From: Spirochaetia bacterium
GTDB lineage: Bacteria > Spirochaetota > Spirochaetia > Treponematales > Breznakiellaceae
Length of the DNA: 8,170 nt
Assembly: GCA_025997715.1 (NCBI GenBank)
Contig: BNUY01000135.1
Location: forward strand, 1 to 8,170
Reading direction: 5' to 3'
Under the pieces are notes generated by a model, which searched no databases, had not been told where the DNA came from, and saw only the letters and a program-made list of their open reading frames with translations. Both the position numbers and the translations under genes were made by a program. Shown here one piece after another: positions 1 to 8,170 of the stretch. The number at the start of each line of letters is the position of its first letter. Within the stretch, counting starts at the first letter, position 1.

Positions 1-45
1 GAATAGTATCGTTTGCTGCCGCTCTATACCAACCTTGTACGCCAT
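1..45 (-). CDS. N-terminus of a probable IS1182-type transposase (partial, runs off the left edge)
   Basis: The minus strand has an ATG (complement of 43-45) preceded by an AGGAG-type ribosome binding site, and reads MAYKVGIERQQTILF before the window ends. IS1182-family transposases commonly begin with a similar M-A-(Y/F)-K-x-G-I-x-R-x-Q-x-x-L-F block followed by a Pro/Ser-containing stretch, so this is probably the start of such a DDE transposase. Only 15 residues are visible: no catalytic residue can be checked, and neither inverted repeat of such an element could be identified. It is divergent from the lipoprotein gene at 396. Any other protein with a similar start remains possible. Confidence 0.45.
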   Translation of the reverse strand, partial: MAYKVGIERQQTILF

Positions 46-76
46 TGTCTCGCTCCTGCTTTGCTTCGCTCTCCCC

Positions 77-105
77 TTTATAGCAGTTCTATCGCTTTTT
101 GGCTA
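77..105 (-). promoter_or_regulatory. Candidate sigma-70-type promoter for the minus-strand gene at the left edge
   Basis: Read on the minus strand, TAGCCA (105-100) and TATAAA (82-77) are separated by 17 bases. The -10 box is good and the -35 box matches TTGACA at four of six positions. It lies about 32 bases upstream of the ATG at 45, leaving a short leader that includes the AGGAG site. Confidence 0.3.
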
Positions 106-184
106 GTTTTCGGACGGTCTGCCCCCATGTAATTCCTTACTATACAACGAATTACGCATTCATACCGCACACTTTTTTCAGTGG

Positions 185-228
185 AAAAAACGCCGGAGAA
201 CCGCCTCTGCGGGGAAACCGGCTTTTTT
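185..228 (+). terminator. Rho-independent terminator-like hairpin, possibly bidirectional
   Basis: GCCGG (192-196) pairs with CCGGC (218-222), and inside it CCGC (201-204) pairs with GCGG (209-212) around a CTCT loop. Six A precede the stem and six T (223-228) follow it, so it could act on either strand. No plus-strand gene is visible upstream. It may insulate the lipoprotein leader from transcription entering from the left-edge insertion sequence. Confidence 0.55.
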
Positions 229-395
229 ATATGGGCATCTGCGTTGCGGATACCCAAAACCGCCCTGTTGGGGTGGATCGCTCCAAGAAACGAAGGTTTC
301 AGGGCGGCTAATCAACCGTGATTGCCGCTCATAAGCCATCTCTGATGGCTGCCATCAGAGATGGCAGGGCGGCGGCACGGAAAAAGGAGTTCTCT
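229..395 (+). promoter_or_regulatory. Structured 5' leader of the lipoprotein gene
   Basis: No gene is supported between 46 and 395. Within this leader CCGCCCTG (260-267) can pair with CAGGGCGG at 300-307, or with a second identical CAGGGCGG at 365-372. The two pairings are mutually exclusive, and the second would enclose a perfect 14-bp hairpin (335-348 with 352-365, loop CTG). The hairpin lacks a T tract. The leader ends with AAGGAG (384-389), the binding site for the ATG at 396. An attenuator-like role is inference; no known riboswitch class was recognised. Confidence 0.35.
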
Positions 396-1697
396 ATGAA
401 GAACTTTTTCAAGCTTTTCGGGGTTATCGCTCTCGCGGTGATAATCGGTATTGGGCTGGCGGGGTGCGGTGACGGCGGCGGCGGTGGCGGCGACGATGAC
501 GACCCCGACCTGACAGGGACTATCACCATCAACCCCAGCGGCTCCGCTTTCACCGGCACACTGCTTACCGCCGCCTACAGCGGTGACGAAGATGTCGACT
601 TTCAGTGGCAGAAGGGCGGGACTAACGTTTCCAGCGGCGGAACCGGTGAAACCTACACGCCGAGCGAAGCGGGAAGCTACACCGTAACCGTCAGCGCAAC
701 AGGCTATAAGAGCAAGACCAGCGCCGCTGTTACCGTAACCGTCAACCCCAACCCCCTCCAGAGCTGGACGGCGGTTACCGACAACAAATTCACCAACGGC
801 AGGAGCATCAACGGCATAGCCTACGGCAACGGGAAGTTTGTCGCAGGCGGGGGTAGTGGCGAGATGGCGACTTCAACTGACGGCGTAACCTGGACGACGG
901 TTTCCCCCGGCCCATTCAACAGCGAAATCAAAGGCATAGCCTACGTCGGCCCAAGCGGATCGAAGAAGTTTGTTGCGTTCAATCCAAACGGCTTTTTAGC
1001 GACTTCAACTGACGGCGTAACCTGGACGGAGTCCGTCCAAGTGTTCACTGCGGGACAAGGAGCCATCAGTGGCATAGTCTACGGCGGCCCAAGCGGATCA
1101 GAGAAATTTGTCGCGGTCTCGGAAAACACCGCCCGTGCTATGTTTTCATCTGACTGCGTAACCTGGACGGCTGCTAACTTCGGCATCGTCGCTTACCACT
1201 TCTATGGCATAGCCTACGGCGGCCCAAGCGGATCGGAGAAGTTTGTCGCGGTCGGGGACAATCACCATATAGTGACTTCATCTCAAGGCACAACCTCAAC
1301 CTGGTCGGAGGCTTTCATCACCGATTTCGGCTACGGTGACCTCAACGGCATAGCCTATGGCGGCGGTAAGTTTGTCGCGGTCGGGTCTTCCGGCAAGATG
1401 GCGTATTCATCTGACGGCGTAACCTGGACGGTAGTTGCCAACACCATATACGACGACAGCACCGGCACAACCCTAGGCTTCAGAGCCATCGTCTACGGCG
1501 GCCCAAGCGGATCGGAGAAGTTTGTCGCGGGCGGAACTTCCGGCAAGATGGCGACTTCATCTGACGGCGTAACCTGGACAGCGGTTGACGACAGCAAATT
1601 CGCCCCCCAAGCCATCAACGACATAGCCTACGGCAGCGGGAAGTTTGTTGCGGTCGGGAATTACATGAAGATGTCGTATTCCGGCAGCCTGGAATAA
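396..1697 (+). CDS. Secreted lipoprotein with Ig-like domain and seven-bladed beta-propeller
   Basis: This 433-aa protein starts at the ATG at 396 because AAGGAG (384-389) is correctly placed and the start gives a textbook lipoprotein signal: MKNFFK, a hydrophobic core, and lipobox LAGC with Cys24 as the lipidated residue. The upstream in-frame ATG at 318 would bury the signal. A flexible Gly6-Asp4 linker (27-36) leads to an Ig-like beta-sandwich (about 40-116, with FQWQK and the closing SYTVTVSATGY strand). Residues 122-433 hold blades of about 45 residues patterned GIAYG...KFVAVG...MATSSDGVTWT, a propeller of the BNR/Ycf48-like type. The first strand pair (SWTAVTDNKF) lies N-terminal and the last blade is incomplete, so the ends should close the ring. 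It probably acts at the cell surface or periplasm as a binding or scaffold protein; the ligand is unknown. The downstream gene is 103 bases away. Confidence 0.85.
   Translation: MKNFFKLFGVIALAVIIGIGLAGCGDGGGGGGDDDDPDLTGTITINPSGSAFTGTLLTAAYSGDEDVDFQWQKGGTNVSSGGTGETYTPSEAGSYTVTVSATGYKSKTSAAVTVTVNPNPLQSWTAVTDNKFTNGRSINGIAYGNGKFVAGGGSGEMATSTDGVTWTTVSPGPFNSEIKGIAYVGPSGSKKFVAFNPNGFLATSTDGVTWTESVQVFTAGQGAISGIVYGGPSGSEKFVAVSENTARAMFSSDCVTWTAANFGIVAYHFYGIAYGGPSGSEKFVAVGDNHHIVTSSQGTTSTWSEAFITDFGYGDLNGIAYGGGKFVAVGSSGKMAYSSDGVTWTVVANTIYDDSTGTTLGFRAIVYGGPSGSEKFVAGGTSGKMATSSDGVTWTAVDDSKFAPQAINDIAYGSGKFVAVGNYMKMSYSGSLE
1083..1533 (+). repeat. Near-identical DNA repeats encoding propeller blades
   Basis: Copies of a block beginning GGCGGCCCAAGCGGATC and running into GAGAARTTTGTCGCGG start at 1083, 1218 and 1497, with a diverged copy near 949. 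Another recurring block, GACGGCGTAACCTGGAC, appears in most blades (for example near 1012, 1416 and 1562). The low third-position divergence suggests recent duplication or gene conversion among blades rather than protein-level conservation alone. Confidence 0.7.
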
Positions 1698-1742
1698 AGG
1701 CAAACGGCGGGGGGCATACGGCCCTTCGCCGGATATCCTTGC

Positions 1743-1772
1743 AAGGGGGAATAAGATTACCTATTCCCCCTT
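1743..1772 (+). terminator. Perfect 11-bp hairpin after the lipoprotein gene
   Basis: AAGGGGGAATA (1743-1753) pairs with TATTCCCCCTT (1762-1772) across an 8-base loop, 46 bases after the lipoprotein stop. It ends in TT but has no long T tract, so it may be a weak terminator or a transcript-stabilising hairpin ahead of the gene at 1801. Confidence 0.4.
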
Positions 1773-1800
1773 ACGGGAAAATCACAAGGAGAAATAGATC

Positions 1801-1918
1801 ATGAAAAAAACCGATTATACTGAACCGACCCTCGACTGGCTGCAGCGTCAGTTTATCAAGGTACCTTTTGGCGTTCTCCGTCCTGCGGAAATTGAGCTTA
1901 TTCTCGCCTATTTTCTTA
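1801..1918 (+). pseudogene. 5' fragment of a gene disrupted by the transposon (39 codons plus one base)
   Basis: The ATG at 1801 has a strong AAGGAG (1786-1791) nine bases upstream. The fragment encodes MKKTDYTEPTLDWLQRQFIK and on to ELILAYFL, then meets the transposon at 1919. Deleting 1919-6450 (the element plus the right-hand copy of the duplication) joins the final A of this fragment to TG at 6451, giving ...AYFL-MYHDD... in the same frame as 6450-6983. The intact ancestor would be 216 aa. I do not recognise the family. As it stands, translation runs on through the terminal repeat to a stop at 2080-2082, overlapping the transposase start, so the product would be a 93-aa chimera. Confidence 0.75.
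1911..1918. repeat. Target-site duplication, left copy (TTTTCTTA)
   Basis: These eight bases immediately outside the left terminal repeat are identical to 6443-6450 immediately outside the right one. An 8-bp duplication is characteristic of the IS1595 family, in agreement with the transposase. The identical copies argue for a direct insertion with no later rearrangement. Confidence 0.93.
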
Positions 1919-1944
1919 GGCTCTGTTCCATAAAGCGGGGCCTA
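1919..1944 (+). repeat. Left terminal inverted repeat (26 bp)
   Basis: It starts GGCTCTGTTCCATAAAGCGG and ends in CCTA; every one of its 26 bases matches the reverse complement of 6417-6442. Matching breaks at the 27th base. The terminal repeats are presumed to be the transposase binding and cleavage sites. Confidence 0.95.
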
Positions 1945-1982
1945 TTACCAAAAAATCATAATTTTTCGCAAAATCTTCCAAA

Positions 1983-2005
1983 TTATGCTTACATAATAAG
2001 CATAA
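1983..2005 (+). promoter_or_regulatory. Hairpin next to and overlapping the transposase ribosome binding site
   Basis: TTATGCTTA (1983-1991) and TAAGCATAA (1997-2005) form a perfect 9-bp stem with a 5-base loop. The 3' arm shares its last bases with the AAGGAA-type binding site (2004-2009) of the transposase ATG at 2012. It could dampen transposase translation on read-through transcripts, as in other insertion sequences, or serve as a protein-binding palindrome. The role is inferred from position. Confidence 0.45.
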
Positions 2006-2011
2006 GGAAAG

Positions 2012-2995
2012 ATGATGACAGGAACAAGTTTAGAAGCCATACTGAAAACACTCACCATAGCGGACAAAAAAGCCCTCATTGAAACCCTGTCGAGAGATGT
2101 CCTTAAAGTTGAAGCCAATGACATCTTCCATAACTTGTCATCCAATACCGCAAAATGTCCCCATTGTGGTTCATACCACATAATCAAAAAAGGCGTAAGG
2201 AATGGAAAACAAGTGTTTCGTTGCAAAGATTGTGGAGTAAAGTTTTCCATTCAAACTAAAACTCCCCTTCAAAACTCCAAAAAATCCGTGGAAATCTGGT
2301 CGCAATACATCAATCTTATGGTCGATGGTCTTTCTTTAAGAGCCATAGCAGAAAACCTCAACATCAACCTCAAAACCGCCTTTTACTGGAGACACAAAAT
2401 CCTTACCGCTATCCAGTCGGTCAAAAGCGCAAAACTCTCTGGTATAGTAGAAGCAGATGAAACCTACTTTCCAAAATCAAACAAAGGTAGCAAAAACCTC
2501 CCCGCTGGAACCGCCCGCAAGCGTGGTAAATCAAAGTTCGGTGTTAGTAAAAGAGGACTCTCCAAAAACCAAGTCTGCGTCATAACCGCCCTTGACCGGA
2601 ATAACCACTTCTTCAATCAGCCTTGTGGCTACGGTAAAGTTCAAATAATGTGGATTAGACAAAATCTTTCACAGCAGATTGTAAAAGGCTCAACGCTGGT
2701 AACTGACGGCGATAAATCCTACAAGACACTTAACAATGTCAAGCTCATTCAAATCAAAGGCGGTATCACTAACGACAAGCGGTATAACATAGCAAGAACA
2801 AACGCCTACCACAACGACCTCAAACACTTCCTTGACAGGTTCCGTGGAGTAGCAACAAAATACCTTGACAACTATGTCAACTTCTTTAAGGCAATCAAAA
2901 TCAGCAATCTAAACTTCGACAATGTAGTGTCAATCAATACTTACACAAGACAAGAAGACATAAACAACAAAATCGAATTTAAGCGAGCAGCTTAA
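2012..2995 (+). CDS. IS1595-family (ISXO2-like) DDE transposase
   Basis: This 327-aa enzyme should cut and join the element's terminal repeats. An N-terminal zinc ribbon is visible (Cys49-P-H-Cys52 and Cys71-K-D-Cys74), followed by an HTH-like segment (about 95-130, SLRAIAENLNINLKTAFYWR) that probably binds the ends. The DDE domain begins at GIVEADETYF with Asp149, and the second acidic residue is Asp232 (or Asp234) in VTDGDKSY. The third lies in the NAYHNDLK segment (264-271), where an Asn or Asp replaces the usual Glu; such variation is known in this family. The start at 2012 (ATGATG) has AAGGAA just upstream. The length is typical and no frameshift is seen, so the enzyme is probably active. 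It converges on the minus-strand gene at 3039, 43 bases away. Confidence 0.93.
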   Translation: MMTGTSLEAILKTLTIADKKALIETLSRDVLKVEANDIFHNLSSNTAKCPHCGSYHIIKKGVRNGKQVFRCKDCGVKFSIQTKTPLQNSKKSVEIWSQYINLMVDGLSLRAIAENLNINLKTAFYWRHKILTAIQSVKSAKLSGIVEADETYFPKSNKGSKNLPAGTARKRGKSKFGVSKRGLSKNQVCVITALDRNNHFFNQPCGYGKVQIMWIRQNLSQQIVKGSTLVTDGDKSYKTLNNVKLIQIKGGITNDKRYNIARTNAYHNDLKHFLDRFRGVATKYLDNYVNFFKAIKISNLNFDNVVSINTYTRQEDINNKIEFKRAA

Positions 2996-3038
2996 CAATA
3001 ATAAAGCAGGCATTGTCAGATAGATGTCCGTCATTAAG

Positions 3039-3341
3039 TTACTTCAAATCAACCAAGAAATAAATATAATTTGAATTTCCGGTAGATTCATCAAGTTTAG
3101 TTTTTAATCCTTTCCAAGTATTAGTGGGATTATTATGTTCCTCACATAAAGGTGTAATAGCAGTATGCTTCTCGGAGTTTATTATATGTCCTCCATCAGT
3201 AGCTGTTTTTTCACAGCCTTTTACTGCACACTTACTTGCTGCCTTTCCAGATTTTGATTCCCAATACTTTAACCAACCGCCCGGTGGTGTGGTTATTTTA
3301 CTACTTCCAGCTTGATTCTGCCAATCATTATTTGTTGTCAT
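3039..3341 (-). CDS. Small HNH-like / treble-clef Cys-His protein, cargo gene
   Basis: A 100-aa soluble protein read on the minus strand. The ATG at 3341 is chosen over an in-frame ATG at 3380 because AAGGAG (complement of 3348-3353) sits six bases upstream. Residues 15-30 hold a Pro/Gly/Trp stretch (TTPPGGWLKYW). The core reads KCAVKGCEKTATDGGHIIN...TPLCEEHNN: Cys38 and Cys43, Gly-Gly-His52-Ile, then Cys66-x2-His69-Asn70. The spacing resembles a compact HNH-type treble clef, with a zinc site from the Cys/Cys/Cys/His set and GGHI at the place of the catalytic His strand. Whether it cleaves DNA or only binds zinc or nucleic acid cannot be told. It is divergent from the methyltransferase and shares the 136-base control region, so it may belong to the same functional module. 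Confidence 0.7.
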   Translation of the reverse strand: MTTNNDWQNQAGSSKITTPPGGWLKYWESKSGKAASKCAVKGCEKTATDGGHIINSEKHTAITPLCEEHNNPTNTWKGLKTKLDESTGNSNYIYFLVDLK

Positions 3342-3477
3342 TTTATACTCCTTACGAAATATATTAACAAAAATATTCAATTAAGCGTTTTTAATTTTTG
3401 TTCTTGCTTCAAAAAAATTATGCTTTAACTATTTTTGCTAGTTAGGACGATTGAGAAAATCGTTGACTAGTTAATAT
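3342..3477. promoter_or_regulatory. Divergent control region between the HNH-like gene and the methyltransferase
   Basis: This A+T-rich gap must hold promoters for both divergent genes. Three copies of TAGTTA occur: one inverted (TAACTA, 3426-3431) and two direct (3439-3444 and 3468-3473, each preceded by C). A separate hairpin, ACGATT (3447-3452) with AATCGT (3458-3463), lies between the direct copies, and a TTGACT -35-like box sits at 3463-3468. No convincing -10 partner at normal spacing was found. The methyltransferase has no Shine-Dalgarno here, so a very short or absent leader is possible. Operator function is inferred from the repeats. Confidence 0.4.
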
Positions 3478-4698
3478 ATGATAATGGATTATGTTAAAAC
3501 CCAGTTCTTTAGTCCAAAAGCACTGGTAGATACTTGTGTATCTTTAATTAAAAATAAGAATGGTAGGCTACTCGAACCCAGTTGCGGGGATGGTAGTTTT
3601 CTTCTCCTTAAAAATAGCGATTCGGTTTTTATTGAGATAGACAAGTCTGTAATCACCGACCCCGATGTCTTGAATATTGATTTTTTCGATTACTCTATTA
3701 AAAATAAGTTCGATACTATCTGTGGTAATCCACCATATTTAGACAACGCTGACTTTATTTTTGATAGTAAGACATATACTCCAAAAATACTATGTAAAGC
3801 AAACTTGTATTTGTATTTTATAGAAAAATCATACGAACATCTGAATGCGCGAGGTGAAATAATATTCATCGTTCCAAGGGAGTTTATTAAGCTAACTTCT
3901 GCAAAGATGGTGAATGAGCTACTTATGGTGAATGGAACTATCACGCATTACTATGATTATGGAGATCAGATGTTTTGGAAAGATGCCAGTCCTAATATCT
4001 GTATATTTAGATATGAAAAAGGAAATATGAGTCATAAGACTATAACATTAAACGGTAAGTTCAATTCTATCATAAACAATGGCATAATTTCTTTTATTAA
4101 AAACGAAAACTCGATTAGATTAGGGGATTTATTCACCATAAAAGTAGGTTCTGTTGCGGGTAACGATTACCTATTTGAGAATGAAAAAGGTGATGATTTC
4201 GTATTCTCCGAAACTTGCAAGACCGGAAAAACAAAGAAAATGATTTTTCAGAAATACGATAAGTCTCTTGAAGAGCATAAAGACATCTTGATAAATAGGA
4301 AAATACGGAATGATTATGATGAAACAAACTGGTGGATGTGGGGGCGTCCTGTAAATCATAATGAGGGCAATCCTAGAATCTATGTGAATTGCAGGACAAG
4401 AAATAAGTTGCCCTTTTTCCTAAATCCTTGCGACAAATGGGATGGCTCAGTGCTGGCTTTATTTCCAAAGTTTAAAGTAAATCTTGTTAAAGCCACCGAA
4501 ATGTTAAATAGCATAGACTGGGAATTACTCGGCCTAAAATCTGGGGATAGGTTCTTATTTTCTCAGAAAGCACTTCAAGAGGCACCGTGTGGAATGACAA
4601 AGCTAAAAAAGATATTTGGTGATACTATAGTGAATAAGATAAAGACAAATAATGCTTCCGCTTGTCAGCCTAACCTATTCCTGAAGGAACAGGCTTGA
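3478..4698 (+). CDS. DNA adenine-N6 methyltransferase, gamma-type (TaqI/Eco57I-like), cargo gene
   Basis: A 406-aa enzyme expected to transfer a methyl group from S-adenosylmethionine to the N6 of adenine in a specific DNA site. Motifs run in gamma-class order: motif X-like QFFSPKALVDTCVSLI (9-24), motif I LEPSCGDGSF (32-41), motif II FIEID (51-55), catalytic motif IV NPPY (84-87), and the GEIIFIVPREF strand (126-136). FWKDASPNICIFRYEK (166-181) fits the motif VIII region. Residues about 200-400 form the putative target-recognition domain (GDLFTIKVGSVAGNDYLF). The start may be ATG 3478 or ATG 3484; neither has a ribosome binding site and a stop lies just upstream at 3472. It is followed after 27 bases by the gene at 4726, probably in one transcript. 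The recognition sequence cannot be read from the protein. No missing catalytic residue is seen. Confidence 0.9.
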   Translation: MIMDYVKTQFFSPKALVDTCVSLIKNKNGRLLEPSCGDGSFLLLKNSDSVFIEIDKSVITDPDVLNIDFFDYSIKNKFDTICGNPPYLDNADFIFDSKTYTPKILCKANLYLYFIEKSYEHLNARGEIIFIVPREFIKLTSAKMVNELLMVNGTITHYYDYGDQMFWKDASPNICIFRYEKGNMSHKTITLNGKFNSIINNGIISFIKNENSIRLGDLFTIKVGSVAGNDYLFENEKGDDFVFSETCKTGKTKKMIFQKYDKSLEEHKDILINRKIRNDYDETNWWMWGRPVNHNEGNPRIYVNCRTRNKLPFFLNPCDKWDGSVLALFPKFKVNLVKATEMLNSIDWELLGLKSGDRFLFSQKALQEAPCGMTKLKKIFGDTIVNKIKTNNASACQPNLFLKEQA

Positions 4699-4725
4699 AA
4701 AAAAGTTTGGGGTTAATATTGTTGC

Positions 4726-5481
4726 GTGATAGAGATAGAAGAGATAATAAATATAGAAAAAGAACCTTATGAAATATTCATTCATTTAATAACCTGGTTA
4801 AATGAAGTAGCTAAATCTCCTTGGTGGGAAGATAAAAGAAAAAAAATTGAAGATATTCGTAAAGAGTTTAAGTGTAATGGAAGAACTATATCTTCTTTAT
4901 ATGAAACCCCAATAAAAGAGGCTATAAATTGGTATTTCAAAGGTTCAGATTATTATGAAGGTATTGATACAGATACTAAATTAAATGAATGGTATGATTA
5001 TGCTATAAAATCTATAAAATCTATAACACGCATAATATATGAATTAAATATAAAAGTCAGTGAGGGAGATGCACCCGATAACTTATCATCTATGGCTGGT
5101 GTATGCAAAGCTCTTACTGGTAATATTGGTCCAAATAAGTTTCCCTGCACCAAGACAAAGGAAGATTTAAAATACATCCTAAAAAATTTAAAGACTGGTA
5201 GCGACTATTATTTGATATACTATGATAAAAAGAATAATGAATTTTGGTGGTCTTCATTAAAGAGGCTTATAGTGGTTGTTCCGAATCCGAGCAATAAACC
5301 TTTTCAAATAAAACCAAATGATAATAGATATTGGTCGGAAATAGGTGAAAAAGGAGAAGTAGAAGCAATGAAATATTTGTTGGAGATACTACAAAAGAGT
5401 TTCAAAAATGATATTGATGATGAGTTAAATACTCTATTTGAAATTGCGTTTGAAAAAATAAATACCACGGGTAAAATATAA
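4726..5481 (+). CDS. Unrecognised 251-aa protein downstream of the methyltransferase
   Basis: The only usable start is GTG 4726, since TAA at 4714 blocks the frame upstream and the next in-frame ATGs lie deep in the protein; the ribosome binding site is weak. I do not recognise the family. The N-terminal half is charged and helical with many aromatic residues (ITWLNEVAKSPWWEDKRKK, 22-40; a YY/WY-rich segment 69-92). The middle has SSMAGVCKALTGNIGPNKFP (121-140). A beta-rich part follows (SDYYLIYYDKKNNEFWWSSL, 159-178, then LIVVVPNP). The C-terminus has GEKGEVEAMKYLLE (207-220), recalling the helix that carries a Glu in some PD-(D/E)XK nucleases, but no catalytic D...(E/Q)xK follows. No membrane segment or signal peptide. 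Position directly after a methyltransferase makes a restriction partner or methylation-linked effector the natural hypothesis; the sequence alone does not show it. Confidence 0.75.
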   Translation: MIEIEEIINIEKEPYEIFIHLITWLNEVAKSPWWEDKRKKIEDIRKEFKCNGRTISSLYETPIKEAINWYFKGSDYYEGIDTDTKLNEWYDYAIKSIKSITRIIYELNIKVSEGDAPDNLSSMAGVCKALTGNIGPNKFPCTKTKEDLKYILKNLKTGSDYYLIYYDKKNNEFWWSSLKRLIVVVPNPSNKPFQIKPNDNRYWSEIGEKGEVEAMKYLLEILQKSFKNDIDDELNTLFEIAFEKINTTGKI

Positions 5482-5523
5482 AGTTTAACATTAGACTATT
5501 GGTATCAAATAAACTAAATAAAA

Positions 5524-6174
5524 ATGGATTATGAAAAGATTTATGAAGCGACACAAGATTTAGACGCACCGTTACAATCTGTTGAAGATGGTCTTCCGGT
5601 TAAGGAAACAGAAACGCCAAAAATTAAAATAGACACAAGTAAATTTCCAATTATTGATATTGAGGTTAGTGAAGATGAAAACAATTATTTTAACGCCATG
5701 CAGAACTCAAAAACAAAAGAAGAGAGGGAAGCGGTCTTAAAGGAAATTGAAAAGTCGTATAAACCCTTTAGAACAAATTATATGAATAAGTCAGTGATAA
5801 ATAACGCTTCAAAAATAAAAATTTTGCTTGCTGGGAAAGGAATAGATCATTGTTTCCAGCAATGGAAAAATTACGAGTTGTGTCCTGCTATTAAATACTT
5901 GCAAACAATTATAGAAAACTCATATCATACTACTGAAACAAGCCAACACCTTGACGAACCAAATACAAATCGAGGAGAAGTTGCACACATATTTTATTGT
6001 AATGGGAAATACATAAATAAGTTCAAAAAAGAAAATCAGGAAAAATTACATACATTGCGTATAGCTACAATAACTTTCAAAAAGAATAACCAAATTAATT
6101 TTCGTCATATTAGTAAATATAAAGAAAATAAAGAGACTTTATGCGTAGAATTAGTCTCTATTGATTTTCTATAA
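5524..6174 (+). CDS. Unrecognised 216-aa protein, possibly with an LPD/BECR-like C-terminal domain
   Basis: Last cargo gene, 42 bases after the preceding stop and with no clear ribosome binding site before ATG 5524. The first 45 residues are acidic and probably disordered (ATQDLDAPLQSVEDGLPVKE); residues about 50-90 are a charged helix (NSKTKEEREAVLKEIEKSYK). The C-terminal part has SVINNASKIKILLAGKGIDH, then a helix (PAIKYLQTIIENSYHTT), then NRGEVAHIFYCNGKYINKF and a strand HTLRIATITF. This order recalls the small domain associated with phage and mobile-element polyvalent proteins and with Barnase/EndoU/Colicin/RelE-like nucleases. That is a shape resemblance from memory, not a confirmed match. 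If right, it could be an RNase-like effector; otherwise its role is unknown. Base composition matches the rest of the cargo. Confidence 0.7.
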   Translation: MDYEKIYEATQDLDAPLQSVEDGLPVKETETPKIKIDTSKFPIIDIEVSEDENNYFNAMQNSKTKEEREAVLKEIEKSYKPFRTNYMNKSVINNASKIKILLAGKGIDHCFQQWKNYELCPAIKYLQTIIENSYHTTETSQHLDEPNTNRGEVAHIFYCNGKYINKFKKENQEKLHTLRIATITFKKNNQINFRHISKYKENKETLCVELVSIDFL

Positions 6175-6207
6175 AAAAAGCCACCCCAAAGCTATAAGGG
6201 GTAGCTT
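6173..6207 (-). terminator. Terminator-like hairpin after the last cargo gene (T tract on the minus strand)
   Basis: AAGC (6178-6181) pairs with GCTT (6204-6207) and CCCC (6184-6187) with GGGG (6198-6201), with one internal mismatch. Seven A precede it (6173-6179), so on the minus strand it ends in a T tract and should stop antisense transcription entering from the right. On the plus strand, where the operon ends, the T tract is absent, so termination there would be weaker. Confidence 0.5.
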
Positions 6208-6278
6208 AACGCCTCTTGATGGATCTGGGGTCTGCCCAGCCGTCATCGAGTGGTCAAAGACCACACAAGAGGTTTAAT
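6208..6278 (+). other. Highly structured three-way-junction element near the right end of the transposon
   Basis: CCTCTTG (6212-6218) pairs perfectly with CAAGAGG (6266-6272). Inside lie two further hairpins: CTGGG/CCCAG (6225-6229 with 6235-6239), extended at its base by ATG/CAT (6219-6221 with 6244-6246), and GTGGTC-AAA-GACCAC (6250-6264). Together they form a compact three-way junction in a stretch richer in G+C than its surroundings. It could be a small RNA, a 3'-end structure of the operon, or a folded DNA site. I could not assign it to a known RNA family; it lacks the hammerhead core and tRNA T-arm. Confidence 0.45.
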
Positions 6279-6416
6279 AAACACTAACATAACATTTAGT
6301 CAATGTCTATACCCTTTATGTAAGCACAAATCTTCAATTTTCAAACCAAAACGGATAAAATTATGAAAGTGTGTCAAAATGACGCATTTTCAGGCTATGC
6401 CAGCCGATTTACAGAG
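6279..6416. other. Non-coding A+T-rich subterminal region of the transposon
   Basis: No gene is visible. AAAATTATGA (6357-6366) is the inverted counterpart of TCATAATTTT at 1956-1965 near the left end, at different distances from the ends, so it may be a subterminal transposase site or chance. TGTGTCA-AAA-TGACGCA (6370-6386) forms a short near-perfect hairpin. Confidence 0.35.
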
Positions 6417-6442
6417 TAGGCCCCGCTTTATGGAACAGAGCC
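6417..6442 (-). repeat. Right terminal inverted repeat (26 bp)
   Basis: It is the exact reverse complement of 1919-1944, beginning TAGGCCCCGC and ending CAGAGCC, and is followed directly by the second copy of TTTTCTTA. It marks the right boundary of the transposon. Confidence 0.95.
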
Positions 6443-6450
6443 TTTTCTTA
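6443..6450. repeat. Target-site duplication, right copy (TTTTCTTA)
   Basis: It is identical to 1911-1918. Its last base, A6450, with TG at 6451-6452 makes the ATG that opens the remaining host reading frame; in the ancestral gene this was an internal Met codon. Confidence 0.93.
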
Positions 6451-6983
6451 TGTACCATGACGATATGCTTGATAAAAGTGAATATGAACTGGCGGAAAAA
6501 TACCGGATAAGCGAAACCAAAGCCCTGCGCTTAAAACTGGAATTCGATAAACGCTGGCTCGATGACCAGAAAAAATCCTTTGAGAACATAGTCGCCGGAA
6601 TCGGGAAACACATCTTTGAGGACCGGACGATAGAACTATCCCGGGACGAAAGTCAGAAAAACATATCGTTTATGCTTACCGACCCATACGAATTACAATG
6701 TCTAAAACGGGCCCTGGAATTTAACGGCATTCCCTATACGGGGAATTTTGTCAGAAGCCTGGTGACACTCCAGCAGGAAAAGTTCATTGCCATTTTTTTT
6801 AAATACTATCCCGGCTTGAAAGAAACCCTTACCCCCTTTCTGGCCGGAGACATAGCAACCCAAGCCGAACGGAATGCCATCCTTGATAAAGCGGTCCCGC
6901 TGAGTCAAAAAGCCTGGAAGATCCTCAAACAAATTGCCCCCAAGGCGATTGAGGCTGTTCTAACCTTCGCTATACAAGGATAA
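6450..6983 (+). pseudogene. 3' fragment (177 codons) of the host gene disrupted by the transposon
   Basis: It continues in frame from 1801-1918 once the transposon is removed. It encodes MYHDDMLDKSEYELAEKYRI..., with a helical N-terminal segment (ELAEKYRISETKALRLKLEFDKRW) that could be a helix-turn-helix. A mixed alpha/beta middle follows, then a helical C-terminus (KAWKILKQIAPKAIEAVLTF). I do not recognise the family; there is no signal peptide or membrane span. The fragment could in principle be translated from the ATG at 6450, but no good ribosome binding site lies in the terminal repeat, so it is more likely silent. It keeps an open frame with no secondary mutation, consistent with recent insertion. 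Confidence 0.7.
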
Positions 6984-6992
6984 GAACGCTGA

Positions 6993-7049
6993 GGGCGCCT
7001 GGCGCCGGACACCGCAACTAAGCCGAAAGCTCCTCCAAAGAAGAAGTAA
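6993..7049 (+). pseudogene. Possible Lys/Pro-rich C-terminal remnant in frame with the disrupted gene
   Basis: After the TAA at 6981 and a second in-frame stop (TGA 6990-6992), the same frame reads GRLAPDTATKPKAPPKKK and then TAA at 7047-7049. The composition is that of a basic protein tail, but no start codon precedes it. It may be the remnant of a longer C-terminus, or chance. GGCGCC-T-GGCGCC (6994-7006) lies at its beginning. Confidence 0.2.
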
Positions 7050-7056
7050 CACCAAC

Positions 7057-7096
7057 GCCGCCTGTCCGGGAAAGATGGAACGGCAGGCGGCTTATT
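7057..7096 (+). terminator. Terminator-like hairpin before the 7123 gene
   Basis: GCCGCCTG and CCG (7057-7068, with T7065 bulged) pair with CGG and CAGGCGGC (7081-7091) around a 12-base loop, followed by TTATT. It is stable and G+C-rich with a weak T tract, placed to end transcription of the disrupted gene. Confidence 0.45.
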
Positions 7097-7122
7097 CACG
7101 GGAATACCGGGGGAGAGAAATT

Positions 7123-7755
7123 ATGGCAAAAGTTGAAATTTCGGTGTATGTCTCGTATCACGGGACGGAGGAGGCGCTGAAACAGTTTGAACAGGCGCTT
7201 GCGGCGCGTAAGAGGGGCGCGGTTAAACGGGTGCTGAAGCATTACGATTGGAATACGAAAGCACACTTTTTTGGGGAGAATAACTACGAGGAGTGCGAAA
7301 TCCCTTACGGGCATTTTAAGCCGCTTATGCGCTTATTCCCGGACATCACCTTCGTTTTTGACGTTTACTTCGAGGACCGGGTATATGACGTGCAAGGTGA
7401 CGTGATAGGCTTCGGCAGGTATTTTACCGTGTACGAAGCGGGCAAGCGGGTCTATGACGCAGGAAAGCGGGTGGAATGGCCTTCCGTTGTCGATGCGTGG
7501 TGCGATACGTTCGGGCGGCCCAAAGACAAAGACCTGGACATAGTAGAGGGATGGGATTTGTTCCATCCGCTCTGTGACGCCGCGCGAATGGCGATGGACG
7601 GCAAACACGGCTCTTTTACCCTGGGTAAAGACCCGGTAGAGATGAAAGCTGCGGCAAAAAAACAGGAAGAAGCGGGAACGCTCCACGGCTACCGCGACTA
7701 CCTCAATAAAAAGGCTGCCGGGGCCTTGCCCTGTTTCCACAGGATAAACGCATAG
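7123..7755 (+). CDS. Unrecognised 210-aa cytoplasmic protein
   Basis: The ATG at 7123 is preferred over the in-frame ATG at 7075 because GGGAG (7111-7115) is well placed, and because the earlier start lies in the terminator hairpin. The protein begins MAKVEISVYVSYHGTEEALK, a likely beta-alpha unit in which EEALKQFEQALAARKRG is a basic helix. Several aromatic-rich strands follow (ITFVFDVYFEDRVYDV, FGRYFTVYEAG), then WCDTFGRPKDKDLDIVEGWD. A 21-bp tandem duplication (7432-7452 and 7453-7473) encodes Y-(E/D)-A-G-K-R-V twice. No catalytic motif, signal peptide or membrane segment is evident, and I do not recognise the family. Its last codons and TAG lie inside the inverted repeat that starts at 7738, so the native C-terminus may have been replaced by repeat sequence. 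Confidence 0.7.
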   Translation: MAKVEISVYVSYHGTEEALKQFEQALAARKRGAVKRVLKHYDWNTKAHFFGENNYEECEIPYGHFKPLMRLFPDITFVFDVYFEDRVYDVQGDVIGFGRYFTVYEAGKRVYDAGKRVEWPSVVDAWCDTFGRPKDKDLDIVEGWDLFHPLCDAARMAMDGKHGSFTLGKDPVEMKAAAKKQEEAGTLHGYRDYLNKKAAGALPCFHRINA

Positions 7756-7955
7756 GAAAAATAATGAAAAAAAGAGAAGAATTTTAACCGCGAAGGCGAC
7801 GAAGGAAAGAAAGAACAAGAGAATCAGGCTAAAAAATACTAAATTGTGCCTTCGAAGTCCACTCAATTCTGGGTCCAGGGAGTATCCTCTTCTTCCCCTT
7901 TGCGCGCCTTCGGCGCCTTTGCGGTTTTTTTCTTCTCTTATGCGTTTATCCTGTG
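7738..7955. repeat. Long imperfect inverted-repeat element (MITE- or REP-like)
   Basis: The arms match in three blocks: 17 perfect bases (7738-7754 with 7939-7955), AAGAGAAGAA (7772-7781) with TTCTTCTCTT (7930-7939), and 18 of 20 bases between 7786-7805 and 7907-7926 (AACCGCRAAGGCGMCGAAGG). The left arm has about 17-18 extra bases (7755-7771). The AACCGC-AAGGCG-GAAGG type of sequence is familiar as a dispersed repeat in many bacterial genomes. The interior (7806-7906) holds no supported gene. Confidence 0.65.
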
Positions 7956-8056
7956 TTTCCATGTAAAAGCTTCCCACTGGCAGTTGCGCTTGGACGATGA
8001 AGACACCGGTGACGATGAAGATATTACTATCATGGACGATGACTGCGTTCTGCGGG
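7956..8056. other. Intergenic stretch with short GACGATGAAGA repeats
   Basis: No gene is supported. GACGATGAAGA occurs at 7993-8003 and 8011-8021, with a partial copy GACGATGA at 8035-8042. One frame would give an acidic Asp/Glu stretch, but there is no start with a ribosome binding site. Confidence 0.3.
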
Positions 8057-8170
8057 GACATTTGAACACGAATTCCGGCTTACTTGAACAGCCGTGCGGA
8101 AATACTTGAACAGAAAAACGGGAACATTTGAACACGCTTGCGGAATACTTGAACGCCTTTGCGGAACATT
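8057..8170. repeat. Iteron-like tandem array of TTGAAC repeats, period 21-22 bp, open at the right edge
   Basis: TTGAAC begins at 8062, 8084, 8106, 8128 and 8149, and the next unit begins at the edge (GCGGAACATT at 8161-8170). Units are of the form CGGAA(C/T)A(C/T)TTGAACA with variable bases between. The period of about two helical turns is not a multiple of three, so the array is non-coding and would present each site on the same DNA face. Confidence 0.65.

Follow-up and report, generated by a model that had tools for sequence, protein, structure and literature searches.

The 8,170-nt stretch analysed here (the window) comes from an uncultured bacterium and contains a protein-coding gene interrupted by a DNA segment that is bounded by inverted repeats and carries a transposase gene together with several others (Table 1). 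The two ends of the segment are inverted copies of one another over 26 exact base pairs (27 if one matching flanking base is counted), and about 7e-9 exact 26-bp inverted pairs are expected by chance in a window of such size. The preliminary description, made from the sequence alone, had proposed perfect 26-bp terminal repeats flanked by an 8-bp duplication, and both points were borne out (repeats at 1919-1944 and 6417-6442; TTTTCTTA at 1911-1918 and 6443-6450). When its two parts (1801-1918 and 6451-6983) are rejoined, the target gene forms one frame of 216 codons, and an uninterrupted homologue in a relative (G057:C81:257-877) aligns with it over residues 1-212.

Table 1. Features of the element and its insertion site in the window
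Feature	Position	Strand	Basis or remark
Interrupted target gene, 5' part	1801..1918	+	39 codons and first base of the next
Left target duplication, 8 bp	1911..1918	.	TTTTCTTA; same 8 bp at 6443-6450
Left terminal inverted repeat, 26 bp	1919..1944	+	exact reverse complement of 6417-6442
IS1595-family transposase, 327 aa, zinc ribbon and DDE domain	2012..2995	+	NF033547, NF050000, PF12762
Small Cys/His-rich protein, 100 aa	3039..3341	-	no supported family
Gamma-type N6-adenine DNA methyltransferase, 406 aa	3478..4698	+	PADLOC MTase_II, PF07669, M.TaqI structures
Likely restriction endonuclease, 251 aa	4726..5481	+	phrog_3978; annotated phage restriction endonucleases
Leader protein (216 aa) weakly matching LPD3	5524..6174	+	PF18798; leader approximately first 29 codons
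Predicted structured RNA, hairpin and T run at end	6176..6285	-	convergent with LPD3 gene
Right terminal inverted repeat, 26 bp	6417..6442	-	exact match to left repeat
Right target duplication, 8 bp	6443..6450	.	same as left copy
Interrupted target gene, 3' part	6451..6983	+	in frame with 1801-1918 once joined

The transposase ORF is intact, and the zinc-ribbon/DDE architecture suggested for it earlier is matched by three profiles: NCBIfam IS1595 (NF033547, 157.2 bits, cut-off 75), NF050000 for the N-terminal zinc ribbon (44 bits, cut-off 28) and PF12762 (38.8 bits, cut-off 27). The Pfam model Zn_ribbon_IS1595 stayed below its cut-off (18.4 vs 25.4). The same genome contains four more copies of the transposase, 94-95% identical. 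Among the five copies dN/dS is 0.06-0.10 and, to judge from these sequences, they are under purifying selection; their synonymous sites differ by 27-47%, so that the backbones are old.

Members of the IS1595 family have terminal inverted repeats and generate an 8-bp duplication, as found here in the 26-bp repeats and their flanks. Related elements bounded by such ends and by flanking duplications of 8 bp, the only length sought, number 31, a further candidate (L182) having been dropped from the original 32 because its ends look unrelated (17/26 bases). Passengers are usual among them, since 27 of the 31 contain an additional ORF of 60 aa or more. In the present element the methyltransferase and three further ORFs, all unrelated to transposition, lie between the ends. 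IS1595-family elements with passenger genes are termed 'transporter IS' (Siguier, Gagnevin and Chandler, 2009, as cited in a passage of PMC3129680). They are a known kind, among which this element is rightly filed; it shares with them the transposase, the inverted repeats, the 8-bp duplication and the passenger genes, and differs in its cargo, namely a likely restriction-modification pair and a leader-partner unit that varies among siblings in the same genome.

We consider, with a probability of roughly 85%, that 1919-6442 is a complete IS1595-family transposon inserted in a protein-coding gene, likely a self-mobile unit, whose cargo includes a likely type II restriction-modification pair and a leader protein. 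Support for the complete, passenger-carrying 4.5-kb transposon that had been proposed comes from its ends and target duplication, from the intact transposase ORF, from the split gene and its uninterrupted homologue, and from 13 further elements with related ends. What had been named at that stage as speaking against it was the lack of a second copy, of an empty site and of a relative sharing the ends; this was not what the analysis found. The element had no match in the plasmid collection.

The methyltransferase had also been recognised as gamma-type, and its assignment to the Eco57I/TaqI type follows from matches to the PADLOC profile MTase_II (PDLC03282, E=1.9e-89), to PF07669 (Eco57I) and to M.TaqI structures (E=3e-9). 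The two genes that follow had been described as being without known function. The second of these barely reaches a Pfam domain, LPD3, and the first, coding for the 251-aa protein, resembles restriction endonucleases: it matches the endonuclease profile phrog_3978 (E=4.9e-10) and phage proteins bearing that name by annotation only (best E=6e-6, 26-38% identity). It had no other relative in a large protein search, none in the PDB and no match in the plasmid collection, and its structural model is of low confidence (mean pLDDT 42.9). The low identity to the phage proteins, the purely annotational nature of their names, and a fold and catalytic residues that could not be checked leave room for an orphan methyltransferase beside a protein that is not a restriction enzyme; we regard this as unlikely but to be reckoned with, in view of the phrog_3978 match and of the gene order in two phage records that were opened, where the endonuclease genes adjoin methyltransferase genes of two other classes in unrelated phages. 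The methyltransferase and its neighbour thus likely constitute a type II restriction-modification pair, judged from their similarities and order, a detail that goes beyond the preliminary description.

As in type II systems with a TaqI/Eco57I-like methyltransferase, a methyltransferase of that profile adjoins an endonuclease-like gene; here the predicted pair rides inside a small transposon. An IS1595 element with such a pair is named in no title among the literature matches listed, which is no proof of absence. Restriction-modification pairs are known to persist by making their loss costly or by blocking incoming phage, and in either way this pair would aid the persistence of the element. The 100-aa protein on the opposite strand had been described as HNH-like. 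Scanned without its first Met against Pfam, NCBIfam, PADLOC and PHROGs, it gave no supported match, to an HNH profile or to any other family, and the HNH assignment is unsupported.

Among the stretches examined, 14 elements of the same end family possess both ends, each with identical 8-bp flanks (14/14), and a full transposase is present in three and absent from the remaining 11. A 15-bp core of the ends occurs 38 times in this genome; none of 144 other genomes of the family has it more than once. Among the cargo of the siblings are a Peptidase_S74 tail-fibre chaperone, tail-fibre-like proteins and a YafQ match, and an AbiL-like defence pair is found in a related element of a viral contig. 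Any DNA between such ends would be a substrate for the transposase, which would therefore mobilise both its own cargo, in cis, and the elements lacking a full transposase, in trans. The latter resemble mobile insertion cassettes and MITEs in having family ends and duplications and in that they would need a transposase in trans. MIC231 is named as a mobile insertion cassette in the passages cited (PMC3129680, PMC2266710); it belongs to a different IS family, that of the IS231/IS4 elements.

The last gene of the element codes for a protein whose N-terminal leader aligns with that of proteins in sibling elements (the C213 leader was excluded from the alignment because a stop precedes it in its frame). 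The match to LPD3 (PF18798) is barely above threshold (27.2 bits, cut-off 27), and four homologues (P0002-P0005) carry the same precomputed domain; the structural model is again of low confidence (mean pLDDT 43.5). The structured 3' end noted previously was confirmed and fits the minus strand best, where the predicted RNA folds with z=-3.82; a simple scan for terminators did not list its hairpin, whose loop exceeds the length permitted there, and sites resembling promoters or terminators were at chance level. Rfam gave no match at gathering thresholds, the right end yielding only sub-threshold ones. A copy of the RNA, 79% identical, lies on C22 beside the other LPD3 gene, and of 32 base pairs compared between the two, 4 show two-sided and 5 one-sided changes, 2 are broken and 21 are unchanged. 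The convergent partner of the leader protein in this element is a predicted structured minus-strand RNA. One guess is that leader protein and partner may form a toxin-antitoxin or toxin-immunity pair, their pairing being seen as gene order and co-occurrence only. The presence of the RNA beside both LPD3 genes would offer a first experimental handle on a domain that its discoverers list under unknown function.

A constant N-terminus followed by a variable remainder is also a property of T-even internal proteins, according to the passages cited from PMC3012670, and LPD domains derive from phage and conjugative polyvalent proteins, according to those of PMC5512222. Together with the tail-fibre cargo of the siblings, these parallels raise the idea that the elements shuttle genes of a large phage: the leader would be a tag for capsid targeting, and late genes of the phage (tail fibre, methyltransferase, LPD3) would be kept by the host between infections. 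We consider this very improbable. A search of viral contigs and phage records for the leader, the leader-LPD3 protein, the methyltransferase and the patterns of end and start box lent the idea no support: the leader and the leader-LPD3 protein did not turn up, and the methyltransferase gave no viral-contig relative and just two matches in phages, both weak. Matches to the start box (ACTAATTA) in viral contigs were single and scattered (80 of 91 stretches listed), and in the bacterium's own genome they formed no phage-like cluster. The one phage contig matched by both patterns, IMGVR_UViG_3300028591_000076, had one isolated site for each, the end match lying inside an ORF. Unlike T-even internal proteins, to which no sequence relationship was found (T4 IpI and the leader, compared by eye, gave no alignment worth reporting), the leader proteins are carried by transposons and were not found in phage. 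Leader-like N-termini occurred in 6 of 41 cargo and 0 of 131 flanking ORFs, a circular comparison, the expression having been drawn from the leader, and not evidence.

The siblings differ most in the terminal unit, i.e., the leader protein and its convergent partner. The pair C22 and C93 is a mosaic, in which identity is 92% along 3.0 kb, about 50% in the terminal unit and 96% in the last 74 bp, and shifts in steps. The elements have thus likely exchanged cargo in blocks, as this alignment suggests; the simplest route from one backbone to another would be homologous recombination in the leader and end segments that they share. All copies belong to one genome whose relatives almost entirely lack the end core, as would be expected had one recent arrival multiplied and decayed, the cargo differences reflecting deletion and chance capture without exchange. 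This course of events is improbable, given the stepwise identity along C22/C93 and the 27-47% synonymous difference of the transposases, while some cargo differs far less (fibre 0.056 and a 79-aa gene 0.02 in C22/C93).

Returning to block exchange, we tentatively propose, as an extension that is itself rather unlikely, that the IS1595 transposons of this bacterium are a cassette platform, in which an effector tagged by the leader is swapped between backbones together with its convergent cognate partner, mostly a protein but a structured RNA in the LPD3 copies, via shared leader and end sequences, and so provide the host with rotating conflict genes. If the unit is such a cognate pair, a small transposon would shuffle conflict genes without integrase or conjugation. 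Counted against the preferred explanation, besides the lack of further relatives of the 251-aa protein, are the divergence of the S74 gene in C22/C93, as large as that of their transposase (0.257 and 0.271); the leader, which has diverged less than the transposase in 5 of 6 comparable pairs, strongly only in C135/C61, and more in C93/C134; and C178, one of the 14 elements, which contains two further ends and probably consists of two adjacent elements. Sibling variants with shared ends and different cargo in one genome make the capture and exchange of passengers by an IS readable from sequence.

Perfect 26-bp terminal inverted repeats, an identical 8-bp flanking duplication and an intact transposase had been taken to define a complete passenger-carrying IS1595 element, and all of these are confirmed here. 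The ends are exact (about 7e-9 exact 26-bp inverted pairs are expected by chance per such window), TTTTCTTA borders both of them in identical copies, and a 327-aa ORF scores far over the cut-off of the NCBIfam IS1595 transposase profile. When the flanks are joined with a single copy of the duplication, they form one frame of 216 codons. Its protein finds a match in three of 98 family genomes, namely the window's own, G057 and G105. The G057 homologue has an uninterrupted frame and aligns over residues 1-212, spanning the junction, at 38% identity; the G105 homologue aligns over residues 49-212 only. The insertion therefore sits within a real gene. Judged by its ends, duplication, transposase ORF, interrupted gene and siblings, the element is real and complete. 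Its kind is already known; its cargo is unusual, and its siblings are informative as a group. IS copies with passenger genes are termed "transporter ISs" in a passage citing the 2009 IS1595 paper (PMC3129680), and parts of other articles describe passengers in the IS4 family (PMC2266710) and give copy numbers of other IS1595 elements (PMC11092175). Inside both ends lies TTATGCTTACATAA, and TGCTTACATAA is found again in the right ends of siblings; these sites are perhaps part of an inward promoter.

Coordinates of features in the window and in loci fetched for comparison
Locus	Position	Feature
Window	318-1697	Lipoprotein-like ORF, repeats of type KFVAVG...SSDGVTWT
Window	335-365	Palindrome with perfect arms of 15 bp separated by one base, upstream of the likely ATG of the 318-1697 ORF
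Window	1919-6442	IS1595 element, 4524 bp
Window	1919-1944, 6417-6442	Exact inverted ends
Window	1983-1996, 6316-6329	TTATGCTTACATAA, inverted orientation, 13/14 bases
Window	3039-3341	Small Cys/His protein
Window	5524-6174	Last cargo gene (LPD3 protein), starting with the leader of ~29 codons common to sibling elements
Window	6176-6285, minus strand	Structured RNA
Window	7738-7955	23-nt inverted repeat, 91%, arms 172 nt apart
Window	8053-8166	Short direct repeats of form GGAACATTTGAACACG at the window's end
L009	4213-4275	Short leader copy
L010	4925-4987	Short leader copy
L017 (contig C134)	5520-7340	606-aa tail-fibre-like protein
L021 (contig C178)	3280-4288	Two elements, apparently adjacent, with two extra ends inside
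L113 (viral contig)	6481-9477	Related IS1595 element, 2997 bp, exact 26-bp ends

The search for further copies proposed in the preliminary description was productive: the 24-bp end, with at most 3 mismatches, occurs at 28 sites in the window's own genome (a draft, 76.9% complete, in 447 contigs), and a control read backwards gave none. The 15-bp core of the end was found 38 times in this genome, once each in two others and in none of the remaining 142 (145 searched). In 35 stretches of the own genome, 14 elements of 233-4524 bp could be paired by both ends. All 14 have identical 8-bp flanks under a pairing rule that tolerated one mismatch, and the duplications are 87% AT, compared with 53% in the fetched loci. 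One of the 14, on contig C178, has two additional ends in its interior and is probably a case of two elements side by side, with 7 bases between them and one outer 8-bp duplication. A further 23 end-like sites are unpaired, many of them close to contig ends, and at least two resemble chance matches. A full transposase is present in three of the 14 paired elements and in none of the other 11, one of which (C230) retains a 23-residue remnant. The five strong transposase matches lie on C135 (the window's contig), C93, C22, C134 and C61, the last two in elements truncated by contig ends; C236 has a distant match. Divergence among these five is 27-47% at synonymous positions and 3-5% at non-synonymous ones (dN/dS 0.06-0.10), which indicates that the copies are old and have been maintained as proteins.

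A genome scan with the leader profile yields nine places, of which six are full, one is without a start (C213) and two consist of 16 residues and then a stop. The two short copies, which end after 21 codons, lie between Gly-rich and S74 genes. The places fall in paired elements (C135, both of those on C93, and C22), in elements truncated by contig ends (C108, C134, C61 and C213) and on C221, where one element end only was found. Downstream of the leader the proteins diverge. Among JGI metagenome proteins, six show a match to the LPD3 protein or to its leader; parts of PMC5512222 list 40 LPD domains and call their precise functions elusive, and the capsid-tag comparison drew on passages in PMC3012670, PMC9024508 and PMC10229621. 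Of the seven longer cases, six (C93, C134, C61, C108, C213 and C221) show a small inward ORF from the element end that converges on the leader gene, the 3' ends ranging from 1 bp apart to a 19-bp overlap. At this position the window's element contains no ORF of 50 aa; a structured RNA (z=-3.82) occupies it, and the hairpin and T run of this RNA extend as far as the LPD3 stop codon. A second copy, 79% identical, adjoins the other LPD3 gene (C22), and that gene lacks the leader proper; the sole further match spans 21 bases (E=0.46). Among the 32 base pairs, 21 are unchanged, 5 carry a one-sided change, 4 carry a two-sided change and 2 are broken, as counted from two sequences and a structure derived from one. 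A second common N-terminus (M-T-I-R-E-A-K-R-I-V-E..GY) occurs in proteins of transposase-less elements (L026, L038, L040, L016 and L022), and the C7 example is preceded, in frame, by a YafQ toxin match.

Comparison of cargo among copies, also proposed earlier, revealed a Peptidase_S74 tail-fibre chaperone, the tail-fibre-like protein of C134, the YafQ match of C7 and, on C61, a possible second methyltransferase (phrog_799, E=5.5e-5, without a Pfam match); a Gly-rich sibling protein matched no profile. Several cargo genes carry ACTAATTA or a one-mismatch form immediately before the ATG, and most of these lack a Shine-Dalgarno match. They comprise six leader genes, both S74 genes, four fibre genes, the C22 LPD3 gene and the window's methyltransferase; the one-mismatch test flags some further genes too. 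Raw counts of the exact 8-mer are 14 in 35.6 kb of element DNA and 5 in 158.9 kb outside. Genome-wide, 10 copies have an ATG 1-4 bases further along (2 for the reversed control), and 8 of the 10 lie in these elements. A weak Pfam DUF6242 match is common to the C134 fibre-like protein and the lipoprotein-like ORF outside the window's element.

C22 and C93 share 92% identity across 3.0 kb (83%-99% in 150-bp steps) and about 50% in the terminal unit, which comprises LPD3 and RNA in one and a leader protein and 120-aa ORF in the other; the last 74 bp are again 96% identical. Their synonymous differences are 0.056 for the fibre gene, 0.02 for a 79-aa gene, 0.257 for the S74 gene and 0.271 for the transposase. 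C108 and C134 have 722 bp in common (89% identity), stopping inside the leader genes. The synonymous difference of the leader is below that of the transposase in five of six comparable pairs, the exception being C93/C134 (0.43 against 0.34). For C135/C61 the values are 0.03 and 0.47 (rough Fisher p=5e-5, for a pair picked after the values were seen). From the stepwise identity and the unequal synonymous differences, we read cargo blocks as having been exchanged between transposon backbones, for which the simplest route would be homologous recombination at the leader and the element ends.

In the window's cargo, profile and structure-database sequence matches identify the methyltransferase as a gamma-type N6-adenine enzyme. 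The 251-aa gene starts 27 bp downstream of it and matches phrog_3978 "endonuclease"; the two are likely a restriction-modification pair. With tblastn (E<=1) the 251-aa protein matched 47 phage records, of which 20 were listed, most of those annotated as restriction endonuclease; the best listed match is in a Mycoplasma prophage (E=6e-6, 26% identity). In both phage records examined the homologue directly adjoins a DNA methyltransferase gene, of cytosine type in the Mycoplasma prophage and dam in a cyanophage. Counting against the restriction-enzyme reading, structure prediction gave no usable model. A large protein search returned only the protein itself, and no relative was found in PDB and no match in a plasmid collection. 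The small Cys/His protein has no supported family in Pfam, NCBIfam, PADLOC or PHROGs.

The nearest transposase relatives outside the genome come from metagenomes (79-86% identity over 53-87% of the length). Among the best 80 of 175 from named genomes, the top ones, from Rickettsiales and Bacillaceae, are 38-44% identical. In these 80 loci plus L113, ends and an 8-bp duplication were found in 32 of 81; 31 elements of 1.2-3.4 kb were kept (L182 was left out). An extra ORF of at least 60 aa is present in 27 of the 31, some short ones possibly by chance, and eight of ten passenger proteins scanned match a Pfam family. These figures argue that passengers are usual in this IS1595 branch, with defence-like cargo in two elements; the cargo of L113 is an AbiLi/AbiLii-like (RloB) pair (E=3e-62 and 3e-10).
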